Virus record (IMG/VR): IMGVR_UViG_3300021963_004845
Coordinates: 1 to 27,347 of that record
Length of the DNA: 27,347 nt
Direction: 5' to 3' (one strand)
DNA from: a virus
A program made the translations under genes and the position numbers. Under the pieces are notes generated by a model. That model searched no databases. It saw only the letters and a list, made by a program, of their open reading frames with translations, and had not been told where the DNA came from. Positions 1-27,347 of this stretch are shown here, piece by piece; positions within the stretch are counted from its first letter, which is position 1, and the number at the start of each line of letters is the position of its first letter.

Positions 1-405
1 ATGTGTGCTTATGAACGCAGGCACAGTTTGAATTTCTGGTATGCGTTCTAAACATCTCAATCTACTGTCGCCGGTGCCAGGGACCAATGTGCCATCTTGA
101 TCTAATAACAGCCAAGGTTTTACAATGCCTTGTGCTCGAATATCGTGTATCCAAAGATTCAGTTTGACCAAGTTGGCAATGTCGTAATGATTGCGAGCAT
201 CAGCTGCAAACCCATCTACACCGTCATGGTCGAGCCATTCCATTGCCCATCTACACAATTCACCGAGTCGCTGATTGGTTGGCAGGTTTTGAAATTCCGC
301 ATGTGGATTCCAAAACAAACAATGATTGCCGTTGTGCATGCTATCATGCACAGGATCTTGGGCGCCGGGCCACTGTGCTTCAATTAGGGGATTGTTCCAG
401 TACAT
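1..405 (-). CDS. Hypothetical protein, 3' part beyond window edge
   Basis: The minus-strand frame is open from an ATG at 405 to the left edge (135 codons, no stop). An in-frame TGA at 423-421 rules out an earlier start. The product begins MYWNNPLIEAQW and contains LLLDQDGTLVPGTGDSRL near the edge. It has many Trp, His and Asp residues and no membrane segment. It starts 4 bases after the stop of the preceding gene, so it belongs to the same operon as the radical SAM gene. I do not recognise the family. The plus-strand frame over the same bases is a shadow. Confidence 0.7.
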   Translation of the reverse strand, partial: MYWNNPLIEAQWPGAQDPVHDSMHNGNHCLFWNPHAEFQNLPTNQRLGELCRWAMEWLDHDGVDGFAADARNHYDIANLVKLNLWIHDIRAQGIVKPWLLLDQDGTLVPGTGDSRLRCLERIPEIQTVPAFISTH

Positions 406-409
406 GTAA

Positions 410-775
410 TTAAGTCCGATTCAAAAAAGTCATCCACTTTTCTAGATCACCGTACATGGCCAACATCATGGCTTGCTGACTGCCGAACAAAATAATCTGC
501 GGATTTTTGCCAATTTTAATGTAGTAAGGACAATCTAATTTTTTGTCTAGAGTTAACAAATGCCTAGCAATAGCCGGCAAGTTAGTTGGCACGTCAAATG
601 AGTATGTTTTTAAATCACAAGTTCCAAATGCCATAAATCCAGCGTTGGTCAAACGCAAACCACCGCCATCTCTAAAATTCATCCACCAAGATTGCAAGGC
701 TTCTTCTAGTGTGGGGCGATCATCTTCGGGCAATGACTCCAGCAATCGTTCTGTATACTGCTGTCTGGTTGTCAT
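410..775 (-). CDS. Conserved phage hypothetical protein (121 aa)
   Basis: This is a 121-residue soluble protein. It has a Trp-rich N-terminal part with SWWMNFRDGGGLRLT near residues 29-43. The C-terminal part contains LDKKLDCPYYIKI and ends in a block with LFGSQQAMMLAMYGD. I know this combination from hypothetical proteins of T4-like phages of aquatic bacteria, where no function is assigned. The start overlaps the stop of the radical SAM gene by ATGA, which implies translational coupling. No catalytic motif is visible. Confidence 0.8.
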   Translation of the reverse strand: MTTRQQYTERLLESLPEDDRPTLEEALQSWWMNFRDGGGLRLTNAGFMAFGTCDLKTYSFDVPTNLPAIARHLLTLDKKLDCPYYIKIGKNPQIILFGSQQAMMLAMYGDLEKWMTFLNRT

Positions 776-1767
776 ACATCTTTTAATCTTTCAATTTTAA
801 GATATTGCTGAAGTCGATGCAAGTTAGTACCATCACATTCTGTGCTACAAACTCTCATGGGGTTGGTGGCCCACCGGTCACTTACTTTTTTATACAGTGG
901 CAAAATTTTATCTAGGCCATTTGTGCCGTGATACTGTTGAAAGTCTCCCAACACTCCATGTATTTCTTCTGTAGCGTCATCAGGGCGAGTCGGGCCATAT
1001 GCAGCCTCGGCAATGTAAGGACAGGGTAAAAAGTATCCTTGTGCAGTGATCATGATTTCATCGCGAGGTAGTTGTAGGCACTGTATGTCGCCTTTGCCTC
1101 GAGGCTGGACTACCTTCCAACTCTTGGGTGGAGTCAACCATTGTACTGGTCGTATGGTTTCCCTTGAACTTACTTTTACTTGAAAATAAGTAAACCCCAT
1201 TTTCTTGGCCAAGTTACGTGCTTCTGTAACTTGATGTTTGTTATGTTCAAATACCAAAAATGCCCAGCATGCTATACCACCAGCATCAATAAATGCTCGG
1301 GCATTGCGCATGACTTTTTTCCAAACTACCCTACGTCGATAAATGTGATTGGTGTCTTCCAGACCATCAATACTAAAAGTTAAAAAATTGTAGGGATGAG
1401 TATCAACTGAAAAAAACTTAGCTGCATCTCGCCACCAGGTCACAGTTCTGGTTCCGCCGTTGCTATCCATTTGAAAAAGAATATTGGGATTCTGTTGCTT
1501 GATCCAACTCATTATGGGTATGGCATCTTTGGCCATGGTAGGATCACCATGCGATCCTGTTAGTTTAATATATTTGACTTTGGTAAGATAATCAGATGGT
1601 AACAATTTTTTAATGTCACTTAGTGTCATTGTGGTTTGTGGTACCGCAGGATTTTCTACTATACCCAACACAGGATCATCGTCAAGATATCGATTGCATT
1701 GTATACACGCACTGTTACACTGCGTGGATAACTCTAACGCCAGTCTAGTGGGGTAATGATCAAACAT
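772..1767 (-). CDS. Radical SAM enzyme with SPASM-like C-terminus
   Basis: The 331-residue protein has the radical SAM cluster motif CX3CX2C (C17, C21, C24 in STQCNSACIQCNR), which in this superfamily binds the [4Fe-4S] cluster that cleaves S-adenosylmethionine. The region LTGSHGDPTMAKD near residues 69-81 takes the place of the usual GGEP strand. The C-terminal third has further cysteines (around 230, 250, 308 and 312), with ITAQGYFLPCPYIAEAA resembling the auxiliary-cluster (SPASM/Twitch) region. Substrate is unknown; relatives modify peptides, sugars or nucleotides. It overlaps both neighbours (TAATG upstream, ATGA downstream). It is distinct from QueE at 7619-8491, so this phage has two radical SAM enzymes. 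Confidence 0.85.
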   Translation of the reverse strand: MFDHYPTRLALELSTQCNSACIQCNRYLDDDPVLGIVENPAVPQTTMTLSDIKKLLPSDYLTKVKYIKLTGSHGDPTMAKDAIPIMSWIKQQNPNILFQMDSNGGTRTVTWWRDAAKFFSVDTHPYNFLTFSIDGLEDTNHIYRRRVVWKKVMRNARAFIDAGGIACWAFLVFEHNKHQVTEARNLAKKMGFTYFQVKVSSRETIRPVQWLTPPKSWKVVQPRGKGDIQCLQLPRDEIMITAQGYFLPCPYIAEAAYGPTRPDDATEEIHGVLGDFQQYHGTNGLDKILPLYKKVSDRWATNPMRVCSTECDGTNLHRLQQYLKIERLKDV

Positions 1768-2054
1768 TATGGATAAATTTTATCACCAGCAGTTAGGAGC
1801 ACTACTGAAAACTTTGTGGTTTGAAACTGTGTGTTAAGTTTGCGAGCTAGATTCTTGGCATGGCCGGGATTAGAGAAACTGACCTTTTTATACTTGGGTC
1901 CAGGATACTGGGTAAGCATGTTTGAAGTTTTTAAGTTGATTGGTTTGTTGTCGTAAAAAACTGCCCACACGCCTTCTGAGGCCAGCACTTGCTCGGTCTT
2001 GTAGGTTTGTTTGTTGGTGATTTCAATTAACACCTGTGGCTTGGGTCTTGACAT
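1767..2054 (-). CDS. Conserved phage hypothetical protein (95 aa)
   Basis: This is a small, basic 95-residue protein. A beta-rich N-terminus (PQVLIEITNKQTYKTEQVL) is followed by KKVSFSNPGHAKNLARKLN and a hydrophobic end (FSVVLLTAGDKIYP). The SNPGHAKNLARKLN pattern recurs in small hypothetical proteins of marine T4-like phages. GGAG lies just upstream of the ATG at 2054, and a late-type promoter sits at 2071-2078, so it probably opens a transcription unit. The stop overlaps the radical SAM start (TAATG). Function unknown. Confidence 0.75.
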   Translation of the reverse strand: MSRPKPQVLIEITNKQTYKTEQVLASEGVWAVFYDNKPINLKTSNMLTQYPGPKYKKVSFSNPGHAKNLARKLNTQFQTTKFSVVLLTAGDKIYP

Positions 2055-2070
2055 AGATAAACTCCGTGTT

Positions 2071-2078
2071 TATTTATC
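2071..2078 (-). promoter_or_regulatory. Late-type promoter candidate (GATAAATA)
   Basis: On the minus strand the sequence reads GATAAATA, 7 of 8 matches to the T4 late promoter TATAAATA. It lies in the 31-base gap upstream of the gene starting at 2054, with GGAG between it and the ATG. It is assigned by similarity and position only. Confidence 0.4.
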
Positions 2079-2085
2079 CCAATAA

Positions 2086-2298
2086 CTATGTAGATTTAAA
2101 ACCGCCGCCGGACAAAACCACCTCAATTGGTTCATTTTGAACAGCCTGTTGTTGGCGTGATTGTTCTAGTGCCAACAACAGTTTGGTTATATCGCCGTGC
2201 AAATCCTTGGCATCACGCATGGGCATGATTAGGTCTTTTTGACCACGACTTTCTGCTGCCTTGATTGAATCAATGAACCGATTGATATGCAAACTCAT
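2086..2298 (-). CDS. Conserved phage hypothetical protein (70 aa)
   Basis: The 70-residue, predominantly helical protein contains RFIDSIKAAESRGQKDLIMP and then DAKDLHGDITKLLLALE, followed by a Gln-rich linker and the end VVLSGGGFKST. The DAK.LH.DITKLLL.LE pattern is familiar from short T4-like phage proteins of unknown function. Its ATG overlaps the stop of the MazG-like gene by ATGA, and a short gap with a promoter candidate follows it. Confidence 0.75.
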   Translation of the reverse strand: MSLHINRFIDSIKAAESRGQKDLIMPMRDAKDLHGDITKLLLALEQSRQQQAVQNEPIEVVLSGGGFKST

Positions 2299-2648
2299 CG
2301 CAGGTATTGTTTCAAATTAGGAGGCTGCCATCCTTCAGGCTTGAGAATTTTTCCATCTTCTCTGCGCAACACCACGCCAGTGCCTGCGTCTACTTTGGCC
2401 ATATTGCTGTTGTGTACTTCTTTCCATGCACCTTCTACATCTACGCCAATTGACCATAAAGCGCCAATTGTCACAACCATGATGTCAATAAGCGCATCTA
2501 CATCATCTTCTCTAGTGCTTGAATCGTCAAGCTCTTGCACTTCTTCTTTGATAAGAGAGTAGTAAAGTTTGTACTGATCGACGTTTTCAATTCCAGTAGT
2601 TTGGCCTGATGCCAACATAAACATTTGATGGTCTTTAAATGGATTCAT
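2295..2648 (-). CDS. MazG/HisE-like nucleotide pyrophosphohydrolase
   Basis: The 117-residue protein fits the all-alpha NTP pyrophosphohydrolase superfamily. It has a KEEVQELDD helix near residues 34-42 and a second acidic helix, DALIDIMVVTIGAL, near 51-64, together matching the ExxE...ExxD metal-binding arrangement. Such phage enzymes hydrolyse (d)NTPs or related nucleotides to monophosphates plus pyrophosphate. Proposed roles are clearing unwanted nucleotides or lowering alarmones. A clear ribosome site (AAGGAG) precedes the ATG at 2648, and the coding region overlaps the gene upstream by 14 bases. Substrate is not predictable from sequence. Confidence 0.8.
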   Translation of the reverse strand: MNPFKDHQMFMLASGQTTGIENVDQYKLYYSLIKEEVQELDDSSTREDDVDALIDIMVVTIGALWSIGVDVEGAWKEVHNSNMAKVDAGTGVVLRREDGKILKPEGWQPPNLKQYLR

Positions 2649-3078
2649 TTGCTTGCTCCTTTGTGTAAAATGGTCCTTGATACTTGTAACGCTCTAGTGC
2701 AATCAATTTGGGATTACGCACTACTTTCCATGCACGATGTTGTTTTACTGTGTACCATCCAGCCGCAAACCACGACTTAGATTTGTCTTGTTTGGTAAAC
2801 AGTGGCAACTTTAGTCGCACATTCCACAATCCATTGTAGGTTTTGCATCCAGTTTCGTAGCCGTGAACTGAATCATTGGGTGGTGGTGTTACTGTTTCAG
2901 AAGGTTCAAAAGTGATGTCAATCACCTCTCTAACCATGGGCATGGTTTTGTAGTTGGATATTTGATTTTGTATTTTTACCACATACCCATCTGCACTGGC
3001 TTCAATGTTGCCAATCTTCTGATTGTCTTGTTTGAGAATCCAGTATTGATTGTCAATTACTGGTTTTGCTATGATCAT
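2635..3078 (-). CDS. Conserved phage hypothetical protein (147 aa)
   Basis: I place the start at the ATG at 3078 and not at an in-frame start 33 bases earlier. This ATG has AAGGAG nine bases upstream and forms an ATGA overlap with the exonuclease stop. The product begins MIIAKPVIDNQYW. The C-terminal half has SKSWFAAGWYTVKQH, RAWKVVRNPKLIALERY and YQGPFYTKEQA, a Trp- and Tyr-rich pattern recurring in T4-like phages of aquatic hosts. The N-terminal half looks beta-rich. Function unknown. Confidence 0.8.
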   Translation of the reverse strand: MIIAKPVIDNQYWILKQDNQKIGNIEASADGYVVKIQNQISNYKTMPMVREVIDITFEPSETVTPPPNDSVHGYETGCKTYNGLWNVRLKLPLFTKQDKSKSWFAAGWYTVKQHRAWKVVRNPKLIALERYKYQGPFYTKEQANESI

Positions 3079-4109
3079 TTTAACACTCCTTGATATGTTT
3101 GATTCAGCCAACGACCAATTGGTTCAGCTTGGTCGCTCAGCTTGGTAAGTTCATACTTTCCACAGAACTTGAGAAAGTGTGCGCCCACCATGCCCGTGTC
3201 TTTAGCACTGACTTGTTCACAGATCACAGCATCCACAACATCTTTCACTTCTGGAGGCTGTGCTGTGAGATCAATCAGCGTTACGTTGCGTTCATAATCT
3301 GTTAGCACCTTGTGTTCAACTTGTTCATGGTCGGTCCAACGTTGCAACATGAGATTGTTCCAAGAATAGCCTTTCTTGTCACGATCCTCAAAGGCTTCTG
3401 TGAGTCCAACTTGGTTCTTGGTGCCTTTCACCCGCACACCAGGATAAGCCGAAAACACATTGTCACCAGAATCGCCACGCATGCACTTCAAGAACAGCAC
3501 CCATTTCTGATAGTCAGTTGGAGCCACAAAGTCTTTATCAGCTTTGCCTACTTTGATCTTGGAATTGCTTTCGATTGTAAAGCTCAATTTGTTGCCTTTG
3601 GCATCTGTTACGCCATCAACACTGAACAGGTGATCGTTTATGCCATTGTAGAGTTGCACATTTGGTGCAACCAACTGAACGAAGTCTGAATCACTGCTGA
3701 CAATAATATGTTCATCTTGGGGGTGTAGTGCAATCCAGCGGCCTATGATGTCGTCCGCTTCTGCTGTTGCGCAACGGATCACGCTACAATTTGTTTTCTC
3801 AGACAAGTATTTAGTCAGCTCGTCATAGGTCTCCCAAAACAGTTTGTCCTCTTCTGCTTCAGTTTCGCTCATGGCACCACGGGCCACAGCGCGATTGGCT
3901 TTGTAAGGCTTGTAGTGATCCTTGCGCCAGGAGCGCCCCTCTAGTGCGAAAACCACGTGATCTACGCCAAAACGTCTAGCTACTTTGTTGGCGCTCATCA
4001 TGGTCAAGTGCAGTGCAAAGCCCAATTTAGTCCATGTGTCACTGGCCCTGTGTGCCGAATGGCGGGCGCGGAAGAACATGTTGGCAGTGTCAATCAGTAG
4101 ATATTTCAT
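3075..4109 (-). CDS. 5'-3' exonuclease of the FEN/T4 RNase H family
   Basis: The 344-residue protein has the FEN-family acidic clusters: D7 in LLIDTANMFFRARH, EADD at 117-120 (ATAEADDIIGRW), SSDSD at 138-142 and GDSGD at 212-216 (KCMRGDSGDN). These are the residues that bind two catalytic metals. An arginine/lysine-rich stretch (RSWRKDHYKPYKANR, 59-73) matches the helical-arch region. In T4 the homologue removes RNA primers and flaps during lagging-strand synthesis. The start overlaps the SGNH-like gene by 20 bases and the end overlaps the next gene by ATGA. Length is close to T4 RNase H (about 305 aa). Confidence 0.92.
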   Translation of the reverse strand: MKYLLIDTANMFFRARHSAHRASDTWTKLGFALHLTMMSANKVARRFGVDHVVFALEGRSWRKDHYKPYKANRAVARGAMSETEAEEDKLFWETYDELTKYLSEKTNCSVIRCATAEADDIIGRWIALHPQDEHIIVSSDSDFVQLVAPNVQLYNGINDHLFSVDGVTDAKGNKLSFTIESNSKIKVGKADKDFVAPTDYQKWVLFLKCMRGDSGDNVFSAYPGVRVKGTKNQVGLTEAFEDRDKKGYSWNNLMLQRWTDHEQVEHKVLTDYERNVTLIDLTAQPPEVKDVVDAVICEQVSAKDTGMVGAHFLKFCGKYELTKLSDQAEPIGRWLNQTYQGVLK

Positions 4110-4818
4110 TAGGGCGGTCTAGAAGTTTGTGTTGCTTCATGTAGTGTAACACATATTCCGACCAAAATCTATGGCCATTGGCTCCAAAATGATAACTTTC
4201 GGGATTCACATGCTCAAATCCGTTGTTTTTTAGTATGGCATTCCAACTGTGCTCGGTTGAGTAAGGTTGGATGTAGTGATTTTGCCAATCTCTCTGATTT
4301 GGTACATCACTAAATGTGCTGTTGCCGCTGAAAAACAAATGCCGAACATTAAGGTCTTTTAGTCGGCGGTGTAGGTGCCATATTTTGTTGTGCCACTCAT
4401 CTGTCTTTTGAGTCCAATTGACATCTAGTATGTACTGACGATAGCGTGATTCTAATTCTGGTGGCACCATATCTACACCACTGGCATTTACTTGATAATG
4501 TCGACCTTCGAACACCCATTCTTCTCTTTCCCAAGTGGTCCACTGTATTACCATCACAGTATCATACAAACGGCTATAATTGTTATGAATCCAATCTGTA
4601 GTAGTGCGCAGTATGCGATCATTGCTGGCTGCTGTTTCAGCATCGCAATAAAACTCAGTGTTGAGCATTCGGCTCAAGTGCCGGCCCCAACTGGCTTCCA
4701 AGTTGATTGGGTGTGGTCTACGGTCAATGCCATATCGGCCATCATCTACAGCAAATACATCGGGCACCACTGCTTCAGCAGCCGCTGTGTGGCTGCAACC
4801 ATTTACATACAATATCAT
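4090..4818 (-). CDS. SGNH-hydrolase-like protein
   Basis: I choose the ATG at 4818, which forms an ATGA overlap with the upstream stop, over an in-frame start 60 bases earlier. The 242-residue product begins MILYVNGCSHTAA. GCSHT at 7-11 occupies the position of the catalytic Ser block (GDS/GCS) of SGNH esterases. A late HFGANGHRFW motif supplies the expected C-terminal His region, and an Asn (SGNST) lies between. Phage members of this family are annotated as SGNH or DUF6071-like; possible roles are removal of acyl groups from glycans or proteins. Many Trp and His residues are present. Activity and substrate are inferred. Confidence 0.65.
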   Translation of the reverse strand: MILYVNGCSHTAAAEAVVPDVFAVDDGRYGIDRRPHPINLEASWGRHLSRMLNTEFYCDAETAASNDRILRTTTDWIHNNYSRLYDTVMVIQWTTWEREEWVFEGRHYQVNASGVDMVPPELESRYRQYILDVNWTQKTDEWHNKIWHLHRRLKDLNVRHLFFSGNSTFSDVPNQRDWQNHYIQPYSTEHSWNAILKNNGFEHVNPESYHFGANGHRFWSEYVLHYMKQHKLLDRPNEISTD

Positions 4819-5033
4819 CTTAATTTTAATTTTAAAAATGTTGCCATTTTGGGATCTTTGATTTTTGCTTGTGTACAAAATTCACGGCTACTGCCAAAAA
4901 ACTGGAAGTGTGGGATCACCTCCCAATCGTCGCCGCCGATCTTATTATGTAGATAGTACTTGCGTGGTCCAATATGACGTTGGCATAGTTCAGCTACTTT
5001 TCGAAAGTCGCAGTCAAACTCTACTGTGATCAT
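4815..5033 (-). CDS. Hypothetical protein (72 aa)
   Basis: The small protein begins MITVEFDCDFRKVAELCQ and contains HNKIGGDDWEVIPHFQFF. The end is basic (ATFLKLKLR). ATGA overlaps join it to the cytidylyltransferase upstream and the SGNH-like gene downstream, so it is clearly part of this operon. I recognise no family or catalytic motif. Three cysteines are present but not in a metal-binding spacing. Confidence 0.7.
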   Translation of the reverse strand: MITVEFDCDFRKVAELCQRHIGPRKYYLHNKIGGDDWEVIPHFQFFGSSREFCTQAKIKDPKMATFLKLKLR

Positions 5034-5506
5034 CGCTGTAGCAGTACTTTTTCTGTTTCCGCAGCTACCACACGCTTGCGTAGGCTTGAGCTTGAGAATG
5101 AATGATCTCGACCATTGAACACAATCTCAATGCCACGATCATAACACTCATCACGACCGGTAAAATTTTTGTCACAATACTCTACACCCAGCACCCGAAC
5201 ATCCAAGGGCAGGATCAATAGAAGGTCACAAAGATCCTGTTCGGTTTGGTACACAACAACTTCATCAACATAACGGCATGCAGAAAGCTGTATCTGTCTC
5301 TCCACAATACTTTGTATCGGATGATTCTTAGTCTCAGGCCTATCGATAGTCGGGTCTGTTTGGAGCCCACAGATGAGGTAGTCACAGTGGTTCTTGGCTT
5401 CCGAGAGCATGGCAATGTGGCCCGCGTGGAGCATGTCAAAGGTTGAGAAAGTGATGCCAATTCGTTTACCTTCTGATTTAAGTTGTTTGATGTGATTGAA
5501 TATCAT
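5030..5506 (-). CDS. Cytidylyltransferase-like nucleotidyltransferase
   Basis: The 158-residue protein has the full nucleotidylyltransferase signature. FSTFDMLHAGH at residues 20-30 contains the HxGH motif that positions the CTP phosphates, and SFSSSSLRKRV near 135-145 corresponds to the ISSTxLR block. Closest in kind are glycerol-3-phosphate and related alcohol-phosphate cytidylyltransferases (about 130-160 aa). These join CTP to a small phosphorylated alcohol and release pyrophosphate. The substrate here is not determined; ATP-dependent relatives exist. It sits with an SGNH-like gene, which would suit modification of a surface glycan or virion component. Confidence 0.85.
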   Translation of the reverse strand: MIFNHIKQLKSEGKRIGITFSTFDMLHAGHIAMLSEAKNHCDYLICGLQTDPTIDRPETKNHPIQSIVERQIQLSACRYVDEVVVYQTEQDLCDLLLILPLDVRVLGVEYCDKNFTGRDECYDRGIEIVFNGRDHSFSSSSLRKRVVAAETEKVLLQR

Positions 5507-5733
5507 TCTTCGTATGCTGGGTTAGGAAACTCTAGTTCAAATACATGCCACTTGGGCTTGTTGATTCCTGATGTTGTATCTTTAAGCACTTCTAGAGTGC
5601 GATTGTGTTCGGCTTCTTGTAGTGTGGGAAATATTCCATTGCCTAAATTAGTTACGGCAGCATTAAAACTCATACCAGTTTGCCGCATCAACTGATATAC
5701 TTTGATTGTTTTGGGCGGCTTGATTGGTTCCAT
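5503..5733 (-). CDS. Conserved phage hypothetical protein (76 aa)
   Basis: The 76-residue protein contains IKVYQLMRQTGMSFNAAVTNLG, then GIFPTLQEAEHNRTLEVLK and a C-terminal KWHVFELEFPNPAYEE. The FPTLQEAEHNRTLEVL segment is typical of small T4-like phage proteins of unknown role. Overlaps on both sides (TAATG upstream, ATGA downstream) show tight coupling. Confidence 0.75.
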   Translation of the reverse strand: MEPIKPPKTIKVYQLMRQTGMSFNAAVTNLGNGIFPTLQEAEHNRTLEVLKDTTSGINKPKWHVFELEFPNPAYEE

Positions 5734-6140
5734 TAGCCTATCTCACTTCTTCCATCTCCAAGGTCACGCTTCTGTACATACATGCCGGAGTTTTTAATTG
5801 CTTGTTCTTGTTCCCATGTTTCCATCACAACGTGTCGGCAAACATTTTGGAACCACCGATCCACAATCTCTCCATCACTATCTGTGGGTTTCATCATGTA
5901 GCCGGCCTTGACCAAGCGAGCCACAAATATTTCATTCCAGTCTAGTTCAAACGCACCTTGGTGCAAGTTATTGGGATCCACATCCATACGCAATACACTA
6001 ACCCAAGGCTCACTAGCTTCGGTAGCAATTTGCTTTTCAGACTTTACTGGTGCTTTGACTTCCGGCATAGGAGGAGTCTTGCTAACTTCTGGTAGTTCAC
6101 GCTTGGTGACTTTTTTCTTTTTCTTTAACCAATCAAACAT
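5733..6140 (-). CDS. Conserved phage hypothetical protein (135 aa)
   Basis: The ATG at 6140 is favoured over an in-frame ATG at 6173 because GGAG precedes it at good spacing and it avoids overlapping the ligase gene. The product begins MFDWLKKKKKVTKRELP, followed by a Pro/Lys-rich linker. A conserved C-terminal domain contains EPWVSVLRMDVDPNNLHQGAF, ELDWNEIFVARLVKAGY and IVDRWFQNVCRHVVMETWEQ. This domain recurs in T4-like phages of aquatic bacteria; role unknown. The charged N-terminus suggests nucleic-acid or membrane-surface contact (inference). Confidence 0.8.
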   Translation of the reverse strand: MFDWLKKKKKVTKRELPEVSKTPPMPEVKAPVKSEKQIATEASEPWVSVLRMDVDPNNLHQGAFELDWNEIFVARLVKAGYMMKPTDSDGEIVDRWFQNVCRHVVMETWEQEQAIKNSGMYVQKRDLGDGRSEIG

Positions 6141-6153
6141 TTCAAATACTCCA

Positions 6154-7410
6154 TCAAGATACATTATATTCACCGTTGTTCACAGTTTTAATACCGCCAC
6201 TAGTGGCAACTCTATCTACTTTTGTCACAGTAAAGTTCTCAACATAATTTTTTTGACACCACTCAATGTATTGATCAGTGTTTCCTGTAACTTGTAAAAT
6301 TAACTTTTCTTGATTGATATTTAGACTGAATTGGTCTATTGGAAAATTTTTACCAAGTAAAATTTGTAAGTCTGTTTGATTATACAGATGTCCATTGACT
6401 CTTACAAGTCGTTTGACTCTTCCAATAAATTTAAAATCAGTATCACTAACAAATTCTATATGGTCGCCAGTTTTTATAGTGTTGCTGTTGTCTGTGATAG
6501 TTAATTGTCCGTCATCAGCAAACTTCAAGTCTGGTCGGCAAATTTTAAATTCGTTAGGGCGGTCCATGATTGTGAGTTTTCTAATGGCCAATGGCGGCAA
6601 ACATTCAGTTAACCCGTAGATATCGTATATGGTTGCATTGGGTGCTTGAGTCAATAGATAGTCAGCGGTCTCGTCGTCAATTTTGGATCCACCAACTGTA
6701 ATTTTTTTAATATTAGGAGTCAGTTTAAAATATTCACGCATGATAGGAAACCATTGACAATGTGTGGCTTGGGTTACTACTCTTGGCCATTCCTGTGCGT
6801 TGACAAACATAATCTCACTAGCACTAAACAATGCAGGCAAAATTGCAGTGGTATGCACTCCTCGATGAGTCATTTCATGTGAAAATAAACACACATCATC
6901 ACAGTCAAAATATTGATCTATTGCTGTTTGAACTGCTGCTCCTTCTTGACTTGCTTTGGTGATAACAGATTTTTTAGTACTAGTTGATCCAGATGTGTAA
7001 CTAAAAATTAAATGATCATCTGCTAACTCAAACACTAAATCATCATGCTCCTGATGTTGACCCATTGCTAGTCCATGCAAAAAATAATCAGTACAATCAA
7101 TATCTAGCTTGGATTCGATTGATGCAAAAGGTTCGCCTAAGATTATTCTTGCTTGACATGGTGTTTGGTCATTGCCTATATTGTGGCTATCAATACAAGT
7201 AAACGGCATTTTGATTTTGTAAAGTGCTAGATAACAACAAATGCTAGAAAAAGTAATTACTCCGTGCGCAACACCAAGTGGTAGCCCGTGTTTGACGTTG
7301 TATTTTGAATTTAGATATTTGGCCCAATAGCTTACACCACGAGCAAGATCATCTCGACTATACCAATTCCTGTGGAATATCTTAATGTTAGACTTACATT
7401 CAAAACGCAT
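6154..7410 (-). CDS. Adenylate-forming (ANL superfamily) ligase-like enzyme
   Basis: The 418-residue protein carries most ANL core motifs. These are the P-loop-like YTSGSTSTKKS (138-148), YGLTE (265-269, motif A5), TGD (314-316, A7) and GRVKRLVRVNG (330-340, the hinge region A8). Enzymes of this fold activate a carboxylate as acyl-AMP and pass it to CoA, a carrier or an amine. The catalytic-lysine region A10 is degenerate: VATSGGIKTVN near 402-412 keeps GGIKT but lacks the usual PRT.GK pattern. It is shorter than typical acyl-CoA ligases (500 or more aa), mainly at the N-terminus. Its DNA looks more AT-rich than the flanking queE, suggesting separate acquisition. The carboxylate substrate is unknown. 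Confidence 0.82.
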   Translation of the reverse strand: MRFECKSNIKIFHRNWYSRDDLARGVSYWAKYLNSKYNVKHGLPLGVAHGVITFSSICCYLALYKIKMPFTCIDSHNIGNDQTPCQARIILGEPFASIESKLDIDCTDYFLHGLAMGQHQEHDDLVFELADDHLIFSYTSGSTSTKKSVITKASQEGAAVQTAIDQYFDCDDVCLFSHEMTHRGVHTTAILPALFSASEIMFVNAQEWPRVVTQATHCQWFPIMREYFKLTPNIKKITVGGSKIDDETADYLLTQAPNATIYDIYGLTECLPPLAIRKLTIMDRPNEFKICRPDLKFADDGQLTITDNSNTIKTGDHIEFVSDTDFKFIGRVKRLVRVNGHLYNQTDLQILLGKNFPIDQFSLNINQEKLILQVTGNTDQYIEWCQKNYVENFTVTKVDRVATSGGIKTVNNGEYNVS

Positions 7411-7420
7411 AATTAATTTT

Positions 7421-7618
7421 ATGTACGAAAAAAATCATGTTTACAATTCTCGCAAGGGATGGATACCACATACTGTATTTGCTGTTTGGGCCGGAATAGT
7501 GCTAATTGTTGCGGGCATACTAAGCATCATCCATGCATTTATACCAAACTTATTTCCGTACATGAGTGAAAACATGATAAAAAAACTTTTGATTCAAAGC
7601 GAACGCCTGCGTAATTAA
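7421..7618 (+). CDS. DUF6356-like small membrane protein, sole plus-strand gene
   Basis: This 65-residue protein is the only convincing plus-strand gene. I start it at the ATG at 7421; an in-frame ATG at 7385 lies inside the divergent ligase gene. It has one hydrophobic segment (TVFAVWAGIVLIVAGILSII) followed by HAFIPNLFPYMSE and a basic amphipathic end. The HAxxPxLFP pattern after a membrane helix resembles bacterial DUF6356 proteins, whose function is unknown. There are 10 bases between its start and the ligase start. Its stop abuts the queE stop with no gap. No clear ribosome site precedes it. Confidence 0.7.
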   Translation: MYEKNHVYNSRKGWIPHTVFAVWAGIVLIVAGILSIIHAFIPNLFPYMSENMIKKLLIQSERLRN

Positions 7619-8491
7619 TCACTTGCCCCATCCGTTGCCCCAAAGATCCACATGCAATCTTGGGCTGTAGTTGTAGCCACGTGCCAGTGCCCAGTCAGCC
7701 ACATTCACTCGGTTGCGTTCGTATGGAGTAACCACACCACCTTGTGGCATCACATAGGTAACACCACAAAATCCGGCCTCACGATATGCAACCACAGCAC
7801 GATCAACTTCTTCGAAGTGTGCTAAGGTTTCTACCACAAACTTCAAATACACTGTGCCATGCATTTGATAGTCTGCTACAATCTCAGGCTTGATAGCATC
7901 CGACCACGATTCACCTGATGCTGACAGTTTAGGACTTACTGAAAAAGTAATTTCTTGCGTGGGCACGGCGCCTAGTGCAGGGCGTCGCCACTCGTGCAAA
8001 AATGTTCGAAATGCTGGCTGTAACTTTTGAGTGCCATTGGTTTCAAATGTGATGTTCTTCAAATCACCCATACTACCTTGCGACAGCAGTTCTTCATAGC
8101 CACGCTGCCAACCCAGTAGTGGTTCGCCACCTGTGATCACAAGATGCACATCATTGCCGTTGTCTTGTTGCCAGCGATGATTGGGTGTGAGCGCCAACAT
8201 CTTTTCAATCAGTTCATCGTGTGTGAGTGTGTGACTTAGGTCCTTGAATGCAGGATGCCAACTGGCATACGAGTCGCATCCTGTGTTAACAAGAGGAAGC
8301 TCTTCAAAAGTCTTGTAGAGATGGATTGATTTGGCCACTTCATCCGCCTCAGTGCTCTTATGGCCGGGAGAGCATCCAAATCCCGCGCATGTAAAGTTGC
8401 AGCCGAAGGTTCGTAAGAACACAGAAGGAACTCCAACAAATCGTCCTTCGCCCTGAGCAGAGTAAAATAGTTCACTGACTTTTAATTTCAT
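7619..8491 (-). CDS. queE: 7-carboxy-7-deazaguanine synthase (QueE)
   Basis: QueE is a radical SAM enzyme that contracts 6-carboxytetrahydropterin to 7-carboxy-7-deazaguanine. The 290-residue protein begins with the family N-terminus (SELFYSAQGEGRFVGVPSVF) and has GCNFTCAGFGC (30-40), GGEPLL (121-126), FETNGT (149-154), a SVSPKLS strand and a C-terminal RLHVDLWGN. Cluster cysteines are unusual. C31 and C35 keep CX3C, but Phe38 holds the place of the third cysteine; candidates are C40 or C72 (NTGCDSYASW). It is longer than E. coli QueE (223 aa). The start overlaps the methyltransferase stop by ATGA. Confidence 0.9.
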   Translation of the reverse strand: MKLKVSELFYSAQGEGRFVGVPSVFLRTFGCNFTCAGFGCSPGHKSTEADEVAKSIHLYKTFEELPLVNTGCDSYASWHPAFKDLSHTLTHDELIEKMLALTPNHRWQQDNGNDVHLVITGGEPLLGWQRGYEELLSQGSMGDLKNITFETNGTQKLQPAFRTFLHEWRRPALGAVPTQEITFSVSPKLSASGESWSDAIKPEIVADYQMHGTVYLKFVVETLAHFEEVDRAVVAYREAGFCGVTYVMPQGGVVTPYERNRVNVADWALARGYNYSPRLHVDLWGNGWGK

Positions 8492-9264
8492 AGTTTTGTT
8501 GCTTTAACCAGTAGATGCCAACCCAAGTATTCTCTCACAGCCTGTCTATGGGAATCCGACATGACCTCAAACCAAGGCTCTAATTCGTAGCGTCCTTGTT
8601 TGTATGAATCTACATTATACATGAAACAGTGGTCTTGACGCAACCTCTCAATGTGCCACCCATGTTCTAATAATTTGTGTATTTCGTCTTTTGAGTAGGC
8701 CTGTGCGTACGGACAGCCGGCTTGTGCTTCAAACTGATCCAGTCCTTTCTGGATCATAGCATACTTCCAGGAGTTTTTGGCGTATACCATGAAACGAAAT
8801 TCGCCCCCGGGTACCAATACCTCTTTGACATTTTCAATTATGGTGTCAATGCCCGGAAAGTGATGTATCACACCATAACTATACACAAGATCAAACTGAC
8901 CAAGATCAGCAAATGATTTGCTGGCATCTTTGACATGGAATTCGCCTTCAAGATCCAGTACTTTGAATCGATTTTGACTTAGTGCAATGCTCTGCTCACT
9001 TAGGTCAATACCTACATACTCAGCGCCAGCCTTGGCAAATTCTTCAGCGTCTGATCCAATGCCGCAGCCAATTTCCAACACACGCTTGCCAGCCCACAAG
9101 TGAAATCCTGCAAACTCTGCAATATGTGGTTCTACACGATATCTTCGCTCACTTACTTCGCGAAAGAACTCGGGGGTGCCAATATCACTTTGACCATGTT
9201 TGACGTTGCAAGGTTGAGTGTTCCAGTAGCGACGGATTTTATCTTCTATGTTATTTTGGGACAT
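8488..9264 (-). CDS. Class I SAM-dependent methyltransferase
   Basis: The start is taken at the ATG at 9264 (MSQNNIEDKIRRYWN). The 258-residue protein has motif I VLEIGCGIG (62-70), the acidic end of strand 2 in GIDLS (85-89) and VYSYGVIHHF (about 127-136). The YWNTQPCN opening and the LHLL-type end resemble small-molecule methyltransferases of the ubiquinone/tocopherol type rather than DNA base methylases; no DPPY motif is present. It sits directly before queE with an ATGA overlap and follows a glycosyltransferase with a 14-base overlap. It could methylate a 7-deazaguanine precursor, a sugar or another metabolite; context does not decide. Confidence 0.85.
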   Translation of the reverse strand: MSQNNIEDKIRRYWNTQPCNVKHGQSDIGTPEFFREVSERRYRVEPHIAEFAGFHLWAGKRVLEIGCGIGSDAEEFAKAGAEYVGIDLSEQSIALSQNRFKVLDLEGEFHVKDASKSFADLGQFDLVYSYGVIHHFPGIDTIIENVKEVLVPGGEFRFMVYAKNSWKYAMIQKGLDQFEAQAGCPYAQAYSKDEIHKLLEHGWHIERLRQDHCFMYNVDSYKQGRYELEPWFEVMSDSHRQAVREYLGWHLLVKATKL

Positions 9265-10093
9265 GATTCTTATAAGCAGGGTGAGCAAACTGTACCATTT
9301 GTTTGTTTACATCGTTGAGTTTGAGTTTTTCCCAAGGATCTTGTGCCCCAGAAAAAATATTGGTAAAAAATTTCATATCAATATCGCACTCTTTTTGTAG
9401 GTAATTGGCAATTTTTGCACAGTCGGCATGACGAATGCCTGTTTGATCGATGCTGTGAAAATCATCTGGGTCCATGGGATTGCCTTCTAGCATGGGGCGA
9501 TTCAAAAAAGTTTCATCTTTGTTGTTGCCAGTTAAGTCATGACGGTCATGCAGGACTTCAACAGGAATTCGTTCCATGATGTCCAGCATATAGGCCTGTT
9601 GACTGAGCCAAGCATCTGAAATTTGATGTGGACTTAGATAGCCCAACAGATCCAACCACTTGCGTGGCACAATAGGAAAGATGCTGTAAGGATGAAGATT
9701 GTGAGTGCGGAATGCCAACAGTTTGAATTGTCTATCCCACTTCATGATTTCGTTATCCCAATCCTGTGTTTCCATCACAGCGTCATCATTCCAAAAAACC
9801 AGCCAGCGAGCATCACTGTTTCTGGCCAGTTCGTTCACATACTCGTTGAGTCTAATATAGCCCAAAGGTTCAAATGTCATGGCAGTGTAATTGATCATGT
9901 TATCATCCAACCAAGGTTGTACCACTTGTTCAAAATGTTTGGTTCCCACTTCATCATCATTATCAAAGGCCAGCATTAGTTGAATTTGATTGGGATCCTT
10001 GGCCATTAAGATTAGGCTCTGTATACTGCGTTCTAACATTTCTGCTCGACCGCGAGTGGGTAACAATATTGCTATATTAAACTCTGGAGTCAT
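9251..10093 (-). CDS. Glycosyltransferase, GT-A fold (GT2-like)
   Basis: The 280-residue protein opens with NIAILLPTRGRAEML (6-20), the nucleotide-sugar binding start of GT-A enzymes. It has LAFDNDDE (41-48) and WNDDAVME (101-108), the latter likely the DxD-type metal/sugar-nucleotide site. A transferase of this type moves a sugar from a nucleotide donor to an acceptor. No membrane segment is present, so it would act in the cytoplasm. The ATG follows the transporter stop immediately (TAA then ATG). Possible acceptors are DNA bases, virion proteins or host envelope; none is supported specifically. Confidence 0.75.
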   Translation of the reverse strand: MTPEFNIAILLPTRGRAEMLERSIQSLILMAKDPNQIQLMLAFDNDDEVGTKHFEQVVQPWLDDNMINYTAMTFEPLGYIRLNEYVNELARNSDARWLVFWNDDAVMETQDWDNEIMKWDRQFKLLAFRTHNLHPYSIFPIVPRKWLDLLGYLSPHQISDAWLSQQAYMLDIMERIPVEVLHDRHDLTGNNKDETFLNRPMLEGNPMDPDDFHSIDQTGIRHADCAKIANYLQKECDIDMKFFTNIFSGAQDPWEKLKLNDVNKQMVQFAHPAYKNHVPK

Positions 10094-10711
10094 TTAGGCC
10101 TCTTGCGCAGCTAATTTTTTCTGCAAGTGATTCAACAAGAAACCATACGCAGGCAGAATAACTAACAGACTCACGATAATTTTGCTGATGGAATTGTTGG
10201 TTGCAACAATGTGCCAGTTGGCAGCCATAAACTCGTTTGCGCCGCCAGCAAAAGCAGTGAAGAAGAACACATAGGTATCAAAGAATGTGCTTACAACTGA
10301 ACTCAATGCAGGAGCAATCCACCAGGTGGCATACTTCTCACGAATGTACTGGAACACGTATACGTCAAGCAAATTGCTCACAAAGTATGCAACACCTGAA
10401 CCAAGACCAATGCGGAAGGCCACTGAATCAGGAGCGCCGCCCAGTTTAACCACTGCCATTGACACAATGATTGCTGGAATGAATGCTAAGGCAATCACAG
10501 CACGACCAGTTTGTTTGCCTAGCAGGCGCACAGTCAAGTCGGTCAACACAACCACTAGTGGGAATGTAAATGCGGCTGCCGCCAATGGTGCACCAAACAC
10601 TGAGAATTTGAATTGCACAATGTAGTTGCTGATAGCAATAATAATAATATGTGCCAGCATGAGCTTGTAGGCCAATGCACGGTCAACGCCATTTAAGATT
10701 CGATCTAACAT
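10094..10711 (-). CDS. yhhQ: Queuosine precursor transporter (YhhQ/VUT family)
   Basis: The 205-residue, strongly hydrophobic protein has about six membrane segments. It shows the family marks NYIVQFKFSVFG, FTFPLVVVLTDLTVRLLGK and a late STFFDTYVFFF stretch. In E. coli YhhQ imports the queuosine precursors preQ0 and preQ1; phage copies are known beside 7-deazaguanine modification genes. It would sit in the host inner membrane. AAGGAAAA precedes the start codon. It lies 17 bases after queD and directly before the GT2-like gene. Combined with FolE, QueD and QueE it gives the phage both import and synthesis of deazaguanine precursors. Confidence 0.88.
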   Translation of the reverse strand: MLDRILNGVDRALAYKLMLAHIIIIAISNYIVQFKFSVFGAPLAAAAFTFPLVVVLTDLTVRLLGKQTGRAVIALAFIPAIIVSMAVVKLGGAPDSVAFRIGLGSGVAYFVSNLLDVYVFQYIREKYATWWIAPALSSVVSTFFDTYVFFFTAFAGGANEFMAANWHIVATNNSISKIIVSLLVILPAYGFLLNHLQKKLAAQEA

Positions 10712-10728
10712 GATTTTTCCTTGTTATA

Positions 10729-11235
10729 TTAAACGAATAGATCTTCCATCCACTCGCGATGGCCTTCTCGAAAAGCCATATTGCTCTGTGTTTCGCGCAC
10801 TTCTACACGATAGCACCAGAGACGCTCTGCTTCACCCGGACCCCACAGGTCCGGAATGTAAACACCGTTCACATACTTGTACAGCATGTCTGCCAAGCCT
10901 TCACACCCTAAGCGTGGCAGGATTGTGAGTTTGGCTATTTTCTTCTCTTGCAAGAGCTTGTATGTTTCCAGCTCTGGATCATCTGCAGATACCAGCAAGG
11001 TGTGATCAAATTGATCTTCCAAAGTTTTCTTCAGTTCTTTGAGACCGCCGTAGTCGGCAGCCCAGTTGCGTACATCCAGATTGTCTGTGCCAAAGTAGAA
11101 CTTCATTGAGAATGAGTAACCGTGAATTAGATTGCAGTGGCTGTCGGCACGCCATTGACGGTATGCGCAGGGAAAAGCATCGTGATACTCTTTGGTGCTG
11201 GTGTACTTGTATTGTACAGATTGATGTGTTGCCAT
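10729..11235 (-). CDS. queD: 6-carboxytetrahydropterin synthase (QueD)
   Basis: QueD converts 7,8-dihydroneopterin triphosphate to 6-carboxytetrahydropterin. The 168-residue T-fold protein has RADSHCNLIHGYSF (29-42) with the likely catalytic C34 and zinc ligand H38. It also has DYGGLKELK (61-69), FDHTLLV (76-82), CEGLAD (111-116) and a VEVRETQSNMA strand. The usual HGH zinc motif reads HGY here; H18 and H33 are possible replacements. I believe this is normal for a proteobacterial/phage subfamily. A very strong ribosome site (AGGAGG, 5 bases from the ATG) and an extended -10 promoter lie upstream, so queD likely starts its own unit. Confidence 0.9.
   Translation of the reverse strand: MATHQSVQYKYTSTKEYHDAFPCAYRQWRADSHCNLIHGYSFSMKFYFGTDNLDVRNWAADYGGLKELKKTLEDQFDHTLLVSADDPELETYKLLQEKKIAKLTILPRLGCEGLADMLYKYVNGVYIPDLWGPGEAERLWCYRVEVRETQSNMAFREGHREWMEDLFV
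10836..10854. repeat. Perfect 7-bp inverted repeat inside queD
   Basis: CCGGACC and GGTCCGG are separated by CCACA, giving a stable stem with a 5-base loop in the 3' part of queD. It may be coincidental coding sequence. The stem shares GTCCGG with the intergenic hairpins near 11290 and 26254. Confidence 0.5.
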
Positions 11236-11243
11236 ATTGTCCT

Positions 11244-11263
11244 CCTATGTATTATAGCATAGG
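11244..11263. repeat. Inverted repeat flanking the queD -10 element
   Basis: CCTATG (11244-11249) and CATAGG (11258-11263) form perfect 6-base arms around an 8-base centre that contains the -10 hexamer of the queD promoter. One arm overlaps the edge of the ribosome site AGGAGG. This geometry would suit a dimeric repressor operator. In read-through transcripts it would form a hairpin touching the ribosome site. Confidence 0.45.
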
Positions 11264-11279
11264 CAGCAGAGTTTGTATA
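11251..11279 (-). promoter_or_regulatory. Extended -10 promoter candidate for queD
   Basis: On the minus strand TATAAT lies at 11256-11251, preceded by TGC (an extended -10). A partial -35, TATACA (4 of 6 matches to TTGACA), lies 17 bases upstream at 11279-11274. The leader to the ATG at 11235 would be very short and contains AGGAGG. A T4 late promoter would need TATAAATA, so this looks like a host-sigma70-type promoter. Confidence 0.5.
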
Positions 11280-11289
11280 GCGGGATGAT

Positions 11290-11301
11290 GCCGGACAGGC
11301 C
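11290..11301. repeat. Hairpin motif shared with the DNA polymerase leader
   Basis: The plus-strand sequence GCCGGACAGGCC can fold as GCC/GGC around a 5-base loop. It differs at one base from the hairpin at 26255-26266. It lies between the PP-loop gene stop and the queD promoter. No T-run follows, so it is not an ordinary terminator. Confidence 0.45.
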
Positions 11302-11311
11302 GCTTAGAGAA

Positions 11312-12175
11312 CTATTTAACAAGTTTTTCGAGTAGTGATTGTTTTGTGCCTAACAGCGCACAATCCAACGTACCAAACTGCTTGCCTAGCATTTTTCGAA
11401 CATGAATTTTGTTACTAGGCAGCATATCACGCGGATACCCCATTTTTGGTCTGTAACGCACCTTGTAGATATTAGCTTTGTTTTCTTGCATGTTCATTCC
11501 AACATCCCATTCGTTAACAAATGCTGCTAAGATATCTGGATTCCAATAGTGAAATCCCCAAGGATGCTGATTGGGACACATTGTTTCTAAATAGTGATCA
11601 GTTTCCTCTAACACAAATCCTACATAGTCTCCCAGTTGTGGTTCTAGATAAGTCATTTGGTCCTGATCAGGATAATATTCCAATTGGTATCCGGTTACTA
11701 AAAATCTTTGTGTGTCTTGCATGAGTTTTGACAACATTAGAGTTGTAATAAGACCATATGGTAATCTAGGTCGGATGTCAAGAAATGAATGTTTTTCTTC
11801 TAGTGATCCAACAAAGTCTTGTGAATGAATAATCAAAGGTTCAACATTGTGTTGCTTGCACCAGTCAATAGCATATGAACTTTCTTTTATTTGTTCCTGG
11901 TCTTCTACATTATCATAGATCAGAATGACAGGAGTAAACGGTATGTTGTTTCTATAGAATGTATTAGCTACATTCTCACTATCACACCCGCCACTGAGTG
12001 CAACATACAAATCTTTATGCTGACTGTAAATTTCATGTGCCACTTGATCACACGCTTGATCAAACGGTATGATCTTGTTGGCTTTTTGATTGAATGTCAC
12101 ACGCAAATTTTCTTTTTGTTTGCGCTTTGGAAGTCCATCCCAACTGATGTCAATCCAGTTATCTCTGCACAGCAT
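11312..12175 (-). CDS. PP-loop ATPase (asparagine-synthase/ExsB-like fold)
   Basis: The 287-residue protein has the PP-loop ALSGGCDSENVA (59-70), which binds ATP and adenylates a carbonyl or carboxyl oxygen before attack by ammonia or sulfur. The following FTPVILIYDN strand and IDWCKQHNVEP helix resemble the AsnB C-terminal domain and related AANH proteins. True QueC (about 220-230 aa) carries a C-terminal four-cysteine zinc site, which I do not see here. It might still do a QueC-like amidation of 7-carboxy-7-deazaguanine, because it sits just upstream of queD, but it could equally amidate a sugar or thiolate a nucleotide. It overlaps the Rieske gene by 17 bases. Confidence 0.8.
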   Translation of the reverse strand: MLCRDNWIDISWDGLPKRKQKENLRVTFNQKANKIIPFDQACDQVAHEIYSQHKDLYVALSGGCDSENVANTFYRNNIPFTPVILIYDNVEDQEQIKESSYAIDWCKQHNVEPLIIHSQDFVGSLEEKHSFLDIRPRLPYGLITTLMLSKLMQDTQRFLVTGYQLEYYPDQDQMTYLEPQLGDYVGFVLEETDHYLETMCPNQHPWGFHYWNPDILAAFVNEWDVGMNMQENKANIYKVRYRPKMGYPRDMLPSNKIHVRKMLGKQFGTLDCALLGTKQSLLEKLVK

Positions 12176-12971
12176 GATAGGTCCTATGATGTTGTTTGAG
12201 TTGATCTAAATTGCTATGGCCTATTTCAACTATGTTTTCACTAAGTGCTCGATCTTGACTCCAAGCCAACTCCCATACATCTTCGTTGAGTTGCCAGTTG
12301 CCGAGTGGATATCTGGTGTCACGATATTTGTACACTTGTACACCACAGTCGGTTGCTACAGTAACAAACAATGCGCCTGGTTGCCACTCAATCATTGTGC
12401 CAGGATATAGTGCCATCCAACAGGCGCCAAGATTCAATTCCTGATCTTGAGGTATCATGTGACTGTTATTTTGTGGGGGCACAAATTGCACAGAACCACC
12501 ATCAAATGTTTCATAAACCACACGACCAACAGTTAGAATACCTATTCGATCATACACGCCCGCATGTACTACAGGAATGTGATCTATGTCCAAGAACACA
12601 TCCATGATTGTTTCAACTGATGCGTTCACTGTGTCTCGGCGCTGTTCTACCAATTCAAAATGTTCTGTCGGAATTGGAAAACTATAAGGCACTAATTGGT
12701 CAAACAACATAGCACCATCACTATAGCAAGATTGTTTTTGTAGCACTAGATCGTTACCAATGCCTAGCCCCAATAAATCAAATTGCATACCATGGTATGG
12801 GCACGTTAGTTTAGATGTTTTACAGTTGCTGATCCTACTGTTTTGATGCGGACACACATTGGACAACAAATAAAAACGACCGTAGTGATTTACTACTGAC
12901 CACTTTTTATCAAGTTGATCAATAGGCGTTGCACTATCGGATTTAAAATCTTGTTTGAGCCCTAGGAACAT
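12159..12971 (-). CDS. Rieske non-heme iron oxygenase-like protein
   Basis: The 270-residue protein has a complete Rieske [2Fe-2S] site, C40-P-H42 ... C57-P-Y-H60 (CXH-X14-CXXH). LDIDHIPVVHAG (127-138) follows, in which D128, H131 and H136 match the facial triad that binds the mononuclear iron. It is therefore likely a complete, compact oxygenase (usual alpha subunits are 350-450 aa), not only a ferredoxin. It would need an electron donor, presumably from the host. The substrate is unknown. It lies between a HIT protein (1-base gap) and the PP-loop protein. Oxidation of a base, lipid or pigment-like compound are all possible. Confidence 0.85.
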   Translation of the reverse strand: MFLGLKQDFKSDSATPIDQLDKKWSVVNHYGRFYLLSNVCPHQNSRISNCKTSKLTCPYHGMQFDLLGLGIGNDLVLQKQSCYSDGAMLFDQLVPYSFPIPTEHFELVEQRRDTVNASVETIMDVFLDIDHIPVVHAGVYDRIGILTVGRVVYETFDGGSVQFVPPQNNSHMIPQDQELNLGACWMALYPGTMIEWQPGALFVTVATDCGVQVYKYRDTRYPLGNWQLNEDVWELAWSQDRALSENIVEIGHSNLDQLKQHHRTYHAVQR

Positions 12972-12972
12972 A

Positions 12973-13365
12973 TTATGGTTTTTGATAGCCTGCTGTTTTG
13001 TAATTAGCTTGACCAGGAATCACACCACGCACGCCGCCAACAGGATCTGCACAGTCACCCGCTCTACGTGGGATCAAATGCACATGTGGATACATCACAG
13101 TTTGGCCTGCTTCACGACCCATGTTGATACCAATGTTGAACGCATCACACTCGCCATCAGCAATCATTCTGCGACCATGCAACATGGCTGATTCAAAGCA
13201 GTCCACAATTACATTATCATTATTGTACTGTGGCACAAACAACAAATGACCAGGTGTGACAGGATAACGATCACGAAACACAACAACGTGATAGTCTGAC
13301 AGTTCTGTCACACGGTCGTCCCAGGGTGCAATATCTTGTTGATATGCAATTTCTAAATCAGTCAT
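12973..13365 (-). CDS. HIT family nucleotide hydrolase/transferase
   Basis: The 130-residue protein has the HIT fold pattern. An N-terminal strand pair (YHVVVFRDRYPVTPGHLLFVP) is followed by GINMGREAGQTV and the motif MYPHVHLIPRR (91-101). The nucleophilic His (H94) and the following His (H96) are kept, whereas the first His of HxHxH is Tyr92. HIT proteins cleave or transfer nucleoside phosphates, for example AMP from Ap4A or adenylated intermediates. Next to enzymes that form adenylates (PP-loop, ANL) it could clear aborted adenylates (inference). The start forms an ATGA overlap with the next upstream gene. Confidence 0.88.
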   Translation of the reverse strand: MTDLEIAYQQDIAPWDDRVTELSDYHVVVFRDRYPVTPGHLLFVPQYNNDNVIVDCFESAMLHGRRMIADGECDAFNIGINMGREAGQTVMYPHVHLIPRRAGDCADPVGGVRGVIPGQANYKTAGYQKP

Positions 13366-13745
13366 GCTTGTTCCAGTTCCAGTTCGCCGTAGAACCAGTA
13401 TTCAGTATCATCATTGCTCCAGCCCAGACCTTCCATACCATCGTAAAAGTCTTCGTCCCAGGCTGCTTCGATTGCTTGTTGTTCTTCTTCAGTCATGTCA
13501 TCTGGAAATGTCCAGTCTGCCCAACAGCCATCATCAAGATGATCAAGTTCCCAGTCATACTCACTGTCGCCAAGTTCATAGCCATCTGGGTTGGCAAGAT
13601 CCACATCAGGACGCTGGTCGCTTTCGCAATAGAACTTGCCCCAACGATAGCCTTCTTCACGGATGATTACACGACCGTCTTTGTACCAAAACTGTTTTTC
13701 AACAGCGTTTTTTTTGGTCTTAGTGGTTAGCGCCCAAGTGGCCAT
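13362..13745 (-). CDS. Conserved acidic phage protein (127 aa)
   Basis: The start is the ATG at 13745; an upstream in-frame start would run through the small gene at 13748-13915. The product (MATWALTTKTKKN...) is very acidic and aromatic. It contains WYKDGRVIIREEGYRWGKF, YDWELDHLDDGCWADW, FPDDMTEEEQQAI and a terminal DDTEYWFYGELEL. Homologous small proteins occur widely in T4-like phages of aquatic bacteria without a function. The strong negative charge would fit a DNA mimic or an inhibitor (speculative). Confidence 0.8.
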   Translation of the reverse strand: MATWALTTKTKKNAVEKQFWYKDGRVIIREEGYRWGKFYCESDQRPDVDLANPDGYELGDSEYDWELDHLDDGCWADWTFPDDMTEEEQQAIEAAWDEDFYDGMEGLGWSNDDTEYWFYGELELEQA

Positions 13746-13747
13746 GA

Positions 13748-13915
13748 TTACACCTGTTCTTCTGTAGCGTTGTCGTATCCACGTTGGAAGTCGTCGGCAT
13801 CTGCTTCGGCATCTTCCAATTTCAAATACGGGTTGTTGCACTTTTCGCCGGCCTTGGCCTGCTCGTAGCCTTGTTGATAAGGCGCTTGTTCGTAGGGGGT
13901 AATTTTCTTAGCCAT
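13748..13915 (-). CDS. Small hypothetical protein (55 aa)
   Basis: A 55-codon gene runs from the ATG at 13915 (TAATG overlap with the upstream stop) to a TAA at 13750-13748, two bases before the next ATG. The product begins MAKKITPYEQAPYQQGYEQA and has a second half with DFQRGYDNATEEQ. Two repeats of a QGY/RGY helix (YQQGYEQAKAGEKCNNPY and FQRGYDNA) are visible. That resembles short tandem helical motifs in phage proteins. It fills exactly the gap between its neighbours, which supports it being real. Confidence 0.75.
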   Translation of the reverse strand: MAKKITPYEQAPYQQGYEQAKAGEKCNNPYLKLEDAEADADDFQRGYDNATEEQV

Positions 13916-14244
13916 TAGTCTGCCCTTTCAATTTCAGTTGCTTCGCGAACCAATACCAACAGTTCTTCCACAGTGTCAACAATGATCTTGGAAGTTTTCC
14001 AGTTATCTTCATCGTCTCTGCCGCCTACTTCAATCATGTAGCCGTTGTCATACATGTTGATGGTAAAGTTTTCGTTGACTTTGACCAGCTTGTCGCTAAG
14101 TCGGTTAACTGACCCTGGGGTCTTTACTTTTGATTTTGATTTTGCCATTTGATTTTCCTCTGTGGTTAATGCTTCAAATTCCTGTTTCAACGCCTCGAGT
14201 GCGTCTGAGTCTGCTTTAGACATCTTGGGTCTCTTTTTTCCCAT
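13915..14244 (-). CDS. Conserved phage hypothetical protein (109 aa), two possible starts
   Basis: The 109-residue protein has a lysine-rich helical N-terminus. Its conserved domain contains VNRLSDKLVKVNENFTINMY, NGYMIEVGGRDDEDNWKTSK and VEELLVLVREAT. The domain recurs in T4-like phages of aquatic bacteria; function unknown. The ATG at 14244 has GGAGG at good spacing. A second in-frame ATG, at codon 33 (14148), also has its own AGAGGAA, so a short form containing only the conserved domain may be made. Confidence 0.8.
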   Translation of the reverse strand: MGKKRPKMSKADSDALEALKQEFEALTTEENQMAKSKSKVKTPGSVNRLSDKLVKVNENFTINMYDNGYMIEVGGRDDEDNWKTSKIIVDTVEELLVLVREATEIERAD

Positions 14245-14358
14245 TTAAATTTCCTCCAGGTGGTATTGGGAATAGGGATAGTTGGTCTGCAACCATTCCA
14301 ACAATCCTTCTTCTGCTGGCATCTGAATGTCGCCAGCGCGATTAGTAATAATTATCAT
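14245..14358 (-). CDS. Very small hypothetical protein (37 aa)
   Basis: A 37-codon frame begins at the ATG at 14358, overlapping the glycosylase stop by ATGA. It ends with TAA directly against the next ATG at 14244. AGAGGAA lies at good spacing upstream. The product, MIIITNRAGDIQMPAEEG followed by a Trp/Tyr-rich helix, matches nothing I know. Exact abutment to both neighbours plus a ribosome site supports translation. Its own 3' end contains the ribosome site of the following gene. Confidence 0.65.
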   Translation of the reverse strand: MIIITNRAGDIQMPAEEGLLEWLQTNYPYSQYHLEEI

Positions 14359-14765
14359 ACGCAAATTTCCTCTTTGAGATATCGTTTGAGTTCTTTGTCA
14401 TTGGGTTCTACAGCGTAGTTCTTCTTGAAGAAAATTTCATAACTATCACTGCCGTATTTGCCAATGCCGTACAAATCGGTAGCATCATCACCATTCCAGG
14501 TCATGTAGTCTTGACTCATTTTTTTCAATCTAGTGTACCTTACATTGGCCATACCCAATGGTGCGATAATGCTTTTTACAAAATCTTCATCGGCCGCAAT
14601 CAATACTTCCGGTGTTGGGAACCAGTATAAAAATTCTGGCAAGGTTGTTTTTACAGGTTTGCGGCCTGTTTGATTCAGCATGATCACCCCAACCATGTGT
14701 TCCCATGAGTTAGAGATTTGTTGTTGAACCATCAGATCATCTCGTAATGCATTAAAAAATATCAT
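14355..14765 (-). CDS. MBD4-like helix-hairpin-helix DNA glycosylase, compact
   Basis: The 136-residue protein matches the HhH-GPD fold in its MBD4/EndoIII-like form: MLNQTGRKPVKTTLPEFL near 29-46, PLGMANVRYTRLKKMSQDY (69-87), a hairpin LYGIGKYGSDSYEIF (98-112) and VEPNDKELKRYL (119-130). D123 sits at the catalytic aspartate. The hairpin lacks the EndoIII lysine and the iron-sulfur cysteines are absent, so a monofunctional glycosylase is expected. MBD4 removes T or U opposite G. It ends sooner than bacterial relatives (about 200 aa). It is translationally coupled to folE (ATGA). Confidence 0.75.
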   Translation of the reverse strand: MIFFNALRDDLMVQQQISNSWEHMVGVIMLNQTGRKPVKTTLPEFLYWFPTPEVLIAADEDFVKSIIAPLGMANVRYTRLKKMSQDYMTWNGDDATDLYGIGKYGSDSYEIFFKKNYAVEPNDKELKRYLKEEICV

Positions 14766-15454
14766 CGTGGTGCAAAGTCCTGTTGCAGTTTGATATTGTC
14801 AAAGAACTCTTTCTTCACACTTTGGTCTGTTTTAAAAGCCCCGTGTAAAACCGTTGTTTGGGTGAGACTAGAGTGAGCCATGATACCGCGATTCTCACAA
14901 CAACCATGGGTAGCTTGTATATAAACTGCGACATCCTTGGACCCGGTCGCAAATTCAATTTCGCGAGCAATATCCATACATAGTTCTTCTTGGAGAGTCC
15001 CACGTCTTGCACACCACTGCGCGATCCTAGTATACTTGGATAGACCAATGAGCACGGGACCAGCAATGATTCCAATATAAGCCACACCCGTAACAGGTTG
15101 GTGATGATGCGAGCACATGCTCTTAAGCTCTGAACGCACCACCAACATACCCTCGTATGCTCCGTCCGTATCGTTCGGGAAAGCCGTAGCATTAGGGCTC
15201 TCCTCATACCTGCCAGCCATAATTTCATTGAAGTACATTTTGGCAAGACGTTGTGCGGTACCTTTTGAGTTTGGATCATTTTCTCTGTCGATTAGTAATA
15301 CATCTAGCACTTGTTCAAATGCCACAGTTGCTTCGTTGATTAAACCAAGTTTGGTAACTTCGTCAACATATTCACTGATGTTGTCGCCGGCCCAGAATCT
15401 TTTGCCTTCTGCCTTCATCTGTTCGCGAAGGACTTGTGATAGATTTTTTTCCAA
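14762..15454 (-). CDS. folE: GTP cyclohydrolase I (FolE)
   Basis: FolE converts GTP to 7,8-dihydroneopterin triphosphate, the entry to folate and 7-deazaguanine synthesis. The 230-residue protein has the zinc ligands C114 and H117 in SMCSHHHQP and C185 in ATHGCCENRG. It also has the substrate block GLSKYTRIAQWCARR (137-151) followed by LQEEL, and the GTAQRLAKMY helix. Length is normal (E. coli 222 aa). A late-type promoter candidate lies about 50 bases upstream. With QueD and QueE on the same strand it completes the path from GTP to 7-carboxy-7-deazaguanine. Confidence 0.95.
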   Translation of the reverse strand: MEKNLSQVLREQMKAEGKRFWAGDNISEYVDEVTKLGLINEATVAFEQVLDVLLIDRENDPNSKGTAQRLAKMYFNEIMAGRYEESPNATAFPNDTDGAYEGMLVVRSELKSMCSHHHQPVTGVAYIGIIAGPVLIGLSKYTRIAQWCARRGTLQEELCMDIAREIEFATGSKDVAVYIQATHGCCENRGIMAHSSLTQTTVLHGAFKTDQSVKKEFFDNIKLQQDFAPR

Positions 15455-15505
15455 TTGTTATTCTCCGAGTTATAAGACGTGGATGTCTATGTGTTAATTG
15501 TAAAG

Positions 15506-15513
15506 TATTTAGA
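15506..15513 (-). promoter_or_regulatory. Late-type promoter candidate for folE (TCTAAATA)
   Basis: TCTAAATA followed by C lies on the minus strand upstream of folE, overlapping the stop codon of the aminotransferase-like gene. The identical TCTAAATAC occurs upstream of the clamp gene at 22625-22632. It matches 7 of 8 positions of the T4 late promoter. Confidence 0.45.
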
Positions 15514-16114
15514 CAGAATTGTCAACGATTTTGATATTTCTTAGGTCAGGATATGGCACATACACAGGTTTAGGATTGTGTTCCTTGACACCTTGTAGCA
15601 ATGCCACACCTTGCACAGCATCTTCAATACTGGGCTTGTAATGGTAGCCCACATAAAATGTCTTTTGGTCCTGCCAGGGTGCTACTGTTAAGTCTCTGCC
15701 ATCATAACGTTGACGCAATATGGTTTCATATGCTTTTTTGTCATCCAGTAAGATAGCACCACCGTGCCCAATCGGCAACGGCTTGGTATGCCCAAAGCTC
15801 AGGCACTGCATGGCGCCGGCACGATACATGTCCTGTTCCAATCTGCGAGCACTATCCCAAATTCTAGTGTAAGTGAATTCATATTCGCCTTCCCAGTGTT
15901 GCCAGTCAGTGTCGTGATACACATAGTGAATGCCTAACTTGTGCATGGTCATAGGAATGCTCAAGTAAGTGTAAGGTGTAAACTTACAGGCTCGTACTCG
16001 ATCATATCGCAAGCAAAGTTCAATGGCATGTGTACAGCAATCGGTCATGACAGCATACGGTGCTCCTGTGAACTCTGCTAGTTCTTCTTCAAACTTTTTT
16101 ATCTTGTCGAACAT
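15509..16114 (-). CDS. Compact DegT/DnrJ/EryC1-like aminotransferase
   Basis: The 201-residue protein resembles PLP-dependent sugar aminotransferases: EEELAEFTGAPYAVMTDCCT at the N-terminus, a FTPYTYLSIPMTMHKLG strand-helix, IWDSAR carrying the likely PLP-ring aspartate, and LSFGHTKPLPIGHGGAILLDD with the candidate Schiff-base lysine. Family members are usually 360-400 aa, so about half is missing, mainly the C-terminal small domain. There is no sign of a frameshift. It overlaps the GalE-like gene by 26 bases. It may be a working minimal enzyme making an amino sugar or an inactive derivative. Confidence 0.75.
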   Translation of the reverse strand: MFDKIKKFEEELAEFTGAPYAVMTDCCTHAIELCLRYDRVRACKFTPYTYLSIPMTMHKLGIHYVYHDTDWQHWEGEYEFTYTRIWDSARRLEQDMYRAGAMQCLSFGHTKPLPIGHGGAILLDDKKAYETILRQRYDGRDLTVAPWQDQKTFYVGYHYKPSIEDAVQGVALLQGVKEHNPKPVYVPYPDLRNIKIVDNSV

Positions 16115-17054
16115 ACCAGTTCCATGCGTGTTGAATCATGTCATCTAAATCATGATGCCGCCACGCACCTGCAACCATGCCAAACTTGGCAGCACTTGCT
16201 CGGAGCTCTGGTGGATCACCTGCTCGCCGCGCTTCTAACACAATTGTCGGCATCTTGCCAATGATAGTTCCAGCTTGTGCCACTACTTGTTTGACACTTG
16301 TGCCTTCATTTGATCCAAGGTTATAGACACCTGACGGAATTTTGTGATACAACGCCAAAGCGTGGGCTCGGGCGATATCATCCACATGCACATAATCACG
16401 AACACAAGTACCATCAGTAGTAGGGTAATCATCACCATATATTCTGAATTGCTCATTGTCTCTTGCAGCTTCTAAAAATCTAGCAATCAAGTGTGTGGCA
16501 CCAGGCTCTTGTCCATGACGACTTTGAGGATCAGCACCACAGGCATTGAAATAACGGAAACTCACATAGTCAAGTCCGTATGCCCGGTGATAGCTTTCCA
16601 GCATCATGTCAATCATCAGCTTGCTTTCACCATATGGGCTGACAGGTTCTTTGGGATCCACTTCATGAATGGGATTCATAATAGGCTCACCATAAGTGGC
16701 AGCACTAGAACTAAAGACAAATTTGCAACGAGGCATGCTGTTCTTGACAATGTCCAACAACTTTAGTGTCTTGGCCACATTGTTGTTGTAGTATTCGCTA
16801 GGGTTTTTCACACTAGGACCCACAAGACTGGTGCCAGCACAGTGAATGATAGCATCAGGTTGTTTGGTAATGATCCAACTTAGGGCCGTATCAGTAGAAA
16901 AATCGTCACACAAGAATCCATTAGGCACACCTCTAAGATGCGCAGGTAGCTCTCTACGGTCAATGCCATACACTTCATGCCCGGCATCTTTCAATGTGAG
17001 CATGGTCTGTCCGCCAATATATCCGGCTGAGCCAGTTACAATTACAACACTCAT
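16089..17054 (-). CDS. NAD-dependent sugar epimerase (GalE-like, extended SDR)
   Basis: The 321-residue protein has the Rossmann motif VTGSAGYIGG (6-15), the SSSAATYGE serine block, the catalytic PYGESK (Tyr/Lys), FRYFNACGADP and VRDYVHVDD, all typical of UDP-glucose 4-epimerases. It probably interconverts UDP-hexose epimers for the adjacent glycosyltransferase. Length is close to bacterial GalE (about 338 aa). It overlaps the 65-aa gene upstream (ATGA) and the aminotransferase downstream. UDP-N-acetylhexosamine or another sugar nucleotide is also possible. Confidence 0.9.
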   Translation of the reverse strand: MSVVIVTGSAGYIGGQTMLTLKDAGHEVYGIDRRELPAHLRGVPNGFLCDDFSTDTALSWIITKQPDAIIHCAGTSLVGPSVKNPSEYYNNNVAKTLKLLDIVKNSMPRCKFVFSSSAATYGEPIMNPIHEVDPKEPVSPYGESKLMIDMMLESYHRAYGLDYVSFRYFNACGADPQSRHGQEPGATHLIARFLEAARDNEQFRIYGDDYPTTDGTCVRDYVHVDDIARAHALALYHKIPSGVYNLGSNEGTSVKQVVAQAGTIIGKMPTIVLEARRAGDPPELRASAAKFGMVAGAWRHHDLDDMIQHAWNWYVRQDKKV

Positions 17055-17248
17055 TCAATTTCCTTGAACAATGGCATACTTTCACTCAGCATTCTAACAA
17101 ACTCTAAGTTAGTTGGAAATGTGTCCAGTGCGCCTTTGTGGTTTGTGATATTAATTTTCATGTTTTCTACCGGGCCAGATTCTAGCCCATAGAAAAACAT
17201 TTCTGTAGCACCTTGTTCAATTTGTTTTGTAAAATATTCGCTAATCAT
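17051..17248 (-). CDS. Hypothetical protein (65 aa)
   Basis: The short soluble protein begins MISEYFTKQIEQGATEMFFY and ends with LEFVRMLSESMPLFKEIE. It is tied by ATGA overlaps to the GT-B glycosyltransferase upstream and the GalE-like gene downstream, so it likely serves the same pathway. I recognise no family. Confidence 0.65.
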   Translation of the reverse strand: MISEYFTKQIEQGATEMFFYGLESGPVENMKINITNHKGALDTFPTNLEFVRMLSESMPLFKEIE

Positions 17249-18459
17249 TCTTCGATCTTTACAACTTGATATTTTTCGTGAGCAACATGGTCACGATAGC
17301 GATTGCCCGCTCTATTCCATTGCTCACCGCTACCAGTAATAATATCAACAATGCGATCCACAGTGGCATTGTTCCAATCTGAAATAAGTCCCATGTTGTG
17401 ATGCGGTTCGCGAAGTAGGTTTTGCATTTTGTGATAAGCGTCATCTATGCTCCAGGGAATATACAGTCTATTGGAATCGTTCGCGAAGGTTTCAGGAAAA
17501 CTGCGATACGCTGGATATAGCACATTGCATCCAAGAGTATCGGCCTCTGATACGGTGTTTGAAACCCAATCTTGTAGAGCACAATTAAACAACACACGAG
17601 TGTTGTTGAGATGACTATAGTATTCATTCTTGCTTATGTTGTCATAGATCCGGAGTTTGCCTTCTGCCTCCATACGGCGGGCACGTTCAATATACTCTGG
17701 ATTGTTGGATCGGAGAGGTCCGCCACTGTATATTGCAAACTCACACGGCTCGCTGGTAAGCTCACCATACATCTCAATAAGGTCCATAAAGAAGCCAGGT
17801 TGTTTCTCTTGGTCGAAGCGGGCAGCGAAACCCACCCTCCGGGTACGCGAATCAAACGGCTTGATGTTCTGTTTGCCACCGATACGTTCAAGAACTTCGT
17901 CTTTTCCAAATGCCAGGCCGGAAATGTTGTAGATCGGAGCAGTCCAGCCAGCAATCCGCATATGAGCCACCATTTCCTCGTTGGTTGCCAGAACGGCTCC
18001 ACCAGAGAACGCAACCATCTCATTGACCATTTGTTCATATAAACCCATCCACTTCTGCAACCCCCATACATGCACAAAGTCATCAGGGTCAATTGCTTGT
18101 GCTAAACAACGCACAAAGATTCTGGGACAATGTCCTGGAGGAATCTGATTCATGATATAGCCGAGGCTTTCAAAGCCGGGCTGAAACATGTCTTCAAAGT
18201 AGATAACGTCGGACTCTGTGACTTCACCGTTTTTCATCATTTGAACCAAGTTCATCATTTGGCTCATGGCAAAATAACTGCGACCGTGTGCGTCCAACAC
18301 CTGACCCACTGAGATAGCTTGTGTGTTGTCAATAGTTGTGCCTGGAACATAAACAACGTCTAGCCCACGGCGTTCAAACACTCTGCGGTTCCACTCTGTG
18401 AGCTGTAAAGTGTATCTTGCTTCATATGACTCAAGTCCCATGTAAAATAGTTTTCTCAT
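17245..18459 (-). CDS. Glycosyltransferase, GT-B fold (GT1/GT4-like)
   Basis: The 404-residue protein has a two-domain GT-B plan. The C-terminal nucleotide-sugar domain starts at RRVGFAARFDQEKQPGFFMD, and EADTLGCNVLYPAYRSFPE corresponds to the donor-binding E-x7-E region. The N-terminal half, with VIYFEDMFQPGFESLGY, would bind the acceptor. Phage relatives can glucosylate modified DNA bases or decorate virion proteins. The adjacent epimerase and aminotransferase argue for a dedicated sugar donor. It has ATGA overlaps on both sides. Confidence 0.8.
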   Translation of the reverse strand: MRKLFYMGLESYEARYTLQLTEWNRRVFERRGLDVVYVPGTTIDNTQAISVGQVLDAHGRSYFAMSQMMNLVQMMKNGEVTESDVIYFEDMFQPGFESLGYIMNQIPPGHCPRIFVRCLAQAIDPDDFVHVWGLQKWMGLYEQMVNEMVAFSGGAVLATNEEMVAHMRIAGWTAPIYNISGLAFGKDEVLERIGGKQNIKPFDSRTRRVGFAARFDQEKQPGFFMDLIEMYGELTSEPCEFAIYSGGPLRSNNPEYIERARRMEAEGKLRIYDNISKNEYYSHLNNTRVLFNCALQDWVSNTVSEADTLGCNVLYPAYRSFPETFANDSNRLYIPWSIDDAYHKMQNLLREPHHNMGLISDWNNATVDRIVDIITGSGEQWNRAGNRYRDHVAHEKYQVVKIEE

Positions 18460-18914
18460 TTAATCAATTTTCCTTTTGCGTTCTCTGGTCCCAAGGTCAT
18501 GCCACCGTTGATTTTCATTGCGGCTTGATGTTGTTGGCGTCTCAGTTGATCCAACACATCTTGATCAATCTGTTGAGCCATTTTTCCCGCACCTGCCAAG
18601 GTATATTTGTCTCCAGCTTCCCAACGATATGGTTGTTCGGCACGAGCAAATCTGTTATTGAGATGTTGAATTTCTTCCTGCATACGATGTACACTTCTAT
18701 TTAGGTCGTTCATGTCCTCAAACAATCTTCTCAACGGCCCGGCTCTACGATTGTGATCATTATAAGTTTCCGGACGAGTCAGTGTCACAATCATCATGAG
18801 ATTGCGCAGTGTCTCAATCACTCTGGGATCCTTACTGGTCATTGCTTCATCAAACAAGTTGACAAAGCGATCCAAGTCAAAGTCCGCTTGATCTGGTTCT
18901 CTCGCGGCACTCAT
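18456..18914 (-). CDS. Conserved phage hypothetical protein (152 aa)
   Basis: The ATG at 18914 is preferred to the in-frame TTG at 18920 because GAGG lies six bases upstream of it. The product is largely helical: DLDRFVNLFDEAMTSKDPRV, LRNLMMIVTLTRPET, then a heptad-like MNDLNRSVHRMQEEIQHLNN (possible coiled coil). A Gln-rich C-terminal part follows. It resembles conserved T4-like phage proteins without assigned function. The coiled-coil would allow oligomerisation. Confidence 0.78.
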   Translation of the reverse strand: MSAAREPDQADFDLDRFVNLFDEAMTSKDPRVIETLRNLMMIVTLTRPETYNDHNRRAGPLRRLFEDMNDLNRSVHRMQEEIQHLNNRFARAEQPYRWEAGDKYTLAGAGKMAQQIDQDVLDQLRRQQHQAAMKINGGMTLGPENAKGKLIK

Positions 18915-18916
18915 GC

Positions 18917-19141
18917 TCAACCTCTATGGCCAGCAAAGCGACGAGTGTCTTCGTCCCACATGTTCTTGGCATTTTTGCCTTGTGAATATTTGTTATACTG
19001 TTGCCACGCATAACTCTTGAAGTTGTACAAATCGGCCTCGTTGTAGCGATAGCCATAGTCCTGACAGAACTCCATGAGCTTTTCCAGGTCTTCCTGGATC
19101 TCGGCTACACGGGGGTTAGATTTGTAAGTAATTTTTGCCAT
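18917..19141 (-). CDS. Conserved phage hypothetical protein (74 aa)
   Basis: The 74-residue charged protein begins MAKITYKSNPRVAEIQEDLE and contains YNEADLYNFKSYAWQQYNKY, GKNAKNMWDEDTRRF. The YNEADLYN...QQY...GK...NMWD pattern is found in short T4-like phage proteins of unknown role. AGGAAAA precedes the ATG. The 12-base gap upstream holds nothing else of note. Confidence 0.75.
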   Translation of the reverse strand: MAKITYKSNPRVAEIQEDLEKLMEFCQDYGYRYNEADLYNFKSYAWQQYNKYSQGKNAKNMWDEDTRRFAGHRG

Positions 19142-19153
19142 TTTGTTTTCCTA

Positions 19154-19597
19154 TTAGATAGCAATTGAAAGAGAAGGGCGGTGAGTTTCATACTTAATAA
19201 GGGCTCCGTTTTCACCATCTTCAGAGACCTCAATCCAGACTGAGCGTCCGGGATACCTTGCGGCGATTTGCAAATACAAATCGTCCGACATCATTTCACA
19301 TGACTTGTAGTCAAGTTGGATGACTCCGTCTTGATAGAGTTTTTGGAGCCATCGCTTGAACTGGATGAATTCAATGTCTCTATCATTGTGTACAACATCA
19401 ATCCACACCCGGAAGTGGAAGATATGACGGTGAGGAGTGCCAAGGAAACTAACATCATACTCATCGCCCGTCTTAAGGGCTGGATCTGTTGCGGCTGCGG
19501 GGTAGCAGTGGATTCCTTCTTTTTGGAAGGTGACCCAGATTCTTCTTTGAGCTTCATGCTTGATTCTTTCTACGGTTTCGCGTTCAACTTGTGTCAT
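19154..19597 (-). CDS. Conserved phage protein, possible T-fold (QueD/QueF-like)
   Basis: The 147-residue protein has an order that resembles a T-fold (beta-beta-alpha-alpha-beta-beta). Strands lie in GDEYDVSFLG and HRHIFHFRVWIDVV, helices in IEFIQFKRWLQKLY and SCEMMSDDLYLQIAARY, then a strand in SVWIEVSEDGENGALIKYE. Conserved-looking His (HRHIFH), Cys-Glu (SCEMM) and Glu (SEDGENG) would line a pterin- or purine-type pocket. T-fold enzymes include FolE, QueD and QueF. Sequence identity to them is too low for me to name it. It is coupled by ATGA to the next gene and lies in the DpdA operon, so a deazaguanine-related reaction is a reasonable guess. Confidence 0.7.
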   Translation of the reverse strand: MTQVERETVERIKHEAQRRIWVTFQKEGIHCYPAAATDPALKTGDEYDVSFLGTPHRHIFHFRVWIDVVHNDRDIEFIQFKRWLQKLYQDGVIQLDYKSCEMMSDDLYLQIAARYPGRSVWIEVSEDGENGALIKYETHRPSLSIAI

Positions 19598-20127
19598 TTG
19601 ATTACTTCGTCCTTTGTGTATTGATCCCAGGCAGTGAATGTTTTCCTATCCAGCAAGTCATGCAGGCTATGACACCATACTCCAGGATTGGTTGCTCGGA
19701 AATCTTTGTCGTCCAGTTTGATAGTAGCGTTATAACCTAGCAGTTTAATGTAAGGCAGTTTCACAGATATCATGGGAATGAATTGTGATTGGTCACACAG
19801 GCCGCCTTCGCACAACCCTTCTACAGCAGCGGAATCAAGATCTAGTGTACACCAGTAGCCCCGATCCAACCAGTGTTGAATCATGCGTTCCCATGCACTC
19901 CAAGTTTCGGCATCATTCATAGTAGGGTTCGGAAAACTTTGATTGGCACCAAAATAAATGTGTGTGATCGGCATCTTTGACTTTGCATCAATCTCTCCAC
20001 GCTTCCAATCTATTGCTTCGTTAGTTTGCAAGCCTACCACAAACAATGTGCGGCGGTTGACAGCAGGGCTGGCTTCAACTTCTGTGCCTACAAAGAAATT
20101 GGTATCTTCGTGTCCGGGTCTATTCAT
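19594..20127 (-). CDS. Conserved DpdA-linked hypothetical protein (177 aa)
   Basis: The 177-residue protein has strands and helices reminiscent of an alpha/beta enzyme: FFVGTEVEASPAVNRRTLFVV, ITHIYFGANQSFP, WLDRGYWCTLDLDSAAVEGL, CEGGLCDQSQFIPMISVKLPY, ATIKLDDKDF and NPGVWCHSLHDLL. Cys residues at about 93, 105 and 110 (CTLD, CEGGLC) could bind metal. I have seen similar proteins in T4-like phages but know no function. Its start overlaps the dpdA stop by ATGA and its stop overlaps the T-fold candidate, making a three-gene coupled unit. Confidence 0.75.
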   Translation of the reverse strand: MNRPGHEDTNFFVGTEVEASPAVNRRTLFVVGLQTNEAIDWKRGEIDAKSKMPITHIYFGANQSFPNPTMNDAETWSAWERMIQHWLDRGYWCTLDLDSAAVEGLCEGGLCDQSQFIPMISVKLPYIKLLGYNATIKLDDKDFRATNPGVWCHSLHDLLDRKTFTAWDQYTKDEVIK

Positions 20128-21710
20128 TTGATTTGCTCACTTTCAAGCAGTTGTAATGCTTCTGATTTTAACTGGTCTTCTGGGTCGTTGTCAACATCAG
20201 GTTCTTCAAAAGAGAACAGTGCGTTGAATTGTGTGCGAGCATTTTTGGTTTTCTTACCTTTGAAACCTCGTGTGCCCACAATCTCCATCCAATAACTATC
20301 ATATGTTTCAATAATAGCGTCAGCAGTTTCTCGATCTGGTGCGGCAAAGATTGCTTCCACAATGTCTTCAAATCGAGCATAATCGCCTGTGCTACGGCGC
20401 ATCATGGCAGGATGTTCACCTGCGTCAAATCGTCGATTGGCTTCTTGCACAGCAGTTAGATGCATCCAAACATTGTGACCCATGAGCAGTGCATATGAGA
20501 ATGAATCCCATGATGTCTTGCCTTCTTTGCCAATCTTATTTAGGTCGCCGGGCTTGTAAATGCAAATATCTTTCATCTTAAACAAGTCGCTTAGTGGACT
20601 GTCTTCCCAGCGTGGGTAGATGCCATCTGCTACTACACCAGTTGACCACTTGCGTGTGTCTAGGCTGTATTTTTTATCGTCAGCACTAGGACCCATACGA
20701 TACGACCACTTTGAGTCATGCTCAAATACATTTTCGTAATACACTTGGCCGTTGGCTGTGGCAAGGAATGGACTGGCACAATCAAAAGAGATAGTAAAAG
20801 CCGGATTAACGTATTTTCTAACTGCTCTTTGAATCACGGTCAGTAGCACAGCCCATTCCAACTTTGATGTGCCCAAGAAGTGCATCCAATCATGCACACC
20901 CTCTTGCAACAAATTGTCATAGCGCAAGGCTACCAGTCGTCTTAGCACCAAGTGAACGTCGCACATGTTCTGACCGCCCATTGACCAACCATCAAAGTGT
21001 GTGTCTGGATACTTTGTGGGATCACAGTATTCTTTCATGGTTTCGTACCATTGGTCTGCACTGCTGTGGTTGTCACCCTGCAATACATTTAGAATCCTAG
21101 TACCACTATTACGAATGCCCTTACGATGCTTCATAAAGTATTCGTTGTTGAACTTGGTAGCATCTACTGCTTCTTGCAGTGTGGAGATTTGACAGGCCTT
21201 GCTGGCTTTCTTGTCATGAATGACCCAGGTTGGAATATCAAGTGTCATGCAGTAATCAGAAACGTTATCTAGCCAGTTTAGAACAAGCTCTCGTTTCTTT
21301 TGAGCCTTAGCACAACCTGAGTTGGCTTTCCAATCGCCTTCCCACAAGCCTTTAGCAATCTGGAAACCGCCCGAATCTCCCAGTATAAACGTTCCCGGCT
21401 CACGGTTCCGGACCATGTCCTCTGACCAGTCTTGTTTGGAGAGATCGAGATTAGCATGTCCTCCAGACGCAAGTGACCAACGATAAGGGAATAAAGCCTT
21501 AGTGGAGTTGAGCCAATTAAGCTGTTCCATATCCGTAAGACCCTGCGGAAATCGTGCGGGATCCACATACGGTTCATTCCTTTGCTTGCCCACAAATGTG
21601 GCATAGAACCCGCTGATGGCCGGAAGGAATACAGCATAGTCCAATTGCTTGGCTGTTAAGTTATCTTGAGTCAATTCGACCCCACTTGATTTTGAGCCAG
21701 ATTCGTTCAT
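20124..21710 (-). CDS. dpdA: DpdA-like guanine transglycosylase (7-deazaguanine into DNA)
   Basis: The 528-residue protein (ATG at 21710) is a tRNA-guanine-transglycosylase relative. It has FLPAISGFYA near the start, GDSGGFQ (111-117), TLDIP (156-160), VLQGD (209-213), GWSMGG (241-246), HFLGTSK (277-283) and SFDCASPF (308-315). D310 matches the TGT nucleophile and D112 the base-recognition aspartate. The C-terminal four-ligand zinc site of tRNA enzymes is absent, as in DpdA, which swaps guanine in DNA for a 7-deazaguanine. The C-terminal tail contains LFSFE (498-502), the same peptide that ends the DNA polymerase. An earlier in-frame start would overlap the DUF2061 gene further. Confidence 0.85.
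   Translation of the reverse strand: MNESGSKSSGVELTQDNLTAKQLDYAVFLPAISGFYATFVGKQRNEPYVDPARFPQGLTDMEQLNWLNSTKALFPYRWSLASGGHANLDLSKQDWSEDMVRNREPGTFILGDSGGFQIAKGLWEGDWKANSGCAKAQKKRELVLNWLDNVSDYCMTLDIPTWVIHDKKASKACQISTLQEAVDATKFNNEYFMKHRKGIRNSGTRILNVLQGDNHSSADQWYETMKEYCDPTKYPDTHFDGWSMGGQNMCDVHLVLRRLVALRYDNLLQEGVHDWMHFLGTSKLEWAVLLTVIQRAVRKYVNPAFTISFDCASPFLATANGQVYYENVFEHDSKWSYRMGPSADDKKYSLDTRKWSTGVVADGIYPRWEDSPLSDLFKMKDICIYKPGDLNKIGKEGKTSWDSFSYALLMGHNVWMHLTAVQEANRRFDAGEHPAMMRRSTGDYARFEDIVEAIFAAPDRETADAIIETYDSYWMEIVGTRGFKGKKTKNARTQFNALFSFEEPDVDNDPEDQLKSEALQLLESEQIK
20205..20219 (-). other. LFSFE peptide in the DpdA tail (putative clamp-binding)
   Basis: These codons encode LFSFE in the context TQFNALFSFEEPD, in a low-complexity acidic tail after the catalytic domain. 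The DNA polymerase ends FTSLFSFE. In T4-like phages the polymerase C-terminal peptide binds the gp45 clamp; the function here is inferred. Confidence 0.5.
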
Positions 21711-21870
21711 GTATGTAATAATCAATACTAAGCAAGACATGCAATGCTGTGGCAAATCCAGTTGCATTGCCAATATCACTAGTGAACATGTAAGTCCATA
21801 GTATGGTAAACAGCCAGGCAGTAATCCTGTATGTTACCATTCTAGTGATTGTTCTTTTTTGTGTTTCCAT
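21661..21870 (-). CDS. DUF2061-like small membrane protein
   Basis: The ATG at 21870 overlaps the clamp stop (TGATG); a GTG one codon earlier is the alternative. The 69-residue protein has a basic N-terminus (QKRTITRMVTYRITAWLFTI), two short hydrophobic segments, and ends YYIHERIWLKIKWGR. The pattern of a K/R-rich start, TYRITA/SWR-type motif and YYxHERxW end is that of DUF2061, a small membrane family in proteobacteria without known function. Its 3' end overlaps the dpdA start by 50 bases. Confidence 0.8.
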   Translation of the reverse strand: METQKRTITRMVTYRITAWLFTILWTYMFTSDIGNATGFATALHVLLSIDYYIHERIWLKIKWGRIDSR

Positions 21871-22592
21871 CACTTGCTTTGTGCAGGCAGAATGTAGTTG
21901 TAAACAGCAATGCCTGAATCCACTGTGATCTTGGCAGCACCGTCATCACTAATGCGAATGGTTTTGTCACCTGTGAGTGCCAGAATGCTCATGACTTGCT
22001 GAGCAGGCCAAGACCAAGCACGTTTCAACTGCCCATTAACACCTGGATGGAACACAAAGTTACCAGCGTGTGTTGAGTGATCACCGAAGAAAAACTTCAA
22101 GTCGCCGTTTTCAGTCTTGGCCTGGAAGTGTGGTTCCTCGGCATTGGCCTGTGCTTGCATGCGCAGGCGCTGAATAGCAGCCACAGTGGGCTCAAATTCA
22201 ATGTGCCAGTTTACACCTTTGAACTTGGGGGTCTTGAGCTTTTCAGTCACAATAGCTTCAGCCATAAAACGATAGTTGTTTTTAAAGTCGCCAGTGGCAT
22301 TTTCAAAGTTGATGCCATCTGGCTCACCGCCGGCTCTGCGACTCAAGCTGAGCTTGGCATTTTCTTTGTACTCTTGCAGGTTTAGCAAGATTTTGATTTT
22401 GCTCAAGTTGGGCATGCCAAATGTGCCCACAAAGTCTGGATGTGGGTTTTTAAATTCACCCTCCACTACCACACTCATGTCTTCGGCTAAACCTACAATT
22501 TGTGTGGATTTGTCATCACCCACAATCTTGATCAAGTCAATGCAGCCAAGATCATGTGTGTGTTGTACTAAGTCTAATAGATAATCTCTCAT
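21870..22592 (-). CDS. Sliding clamp (T4 gp45-like)
   Basis: The 240-residue protein resembles T4 gp45 (228 aa), the trimeric processivity clamp of the DNA polymerase and a cofactor for late transcription. It starts MRDYLLDLVQHTHDLGCIDL and contains EDMSVVVEGEFKNPHPDFVG, FGMPNLSKIKILLNLQEYK, a basic mid-segment and a late FFFGDHSTHAGNFVFHPG. An AGGAG ribosome site and a late-type promoter candidate lie upstream. It is two genes from the polymerase; in T4 gp45 and gp43 also lie close together. Confidence 0.9.
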   Translation of the reverse strand: MRDYLLDLVQHTHDLGCIDLIKIVGDDKSTQIVGLAEDMSVVVEGEFKNPHPDFVGTFGMPNLSKIKILLNLQEYKENAKLSLSRRAGGEPDGINFENATGDFKNNYRFMAEAIVTEKLKTPKFKGVNWHIEFEPTVAAIQRLRMQAQANAEEPHFQAKTENGDLKFFFGDHSTHAGNFVFHPGVNGQLKRAWSWPAQQVMSILALTGDKTIRISDDGAAKITVDSGIAVYNYILPAQSK

Positions 22593-22624
22593 GGTATACT
22601 CCTAATGTTTAAGTTTAACAGATG

Positions 22625-22632
22625 TATTTAGA
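22625..22632 (-). promoter_or_regulatory. Late-type promoter candidate for the clamp (TCTAAATA)
   Basis: TCTAAATAC on the minus strand lies 33 bases upstream of the clamp ATG, in a 51-base gap. It is the same 9-mer as upstream of folE. The leader contains AGGAG near the ATG. Confidence 0.45.
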
Positions 22633-22643
22633 ATTTGCAATTG

Positions 22644-23582
22644 TTATTGACGATTTATTTTCGCCAAAACTTGCCCCCCGCGCAGACTTTGAATTTCTCC
22701 AGGTTTGCGCATTTCAAACCAAGCAATGTCACCTGTTCCGGTGTACTGCTCAATAATTTTATAGCCAAGACTTCTGGCTATTGTTTGTATGCGACTGCCT
22801 GGAGTGTAGCACATCCAAGCATTTTCTACAGCACCAACGCCATGCCAACTATCGCATTCATTATAGGTAAAAACCAATGCACCACCAGGGCGTAGTTTTT
22901 GATATATCTCTATCAAAAACTTTTCAATCATCTCAATGGGTTTCCAGTTAAAATAATTGTAGGCAAATACCAGGCCAAATTGATTGACAGGCAGTGCAGT
23001 AAAAATTTCTGTGTCTTTCCAGTCGTTAATTACGTATGGTCTCAATCTGTTTTGATATTCTTTGGTAAACGGAGCCATAGCAACATCAATCAATTCGCGA
23101 TTGTGATCCACAAGATATAAAGGATCCATTGGCACCATGTCTTCCACTAGCATTTCTTGTCGAGCGCCAATGAACATTCCGGGCAGCCGCCAATCGGTAT
23201 AATTTTTTATTGTGTTGCGTAGACTTTCACGATCATTAAACTCAATAGGTAGTTTTCGATTAATCAAGTGCTCCACAGTTTCAAAACACATTTCTTGTTC
23301 GTATCGCTTCCAACTTTCTGCATAGTATTCGGGCTCTAGACGATTAACGTCGTTTCTTAACTGTTGCTTTAGAGTTTGAAGTGATTGATCAAATTTTGAA
23401 ATAGAATGTCTAACATCTAGCAAGCGCTCATCTAATTCTGCGGTCGTTGAATGATACTGTACGTCACGACTTTTAACAGCATGTAATATATCGTCCAACT
23501 TGTCAGTAATATTACCATAGGCAGGATCCATGTCGGGACGTTCCAACCAATTTAAGTATGCAACAATTTGGCTCAGCTTCAT
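22644..23582 (-). CDS. Methyltransferase-like protein with helical N-terminus
   Basis: The 312-residue protein has a mostly helical N-terminal half (residues 1-100, with heptad-like TAELDERLLDVRHSISKFDQ). An SAM-methyltransferase-like C-terminal domain contains FGLVFAYNYFNWKPIEMIEK, FLIEIYQKLRPGGALVFTYN and a CYTPGSRIQTIARSLGYKI. The RPGGALVFT strand is the usual post-motif III. The glycine-rich motif I is weak, with LVDHNRELIDVAM perhaps at the acidic strand, so SAM binding is uncertain. Similar proteins lie near the polymerase in T4-like cyanophages, function unknown. ATGA overlap with the polymerase stop. Confidence 0.75.
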   Translation of the reverse strand: MKLSQIVAYLNWLERPDMDPAYGNITDKLDDILHAVKSRDVQYHSTTAELDERLLDVRHSISKFDQSLQTLKQQLRNDVNRLEPEYYAESWKRYEQEMCFETVEHLINRKLPIEFNDRESLRNTIKNYTDWRLPGMFIGARQEMLVEDMVPMDPLYLVDHNRELIDVAMAPFTKEYQNRLRPYVINDWKDTEIFTALPVNQFGLVFAYNYFNWKPIEMIEKFLIEIYQKLRPGGALVFTYNECDSWHGVGAVENAWMCYTPGSRIQTIARSLGYKIIEQYTGTGDIAWFEMRKPGEIQSLRGGQVLAKINRQ

Positions 23583-26239
23583 TCGAAAGAAAATAGTGAT
23601 GTAAAAGTGTTTTCTGTGTTAGTAGCTGACGCAAGGTCCCATTCCAACACACCCAGCAAGTTGTCAACTTTTTGATCCACAACAGTTGCTTCCATTAGTC
23701 CATCGTCAAACGGCAGTTCAGTAAACCATGCAGGCAATCTTTGTTCATCTGTAGGATAGCCAATTGACGTCCAGCCAAGTGCATTTGACTTGAGTTTGCA
23801 CACAATGGTTTTCATACCATCAACAATCTGCATTGAGTAGTTGTCCGAATTCATTCGGCGCATTTGATTCCAGTTCATTGCGGCACGAACGTGTCCTGGC
23901 ATGTTTGCTTTGCCTAGGCGTGCTTCTTCTGCCGCATACTTGGTCAAGTTGTTCACACGCTTGGGTGACCCTTTCTCCCAGCCTGGCCGCTCTTTAAATT
24001 CATACTTGAATTCTCTAATGCGTTCAATAATTTCATCTCGTTGTGTACCTGCCAGTACTTTATTTAGAATTTCTAACAAGAAGTCTTGAATTACTTTGGG
24101 CGTGTCACTGCGTTTCAAATCCAGGCCCATGGCCTTGGTTTTGCCAATCTTGCCGTCCACGTCCAGTCGCTTGCCTTCCAAGTCAATGATGTTCACAGCA
24201 TAACGCTTCTTGGTGATAAACAAACTACGGTCAGCAACTAGTTCACGACCTGCTTTAATTAACGAGCCCATGTCTCTAGGACAATGAAATGCCTGTTCCA
24301 TAAATGCTGGAAAGCTCTCGTTCACTTGTTCAGCAACAGAATCATACAGTTGGATACAGATTTCTTTTGACCATTCCATGCGCCCTTCTGCAACTTCTTT
24401 TTCCAGTATGGGCCATGCAGAGAAATAGCATGAGTCTGTGTCACCATAGATAATGGCCTTGCCAGTGTGATCATATTCGCCTGCAATGCACTCGTTAATG
24501 TAGGCGTCCATGTGCTTGGCAATTGATCTGCCTGCCAGAGTGGTTGACTGACCAATACGCTTGTCAAAGAAACGGCAGCCTGGATTTAAAATAGCACCAT
24601 ACAAGCTATTCAAGTTAATCTTCTTGACCAGCTGGCGCTTGTCCCAGAACGCAATTTCTTTGGGATCCTTGGTTTCTTTCTTCTTGGCCTGTAGCTCTTG
24701 TCGTTCACGATACCAGCGTTCCAGCAGGCCAGGGATGATACCTTTCTTTTCGTAAGTGAGAATGGTACCATTGGCAGTAAGGATCCAGGGCTGGTTGCTA
24801 TCAAAAATCATGTGCCAGATTTCCATAGCCGAGTGGACCGACTCTTCGCCACCTTCCCAGTCAATGGTAATTTCTGTACCACGCTGTTGTTCCATTACGG
24901 CTGTGTATTCTAGGCTGGCAAACAACCCTTCCCATGCAGCCGCAAATGAATCACCCTTGGCCATTTTGTCTTTGATCAGTCGATCAGTCATGGTCTGCCG
25001 CAGTTGGCCTACCACAGTTTCTGGACCCATGTTCATGGCACGAATAGCAGATGGATATAGTGAATTAATGTCCACTGATCCGATCCACATGTGCAAGCCC
25101 TTTTTGGGATATGCCACATAAGCACCGGCAGCCTGTGTGTCATCATCTGTAAGACGTTGCTTGCGATTGGGCACAACCATGCCACGCTCATGCGCTTCGT
25201 TGATAATGGCCTGTTCAGTCACTGCCACAGCACCCATTGTGGTTTGTAGCAACACAGTATTGGCATGCGCCAGTTCATTGGCTAGATCCAAGAAACGCAG
25301 TTTCTTGTCCAACTTGGCAATGATCATGGTGTCTTGGCGGTTGTACTCAATAAACTTCTTGAAGTGTTGATTGTACAACTGATCCAGTGTGCCTTCAAAC
25401 TGTGTTTTGCGTTCACCCAGTTCATACTCGCCAATGGCATCCAAACTATAGCTATGGCGTTCTTCGTATGTGTACTTGCGATATAACTGCATATAGTCCA
25501 TATGCACACGACCAATCAAGTCATAGGTCTGATTCTCTGCACCAAAACGCTCAAACATTCTTTGCTTGGGAAACTGTCCCCACAAACAAAAACGTCGTGT
25601 GTCATCCTTGCTGAGTATGCGTGTGGTACGGTTTACTGTGTAAGGAATGTCGTAGCCTTCTGAGTTCCAGCCAGTGAGCACATCTGCACCTTCAATCACA
25701 TCCAAGAACATTTTGATCATGTCTTCTTCACGCTCAAACAAGATGGTGTTTTCAAACTCAGCCACCAGTTCTTGTGCTGTGTCCCAACTCAAGTGTTTGG
25801 GTGGCACAGTCAGTGTGATCATTTGATCCAGCCAATCCAAGTACACAGATATAGCAGTGATGGGATTGAACGGATCTGCCACAGGCGAGAATCCACGCTC
25901 TTGGTCAAACGCAACTTCAATGTCAAAAAATGCTGTGTGCAGTTCCGGAGCATCTTGGTCTTTGTAGTTCTCTTCTAAACATCTAAAGATGGGGTTGATG
26001 TCCGATTCATACAACTGCTTGCCGGACTGGCTGCGAACTTCCTTGCGAAATTCTTTGTTGTTGCGTGATGAAAATCTATTGACCGGCGTGCCGTAGATGC
26101 TTTGAAACTTGCCTCTAGGATCGTCGTAATAGAAAATGTAGTTGGCTGGATATTCTTTGTAGACTCGTTCGCCGTCTCGGCGTTCTACAACATGGATGCG
26201 ATCGTGTTCACGATCAAATAGTGCGTCGATATAACTCAT
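23579..26239 (-). CDS. Family B replicative DNA polymerase (gp43-like)
   Basis: The 886-residue protein (T4 gp43 is 898) has all B-family motifs: exonuclease I FFDIEV (104-109), II LTGWNSEGYDIPY (188-200) and III YNRQD (299-303, D303), motif A SVDINSLYPS (388-397), motif B KKINLNSLYGA (539-549), motif C YGDTDS (598-603) and TKKRYAVN (676-683). Proofreading and polymerase sites are therefore complete. The final residues FTSLFSFE occupy the place of the T4 clamp-binding tail. A stem-loop, GGAG and a TATAAATA promoter lie upstream, consistent with T4-like control at its leader. Confidence 0.97.
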   Translation of the reverse strand: MSYIDALFDREHDRIHVVERRDGERVYKEYPANYIFYYDDPRGKFQSIYGTPVNRFSSRNNKEFRKEVRSQSGKQLYESDINPIFRCLEENYKDQDAPELHTAFFDIEVAFDQERGFSPVADPFNPITAISVYLDWLDQMITLTVPPKHLSWDTAQELVAEFENTILFEREEDMIKMFLDVIEGADVLTGWNSEGYDIPYTVNRTTRILSKDDTRRFCLWGQFPKQRMFERFGAENQTYDLIGRVHMDYMQLYRKYTYEERHSYSLDAIGEYELGERKTQFEGTLDQLYNQHFKKFIEYNRQDTMIIAKLDKKLRFLDLANELAHANTVLLQTTMGAVAVTEQAIINEAHERGMVVPNRKQRLTDDDTQAAGAYVAYPKKGLHMWIGSVDINSLYPSAIRAMNMGPETVVGQLRQTMTDRLIKDKMAKGDSFAAAWEGLFASLEYTAVMEQQRGTEITIDWEGGEESVHSAMEIWHMIFDSNQPWILTANGTILTYEKKGIIPGLLERWYRERQELQAKKKETKDPKEIAFWDKRQLVKKINLNSLYGAILNPGCRFFDKRIGQSTTLAGRSIAKHMDAYINECIAGEYDHTGKAIIYGDTDSCYFSAWPILEKEVAEGRMEWSKEICIQLYDSVAEQVNESFPAFMEQAFHCPRDMGSLIKAGRELVADRSLFITKKRYAVNIIDLEGKRLDVDGKIGKTKAMGLDLKRSDTPKVIQDFLLEILNKVLAGTQRDEIIERIREFKYEFKERPGWEKGSPKRVNNLTKYAAEEARLGKANMPGHVRAAMNWNQMRRMNSDNYSMQIVDGMKTIVCKLKSNALGWTSIGYPTDEQRLPAWFTELPFDDGLMEATVVDQKVDNLLGVLEWDLASATNTENTFTSLFSFE

Positions 26240-26253
26240 TGTTCTCCGTTTGT

Positions 26254-26266
26254 GGCCGGACTGGCC
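26254..26266. promoter_or_regulatory. Hairpin in the DNA polymerase leader
   Basis: On the minus strand GGCC, loop AGTCC, GGCC lies about 15 bases before the polymerase ATG, directly ahead of the GGAG ribosome site (26247-26244). In T4 and RB69, gp43 represses its own translation by binding a leader hairpin next to the ribosome site. Position matches; the sequence differs. A near-copy occurs at 11290-11301. Confidence 0.5.
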
Positions 26267-26300
26267 TTGCTACATGCTCGTAATGTGAGCGACTCATAGG

Positions 26301-26308
26301 TATTTATA
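26301..26308 (-). promoter_or_regulatory. Late promoter candidate, exact TATAAATA
   Basis: The minus strand reads TATAAATACC, an exact match to the T4 late promoter octamer, overlapping the stop codon of the DsbA-like gene. It would give a leader of roughly 50 bases to the polymerase that includes the hairpin at 26254-26266. Confidence 0.5.
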
Positions 26309-26561
26309 GAGTTTTACCAACAGTTTCTAAAATAGTTTCCAGGGTCTCGTGATCCTGTTTCTCTTTGCCAAACTCAGCCTTGTGTGCCAACTTGATAGCC
26401 TTCTTGAGAATGGCCGGTTTGATTTCTAACTCTTCGGCCACAGCCTTGATGGTATCAGTGAGTCCACCGTTGAGTGTTTCGATCTCGTGAAGCACTTGCA
26501 TGCCTTCGTTGATGATTTGGGTAAGTTTGAGTTTTTGTTCGCCGTTAAATGTCTTGCTCAT
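26304..26561 (-). CDS. DsbA-like small DNA-binding/late transcription protein
   Basis: The 85-residue all-helical protein begins MSKTFNGEQKLKLTQIINEG. It contains VLHEIETLNGGLTDTIKAVA and EELEIKPAILKKAIKLAHKAE. Similar proteins in T4-like phages of aquatic bacteria are annotated as DsbA, the small double-stranded-DNA-binding protein of T4 (89 aa) that binds at late promoters. It has a perfect AGGAGG ribosome site and a near-consensus sigma70 promoter, so it should be strongly expressed early. Identity is by size, pattern and neighbourhood of replication genes. Confidence 0.65.
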   Translation of the reverse strand: MSKTFNGEQKLKLTQIINEGMQVLHEIETLNGGLTDTIKAVAEELEIKPAILKKAIKLAHKAEFGKEKQDHETLETILETVGKTL

Positions 26562-26579
26562 AGAGCCTCCTAAAAAGTA

Positions 26580-26608
26580 AGTATACAGTTTTAGCAGTGG
26601 CGTGTCAA
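26580..26608 (-). promoter_or_regulatory. Near-consensus sigma70 promoter
   Basis: The minus strand has TTGACA at 26608-26603, a 17-base spacer, and TATACT at 26585-26580 (11 of 12 consensus bases, optimal spacing). The start site would fall just before AGGAGG and the ATG at 26561. This is the strongest promoter-like sequence I found, and it could serve early transcription of the DsbA-like and polymerase genes by host RNA polymerase. Confidence 0.75.
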
Positions 26609-26646
26609 TAGCAATTTGCTCACTTTGGGCCGTGGAGTAGCGAATT

Positions 26647-26684
26647 CCTTAGCCCGGGCAGCAGCCGCCCACTCGGTCCTAAGG
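26647..26684. repeat. Stem-loop in the gap 26562-26694
   Basis: CCTTAG (26647-26652) pairs with CTAAGG (26679-26684), and an inner GGGC/GCCC pair extends the structure within a GC-rich loop. It stands between the stop of the gene at 26695 and the sigma70 promoter. No T-run follows on either strand, so it is not a classical terminator; it may be a processing or mRNA-stability element. The rest of this 132-base gap holds only the promoter and ribosome site. Confidence 0.55.
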
Positions 26685-26694
26685 CTGAGTTTGG

Positions 26695-26898
26695 TTAGCC
26701 ACCTGCGGCTTGAATTCTTCTCAGTAGAGAGTTAATTTCGCGATGCACTTGTTGGGCTTCATAATCTTGTGGCATCATGCGATCAGCGTATTGATAACTG
26801 TCGCCGCCCAGTCGTGCATACTGGGCTTGTTTTGCAGCTAATTGTTGTTTCAATTCGTCAACATCAACTGGCGGATTGGTAATTTCATTCAGTCGCAT
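26695..26898 (-). CDS. Small hypothetical protein (67 aa)
   Basis: The 67-residue protein starts MRLNEITNPPVDVDELKQQL and continues with a Gln/Ala-rich helical stretch (AAKQAQYARLGG), QQVHREINSLLRRIQAAGG. The MRLNEI beginning is common in T4-like aquatic phage proteins. It probably forms a helical hairpin. Its ATG overlaps the previous stop (TAATG). Confidence 0.7.
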   Translation of the reverse strand: MRLNEITNPPVDVDELKQQLAAKQAQYARLGGDSYQYADRMMPQDYEAQQVHREINSLLRRIQAAGG

Positions 26899-27347
26899 TA
26901 TGATTGTTCCCGTTTCATTTGGCGGAACAGTGTCATGCCTGGATTGAAGTTTCGGCTCCAGGACAATGATTCATTATATCGATTCGCTGCCATGGCACGG
27001 CGATCTTCCTCTGACTTATTCACACCGGCCACATAAGCATTTGGTGTTATTGCAGGTTGCTTAACTGGTGCAGCGGATGTTGGCGCAGAAGTAGATTTCA
27101 CTGGTTGCCAACCGGGTATTGGTTTAGATGAACTGATAAGATTGTAATCTTTGTCAAACTTTACGTGAATTCCGGGGCCTTCGCCGGTAGGATCATCTAG
27201 ATCATCTATGGTTGCATCGAACGTTCCGTCTTGAGCAAATCCGTCCGGAGTATCTATACCACTGGCAATTAATCCTCGCCCGCCAGTGAGTTGCATCATT
27301 TTTTGTTGGCGTGCTAATCGTGCTTGTTCTTCAGGTGAAAGAACTTT
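26898..27347 (-). CDS. Hypothetical protein, 5' part beyond window edge
   Basis: The frame stays open to the right edge (149 codons seen, no start needed inside). Residues before the internal Met pair read KVLSPEEQARLARQQK, clearly coding, so the ATG at 27299 is probably not the true start. A middle part with DGTFDATIDDLDDPTGEG is acidic, a Pro/Thr/Ala-rich linker (TSAPTSAAPVKQPAITP) follows, and the end is basic (NPGMTLFRQMKREQS). The linker and low complexity suggest a disordered scaffold or tail-associated protein; I cannot name it. Confidence 0.75.
   Translation of the reverse strand, partial: KVLSPEEQARLARQQKMMQLTGGRGLIASGIDTPDGFAQDGTFDATIDDLDDPTGEGPGIHVKFDKDYNLISSSKPIPGWQPVKSTSAPTSAAPVKQPAITPNAYVAGVNKSEEDRRAMAANRYNESLSWSRNFNPGMTLFRQMKREQS

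Follow-up and report, generated by a model that had tools for sequence, protein, structure and literature searches.

A QueC-less 7-deazaguanine gene cluster in a putative large freshwater phage, with PHROG 17812 as candidate for the missing step

As for phages using DpdA to modify their DNA, those devoid of preQ0 synthesis genes could depend on preQ0 from the host or on its uptake, and for phage Bipper, where only QueC (7-cyano-7-deazaguanine synthase) is missing, the presence of 7-carboxy-7-deazaguanine (CDG) in DNA has likewise been suggested (PMC6884629). Regarding the chemistry of QueC, AsnB-like enzymes are known to convert carboxylates to nitriles, i.e., PesC, with ArtA/NitB performing the amide-to-nitrile step (PMC13060819). 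While PesC works on peptide substrates with glutamine or ammonia, ArtA catalyses the amide dehydration step only; an AsnB-like fold is as such capable of QueC-type conversion of a carboxylate or an amide into a nitrile (PMC13060819).

The window considered here is the whole IMG/VR record IMGVR_UViG_3300021963_004845 (27,347 bp), a 27-kb linear genome fragment of what would be a large freshwater phage, making a modified guanine for its own DNA without QueC. Like the QueC-less phages PA5oct, ACP17 and Cellulophaga phage phiST, it encodes both QueE and a protein of the family PHROG 17812, and like ACP17 and phiST it also encodes FolE and QueD. What the lineage of the window adds respective to Bipper, PA5oct, ACP17 and phiST is a folE-queD interval serving as a variable cargo slot, where genes for the HIT, Rieske and PP-loop proteins are found.

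Gene content of the window and search for QueC

The main genes are all carried by the minus strand, namely PolB, clamp, DpdA-like (21779-20124), two small genes including 19154..19597, glycosyltransferase, GalE, DegT-like and FolE, followed in this order by EndoIII-like, HIT, Rieske, PP-loop, QueD, YhhQ, glycosyltransferase-like, methyltransferase, QueE and AMP-ligase-like. Three of them would suffice to reach CDG, i.e., (i) FolE, the GTP cyclohydrolase I (14762..15454; PF01227, E=2e-38), (ii) QueD, the 6-carboxytetrahydropterin synthase (10729..11235; PF01242 and phrog_2389), and (iii) QueE, the 7-carboxy-7-deazaguanine synthase (7619..8491; phrog_2076, E=3e-51). The gene at 10094..10711 encodes a YhhQ-type preQ0/preQ1 transporter (NF008406, E=5e-49; TIGR00697 above cut-off), which is found in some relatives and is missing from many within the same gene order.

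The DpdA2-like guanine transglycosylase (20124..21779) exhibits a DSGGFQ motif. The Pfam TGT family (PF01702) did not match the DpdA-like protein in relatives, the DpdA2 of phage nt-1 being also without Pfam match, and the predicted structure had a pLDDT of 39.6; since neither Pfam nor structure provided an assignment, the identity was settled by profile comparison with the DpdA2 family (ACP17, X1 and nt-1 YP_008125322), with which the DSGG motif is shared (E=3.5e-7, prob 93%). The order PolB-clamp-DpdA is common to the window and phage 9g, and the same type of DpdA-like protein is encoded in Vibrio phage 2.275 beside QueF, YhhQ and QueC. Among ten relatives, the search for QueF returned a single match, below cut-off and containing stops. 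Near DpdA and PHROG 17812, a 404-aa glycosyltransferase-like protein (17245..18459, minus strand) is conserved in the lineage, with glycosyltransferase-like genes at the corresponding position of ACP17, PA5oct and Phosso, which could point to a sugar taking part in the modification.

That the window lacks a classical QueC, as stated in the initial annotation, was borne out, though one may lie elsewhere in the genome of which the window is a fragment. The Pfam family PF06508 matched nothing in the record, and the zinc-site pattern C-x(5-11)-C-x2-C-x2-C is absent from stop-free stretches of at least 60 codons in the six frames. Beyond the window, QueC above cut-off was found neither in PA5oct, ACP17, Phosso and X1, whose genomes are complete, nor in large contigs of up to 364 kb, the same profile scoring 172-191 bits with the positive controls nt-1, 2.275 and 9g. 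Scans with DpdA and QueD gathered 160 further loci, of which 82 exhibit both FolE and QueD (66 after removal of near-duplicates), and a four-Cys QueC was present in none of these 82. True four-Cys QueC proteins were encountered near a similar QueD in three other loci (L157, L167 and L204), with neither FolE nor DpdA in the stretch examined.

PHROG 17812 and the fate of CDG

Read from the sequences, the fold class, the conserved residues, the linkage and the presence or absence of genes, all reactions and substrates would be as follows. The CDG formed by FolE, QueD and QueE would be taken over by the PHROG 17812 protein and, most simply, lose its carboxylate to yield undecorated 7-deazaguanine, which the DpdA2-like transglycosylase would then place in DNA. 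The PP-loop protein would adenylate a carboxylate via its SGGxDS loop, an amide (or a lactam or nitrile) being formed with ammonia or an amine, and together with the Rieske oxygenase it would constitute an accessory tailoring cassette lodged in the variable folE-queD slot. Such a QueC-less 7-deazaguanine DNA-modification pathway, with CDG processed by PHROG 17812 and the PP-loop and Rieske proteins as accessories, is favoured here with moderate confidence, and the base in DNA would be 7-deazaguanine or its 7-carboxy form.

The gene in question (19154..19597, minus strand; 147 aa) lies near DpdA and was overlooked in the initial annotation. By tblastn, PHROG 17812 was found in 27 phage records corresponding to many hosts, usually with folE, queD, queE or dpdA as neighbours, and with a YhhQ homologue in phage Roos. 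QueC above cut-off is absent from 12 of the 13 PHROG 17812-carrying phage genomes checked; the 13th, Vibrio phage D479, encodes a degenerate QueC-like protein (1336..2142, minus strand, of locus L255) with the C-terminal Cys cluster kept and the PP-loop motif decayed to MSGIDS. In phages picked for carrying one or the other gene, and hence not fully independent, PHROG 17812 was missing from all six QueC-bearing records (nt-1, 2.275, 9g and G025-G027) and present in all four QueC-less ones (PA5oct and three contigs).

Seven residues are conserved in the alignment of PHROG 17812, namely H30, H56, H58, E76, S99, E101 and E126, of which the invariant H30, H56, H58, E101 and E126 may correspond to the Zn-type His and Glu anchors of the QueD/T-fold family. 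C34 and D77-H78, invariant in the alignment of QueD, have no invariant counterpart there. On the profile level, the match to QueD is weak (hhalign, E=1.5e-4, prob 52%), as is the best sequence match in the PDB, PH0634 (E=0.29). Taken together, the conserved residues and these weak matches suggest a QueD-like protein of T-fold, in which three His and two Glu are kept without the Cys and the Asp-His of QueD. PHROG 17812 is most likely a better candidate than the PP-loop protein for the processing of CDG. In a NAR 2023 paper, DpdL is reportedly predicted as a CDG decarboxylase; PHROG 17812 may be this DpdL, the two being alike in the place expected for them in a QueC-less pathway.

In agreement with this view of PHROG 17812, the suggestion made earlier for this phage of a 7-carboxy- or undecorated 7-deazaguanine in DNA is a serious possibility. 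As a small unannotated family tracking the absence of QueC in phages of many hosts, PHROG 17812 can be put to the test as candidate enzyme of the missing step. If true, this would predict the DNA base of a large and abundant group of phages, including the cultured PA5oct, ACP17 and phiST, and how phages of this group resist restriction.

Two other readings concern the fate of CDG. In the first one, preQ0 would be supplied by the QueC of the host or imported via YhhQ, with FolE, QueD and QueE merely boosting CDG and DpdA inserting preQ0. Import by the transporter was among the options initially proposed, and the YhhQ homologue adjoining queD keeps it conceivable; host supply or uptake has moreover already been argued for DpdA phages (PMC6884629). 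However, a transporter present only in some relatives sits poorly with such a role, and the presence of PHROG 17812 in QueC-less but not in QueC-bearing phages is left unexplained, so that this reading is considered possible but unlikely. In the second one, DpdA would insert CDG itself and the DNA would hold 2'-deoxy-7-carboxy-7-deazaguanine. The recognised enzymes of the pathway indeed stop at CDG, and the suggestion for Bipper provides a precedent (PMC6884629), but a conserved QueD-like gene near DpdA, from which the catalytic residues of QueD are gone, suggests a further step and makes direct insertion improbable.

The PP-loop protein and the folE-queD slot

The PP-loop gene (11312..12175, minus strand) encodes, from an ATG start, an AsnB-type PP-loop synthetase of 287 aa with an SGGCDSE motif, without glutaminase domain and without Cys4 zinc site. 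Its start overlaps by 17 bp the gene of a 270-aa Rieske non-heme iron oxygenase (12159..12971, minus strand; PF00355, E=3.9e-10), itself preceded by a HIT-family hydrolase gene (12973..13365, minus strand; PF01230, E=2.4e-10), and queD (11235..10729) starts 76 bp downstream, directly as had been described. In the Rieske protein, the CxH/CxxH cluster ligands, the DxxHxxxxH iron site and D240 are invariant in an alignment with relatives down to 23% identity. When the 9-16 kb region was shuffled 200 times, stop-free runs reached 123 codons on average and never exceeded 209, against 287 aa for the PP-loop ORF; with a dN/dS of 0.125-0.135 versus relatives, the latter corresponds to a real protein under purifying selection. 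The view that it is the only PP-loop protein in the window was likewise confirmed, as the sole S[GA][GA]xDS motif in six-frame stop-free stretches of at least 60 codons belongs to it.

Respective to QueC, the PP-loop protein is alike in its superfamily and in adjoining queD. It differs in not matching PF06508 at E<=1, in having no match as QueC in Pfam, PHROGs or NCBIfam, in the position of its Cys residues (3, 42, 64, 106, 200 and 272), which do not form a C-terminal Cys4 zinc site of QueC type, and in not being co-inherited with the pathway. Its proposed closeness to the ATPase domain of AsnB found support in structure. The AlphaFold model (pLDDT 79.9, pTM 0.84) best matched the synthetase domains of human ASNS, beta-lactam synthetase and E. 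coli AsnB, at Z 13.9, 13.3 and 13.2, respectively, where the alignment spans model residues 1 to about 270 with about 235-250 residues aligned, while for NcsA, LarE and NAD synthetase it mainly starts from residue 34 onward. No solved QueC structure was among the PDB matches listed for the model, which leaves room for some similarity all the same. As modelled, the protein is of AsnB/beta-lactam synthetase-type fold without the glutaminase domain, only about 35 residues preceding the PP-loop domain where the N-terminal Ntn glutaminase would stand, and its PF00733 score (11.6 bits) is below the Pfam cut-off of 21.

Common to the AsnB and beta-lactam synthetase domain is, besides the fold, the SGGxDS loop (S61, G62, G63, D65 and S66), invariant in the alignment. 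A Lys near the C-terminus in an RPK context (K244) is invariant too and, judged from sequence, may be the equivalent of the catalytic Lys that AsnB has in its (R)xK motif. Across the wider family, SGGxDSE, C106, H204-P205, F208, K233 and K244 are kept.

In the folE-queD slot, a PP-loop gene was detected in 11 of the 82 loci, or 8 of the 66 deduplicated relatives, at a profile cut-off of 1e-5 from which very divergent copies could escape. The interval itself can be as short as 43 bp or extend over several kb, HIT often being alone there (about 470 bp) and changing cargo being found otherwise. The closest relatives (L145 and L146, QueD 98% identical) have other genes in the slot, and their contigs of 286 and 364 kb contain neither a PP-loop relative nor QueC above cut-off. 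No PP-loop relative was found in PA5oct by profile search, and neither the PP-loop nor the Rieske protein had a tblastn match among 50,697 phage records. Since the PP-loop gene is missing from 58 of the 66 relatives with folE and queD, and since the complete genomes are QueC-less, the absence of QueC is, as far as sequence searches reach, a property of the whole lineage and not of this phage alone, with the PP-loop protein an accessory. We read the latter as optional amide-forming cargo, the substrate of which would more likely be a sugar, a peptide or a small molecule than the base. Two questions that seemed a single one are thereby parted, the tempting stand-in for QueC being optional cargo and PHROG 17812 being what tracks the absence of QueC.

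Some features of the slot would also fit a link with the base. The PP-loop gene is often paired with the Rieske gene, both sitting between folE and queD, and the Rieske-PP-QueD adjacency, where present, is kept down to 34% identity of the PP-loop protein, which counts against the favoured reading. The slot could in that case be an exchangeable base-tailoring cassette of Rieske proteins, AsnB-like synthetases and other oxygenase-like proteins, acting on the 7-deazaguanine base (e.g., CDG amide conjugates) by amide formation or oxidation at the 7-position and yielding phage-specific hypermodified bases. The rapid divergence of the PP-loop protein (50% identity among relatives versus 86-88% for QueD) and the expansion of paralogues would suit such diversification: two or three tandem copies occupy the slot of some relatives, with three copies separating the Rieske gene from queD at L055:8001-10578, in a contig of 320 kb, and likewise in contigs of 240 and 354 kb. 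Yet other relatives fill the same slot with unrelated cargo, and there are AsnB-like copies at a large distance from the cluster, 6-7 of them being dispersed elsewhere in contigs of 240-354 kb, and base tailoring is accordingly held to be quite improbable. In other relatives, the slot contains an aminotransferase, a PP-loop protein and an FkbM-type methyltransferase.

Finally, the PP-loop protein as a non-orthologous QueC, which would adenylate CDG and with ammonia give 7-amido-7-deazaguanine, possibly dehydrated to preQ0, is chemically possible since AsnB-like enzymes (PesC, ArtA/NitB) perform QueC-like chemistry (PMC13060819), ArtA structures are among those matching the model (9leh, Z 10.8) and the gene adjoins queD in a window without QueC, but it is genetically very unlikely, as most folE- and queD-bearing relatives lack it in the slot, not one of these relatives having a four-Cys QueC instead, as the QueC-less PA5oct has no relative of it by profile search, and as it diverges far faster than QueD and reaches three tandem paralogues. 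Of the initial interpretation, the lack of QueC and the AsnB-like fold stand, whereas the replacement of QueC by the PP-loop protein is not supported.

Other PP-loop proteins of the related loci were considered as hidden QueC and rejected, three (L022, L026 and L059) reading as NAD synthetases and four (L020, L021, L023 and L025) as AsnB-like proteins of 395-423 aa, with no Cys4 site visible by eye in any. In L023 (1842-3101) and L025, the AsnB-like gene has as neighbours a flavoprotein resembling tryptophan halogenases (PF04820, E=7e-36) and a gene reading like the solute-binding protein of a transporter.

Follow-up and report, generated by a model that had tools for sequence, protein, structure and literature searches.

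How a phage DpdA protein, a relative of tRNA enzymes, targets phage DNA, and when, is the question raised by one locus of a 27,347-nt viral DNA (IMG/VR record IMGVR_UViG_3300021963_004845, positions 1 to 27,347; the whole stretch is here called the window). The locus encodes a DpdA-like DNA guanine transglycosylase, a sliding clamp and a family B DNA polymerase (Pol). A reading made from the sequence alone had proposed that DpdA carries its own clamp-binding peptide, similar to the end of Pol, and acts at the fork, exchanging guanine in DNA that has just been synthesized.

Table. Features of the window that bear on DpdA and its proposed contact with the clamp
Feature	Position	Strand	Remarks
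DpdA-like DNA guanine transglycosylase	20124..21710	(-)	probable start ATG at 21710; ORF open from GTG at 21779
TGT-type active-site motif DSGGFQ	21360..21377	(-)	residues 135-140; invariant in 47 aligned DpdAs
Second TGT-type motif SFDCASP	20769..20789	(-)	residues 331-337; D333 invariant in 47 aligned DpdAs
DpdA tail peptide holding the proposed clamp-binding motif			FNALFSFEEPDV
Proposed clamp-binding motif FNALFSFE	20205..20228	(-)	DpdA residues 518-525
DpdA tail after the motif	20127..20204	(-)	26 residues, rich in D and E
70-aa ORF	21661-21873		between the DpdA and Pol genes
Sliding clamp, PCNA-like fold	21870..22592	(-)	Foldseek best E 1.5e-8; proposed docking partner
Methyltransferase-like gene	22644-23582		PF08241 E 0.00035; between the DpdA and Pol genes
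Family B DNA polymerase	23579..26239	(-)	PF00136 E 9.5e-35; phrog_262
Pol C-terminal peptide FTSLFSFE	23582..23605	(-)	translation
FolE (GTP cyclohydrolase I)	14762..15454	(-)	preQ0 supply; PF01227
QueD-like protein	10729..11235	(-)	preQ0 supply; PF01242
QueE-like radical SAM enzyme	7619..8491	(-)	preQ0 supply; phrog_2076 E 2.8e-51
Queuosine precursor (preQ0/preQ1) transporter	10094..10711	(-)	PF02592; TIGR00697 above its cut-off
Possible PP-loop ATPase in place of QueC	11312..12175	(-)	weak TIGR02432, E 0.005

M24 of the open frame is the likely start of DpdA, since the alignment with relatives starts only near residue 36-41. Structural alignment of the DpdA model (VIA-align) gave a best Z of 13.4 over about residues 43-479, with TGTs in all 50 listed rows, and the protein has the TIM-barrel fold of the TGT/DpdA superfamily; Foldseek alone was weak, its first row being a TGT at E 0.022. 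Catalytic motifs of the DSGGFQ and D-C-x-x-P type are both present, and the Asp of each is invariant in 47 sequences. These we take to be TGT active-site residues with roles as in TGT enzymes. Searches of Pfam, PHROG and NCBIfam gave no match to the window DpdA, and nothing was found for the DpdA and clamp profiles among PDB sequences. DpdA profile A1 matched beta-lactamases only (E 0.26 and above), and PADLOC returned nothing useful.

The clamp gene does lie between the DpdA and Pol genes, as had been claimed, together with the 70-aa ORF and the methyltransferase-like gene. For the clamp model (pLDDT 72, pTM 0.71) every one of the 50 listed Foldseek rows was an entry for PCNA or a PCNA complex, a single 9-1-1 clamp included. 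The protein shows the PCNA fold of a PCNA/gp45-type sliding clamp, and its gene is syntenic with one annotated PCNA in Pseudomonas phage PAC2. Among the genes for preQ0 supply, the QueE-like gene matched TIGR03365 at E 3.3e-11, below the cut-off of that model. The product of 11312..12175 had no Pfam or PHROG match and is a possible PP-loop ATPase at the QueC position. From the fold and the preQ0 genes we infer that the window DpdA inserts 7-deazaguanine into DNA.

Translation bore out the likeness between the two proteins. Pol ends with FTSLFSFE (C-terminus ...TENTFTSLFSFE*) and the DpdA tail contains FNALFSFE (...NARTQFNALFSFEEPDVDND...); six of the eight residues, including all of LFSFE, are identical, and the DpdA motif is not terminal, being followed by 26 residues, many of them acidic. 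The LFSFE codons, on the minus strand in both genes, are at the positions given in the sequence-only reading and differ as it had said: CTG TTC TCT TTT GAA (20205-20219) in DpdA and CTA TTT TCT TTC GAA (23582-23596) in Pol. A recent duplication of the peptide was rejected because the codons differ, the genes are unrelated and the peptide position shifts between lineages. Among the 41 minus-strand ORFs taken as genes, DpdA alone reached 6/8 identity to the Pol tail, the runners-up having 4/8. When the last 60 residues of DpdA were shuffled, a match of at least 6/8 to the Pol tail arose 1 time in 20,000, and when the whole window proteome was shuffled 2,000 times, a match of this quality turned up somewhere in 13 trials. 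Likeness by chance is unlikely.

In the AF2 model, DpdA residues 502-551, which include the motif, have pLDDT below 50 throughout, with a low-confidence helix at 514-521. The whole model is modest (pLDDT below 50 in 143 of 551 residues), and since some of these residues are within the core, the low values of the tail are no proof of disorder; they suggest that the motif-bearing tail is probably disordered or flexible. DpdA presents a Pol-like hydrophobic-acidic peptide in a putatively flexible tail. The motif was rejected as an element of the TGT core, as the tail falls outside the fold.

Close relatives were taken from the best 80 of 599 and the best 80 of 597 matches, giving 157 loci, many of them on common contigs, so that each tail was counted once. 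The tail set comprised closed DpdA ORFs whose alignment reached at least query residue 500; relative L080, in which the anchor is absent, was left out of the count (its tail is FNALFSFDEPE). Among the matches listed, [FY]..[LH][FY] is in place in 78 of 81 distinct tails (69 [FY]..LF, 6 [FY]..HF and 3 [FY]..LY), and in the remaining three the LF has moved to the C-terminus (..NLFGE, ..ELFGE, ..DLFG); the motif is at the extreme C-terminus in relatives L062, L063 and L077. It is therefore neither absent from close homologues nor randomly placed in them. The stretch directly before it, GFKGKK..NARTQ, is likewise conserved, and with N-A-R-T-Q kept, this part of the tail is not a pure variable linker in the close family. 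On the Pol side, TF[TDQS].LF.[FW] fits all 35 distinct ends from 154 relative loci among the matches listed. At the variable motif position, Pol and DpdA were identical in 21 of 75 cases, which is not significant (permutation p 0.075).

The DpdAs of PAC2/PA5oct, Vibrio phage 2.275.O and Sinorhizobium phage Phosso, all annotated hypothetical, are homologous to the window DpdA (27-36% identity) but differ from it in the position and letters of the tail. Gene order in PAC2 and 2.275.O is Pol-clamp-DpdA, as in the window, whereas in Phosso dpdA is far from Pol and clamp, beside primase and DnaB genes. IMG/VR searches with the 2.275.O and PAC2 DpdAs as queries gave no match. As the motif regular expressions were devised after the tails were seen, a less biased test was a ranking in which each ORF was scored, over its last 60 residues, for likeness to the phage's own Pol tail. 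For the other phages ORFs of at least 60 aa came from a crude caller, and Phosso was scanned to base 390,500 of 469,473.

DpdA ranked first in phages G002 (1/441), G001 (1/418) and Vibrio 2.275.O (1/483), third in cyanophage BUCT-ZZ01 (3/235) and 13/423 in PAC2; the ranking failed for nt-1 (251/392) and Phosso (262/531, or 63/531 on the last 14 residues). When the last 14 residues were scored in seven phages, only 2.275.O (1/483) and BUCT-ZZ01 (3/235) gave a high rank. In 2.275.O, where the DpdA motif is terminal, the Pol and DpdA ends form the pair NTDLFDW and NNDLFGW, and no other of its 484 ORFs ends in this way; the tail pair of BUCT-ZZ01 is TLDDFFS and SLDSFFD. When T4 was ranked in the same way on the last 14 residues, two known clamp clients headed the 255 ORFs, gp55 first and gp33 second; on the last 60 residues gp55 was second and gp33 tied third. 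It is not sharp everywhere, gp55 of nt-1 being at 10 of 392 (last 14) and 17 (last 60). The Fisher combination over six phages was 2.8e-5, which is not a formal test, and some unrelated ORFs score too. The motif is absent from the DpdAs of nt-1, Cellulophaga phi3ST:2 and five actinophage genes (Typha, Tinciduntsolum, two of Megan, and Mufasa8), and its presence in Phosso is doubtful.

The pattern extends to phages with beta-type clamps, beyond what the sequence-only reading had covered. The 9g DpdA and the nt-1 DpdA2 have the FolE, QueD and QueE context and the TGT relationship seen in the window (PMC6884629), in a paper whose main text does not contain the word 'clamp' and draws no clamp link. 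Window-type and 9g-type DpdA profiles showed no relation (hhalign of A4 vs. A1, probability 1.1, with few and mutually similar sequences on each side); remote kinship of the two proteins is possible. The 9g-family set of 80 loci (best 80 of 199 matches) was reduced by one open ORF and nine duplicates to 70, with 68 distinct last-40 ends. A profile built from eight clamps of this family hit beta clamps (best E 3.4e-5). Among the matches listed, 67 of the 70 dpdA loci are flanked by a clamp gene. In the same listed matches, an [LIM]F end was found in 61/68 DpdAs vs. 5/628 neighbouring ORFs, and a Q.{1,3}[LI]F end in 55/68 vs. 0/628 other same-locus ORFs. The published beta-clamp consensus is Q-phi-x-[LM]-[FL] (PMC11139829). 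Its strict form is present in 19/70 of the listed 9g-family DpdAs vs. 0/2,930 ORFs of seven other phages, and relaxed forms in 51/70 against a background of 7/2,930. Many of the DpdA ends beside beta-type clamps resemble this binding motif, and those not strictly fitting it are phi-Q-x-LF or other variants.

The motif letters differ by the phage's own Pol (LF.F, LF.W, L..FF) or by clamp type (QxxLF). In several distant phages the DpdA peptide is own-Pol-like or fits the clamp type; within the close family, residue-level tracking of the Pol tail did not reach significance.

The Pol-like tail of DpdA and the same arrangement in several other phages suggest that this base modification is coupled to replication. 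In the explanation that we prefer (probability roughly 0.7), DpdA would be a TGT-fold base-exchange enzyme whose flexible C-terminal tail bears a short linear motif for binding the sliding clamp (F518..L521 F522.F524 E525). This would dock in the pocket of the PCNA-like phage clamp used by the Pol C-terminus and so keep DpdA tethered on clamp-loaded duplex, that is, on freshly replicated phage DNA, where guanine would be replaced by a preQ0-type base made with the window's FolE, QueD and QueE. Several DpdA lineages would share this device, each with a motif that suits its type of clamp: a Pol-tail-like peptide for PCNA/gp45-type clamps and (Q)xxLF for beta-type clamps. Judged by its sequence, the tail quite probably binds the clamp; conservation, the low-confidence tail and the PCNA-fold neighbour all favour the clamp-binding peptide as first proposed, and the phage DpdAs without the motif count against it. 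That most of the exchange takes place at the fork or shortly behind it has slightly less than an even chance. More tentatively still, phage 7-deazaguanine modification may in general be targeted by clamp tethering: DpdA families without detectable sequence relation would each have acquired a clamp-suited peptide, and where DpdA has none, a partner enzyme (ArcS-like in nt-1, ParB-like in phi3ST:2) could carry one. On this reading, the single orientation in which a clamp is loaded might let the tether prefer one (nascent) strand, and phage DNA would be marked during its synthesis, with host DNA and tRNA spared.

A serious, if unlikely, contender retains clamp binding and gives up the coupling to the fork. 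The clamp would be a label of phage DNA, or a general tether raising local concentration, and modification could occur anytime before packaging. This agrees with the further role of T4 gp45 in late transcription via gp33 and gp55 (PMC2988020, PMC7892883), with the finding that the binding of T4 alpha-glucosyltransferase to gp45 does not set the modification ratio (PMC13216743), and with the modification of plasmid DNA in E. coli by 9g DpdA and Gat-QueC (PMC6884629). Rosebush, whose virus species takes in the motif-less Tinciduntsolum, carries heavy modification (96,530 dPreQ0 per million nt; PMC6884629). Together with the plasmid result this counts against the preferred explanation, since DpdA can be active without a phage clamp. 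The present observations fit the contender and the preferred explanation alike; the one point against the contender is that in several lineages dpdA has the clamp and polymerase genes close by, which fits a replisome role and does not prove it.

It is rather improbable that the motif serves DpdA itself, as a dimer contact, a DNA-binding tail or by docking to the TGT core, with the Pol likeness reflecting a common hydrophobic-acidic pattern. Its place directly after the conserved GFKGKK..NARTQ, the dimeric state of TGT enzymes (PMC6884629) and the predicted helix at 514-521 would suit such a role. However, the low-confidence tail is outside the aligned TGT core, the motif shifts to the extreme C-terminus in three close relatives and in Vibrio 2.275.O and varies with Pol or clamp type, and the ranking that finds it recovers known T4 clamp clients. 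A peptide that binds another partner common to Pol and DpdA (SSB, clamp loader or RNA polymerase) is more doubtful again: sequence alone does not name the partner, but the tails of T4 gp43, gp55 and gp33 bind gp45 and are interchangeable (PMC2988020), and the beta-clamp consensus (PMC11139829) is matched fully or closely by many 9g-family ends, which lie beside beta-type clamps. Pure chance, which the shortness of the motif, the scoring of some unrelated ORFs and the informal Fisher value might favour, is hardly credible, being contradicted by the conservation of the motif (78/81 tails among the matches listed), as well as by the shuffles of the tail and the recurrence in several lineages.

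If the clamp-docking explanation is true, the tail would give a concrete answer to how and when a relative of tRNA enzymes targets phage DNA. An own-Pol tail or a clamp consensus at the C-terminus could then serve as a sequence test for further replisome-coupled modification enzymes. Separately, a glycosyltransferase of BUCT-ZZ01 was noted as a possible enzyme of this kind. No report of a clamp-tethered DpdA was found in the literature searched.

T4 alpha-glucosyltransferase was reportedly found by Sommer in 2004 to be bound to the gp45 clamp. The pull-down has been repeated, and gp45 binding did not account for the glucosylation ratio (PMC13216743). T4 gp33 and gp55 (PMC2988020, PMC7892883) have, like DpdA, a linker bearing a hydrophobic-acidic peptide that resembles the Pol tail; they are transcription proteins with this peptide at the C-terminus, whereas the DpdA motif has 26 more residues after it. 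The likeness of the gp43, gp55 and gp33 ends is itself not kept across all T4-family phages (PMC2988020). As proposed here for DpdA, the glucosyltransferase is a DNA-base-modifying phage enzyme on the phage's own sliding clamp, and its case would become a wider rule if our explanation is true. Yet its chemistry is different and, by eye, it has no Pol-like C-terminal peptide, whereas the window DpdA belongs to the TGT-type base exchangers and has a tail motif like that of Pol.

The DpdA-like guanine transglycosylase (TGT) and the family B DNA polymerase of the window share the peptide LFSFE, which the sequence-only reading took for a clamp-binding peptide used by DpdA at the replication fork; its positions and codons for the peptide proved correct on the window sequence. 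Among the 41 minus-strand window ORFs taken as genes, only DpdA reaches six of eight identities to the polymerase tail (FNALFSFE, residues 518-525, and FTSLFSFE). Such a match was reached by shuffled DpdA tails once in 20,000, and anywhere in shuffled window proteomes in 13 of 2,000 trials. FolE, QueD, QueE and a queuosine-precursor transporter are also encoded in the window. DpdA probably starts at the ATG at 21710 rather than at the GTG at 21779; the stretch over which its ORF is open ahead of that ATG (21710-21779) is overlapped by a 70-AA ORF lying between the clamp and DpdA genes. EDLF[VAE], the end of the QueD-like protein, closes 11 of the 14 listed tails of its relatives (16 in all); this may be one more end of the clamp type or just belong to the QueD fold.

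Features of the window and of other phages, with positions
Feature	Position	Strand	End or basis
Window DpdA-like ORF	20124-21779	minus	tail ...NARTQFNALFSFEEPDVDND...
Window family B polymerase	23579-26239	minus	C-terminal end ...TENTFTSLFSFE, then stop
Window sliding clamp	21870-22592		PCNA-like AF2 model; synteny with PAC2
Window 70-AA ORF	21661-21873		
Window QueD-like protein	10729-11235		..EWMEDLFV
BUCT-ZZ01 glycosyltransferase-like gene	L269:14772-16115		GSLEDFFND
nt-1 ArcS-like protein (ORF388)	L354:41416-42096		SLANFF
Phosso protein	L245:16891-17394 (Phosso 153391-153894)		LNDLFDFG
Phosso protein	L249:8552-9424 (Phosso 223052-223924)		LSDLFDFG
BUCT-ZZ01 Cys-x-x-Cys protein	7844-8554		GLETFFA
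nt-1 Cys-x-x-Cys protein	106921-107769		GIEDFFV
PAC2 polymerase, C-terminal part	L159:1-1831		
phi3ST:2 ParB-like protein	L394:4103-4567		SVNLF
Megan, two adjacent genes	L391:670-2543		annotated queuine tRNA-ribosyltransferase

No Pfam match was found for the window clamp. Its AF2 model (pLDDT 72, pTM 0.71) matched PCNA with a best E of 1.5e-8, the 50 matches listed being structures of PCNA or its complexes with a single 9-1-1 clamp among them, and its gene is syntenic with the PCNA-annotated gene of Pseudomonas phage PAC2. DpdA had no match in Pfam, PHROG or NCBIfam. Its AF2 model is modest (mean pLDDT 64, pTM 0.72), and in structural alignments 50 of 50 listed matches were tRNA-guanine transglycosylases (Z ≤13.4), nearly all spanning residues 43-479. 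The TGT active-site signatures DSGGFQ and SFDCASP lie at residues 135 and 331. All residues from 502 to 551 have pLDDT below 50; because such values also cover residues 1-43 and parts of the core (143 of 551 residues in total), the model points to a tail around the motif that is probably, not certainly, disordered.

At least 157 relative loci, many on the same contigs, came from two IMG/VR scans (best 80 of 599 and best 80 of 597 matches), and their 136 complete DpdA ORFs gave 81 distinct tails. Among the matches listed, 69 of the 81 carried [FY]..LF, six [FY]..HF and three [FY]..LY; at loci L062, L063 and L077 the motif is gone from its usual place and the ends read ..NLFGE, ..ELFGE and ..DLFG. 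The four key positions in the 78 aligned tails were F (77) or Y (1), L (72) or H (6), F (75) or Y (3), and mostly F (38), Y (22) or L (7). The sequence after the motif is variable; the NARTQ stretch ahead of it is also conserved, which weakens the argument for a pure linker within the close family. A second pattern, LD..ALDQLE, recurs downstream of the LF motif in the tails of numerous relatives (e.g., L015, L026). The polymerases showed 35 distinct ends among 154 loci with a complete end, and among the matches listed all 35 fit TF[TDQS].LF.[FW]. Close homologues did not show the refuting outcome of a motif missing or scattered at random, since it is kept in place in 78 of 81 distinct tails. 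Residue tracking between DpdA and polymerase was not significant (variable motif residue identical to that of the polymerase in 21 of 75 distinct pairs, p 0.075).

For a less biased test, each phage's own polymerase tail served as the query and every ORF was ranked on its last 60 residues. DpdA came first in genomes G002 (1/441) and G001 (1/418) and in Vibrio phage 2.275.O (1/483), with ranks of 3/235 in BUCT-ZZ01 and 13/423 in PAC2; the ranking failed for DpdA in Phosso (262/531) and nt-1 (251/392). Fisher combination over six phages (G002 left out) gave 2.8e-5, a rough figure because ORFs are not exchangeable. When T4 was used as a positive control (polymerase tail ASLDFLFG), the last 14 residues put gp55 at rank 1 and gp33 at rank 2 of 255; with the last 60, gp55 came second and gp33 shared third place. 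Passages of PMC2988020 describe both as binding gp45 through motifs interchangeable with that of gp43, and the likeness of the three ends as not kept across all T4-family phages. The nt-1 control was blunter (gp55 10/392, ArcS-like protein 6/392, last 14 residues).

2.275.O, PAC2, Phosso, BUCT-ZZ01 and nt-1 are distant relatives whose clamps are of the PCNA/gp45 type. The polymerase and DpdA of 2.275.O end in NNTDLFDW and NNNDLFGW, and they are the only two of its 484 ORFs with [LIMV][FY].[FWY] within two residues of the end. The same ending, the polymerase counted each time, occurs in 1/442 ORFs of G002, 7/424 of PAC2, 2/419 of G001 and 6/532 of Phosso. In PAC2 the polymerase ends in HFDSLFGW and NSFNSLFDVDA lies within the DpdA tail; the Phosso polymerase ends in TFNDLFTF and its DpdA in ..VEGLF, an ambiguous likeness. 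The C-terminal part of the PAC2 polymerase is annotated as a separate gene directly after a Hef-like homing endonuclease, which suggests an intein or insertion. The two tabulated Phosso proteins, with no Pfam match above cut-off, rank first and second of 531 ORFs in likeness to the polymerase tail of that phage (last 14 residues).

In the T4-like cyanophage BUCT-ZZ01 (a Synechococcus phage) the polymerase ends in STLDDFFS and DpdA2, 33% identical to nt-1 DpdA2, in ASLDSFFD. The pattern [STN]L[DEAQ].F[FY] was found in 3/236 BUCT-ZZ01 ORFs (polymerase, DpdA2 and a glycosyltransferase only) vs. 0/2,301 in five other phages; a looser form gave 6/236 vs. 11/2,301. The glycosyltransferase-like gene adjoins DpdA2, and judged by sequence its product is a candidate clamp-tethered DNA glycosyltransferase. 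The DpdA2 of nt-1 is without a polymerase-like end. There the strict pattern marks 3/393 ORFs, exactly the polymerase (TLESFFG), the late sigma gp55 (NLQKFYN) and an ArcS-like protein of the preQ0 cluster, assigned by NF040592 at E 2e-7, below the model cut-off. Both T4-like phages also encode a Cys-x-x-Cys protein whose end either fits the looser motif by chance or points to another shared function.

By profile comparison no relation was found between window-type and 9g-type DpdAs, which may still be remotely akin. A clamp gene, with a polymerase gene after it, is no more than a few genes away from dpdA in 9g (DpdA end LQDLFDE), MiCath (VQELF), Seurat (VMELF), BA3 (IQGLF) and EC151 (IQELF), and likewise in BcepGomr (QQGLFV), RHEph06 (EQRLF), Vibrio 1.207.B (QPGLF; clamp and polymerase annotated hypothetical and named by likeness), PSASB_03 (QMELF) and Yong-L2-223 (DPVLF). 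A profile of eight 9g-type clamps matched beta clamps in 9/9 hits (best E 3.4e-5). The distant DpdAs of Dp-1, with DnaN nearby, and R5C, with no clamp annotated within the stretch fetched, end in QRRLF and QVSLF. L and F are the only invariant residues in the last 25 columns of a nine-sequence alignment of 9g-type DpdAs. A further family scan (best 80 of 199 matches) yielded 70 complete, non-redundant DpdAs; 63 of these 70 have [LIM]F within two residues of the end and 67 of the 70 loci a clamp gene in the flank, counts that, like all for this family, are not independent events because the sequences are related. From the same best 80 of 199 matches, 61/68 distinct DpdA ends vs. 5/628 other ORFs of these loci have the [LIM]F end, and 55/68 vs. 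0/628 have Q.{1,3}[LI]F. When the beta-clamp-motif consensus was applied in its published form, as given in part of PMC11139829, the strict version fit 19/70 of these DpdAs (best 80 of 199 matches) vs. 0/2,930 ORFs of seven other phages, and the relaxed version 51/70 vs. 7/2,930.

Clamp-type ends were absent from the DpdAs of actinophages Typha, Tinciduntsolum, Megan (two genes) and Mufasa8, and from that of Cellulophaga phage phi3ST:2. In phi3ST:2 a ParB-like protein is encoded directly after DpdA, and the same stretch contains a gene whose annotation reads DNA polymerase III beta; ParB-like genes stand beside or near DpdA in actinophages too. Tinciduntsolum belongs to the species Rosebush. 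Passages of PMC6884629 describe heavy modification of Rosebush DNA, and modification of plasmids in E. coli by 9g DpdA together with Gat-QueC. A clamp tether, if real, therefore assists the chemistry without being required for it.

We found no proposal of a clamp-tethered DpdA among the papers listed from the PMC library, which lacks preprints and most articles of subscription journals, and none in portions of PMC10002423, PMC10893344, PMC7472734, PMC6884629 and PMC13216743. The analysis shows the motif and its specificity, the low-confidence tail, the folds and the gene order; clamp binding, tethering and the timing of base exchange by DpdA we infer. In the most likely mechanism, a flexible tail would bring a peptide with affinity for the clamp next to the TGT core; this peptide would dock on the clamp in the manner of the polymerase tail, and DpdA would ride clamp-loaded new phage DNA, swapping guanine for a preQ0-type base. 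In 2004 Sommer reportedly found that T4 alpha-GT binds gp45. A pull-down of the two was repeated in PMC13216743, parts of which state that gp45 binding is not the main determinant of the alpha:beta ratio. T4 alpha-GT with gp45 is a precedent for a clamp-bound DNA-modifying enzyme of the kind proposed here for DpdA.
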